DNA of 11,662 nt from the NCBI GenBank assembly GCA_947388575.1, contig CANDSI010000015.1:1-11662 (forward strand). The letters run 5' to 3'. The notes under the pieces are model-generated. The model was given only the letters and a program-made list of their open reading frames with translations, had not been told where the DNA came from and did not search any database. Positions 1 through 11,662 of the stretch are shown one piece after another (positions within the stretch are counted from its first letter, which is position 1; every line of letters starts with the position of its first letter). Source of the DNA: an uncultured Mycoplasma sp. Lineage in GTDB: Bacteria > Bacillota_I > Bacilli_A > RF39 > UBA660. The position numbers and the translations under genes were made by a program.

Positions 1-64
1 ATTTTTTATAAAAGTTATATACTTTGTTTTTGTCTTCTTTTGAAATGTATTCTTTTAATGTCAT
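1..64 (-). CDS. Start of an unidentified gene, truncated by the window edge
   Basis: An open frame begins with ATG at 64-62, overlapping the ezrA stop codon by one base (TAATG), and stays open to the window edge. It encodes MTLKEYISKEDKNKVYNFYK followed by at least one more Lys. A GAGGA sequence about 10 bases upstream, inside the ezrA end, could serve as ribosome binding site. The TAATG junction suggests translational coupling with ezrA. The 21 visible residues are Lys-rich and too few to assign a family. Confidence 0.5.
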   Translation of the reverse strand, partial: MTLKEYISKEDKNKVYNFYKK

Positions 65-1779
65 TATTTATATTCCTCTATTAATCTCTTATGTATTCCT
101 GGTTCGACAACGTTTATAGCATTGATAGCTTGTTCTAAACTATTTTTAAAATTACCTTTAAAAAAAGAATTTTCAGCTTTAATTAACCCAACTTCAACTT
201 CTTTATGTACTGCGCGGTAGCGATTGCCATACACAATTGCTGTTTCAGCCATTTTGGCTGTTTTAATAGCTTCCTTAGTCGTATTATATACTTTTAATGT
301 TAAATCTCTAGCAGTATCTACTCTTGTATTTAATGTCTTAATGGAAATTGGCCTTTTATCTAATTCCGTTACCATTATATTTATAGCTTCCGCAGCTTCC
401 CCTAGTTCAATATAAAAGTTTTTGGGAGATACTGGTAATTTATAACTTTTAATATTCATTTTTGCCATATTTAAAATACGTTTCATTTCATCTAGTTGCT
501 CTCTGGCTCTTTTTTCATCTTCTTTTAGACTGGCTAGACTTCTTAAAGTTTGATCTAGTCTATCTTCTACTTTACTTAATTTAGAATTGACTATTTCCAT
601 TTCTTTAGAAAGTCTTGAATATGCATATGTGTGCTTGCGATTCATATCAATAACGTTATTATATTCTTCTTTGATTTCTAATATTTCATTATGAATACTC
701 TCTAATACATTTAAATCTTCATCGCATAAATCATAACTGTACTTTAAATCATCTATTTTTTTGGTTAAATCACTACTGATTTTTTCTAATTTTGTAGCTT
801 TTAATAAAATACTTCTTTGATAATCATCAAATATTCTTTTGGATGCTTTTTCTTTGTCAAAATTATGATATAAAGAGTCAAAATAGTCAAGAATTGTTTT
901 TAATTCAAAAACACTATCTTCTAAATTTAAAACATTTAGCCTGCCAAAAATATCATTGAGTTTTTTCTCTGATTCTGTAATGTTATAAGGAATATTTAAA
1001 TATTCTAAATTGTAATTTTCTTTTTCCATTCTAGTTGTTATCTTACTTACATCTTCTATTTTTGCTGGTATAAGTTTTTTACCCATAATAATTATAGAAG
1101 GAGCCTCTTCAATAACTATTTTCAAATTGCCAATAGTATCGTCAATTGCTTTTACTATCTTTCCTACTTCAGTGTATTCATTCTTATCCATGGCTACTTC
1201 AAAAGCACTAAATAATTTGTCAACATTCTCAAATTGTAATTCTAATGGCTTTTCAACCTCACTATATTCATTTTTATTGGTGTTATATTTTGTAAGAATT
1301 GCACGGTAATCGGCTTTTAGTTTAGTTATTGTTTCACGATTTTTTTCTTCACTTAATGTTATCTCTTTTATTTCATCTAATAAAAAGTTTGATTTAGTTT
1401 TAACATAAGCGATTTGAAGCTCTAAGGAAGCAATTTTTTGCTTTAATGTTTTATAATCTTTTTCTACAAAGGAATCCTCAATTTCTACTAAAGCATCAGT
1501 TATTTTGGGTACTTCCATCTCTTTTATTTCTTTTAGGCGAAGACACCAACTATCATACTTCTTTTGCATAGTATCATTGTTTACTAAAGCATTAACCTTG
1601 TTTAGCTCGGATAAAATAGATGCGTTAACTATTAAATTTTTATCACGCTCTAAACTTGTAATCTCGTCTTTATATTTTTTTTGTTCTTTTTTATTAATTA
1701 AATTTAATACTAAAATTATGGTTATTACTGTAAAAATGTAATATAAAGCTCCGATTAATATAAAAGTAGTTCTGCTCAT
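64..1779 (-). CDS. ezrA: Septation ring formation regulator EzrA
   Basis: EzrA is a membrane-anchored negative regulator of FtsZ ring assembly in Bacillota that keeps Z-rings to midcell. The 571-aa product is close to the usual family length (about 560-575). It has one N-terminal membrane segment at about residues 6-27 with almost nothing outside, and the rest is long helical spectrin-like coiled coil rich in Lys, Glu and Leu. Family-like stretches are the N-terminal region after the anchor (DEITSLERDK, then KKYDSWCLRLKEI), EEKNRETITKLKADYR, and a C-terminal segment with RYR, an AE..F..G.F..SLE.AI pattern and the final VEPG. The start is preceded by a GGGAAGTGGG purine stretch. It has its own promoter and is separated from the upstream gene by a terminator. 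The assignment rests on overall pattern, because coiled coils diverge quickly. Confidence 0.9.
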   Translation of the reverse strand: MSRTTFILIGALYYIFTVITIILVLNLINKKEQKKYKDEITSLERDKNLIVNASILSELNKVNALVNNDTMQKKYDSWCLRLKEIKEMEVPKITDALVEIEDSFVEKDYKTLKQKIASLELQIAYVKTKSNFLLDEIKEITLSEEKNRETITKLKADYRAILTKYNTNKNEYSEVEKPLELQFENVDKLFSAFEVAMDKNEYTEVGKIVKAIDDTIGNLKIVIEEAPSIIIMGKKLIPAKIEDVSKITTRMEKENYNLEYLNIPYNITESEKKLNDIFGRLNVLNLEDSVFELKTILDYFDSLYHNFDKEKASKRIFDDYQRSILLKATKLEKISSDLTKKIDDLKYSYDLCDEDLNVLESIHNEILEIKEEYNNVIDMNRKHTYAYSRLSKEMEIVNSKLSKVEDRLDQTLRSLASLKEDEKRAREQLDEMKRILNMAKMNIKSYKLPVSPKNFYIELGEAAEAINIMVTELDKRPISIKTLNTRVDTARDLTLKVYNTTKEAIKTAKMAETAIVYGNRYRAVHKEVEVGLIKAENSFFKGNFKNSLEQAINAINVVEPGIHKRLIEEYK

Positions 1780-1804
1780 ATTATCCCACTTCCCTATGAT
1801 TATT

Positions 1805-1834
1805 ATTTTATCACATTATGGGGGTATTTGTCGA
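1805..1834 (-). promoter_or_regulatory. Sigma-A-type promoter of ezrA
   Basis: On the minus strand a -35 box TCGACA (1834-1829) is followed after 18 bases by TAAAAT (1810-1805). The -10 carries an upstream TGn extension. It lies about 26 bases before the ezrA start and after the terminator of the preceding gene, so ezrA can be transcribed alone. Confidence 0.65.
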
Positions 1835-1869
1835 GGTGTAGCTATACATTTTATTATAAAAGATTAAAG

Positions 1870-1891
1870 AAAAAACCATATATTAATATGG
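1870..1891 (-). terminator. Intrinsic terminator after the 451-aa coiled-coil gene
   Basis: Read on the minus strand, CCATAT and ATATGG form a 6-bp stem around a TAAT loop (1891-1876), followed directly by six T residues (1875-1870). It starts about 16 bases after the stop codon of the upstream gene and separates it from the ezrA promoter. Confidence 0.8.
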
Positions 1892-1906
1892 ATTAACTAT
1901 TACAAA

Positions 1907-3262
1907 TTAATAATTTATTTTTCTTACTCTTTCTAATTTTTGAGCTATATTTAGTTTTTGTTTTTCATTTTCGTGATTTGATAAAGCTCTTTCTATTTCA
2001 ATTAATAGTTCTTCATTGTCTATAATTAGTTCTTGAGCTTGTTTAATTAATTCTTTAAATTCTTTTTTCTTGGCCTCAACATCTTTGTTTTCATATTTTA
2101 TTCTTCGATATGAATTAATTATAATTTTAGTGCAAGATATAAAGCTGTAAGTATCTAATTGTTCCTTAAATATTTTATCTAAACCGTCTTCTATTAAGTA
2201 TCGATTAGCAAAATACTCTACTATTAGCAAGATGCCAAATAATAAAATCCATACATAATCTTCTTCTACAAATTCTTCAGAAATCGTACTATAAGTAGTT
2301 GTAGTAACTTTGTATTTTTTCTCTTTTGATATTTGTCTAGATAATATAAAGGATCCTACTGCAAGACTTGTAATTAGTCCTATAGAAGTAATAAATCTAA
2401 GAGCTTGTTTGCCTATTTTTTTATATTCTTCTCTTTTCTTATTTTGAGCCTCTTGAGCTCTTTCATTAGCCTCGGAAATTTTTTGTTTAATCTCTTCATC
2501 TAAATTTATAATTTTTTTATAATAGCTTTCAAAATCATTAGTTAATTTCTTTAATAATTTTTGGTGTTCTTCATAACTTGTTGTACTACTAACAATTAAA
2601 CTTATTAAATCTTTATTTACTAAATTAGCATTCAATCCTTCGCTTTCAATTTCATATTTTTTATTAACTAATGCTTGATATTTAGATTCTTTTAAATTAA
2701 GGCCTTCTAATTCCCTAATAATTTCTCTTTCTATATATGAAATGTCAATATCATTTTTGCTTACTTCATTTAATACTATACTAGTACCATTTAATCGTAT
2801 TTCTATTTTAATAAATTCATATGCTAAATGATATATTTCTTCAACTAGAGGACCTTCTACATCATAGTCTAGAGTATCAGAATTTTTTATTTCTTGTAAT
2901 AATTCCAATAATTTTGTACTATGTTTTGGTAATTCTTGTTTATTATGATTCTCACTAGTTAAAAATAGTTTTAAAGATCCACAAAAACTAGCTGTTTTTA
3001 AATATATGTCATATTTTATTAGTTCACCATACATTATATCTAGCTTATTTATTGCCTTATTATAAGCCATATTTAAAACATCTGTTTCCATATTAGTGAA
3101 AATAGTTTTAACGTTGTTTGTTTTGGCAGCATCTAACTCCGTTCTTATACCCTCTAATAATTCATTAAAAGCTGAGATATTTAAGCCTATTTTTTCCATT
3201 CTTTCTAAAGTATTTTGAACTTTCCCAAGTTTTGCATTATACTCTATAGCTTTATCATTCAT
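1907..3262 (-). CDS. Unrecognised coiled-coil protein with a central membrane hairpin
   Basis: I do not recognise a family. The 451-aa product is mostly charged helix, with predicted coiled coil at roughly residues 10-85, 175-285 and 395-445. Two hydrophobic segments lie at about 287-308 and 336-356, joined by a short loop with a Thr-rich run and several acidic residues (about 318-335). Both long helical arms would therefore lie on the same side of the membrane, probably the cytoplasm given no signal peptide and Lys/Arg flanks. The chosen ATG at 3262 has AAGGAGATG seven bases upstream; an in-frame start at 3313 would lie upstream of the promoter -10 and is unlikely. It has its own promoter and terminator, so it appears monocistronic. 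Next to ezrA, a structural or cell-envelope role is possible but unproven. Confidence 0.8.
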   Translation of the reverse strand: MNDKAIEYNAKLGKVQNTLERMEKIGLNISAFNELLEGIRTELDAAKTNNVKTIFTNMETDVLNMAYNKAINKLDIMYGELIKYDIYLKTASFCGSLKLFLTSENHNKQELPKHSTKLLELLQEIKNSDTLDYDVEGPLVEEIYHLAYEFIKIEIRLNGTSIVLNEVSKNDIDISYIEREIIRELEGLNLKESKYQALVNKKYEIESEGLNANLVNKDLISLIVSSTTSYEEHQKLLKKLTNDFESYYKKIINLDEEIKQKISEANERAQEAQNKKREEYKKIGKQALRFITSIGLITSLAVGSFILSRQISKEKKYKVTTTTYSTISEEFVEEDYVWILLFGILLIVEYFANRYLIEDGLDKIFKEQLDTYSFISCTKIIINSYRRIKYENKDVEAKKKEFKELIKQAQELIIDNEELLIEIERALSNHENEKQKLNIAQKLERVRKINY

Positions 3263-3284
3263 ATAAACATCTCCTTGTTTTTTT

Positions 3285-3313
3285 ATTCTAACATAATTTT
3301 TTAGGGAAAGCAA
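3285..3313 (-). promoter_or_regulatory. Promoter of the 451-aa coiled-coil gene
   Basis: On the minus strand TTGCTT (3313-3308) is followed after exactly 17 bases by TAGAAT (3290-3285), with a TGn extension before the -10. It lies just after the spoIVB terminator and about 22 bases before the chosen ATG at 3262. Confidence 0.65.
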
Positions 3314-3343
3314 ATTAAAAGAAAGTGCTTATCTTTCACTTTC
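3312..3343 (-). terminator. Intrinsic terminator overlapping the 3' end of spoIVB
   Basis: The minus strand reads GAAAGTG, a nine-base loop and CACTTTC (3343-3321), followed by the T-rich TTTTAATTT (3320-3312). The stem begins within the last coding codons of spoIVB and the loop includes its TAA stop, so the terminator is built into the end of the gene. The U tract is imperfect. Confidence 0.7.
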
Positions 3344-4300
3344 TTCTAACATTGTTATTATAAATAAACCATATCCACTTTTAACATTGTCGGTTATAAC
3401 ATGTGTGACTGCTCCGACTAATTTACCATTTTGAACTATTGGAGAGCCACTCATTCCTTGAACTACTCCTCCAGTACTATTTATTAGTTTTTCATCAATT
3501 ATGTCAAAAGTTATATTTTTTATATCGCTATTTTCATTGATTTTGGTAATTTCAATATCAAATTTTTCAATGTTTTCACCATCTATTACCGTATAAATCT
3601 CGGCTTTACCAATTTTAACTTCATCTTTATTTGCTATACTAATTTTCTCAAGATTGTTATAATCATCCTTATATGTTCCATATATTCCATATTTGGTATT
3701 CTTAGTTATATCTCCATAATTGTTACTATAATAGAATTTGGCATTTTTACTTCCTGGTTTACCATCAATACTTTCAGTTATACTACTTATTGAGTTTTTA
3801 AATATAGTTCCTGTTCTTACTTCAATTATTTTGGAAGTATTAGATTCAGTTATTTCATGACCTAAGGCACCATCAGTATGTGATTCTGGGTCTATAAATG
3901 TTAAAGTCCCTATACCTGTAATACTGTCTTTCACATATAAACCTGTTTTATACATTCCATCTTGTTTTACTAGTTTTAATGTTGTTGTTTTTTCATTTTT
4001 ATCTCTTTTATAAGTTATCTCAACAGTATTGTTATCATCCATATTGTTTTCAATTGCTTTTGTTAGTTCATTAATACTATTTACTTCTTCATTACCTATT
4101 TTTAAGATTATGTCTCCCTCTTTTAAACTAGTTTTTGGTAAACTTCCTTCAACTTTATAAAAACCTATAACCATTATACCTTCTGCTTTTATGTCTATTC
4201 CAATCGTTTTACCACCTAGTATAACCTCGTTTGAATAAGCAAGGGCATTTAATGGTGATAAGGCGAATAAACATAAAAAAACTATAAATTTCTTTTTCAT
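3329..4300 (-). CDS. spoIVB: SpoIVB-type serine peptidase (family S55) with PDZ domain
   Basis: In endospore formers SpoIVB is secreted by the forespore and cleaves SpoIVFA, releasing SpoIVFB to process pro-sigma-K. The 323-aa product has a Lys-rich start and hydrophobic signal or anchor at residues 5-21 with a possible ALA cleavage site, a PDZ-like region at about 28-112, and an S55 domain from about 118. The domain shows GIGTLTFIDPE, GALGHEI with H148, D269 and GMSGSPI with S284. D269 lies 15 residues before S284, the spacing I recall for the B. subtilis Asp363/Ser378 pair, so the enzyme looks active. It is shorter than the roughly 426-aa B. subtilis protein. The ATG is preceded by AGGGTGA. 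No clear terminator separates it from proS 73 bases upstream. The gene downstream is not spo0A, its usual neighbour. Confidence 0.9.
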   Translation of the reverse strand: MKKKFIVFLCLFALSPLNALAYSNEVILGGKTIGIDIKAEGIMVIGFYKVEGSLPKTSLKEGDIILKIGNEEVNSINELTKAIENNMDDNNTVEITYKRDKNEKTTTLKLVKQDGMYKTGLYVKDSITGIGTLTFIDPESHTDGALGHEITESNTSKIIEVRTGTIFKNSISSITESIDGKPGSKNAKFYYSNNYGDITKNTKYGIYGTYKDDYNNLEKISIANKDEVKIGKAEIYTVIDGENIEKFDIEITKINENSDIKNITFDIIDEKLINSTGGVVQGMSGSPIVQNGKLVGAVTHVITDNVKSGYGLFIITMLEESER

Positions 4301-4347
4301 ACTCTTTCACCCTTTAATAGTATGGCTTTTTAGAAAATTTATAGTTT
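4279..4347 (-). repeat. 13-bp inverted repeat enclosing the spoIVB ribosome binding site and start codon
   Basis: AAACTATAAATTT at 4279-4291 is perfectly inverted as AAATTTATAGTTT at 4335-4347. In the mRNA one arm lies in the leader and the other covers codons 4-8 of spoIVB; a bulged T allows two more pairs. The 43-base loop contains AGGGTGA and the ATG. The downstream arm runs into a seven-T run. The stem is nearly all A-U, so its stability is modest. It could influence translation initiation of spoIVB, but chance in AT-rich DNA is not excluded. Confidence 0.5.
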
Positions 4348-4373
4348 AGTAATTTATGTAATTTTGGTATTTT

Positions 4374-5795
4374 TTAGTATTGACGACCAAAATATAAACG
4401 ATATTTGGCCTCTTTACCACAACATACACATGGACCACTTATTTTTTCATCTTCAATTAAACAACGACTTTTCATACTAAAATCATCTTTAATTTTTTCT
4501 TCACAAGAGGCATCACCACACCAGTTTGTTTTGATAAATCCTGGTTTATTCATGGCAATTTCTGTAAATTCTTCATAGTTTTTAGCATCATAAATCATTT
4601 CGTCTCTTCTTTTTAAGGCTTTTTCATACATACTATCTTGAATTTTTGGAAATAAATCATTTAATTCTTCTATTACGTTGTCAATTTTAACTTTTATTTT
4701 TTCTAATGTATCACGTCGAACAATAGTAACTTCATTATTTTCTAAATCACGCATACCAATTTCTATTCTAACTGGATATCCTTTAACCTCAGCTTCAGCG
4801 AATTTAAAACCTGGAGTTTTATTGCTATTATCTACTTTAAAGCTAATATTACTATTTTTTAAATCATCAACAATTTTATTAGTTACCGTAGTTATTTCTT
4901 CTTTATCACCAATTGGAATCATCATTACTTTGGTAGGGGCAATATTAGGAGGTATTACTAGCCCTCGATCATCGCCATGGACCATAATTAATGAACCAAT
5001 CATTCTTGTTGTTACTCCCCAACTTGTTTGGAATGGTGTTACTAATTTGTTTTCTTTATTTAAAAACTCAATTCCAAATGCTTTCGCAAAACCATCACCA
5101 AAGTAATGGCTTGTTCCATTTTGTAAAGCAACTCCATCATACATCATCGCTTCTAGTGAATATGATGCCTCGGCACCAGCGAATTTTTCTTTTTCAGTTT
5201 TTTTACCAATTATTACTGGTATAGCTAAATAGTTTCTTTGGAAATCTTCATACACATGTAACATTCTAAGTGTTTCTTCTATTGCTTCTTCTTTAGTAGC
5301 ATGCATTGTGTGTCCTTCTTGCCATAATATTTCTCTACTACGTAAAAATGGTCTGGTGGTTTTTTCCCATCTGACAATTGTACACCACTGATTATATAAC
5401 TTTGGTAAATCACGATATGATTTAATAATTTTTTTATAATAATCGCAAAATAATACTTCACTTGTAGGCCTTACACACATTCTTTCTTCTAATTCATCTT
5501 TACCACCATGTGTTACCCAAGCTACTTCAGGCGCAAAACCCTCAATATGATTTTTTTCGACATTTAATAAACTTTCAGGGATAAACATCGGCATTTGAAC
5601 ATTTTCATGTCCTGTTTCTTTGAACATTTTATCTAAGATATTTTGCATACTTTCCCATATAGCATATCCATAAGGACAAATAATCATACTTCCTTTAACA
5701 TTTGAATAATCAACTAAGTTCGCTTTAGTTACAACATCAGTATACCATTTGGCAAAATCAACATCACGACTAGTTATATCTTCTAATCCTTTCAT
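4374..5795 (-). CDS. proS: Prolyl-tRNA synthetase, archaeal/eukaryotic type
   Basis: Class II aminoacyl-tRNA synthetase that charges tRNA-Pro with proline in the cytoplasm. The 473-aa length and architecture match the short archaeal/eukaryote-like ProRS without the bacterial INS editing domain. Visible are the TSE proline/ATP site (111-113), motif 2 (about 142-161, RWEKTTRPF and REILWQEGH), HGDDRGL (273-279) in motif 3 after the GVTTR loop, an anticodon-binding domain from about 285, and the C-terminal zinc-binding domain with C426, C431, C456 and C459, ending in the family's characteristic terminal Tyr. An AGGAGG lies eight bases before the ATG. It begins 11 bases after xseB and is probably in the same transcript. 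No key residue appears missing. Confidence 0.96.
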   Translation of the reverse strand: MKGLEDITSRDVDFAKWYTDVVTKANLVDYSNVKGSMIICPYGYAIWESMQNILDKMFKETGHENVQMPMFIPESLLNVEKNHIEGFAPEVAWVTHGGKDELEERMCVRPTSEVLFCDYYKKIIKSYRDLPKLYNQWCTIVRWEKTTRPFLRSREILWQEGHTMHATKEEAIEETLRMLHVYEDFQRNYLAIPVIIGKKTEKEKFAGAEASYSLEAMMYDGVALQNGTSHYFGDGFAKAFGIEFLNKENKLVTPFQTSWGVTTRMIGSLIMVHGDDRGLVIPPNIAPTKVMMIPIGDKEEITTVTNKIVDDLKNSNISFKVDNSNKTPGFKFAEAEVKGYPVRIEIGMRDLENNEVTIVRRDTLEKIKVKIDNVIEELNDLFPKIQDSMYEKALKRRDEMIYDAKNYEEFTEIAMNKPGFIKTNWCGDASCEEKIKDDFSMKSRCLIEDEKISGPCVCCGKEAKYRLYFGRQY

Positions 5796-5806
5796 TTGTA
5801 AGCCTC

Positions 5807-6022
5807 CTATTCATTTATTTCAAAATCTACTAATTCTTTGTTTTCTGTTAGTATTTTATTTACTTTTTCAGTGGCAGTATTTAACTTTTCACTACAATAT
5901 TTGGCTAATTTCATAGCTTCAGTATATTTATCAATGGCATTATCTAATTCTACACTCCCACTTTCTAATTCTTTTACGATTGCTTCTAATTCTTTTAAAG
6001 CGTCTTCAAATGATTTTTCCAT
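5807..6022 (-). CDS. xseB: Exonuclease VII small subunit
   Basis: XseB binds several copies to one XseA to form exonuclease VII, which degrades single-stranded DNA from both ends into oligonucleotides. The 71-aa product has the family pattern SFEDALKELEAIVKELESG, then a helix-turn-helix-like pair of amphipathic helices with LDNAIDKYTEAMKLAKYCSEKL. Its ATG overlaps the stop of the upstream membrane coiled-coil gene (TAATG), and AAGGAG lies about eight bases upstream inside that gene. Separation from xseA by a whole gene is unusual, since xseA and xseB are normally adjacent. Confidence 0.95.
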   Translation of the reverse strand: MEKSFEDALKELEAIVKELESGSVELDNAIDKYTEAMKLAKYCSEKLNTATEKVNKILTENKELVDFEINE

Positions 6023-6765
6023 TATTCTTCTCCTTCTTTCTTTTCTCTTGCTCTAATTCTTTCTCTTATATCACTCATATCAAAATCATTAAATGCAGTA
6101 TTTAATATTTCAGGCCATCTTTCGGTGATTATTTGTTCTTTGGTAGCACTTACTCTTTCTAAGTCTAGAATAAAATCTCCTTTTTCTGCTTGCAAAGTTT
6201 GTATTTCGGCATATAATTCTGTATTTCTAGCTAGTAAATCCAATATATCTCTACGATACTCATCAATACATTTTATTATTTCTTCTCTAGTATCATTTAG
6301 CTCTACAAAAGTATAATTTTTCTTTAATCTATGTAATTCTATTATACTATCAAGTTTAGTTCCAATAAAATACAAAGAAATAAGTGCACTAATAGTCAAA
6401 ATGCCTGGTATTCCTCCACCAATAATTATAACACTAATTAAAAAGATGGTTATTAAAGCTAAAATAGGAAAAGAAATAATTTCAAACCATCGCTTATTTT
6501 TTACACAATCAAGATATTCTTGAGTTAAATTTTTTAATATACTTTCAATAATATATAAAATAATATTTTTATTTTCAATCCCTTCTACTGTTTCTCTTTT
6601 TTTATCAATGTTTACAAGACTTTCTTTTAAACTTTTAATAGATTCATCGGTTGTGCCAATTTTGACATTATTTCTATTTATTTCATTTTGCTTAATACTA
6701 ATTTGTTTGTCTAAACGCTCAATGGCTTCTTTTAATTTTTTTTCCAATTCACTAAATCTATCCAT
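6022..6765 (-). CDS. Unrecognised coiled-coil membrane protein inserted between xseA and xseB
   Basis: No family recognised. The 247-aa product has an N-terminal charged coiled coil (about residues 5-65), two hydrophobic segments at about 95-116 and 118-138 that form a tight hairpin (the turn contains GGGIPG), and a second charged helical region (about 155-240) ending in a very basic/acidic tail. Both arms would face the same side, probably the cytoplasm. The start overlaps the xseA stop by eight bases, with AAGGAGG seven bases before the ATG, and the stop overlaps the xseB start, so it is tightly coupled in translation with both exonuclease VII subunits. Layout resembles the 451-aa gene at 1907-3262, though I see no convincing sequence similarity. 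Confidence 0.85.
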   Translation of the reverse strand: MDRFSELEKKLKEAIERLDKQISIKQNEINRNNVKIGTTDESIKSLKESLVNIDKKRETVEGIENKNIILYIIESILKNLTQEYLDCVKNKRWFEIISFPILALITIFLISVIIIGGGIPGILTISALISLYFIGTKLDSIIELHRLKKNYTFVELNDTREEIIKCIDEYRRDILDLLARNTELYAEIQTLQAEKGDFILDLERVSATKEQIITERWPEILNTAFNDFDMSDIRERIRAREKKEGEE

Positions 6766-8098
6766 TATTTACCTCCTTAATACTTGCAGTTACACTTCCT
6801 TTGTGTAATCTAATATTTACAATATCATTTTCTTTTAATTTTGTACTATCTTTAATAAGTTCTTCATCTTTAGTAACTAATGAATATCCTTTTTCTAGTA
6901 TTCCTAAAGGATTAACTAATTTTAATGTATTAACTAATATTTTGTATTCATGATCATTTTTTAAAATGATATTTTTGATATTACTATACAATGTTTTTTC
7001 GTTGAATTCAAGTTTTTCTTTTTTTACCTCAAATAAACTCATTGGATTTTTTAAAACATAACTACTTTTTAAATTATTAAGTATTAATTTATTATTATCA
7101 ATTTTTTTATTAATAAAATTATTTAAAGTATCTATTAAAGCGTCTAATCTTTGTTCTTTTATTTCATATAATGATAAAGGATTTTTTAATATATAAGAAC
7201 TAGTAATACTATCTAACCTTAATTTTGATTTATGAAGCAAATTACTTGTAAATTCGTTTAATCTTATTTGATAAGAATTTAATTCATTGTTAATTTCACT
7301 AATTGTGGGGACAGCCATTTCAGCAGCACCAGTTGGAGTCGGAGCTCGCATATCAGCAACAAAATCAGCGATTGTAAAATCTATTTCATGACCAACTGCG
7401 CTTATAATAGGTACTCTTGCATTATATATAGCACGAGCGACAATCTCTTCATTAAAAGCCCATAGGTCTTCAATAGATCCTCCTCCTCTTCCTACGATTA
7501 AACAATCTAAATCGTATTTTCCACTATCTGCTTCTTCTATTTGCCTTACAATATCAGGAGCAGCATTTTCTCCTTGGACTAAACTTGGGAAAAGAATTGT
7601 TTCACAAATTGGAAATCTTCTTTTAATTGTAGATAATATATCTTTTATTGCAGCACCAGTTGGAGCAGTTATTATCCCTATTCTTTTTGGTATTTTAGGG
7701 ATTTCTTTTTTAAATTCAGGATTGAATAAACCTTCTTCAGATAATTTCTTCTTTAATTTTTCAAATTCTATATATAAATTTCCTAAACCATCTGGTTCCA
7801 TTTTGTCTACATATATTTGATATGTTCCTTGAGCGGGATAACAAGAAATTCTACCTTCTACTAAAACATTCATGCCATCTTCTGGAGAAAACTTCAAAGT
7901 CATAGCACTTGAATAGAACATAACCGCACTTATTCTTGAGGCATCATCTTTTAAGGTAAAATATAAATGACCTCTGGTATGATTCTTAAAGTTGGATATT
8001 TCTCCTCGAAGATATACTTTTTTTAAATAAGGATTTTCATCAAATATGTTTTTTATATATGTATTTAAATCACTTATTTTCATATATTTATCTTGCAT
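6758..8098 (-). CDS. xseA: Exonuclease VII large subunit
   Basis: Catalytic subunit of exonuclease VII, which removes single-stranded DNA in repair and recombination. The 446-aa product has an N-terminal OB fold (about 8-105, with LRGEISNFKNHTRGHLYFTLKD), the catalytic domain with PKRIGIITAPTGAAIKDIL (137-155), VGRGGGSIEDLW (202-213) and a conserved SAVGHEID...DMRAPTPTGAAE (233-260). The C-terminal helical region contains two clear internal repeats, SSYILKNPLSLYEIK (300-314) and SSYVLKNPMSLFEVK (345-359), and a degenerate third copy before KGYSLV, as expected for the XseB-binding coiled coil. ATG at 8098 is preferred: GAGGTG lies nine bases upstream, and the GTG at 8110 is itself part of that ribosome binding site. 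It overlaps the preceding HipA-like gene by 11 bases. Confidence 0.96.
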   Translation of the reverse strand: MQDKYMKISDLNTYIKNIFDENPYLKKVYLRGEISNFKNHTRGHLYFTLKDDASRISAVMFYSSAMTLKFSPEDGMNVLVEGRISCYPAQGTYQIYVDKMEPDGLGNLYIEFEKLKKKLSEEGLFNPEFKKEIPKIPKRIGIITAPTGAAIKDILSTIKRRFPICETILFPSLVQGENAAPDIVRQIEEADSGKYDLDCLIVGRGGGSIEDLWAFNEEIVARAIYNARVPIISAVGHEIDFTIADFVADMRAPTPTGAAEMAVPTISEINNELNSYQIRLNEFTSNLLHKSKLRLDSITSSYILKNPLSLYEIKEQRLDALIDTLNNFINKKIDNNKLILNNLKSSYVLKNPMSLFEVKKEKLEFNEKTLYSNIKNIILKNDHEYKILVNTLKLVNPLGILEKGYSLVTKDEELIKDSTKLKENDIVNIRLHKGSVTASIKEVNNG

Positions 8099-8795
8099 TT
8101 TTATTTTCACCTCTAAAACTATTTAAAATTTCTTGATAATGCTTTTTATATCTGTATTTAAAACTTTTTTTCTTTTTTATTTTTATGCCCAATTCTGCTT
8201 CAATTGAATTTAATAGCTCACTAAATACTAAAGGTGTGATTTTTAAAAATTCTTCTAATAAAGAATTACAAATATCGTAATTAGTTAATATAAATTCTAA
8301 TACATCTTTAGCGCTAGAAAATTTACTGTCATAGCCCATTAATGTAAAATCTTCACTACTAAATATATTTTCATTGTCTAAAACAACTACTTTTCCATTT
8401 AACAAGCCCCAATTTTCTGTAAACCTATCATTATTTGAAAACAAAGTATCAAATAAAAACACTTTTAAAATATCTACAATTAACTCTTCAACTTTGGATG
8501 GTAAATTATTTTTAAAAAAATTTATAATACTTGGAATATTATTTTCACTTTCAGATAAAAACTCTTTAGCTAGGATAAATGTTCCCTCCATGTTTAAATC
8601 AGGACTAACAACGTAATAAGTATTATCAATTAAAAATGGTTCATAATGTGCACATTGTATGTTTAATAAAAGACATAATCTTTCTCCTATAATTTCTGTT
8701 AAAGAATCATTTTCTTTAATATAACATGGTTTTCCTTTAAAATCTAATTTTACAACTTTTGATTTTAATATTTGAATTTTTTCATAATCAGACAT
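8088..8795 (-). CDS. HipA-like kinase-fold protein (copy next to xseA)
   Basis: The 235-aa product resembles a compact HipA-like Ser/Thr kinase. The centre carries FLFDTLFSNNDRFTENWGLL (113-132). D123 and N128, five apart as in HipA Asp309/Asn314, would be the catalytic base and metal ligand, and D140 in VVLDNENIF (137-145) the DFG-like metal ligand. The usual His of DRH is Phe (F125). The N-terminal part (residues 1-75) has the short beta-rich nucleotide-binding pattern with K27 as possible ATP lysine. It lacks the longer HipA N-terminal region, and no HipB-like DNA-binding partner lies beside it. It starts one base after nusB, with AAAGGA upstream, and overlaps xseA by 11 bases, so it is cotranscribed with both. 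Substrate unknown; kinase activity is inference. It shares its architecture with the gene at 9272-10036. Confidence 0.75.
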   Translation of the reverse strand: MSDYEKIQILKSKVVKLDFKGKPCYIKENDSLTEIIGERLCLLLNIQCAHYEPFLIDNTYYVVSPDLNMEGTFILAKEFLSESENNIPSIINFFKNNLPSKVEELIVDILKVFLFDTLFSNNDRFTENWGLLNGKVVVLDNENIFSSEDFTLMGYDSKFSSAKDVLEFILTNYDICNSLLEEFLKITPLVFSELLNSIEAELGIKIKKKKSFKYRYKKHYQEILNSFRGENKNAR

Positions 8796-8796
8796 A

Positions 8797-9192
8797 TTAT
8801 TCCTTTATATACTTATCTAATACAGCATTAATCATTTTTCTTACAGAATCATCACTATATTTTTTAGCTAGTTCTATTGCTTCATTTATAATTACTACTT
8901 CTGGTGTATCAGTGTATTTTAATTCATATAATGCCAGTCTTAAAATAGCAGCGCCAGTTTTGTCTATACGCTTAATGTCCCAATTTTCCATTTTTTCATT
9001 AGCTATCTTGTCTAATTCATCTTTGTATGTAATAACTCCATAAACAATATCTTTTACAAAATCATTTTCAACATCTAAGTTATCTTTTATAATATCTTCG
9101 ATATTACAATTCAATTTGTTGCTATTCATTAAATCATATTGATATAGAATAATCATTATTTTTTCTCTTAATTCACTTCTTGTTAAAGACAT
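8797..9192 (-). CDS. nusB: Transcription antitermination factor NusB
   Basis: NusB pairs with NusE (ribosomal protein S10) on boxA RNA in rRNA antitermination complexes. The all-helical product shows the family ends: TRSELREKIMIILYQYDL near the start, and WDIKRIDKTGAAILRLALYE followed by TPEVVIINEAIELAKKYSDD in the second half. Start at ATG 9192 (131 aa) is preferred because AAAGGTGA lies six bases upstream; an in-frame GTG three codons earlier falls inside that site. A promoter lies at 9206-9239. HipA-like and xseA genes follow in the same transcript. In B. subtilis nusB is also a few genes before xseA and xseB. Confidence 0.95.
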   Translation of the reverse strand: MSLTRSELREKIMIILYQYDLMNSNKLNCNIEDIIKDNLDVENDFVKDIVYGVITYKDELDKIANEKMENWDIKRIDKTGAAILRLALYELKYTDTPEVVIINEAIELAKKYSDDSVRKMINAVLDKYIKE

Positions 9193-9205
9193 ATAAATCA
9201 CCTTT

Positions 9206-9239
9206 TTTAATTATATTATAAAACAAACAAAAATACTAG
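9206..9239 (-). promoter_or_regulatory. Promoter block of nusB, near-identical to that of the upstream HipA-like gene
   Basis: The block begins CTAGTATTT on the minus strand (9239) and ends in overlapping TATAAT boxes (9220-9215 and 9215-9210) just before the ribosome binding site. For the second -10, TAGTAT at 17-base spacing is a weak -35. Twenty-nine of 34 positions match the block at 10058-10091. No hairpin separates it from the end of the preceding gene, so read-through from there is also possible. Confidence 0.55.
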
Positions 9240-9271
9240 TTTTTTATTTCTTATTTTACTTGATTTCTGGT

Positions 9272-10036
9272 TTATTTGCTTCTTTTCTCTTCTTGATGTG
9301 CTATTATTATATCTCTTATTTTTTTATAATGAGTAGTAAAAGTTTGCAATAATTTAGGATCCATTTGCATATTATTTTCTTCTTCAATAGTTTTAATAAT
9401 AGCAGTAACATTTTCGATTTCAGCTTTATCAATCATTTTATAAAGCTCAGCTAAATATTCAGTGGGACATTTTTTTAAAAACTCTCTTAAATCTTCATAA
9501 ATGCGACTTAAATAACTTTTTGAAGTATTAGAAAAAATGGTGTTGCTAAATCTTATATAAGGTAAAAATATAGAAAATATATTTTCGTTATCAAAAATTA
9601 TAACTCGATATTCGTTGTCAATCTCAACAAGCCCCCAATTACGATAATGTCTATCTCCGTTTATAAATAGCATATCAAATAAATACATTTTTAAAAAATC
9701 TTGAATTGTATTATTGGTAGTAAAAGGTAATTTTTTTAAATCTTCAATAATTAAATATATTTCATGATGCGCTCCTACTAAAGTACTAGCACTATTAAAT
9801 GATAATGTTTCATTAATATCACGAGATATGATATAGAAAGTACCATTAATTTTTAAAACTTTATATTTAAAACAATTAAGACCACATAACTTTGCTAGTT
9901 TATATCCTAAATATTCTTTTAAACGTTCATCTTTTTTTACATAATAGAGACTACCTGAAATAACCAAGGAATTACATCTAATGGTTCTTGTTAATTTTAT
10001 AATCTCTGCACTTATTTTTTTATCTATTTTAAACAT
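9272..10036 (-). CDS. HipA-like kinase-fold protein (copy upstream of nusB)
   Basis: The 254-aa product has the same layout as the gene at 8088-8795. The core is LFDMLFINGDRHYRNWGL (119-136) with D128, H130 and N133 in a canonical DRHxxN motif, and IIFDNENIF (146-154) with D149 as the second metal ligand. A beta-rich N-terminal part (residues 20-75, with YYVKK and a Y-I-I-S-R-D strand) would form the small lobe; K34 or K35 may bind ATP. The rest is helical. It is about half the length of classical HipA and has no hipB-like gene beside it, so antitoxin control of the classical sort is not evident. AGGAGG lies five bases before the ATG. It follows directly on the type III toxin-antitoxin module. 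Family placement is by motif; a role in growth control or phage defence is inference. Confidence 0.8.
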   Translation of the reverse strand: MFKIDKKISAEIIKLTRTIRCNSLVISGSLYYVKKDERLKEYLGYKLAKLCGLNCFKYKVLKINGTFYIISRDINETLSFNSASTLVGAHHEIYLIIEDLKKLPFTTNNTIQDFLKMYLFDMLFINGDRHYRNWGLVEIDNEYRVIIFDNENIFSIFLPYIRFSNTIFSNTSKSYLSRIYEDLREFLKKCPTEYLAELYKMIDKAEIENVTAIIKTIEEENNMQMDPKLLQTFTTHYKKIRDIIIAHQEEKRSK

Positions 10037-10057
10037 TTTTACCTCCTATTAATATAT

Positions 10058-10091
10058 TTTTATTATATTATAAAGCAAATCTAAATACTAG
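10058..10091 (-). promoter_or_regulatory. Promoter block of the upstream HipA-like gene
   Basis: Minus strand CTAGTATTT (from 10091) leads to overlapping TATAAT boxes at 10072-10067 and 10067-10062, with the ribosome binding site soon after. No strong -35 is present; TAGTAT at 10090-10085 gives a 17-base spacer to the second box. The block matches that of nusB at 29 of 34 positions and sits directly after the antitoxin RNA terminator. Confidence 0.55.
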
Positions 10092-10099
10092 AAAAATAT

Positions 10100-10125
10100 A
10101 AAAAAATTAGAGTAAGCTCTCTAAT
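10100..10125 (-). terminator. Intrinsic terminator of the antitoxin RNA
   Basis: Minus strand ATTAGAG and CTCTAAT form a perfect 7-bp stem around the six-base loop AGCTTA (10125-10106), followed by a T tract (10105-10100, continuing T-rich). Since no terminator follows toxN itself, this one probably ends both the antitoxin RNA and any read-through toxin mRNA. Confidence 0.85.
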
Positions 10126-10139
10126 CTATCTTTTTTAAC

Positions 10140-10202
10140 TCCCTAGTTACGGCCGGGAATCACCAACTTTTATTAGGTCCCTAGTTACGGCCGGGAATCA
10201 CC
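10140..10202 (-). repeat. Two identical 25-nt antitoxin repeat cores at 38-nt spacing
   Basis: The cores at 10140-10164 and 10178-10202 are identical over 25 bases. On the minus strand each reads GGTGATTCCC, then GGCCGTAACTA, then GGGA, so UCCC can pair with GGGA around an 11-base loop carrying GGCC. In the first transcribed unit flanking AGG and CCU may extend the fold. The spacers differ except for a shared CTTTT on the plus strand. The cores are much richer in G and C than their surroundings. Confidence 0.9.
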
Positions 10203-10219
10203 TGCTTTTTATAGATTAA

Positions 10220-10248
10220 ATTATAATATATTTTTTTGTGAAAATCAA
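10220..10248 (-). promoter_or_regulatory. Promoter of the antitoxin RNA
   Basis: Minus strand TTGATT (10248-10243) and TATAAT (10225-10220) are separated by exactly 17 bases, with an A-rich spacer. The -35 begins only three bases after the toxN stop codon. It is among the best promoters in the window and closer to consensus at -10 spacing than that of the toxin, as would suit an antitoxin that must be in excess. Confidence 0.8.
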
Positions 10249-10250
10249 GT

Positions 10251-10751
10251 TTAATTCACTATTCTATCATTGTATTTTATACTTTTTTCCTCTAAAAGCA
10301 AAAAATTGCAGCATCTTCTTTTAACATTAAAGCTCAATTGGTCATACTTATATGAATTATATAAACGCTTTGCTTTATGACAAATAGAATCATAATAACG
10401 ATTTAACCATCTTATTTGCTTAGTTAATAATTTTCTATAATTACTATCTTCCATTTCTTCAATTTTTATAATTTCATAACTGCCTTTAATAAGTGGAAGC
10501 ATATTATTAAAATTAATTGCACCTAATTTTCCTTTATCAATTTTGATAAAATCAACTCCATCTTCCATTGTTAAATGCTTTTTCTTTGGACTTGAAAGTG
10601 GTGCAAAATATTCCACTTCTCCTACTTCAAATAATATTCCGATAAACGGTCTTAGTTCTTTCTTACCATAATTATACGGAACCCTTTCGTCAAACTTTCT
10701 TAAAAAGTCACAATACTTATAATCAACTTGTACAATATTAAAGCTTTTCAT
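10251..10751 (-). CDS. toxN: ToxN/AbiQ-family endoribonuclease, type III toxin
   Basis: ToxN-family toxins are RNases that cut cellular mRNA and stop growth, often to abort phage infection; an RNA antitoxin of tandem repeats holds them inactive. The 166-aa product has the usual length and order of motifs: FDERVPYN (20-27), FIGILFEVGEVEYFAPLSSP (36-55) followed by KKKH, with S53-S54-P55-K56 matching the catalytic T/S-S-P-K of ToxN; KLGAINFNNMLPLI (75-88); then YRKLLTKQIRWLN, and a C-terminal CNFLLLEEK. All of these resemble Pectobacterium ToxN as I remember it. AAGGAAGGGG lies about nine bases before the ATG. It has its own promoter at 10788-10817, and the antitoxin RNA follows immediately downstream. 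No frameshift or missing key residue is seen, so it is probably active. Confidence 0.93.
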   Translation of the reverse strand: MKSFNIVQVDYKYCDFLRKFDERVPYNYGKKELRPFIGILFEVGEVEYFAPLSSPKKKHLTMEDGVDFIKIDKGKLGAINFNNMLPLIKGSYEIIKIEEMEDSNYRKLLTKQIRWLNRYYDSICHKAKRLYNSYKYDQLSFNVKRRCCNFLLLEEKSIKYNDRIVN

Positions 10752-10787
10752 TTTACCATTCCCCTTCCTTTAGTTTTGTACATATTA

Positions 10788-10817
10788 ATTATAACATTTG
10801 TTCGTTATGTTCGTCAA
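10788..10817 (-). promoter_or_regulatory. Promoter of toxN with a direct repeat in its spacer
   Basis: Minus strand TTGACG (10817-10812) and TATAAT (10793-10788) lie 18 bases apart, about 37 bases before the toxN ATG. The plus strand between and over the -35 reads TGTTCGT-TA-TGTTCGT (10800-10815), a 7-base direct repeat at a 9-base period that could bind a regulator. No antitoxin-like repeats or terminator lie between this promoter and the toxin gene. Confidence 0.7.
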
Positions 10818-10872
10818 ATATTTTATATGAAAATAAAAAAAGCTTAAATTGATATTTTTTGATTATGCCTAT

Positions 10873-11335
10873 TTATAAATTCGTATCTTCATATTTTATA
10901 TTTTTAATATTCATTCCTAGTGATTCGTAAAATCTAATAGCATTCTCATTAAAGCCCCAAACATTTAATTCAATTGCATCTATATTCTTAGACTTAACTT
11001 CATTTTTTAAATACTCATATAATTTTCTTCCAATACTTTGATGTTGATAGTTTTCTTTTACTCCTAATGATTCAATAAAACAAATTTTACGGGCTTTTAT
11101 AATATAATTGTCCATAGTAGTTTTAATATCTGCGGTAAGAATACCAACTACTTTATTATCTAAAATATAAGCATAATTTAAGTTTTCTTTATCATTTAAT
11201 AATTCTTCAAAATATTTTAGTGGTAATGGATTGCCATCTATATATATCTGGTCTATTTTCTAAATGTAGATTATGTACTTCATAAAATAATTCTTTTACT
11301 TCTTCATAATCTTCTAATAACATTTCTCTAATCAT
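10873..11335 (-). pseudogene. GNAT-family N-acetyltransferase, split by a frameshift
   Basis: GNAT enzymes move an acetyl group from acetyl-CoA to an amine. ATG at 11335 has AAGGAG seven bases upstream and starts an open frame, MIREMLLEDYEEVKELF, that reads HNLHLENRPDIY and then goes out of frame at a TATATATAT run (11239-11247), reaching a TGA after 42 codons. Adding one TA unit restores ...RPDIYIDGNPLPLKYFEELL... and joins the acetyl-CoA-binding part (SLGVKENYQHQSIGRKLYEYL, then FYESLGM) to give a 154-aa protein of normal GNAT length. The start overlaps the mutS stop by eight bases. Either the gene is broken, the TA tract switches it on and off, or the assembly has an error here. Usual RxxGxG is QHQSIG, with Ser for the first Gly. 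Confidence 0.8.
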
Positions 11336-11662
11336 TACTTATCTCCTTTAATTCAAATAAAGTATTCATAGCTTCTAATGGCGTCATATGTAGAGGGTCG
11401 ATACTTTTTAGTTTTTCACGAAGTTCATCTTTTTCAACTTTTTCTTTTTCAATACTTCCTAAATCCATAGTAAGCTGGATATTATCACTTGTCTTTAATA
11501 TATTTTTTGCTTCACTTTCATAACTGCTTAATATTGCGTCTGCTCTTGTAAGTAATTCTTCTGGCATTTTAGCAAGTCTCGCAACATGAATACCATATGA
11601 TTTGTCAGCTGGTCCATTTTTGACTTTATGTAAGAATGTTATCATACTGCCCTCTTCTTTAG
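11328..11662 (-). CDS. mutS: DNA mismatch repair protein MutS, C-terminal end only
   Basis: MutS recognises base mismatches and starts repair through MutL. The frame is open to the window edge, so the N-terminal mismatch-binding, core and most of the ATPase domains are outside. What remains is KEEGSMITFLHKVKNGPADK, SYGIHVARLAKMPEELLTRADAIL, the family's HKV...ADKSYGIHVA signature at the end of the ATPase domain, then a variable linker and the C-terminal DPLHMTPLEAMNTLFELKE motif. ADKSYGI marks MutS1, not MutS2. It ends in TAG at 11328. mutL does not follow; the GNAT gene does, overlapping the stop. Confidence 0.95.
   Translation of the reverse strand, partial: KEEGSMITFLHKVKNGPADKSYGIHVARLAKMPEELLTRADAILSSYESEAKNILKTSDNIQLTMDLGSIEKEKVEKDELREKLKSIDPLHMTPLEAMNTLFELKEISND

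What the first reader, a model, noticed from the sequence alone, without database searches (positions are those of the whole stretch)
10100..10817. Type III toxin-antitoxin module with the antitoxin RNA encoded downstream of toxN
Seen: an intact ToxN-family gene with its own promoter, followed three bases after its stop by a consensus promoter (TTGATT-17-TATAAT), two identical GC-rich repeat cores and a strong terminator. Nothing repeat-like lies upstream of the toxin. Known: described ToxIN, AbiQ and related loci, as far as I recall, carry the repeats upstream of the toxin with a leaky terminator between them, so antitoxin and toxin share a promoter. Inference: here the two are uncoupled, toxN read-through mRNA would carry the repeats as a 3' UTR, and the ratio of antitoxin to toxin would be set by two promoters. 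This may be an undescribed layout.
Basis: partly seen in the sequence, partly recalled or inferred. Interest (0 to 1): 0.88.

Follow-up and report, generated by a model that had tools for sequence, protein, structure and literature searches.

The report
Toxin gene with its antitoxin RNA downstream
A bacterial RNA-cutting toxin gene is followed, rather than preceded as in the described cases, by the repeated RNA that should keep the toxin switched off, and the same swapped order turns up independently in mycoplasma-like genomes.

Summary
On the minus strand lies an intact ToxN gene (10751-10251, Pfam ToxN E=7.7e-47), then a promoter-like site, two 38-nt units with identical 25-nt cores, and a terminator. 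No tandem repeat lies upstream. The units are toxI-like: relatives carry the same repeat type, whose H-type pseudoknot is supported by covariation. A relative (G001, ToxN 96% identical) has the same order with at least three units. Of 193 distinct toxN loci, 160 have the array upstream only, 9 on both sides, 19 show none and 5 have it downstream only: the window, G001 and three mycoplasma-like loci. Two more mycoplasma-like loci were seen later. Holding all seven as one clade is rejected (AU p=0.02), so the order probably arose at least twice. In the window's genus the same site carries ordinary toxI-toxN in one relative and a gutted toxI-toxN in another. I read it as a working reverse-order type III toxin-antitoxin module; neutralisation is inferred, not shown. 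One correction: a separate toxN promoter is not peculiar to this order, since 27 of 103 ordinary loci have a good promoter match between toxI and toxN.

The parts
10251..10751 (-). toxN, 166 aa, intact ToxN/AbiQ-family endoribonuclease toxin
   Evidence: PF13958 E=7.7e-47; PDB relatives 4ato, 2xd0, 7d8o, 4glk; active-site Thr52, Ser53, Lys55 of the E. coli toxin align with S53, S54, K56 here, and Lys33 with R34 (residue matching by eye)
10788..10817 (-). putative toxN promoter, TTGACG-18-TATAAT with TG
   Evidence: a like site TTGACC-17-TATAAT in G001
10220..10248 (-). putative toxI promoter, TTGATT-17-TATAAT, two bases behind the toxN stop
   Evidence: hexamers kept in G001 with a diverged spacer
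10178..10202 (-). toxI unit 1 core; stems GGU:GCC and CCC:GGG of an H-type pseudoknot
10140..10164 (-). toxI unit 2 core, identical 25 nt
10098..10127 (-). toxI terminator hairpin and T-run; a like TTAGAGAGC..ACTCTAA motif closes toxI in ordinary-order relatives (L011, L217)
10873..11115 (-). flank: 80-aa fragment of a GNAT acetyltransferase gene; a longer copy at the same place in G001, and a related gene in G370
9272..10036 (-). flank: HipA-like kinase gene between toxI and nusB, absent there in G001
8797..9183 (-). flank: nusB, one border of the toxIN site in the genus
11328..11660 (-). flank: end of mutS, the other border of the site

Best explanation
A working type III (ToxIN-family) toxin-antitoxin module in reversed gene order. 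toxN is read from its own promoter. The two-unit toxI RNA of about 115 nt is read from a second promoter that starts right behind the toxN stop and ends at toxI's own terminator. Each unit folds into an H-type pseudoknot; ToxN should cut the A-rich linkers and be locked by the monomers in a ring complex, as in known ToxIN. No terminator was seen between the genes, so toxN mRNA should run through the array and carry the antitoxin as its 3' UTR: every toxin message would also make antitoxin. Shown by sequence: genes, order, likeness of the repeats to toxI, pseudoknot covariation in the repeat family, conservation in a second genome. Inferred: transcription, processing, neutralisation, phage defence.
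For: A repeat profile built from other loci's upstream arrays, without the window, finds both units. Pseudoknot: 96% of 243 distinct profile-matched units score at least 10 against 8.9% of shuffled ones; the second stem finds its own complement in 105 of 111 parsed arrays (2 of 113 not parsed) against a permuted mean of 66 and maximum of 77. Same order in G001 with at least three units. One toxN in G001, and no other toxI there: with E up to 10 the RNA model's only match is the array behind toxN itself, and pattern searches find that array plus one two-mismatch hit, no more than the backward control gives. Five mycoplasma-like loci with the same order, all five with a TATAAT 11-18 nt before the first core; toxN under purifying selection in the one pair tested (omega 0.14, p=0.003), and a compensatory change in the second stem between L292 and L343.
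Against: No RNA or growth data. For the window's own toxN the selection test is not significant (omega 0.46, p=0.24). The window's repeats track ToxN kinship less well than usual (rho 0.19 against a median of 0.52, rank 7 of 110), so cognate fit is not proven. Solo toxI arrays without an intact toxN exist in the genus, so a leftover array is possible. RNA model scores for the window units are weak (E 0.11 and 0.59 in 40 kb), and at E<=0.1 the same model misses even G001's known array, so absence of other arrays in G001 rests on the looser searches (one search scored 150 of 249 candidates), in a MAG that may be incomplete. The first stem is nearly invariant: 138 of 138 cells pair, but shuffles also reach 97.7% on average.
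Confidence: 0.78

Rival explanations
1. Leftover of a former tandem or ordinary module: the array is a solo toxI relic, and toxN has lost its own partner; the two do not work together.
For: Solo toxI in G408, G406 and, beside a gutted toxN, at the same mutS-nusB site in G370. G410 has a solo array behind a complete toxIN. Weak concordance of repeats and toxin.
Against: Order, cores and promoter hexamers kept in G001; toxN intact there, and full-length protein relatives at 73-83% identity exist (their DNA could not be seen); an intact toxin with a good promoter match and no antitoxin should be costly (inference); seven loci share the order.
Confidence: 0.15
2. The array serves the HipA-like gene downstream of it.
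For: In the window that gene follows the array directly.
Against: In G001 the array is followed directly by nusB, without that gene; the repeats are of the toxI type of toxN loci.
Confidence: 0.02
3. Assembly artefact: an ordinary locus joined wrongly at the repeats.
For: The G001 contigs break inside the array.
Against: In G001 the promoter and first unit follow toxN on the toxN contig itself, and the window holds the whole order in one stretch. G614 has the same order on a single 919,993-base contig.
Confidence: 0.03

Closest known systems
ToxIN (Pectobacterium, Bacillus, E. coli) and AbiQ type III systems
   Same: ToxN/AbiQ toxin family, active-site residues, tandem RNA units with an H-type pseudoknot, A-rich linkers, a terminator behind toxI
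   Different: array downstream of the toxin with its own promoter match; toxin not behind the toxI terminator
Ordinary-order toxIN at the same chromosomal site in the genus (G388; G404 directly upstream of nusB)
   Same: same place before nusB, similar units and terminator, separate promoter match before toxN
   Different: toxI precedes toxN
   Same: array directly behind toxN, promoter match overlapping the toxN end, H-type pseudoknot plan
   Different: 41-42 nt units; separate ToxN clade without the C-terminal CNF..LEE motif (by eye); apart from the window pair in the tree
HigBA and HicAB type II systems
   Same: toxin gene first (as told in PMC5086642, passage)
   Different: protein antitoxin

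Membership tests
Type III toxin-antitoxin, ToxIN/AbiQ family | ToxN-family endoribonuclease toxin | tested here: met
   PF13958 E=7.7e-47; PDB ToxN and AbiQ matches
Type III toxin-antitoxin, ToxIN/AbiQ family | active-site residues Lys33, Thr52, Ser53, Lys55 | tested here: met
   R34, S53, S54, K56 by alignment; two of the four are conservative replacements; matched by eye
Type III toxin-antitoxin, ToxIN/AbiQ family | tandem RNA units forming an H-type pseudoknot | tested here: met
   two 38-nt units; both stems can form in the window units; covariation in relatives
Type III toxin-antitoxin, ToxIN/AbiQ family | antitoxin array upstream of the toxin, one promoter, terminator between them | tested here: not met
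   array downstream only; so it is filed as a reverse-order variant, not as an ordinary type III operon
Type III toxin-antitoxin, ToxIN/AbiQ family | antitoxin RNA binds and neutralises the toxin | not testable with these tools
   needs expression assays
Type III toxin-antitoxin, ToxIN/AbiQ family | toxin cuts the array into monomers at A-rich linkers | tested here: inconclusive
   A-rich linkers are present; cutting was not tested
Described Rfam RNA family | match to an Rfam model | tested here: not met
   none at E<=5 in window 9900-11000; nothing relevant in four ordinary toxI loci either, so the lack says little

The most novel reading that the evidence does not exclude
Gene order in type III systems is free rather than fixed. 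toxI is an autonomous cassette (promoter, pseudoknot array, terminator) that can sit before toxN, behind it or alone. The reversed order has arisen at least twice and makes the toxin message carry its own antitoxin as a self-processed 3' UTR, replacing the leaky-terminator ratio control. Surveys that looked only upstream of toxN would have missed it.
Probability: 0.55. Interest if true: 0.8.

Novelty: new variant of a known kind. Interest (0 to 1): 0.74.

Why it matters
The review seen in passages says that all type III systems share one arrangement and presumes that this secures the antitoxin excess (PMC5086642). A natural reversal, seen in two lineages, makes that testable: is the terminator between toxI and toxN needed at all? 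It also points to a blind spot, because the E. coli survey seen in passages looked for the array upstream of toxN (PMC8860590).

Tried and rejected
Rfam scans of window 9900-11000 and of four ordinary loci gave nothing relevant. Plain folding of the array is unremarkable (z -1.17); that fold cannot draw a pseudoknot. The exact core was absent from viral contigs. None of the eight viral toxN loci was downstream-only. The DNA around the protein relatives at 73-83% identity (P0002, P0004-P0006) could not be reached, so the order there is unknown. Plasmid and phage toxN records (160 and 2) were found but their flanks were not examined. A MAFFT alignment of units did not align the second stem, so that stem was tested by script. 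In the 133-row tree the window pair sits on a lone branch; in the 56-row tree it joins L002, L055, L005 and L142 with weak support (89/75). Blower 2012 was not held and is recalled only.

Considered and rejected: the array as a HipA partner (gene absent there in G001) and a chimeric contig (see rivals).

Survey limits: the 80 genome loci are the best of 367 confirmed; the family, order and phylum searches draw samples; partial, open-ended or stop-containing toxN hits were dropped before the counts. In one search an array counted if the profile gave 8 bits or the tandem score reached 12, within 450 nt upstream or 350 nt downstream (highest shuffled tandem score 8.8). Nineteen of 193 loci showed none, 3 of them with less than 250 nt upstream.

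Full report
Observation. Everything lies on the minus strand. toxN runs from 10751 to 10251 (166 aa) and matches Pfam ToxN over nearly its whole length at E=7.7e-47. Solved relatives are ToxN 4ato, 2xd0 and 7d8o and AbiQ 4glk. The active-site residues named for the E. coli toxin (Lys33, Thr52, Ser53, Lys55; PMC8860590, passages) align with R34, S53, S54 and K56 (by eye). Two bases behind the stop starts a promoter match TTGATT-17-TATAAT (10 of 12), and ahead of toxN lies TTGACG-18-TATAAT (11 of 12). The scan found 27 such sites against 19.1 (sd 4.2) in shuffles, so the matches alone are weak; their conservation counts for more. Two 38-nt units with identical 25-nt cores follow, then a hairpin with a T-run that the standard scan did not list. 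The upstream side has no tandem repeat.

The units are toxI-like. A profile built from 63 units of arrays upstream of other toxN genes, without the window, finds both units at 10.5 and 12.8 bits; the best score in shuffled flanks was 5.6. The terminator motif TTAGAGAGC..ACTCTAA is like the one that closes toxI in ordinary relatives such as L011 and L217. The units obey an H-type pseudoknot: 96% of 243 distinct profile-matched units, the window's included, score at least 10 against 8.9% of shuffled ones. The second stem finds its own complement in 105 of 111 parsed arrays, against a mean of 66 and a maximum of 77 over 1000 permutations. The first stem pairs in all 138 cells of a 46-unit alignment, but it hardly varies: shuffles reach 97.7% on average, none of 500 reaches 100%, and one pair has changes on both sides. 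Both stems can form in the window units. Against this, the window units are far from the consensus: an RNA model gives E 0.11 and 0.59 in a 40-kb search.

A second genome. G001, the genome of locus L001 (an uncultured 'Tenericutes' MAG), has a ToxN 96% identical. On its toxN contig the promoter hexamers and the first unit follow toxN, with a diverged spacer. That contig ends inside the second unit, and another contig begins inside an identical array that ends in a like terminator and runs straight into nusB. The HipA-like gene between toxI and nusB in the window is absent there, so the array does not depend on it. G001 has one toxN. At E<=0.1 the RNA model finds no toxI in G001, not even the known array. 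At E up to 10 its only match is the array behind toxN (22.7 bits, E 2.6; 150 of 249 candidates scored). The core with up to two mismatches occurs only in the known array, and a looser 16-letter pattern adds one two-mismatch hit, no more than the backward control. The MAG may be incomplete.

How rare. Of 135 distinct full-length toxN loci, 103 had profile units upstream only, 6 on both sides, 2 downstream only (window and G001) and 24 none at that threshold; 16 of those 24 have an upstream tandem score of at least 12, against a highest shuffled score of 10.6. With samples from the order and phylum, 193 distinct loci gave 160 upstream only, 9 both, 19 neither and 5 downstream only. Of the 9 with both, 6 are tandem modules whose downstream array lies before the next toxN (L011, L017 twice, L113, and L334 and L325 by their paired hits). 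L180 ends at its contig end; L005 and L041 have extra units behind toxN without a further toxN seen. The three new downstream-only loci are mycoplasma-like (G614 twice, G596 once). A search of the family of G614 found toxN in 5 of 135 genomes. Reading its loci gave two more downstream-only cases, both in G921, while G603 and G931 have the ordinary order, except that one of the G931 genes, the second of a pair, shows no array of its own. L343 of G921 also has a T/C-rich tandem upstream (score 18.6) that I judged not toxI-like; by the score rule it would count as both.

The mycoplasma-like cases. toxN is followed within about 25 nt by two to four units of 41-42 nt. All five intact loci have TATAAT 11-18 nt before the first core, and in three of five the script found a hairpin with a T-run. 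Their units follow the same plan by eye (UUGG:CCAA with CGC:GCG, or AGGUG:CACCU with CGC:GCG). Between L292 and L343 the second stem changes from CGC:GCG to UGC:GCA, a compensatory change. In the one pair tested (L293, L345) toxN shows purifying selection (omega 0.14, p=0.003). A tree of 56 ToxN proteins puts the five in one clade (100/99) apart from the window pair. Holding all seven together is rejected at AU p=0.02, and 0 of 200 bootstrap trees have one origin. The group was named after the survey, so this p is somewhat generous.

History of the site. In the window's genus nusB was found in 31 of 36 genomes and 30 loci were read. In 9 of 30 the match to mutS ends 58-157 nt before nusB, leaving no room for a gene. 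L217 (G388) has mutS, four toxI units, toxN, nusB: the ordinary order at this site. L208 (G404) has toxI-toxN directly before nusB, with mutS outside the stretch read. L212 (G370) has mutS, a GNAT gene 58% identical to the window's, one toxI unit, a gutted toxN remnant and nusB. G001 has the reversed order. Five loci carry other inserts that were not examined, and in 12 mutS was not seen in the stretch. So the site is visited by toxIN, and the reversal may derive from an ordinary or tandem module that lost one copy of each part; this path is inferred.

Uncoupled promoters. In 103 ordinary loci the gap between toxI and toxN (median 78 nt) holds a promoter match of at least 10 in 27, and of at least 11 in 21; 30 exceed shuffles at p<0.05, against 41, 18 and 32 for the stretch before the array itself. 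The six ordinary loci whose repeats are nearest to the window's are all among the 27, though they form two clades and are not independent. A toxN that has its own promoter does not need to stand behind toxI, which offers a route to the reversal. Solo toxI arrays in G408 and G406 show that toxI also occurs alone.

Doubts. For the window's own toxN, 7.5 nonsynonymous and 3.5 synonymous changes against G001 give omega 0.46, not different from 1 (p=0.24). toxN dS is 0.04 against 0.38 for nusB, 0.22 for mutS, 0.16 for the GNAT piece and 0.10 for xseA, which hints at recombination. The window's repeats follow ToxN kinship less than usual (rho 0.19, rank 7 of 110), though its ToxN is about equally far from the others. 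None of this shows that the RNA neutralises this toxin.

Literature. PMC5086642 (passages) says all type III systems share the arrangement with the antitoxin first, and that a survey required it. PMC8860590 (passages) probed the region upstream of toxN for the array. PMC8562856 on mycoplasma toxin-antitoxin systems (passages) mentions type III once, in its introduction, and not ToxN or AbiQ. The passages seen of PMC12373285 on AbiF and PMC10853763 describe no reversed order. The nine searches gave 0 to 53 papers each, of which at most 25 were listed by title and start of abstract; none of those tells of a reversed type III order. Most subscription papers are not in that library, so a description elsewhere is possible.

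Noticed in passing
window 9205-9239 and 10057-10091: A 35-bp direct repeat (86%) covers the promoter region of nusB and that of the HipA-like gene, as if that region was copied when the gene came in; G001 lacks this gene there.
   Followed up: partly
window 8088-8795 and 9272-10036: Two HipA-like genes flank nusB. In the genus a HipA-like match sits between nusB and xseA in 10 of 30 loci and was not matched in the other 20.
   Followed up: partly
window 10873-11115: The GNAT gene reads as an 80-aa fragment; a longer copy stands at the same place in G001 and a related 154-aa gene in G370.
   Followed up: no
L236 1465-1565, L240 1438-1540, L212 2147-2182: Solo toxI units without an intact toxN beside them, with a terminator, in G408, G406 and G370.
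   Followed up: partly
L005 downstream of toxN: A complete toxIN followed by a second, solo two-unit toxI array with its own terminator.
   Followed up: partly
103 ordinary toxIN loci: 27 of 103 have a promoter match of at least 10 between the toxI array and toxN.
   Followed up: partly
L335, flanks of toxN: A toxN with no tandem array on either side in the stretches read, as in 18 other loci of 193.
   Followed up: no
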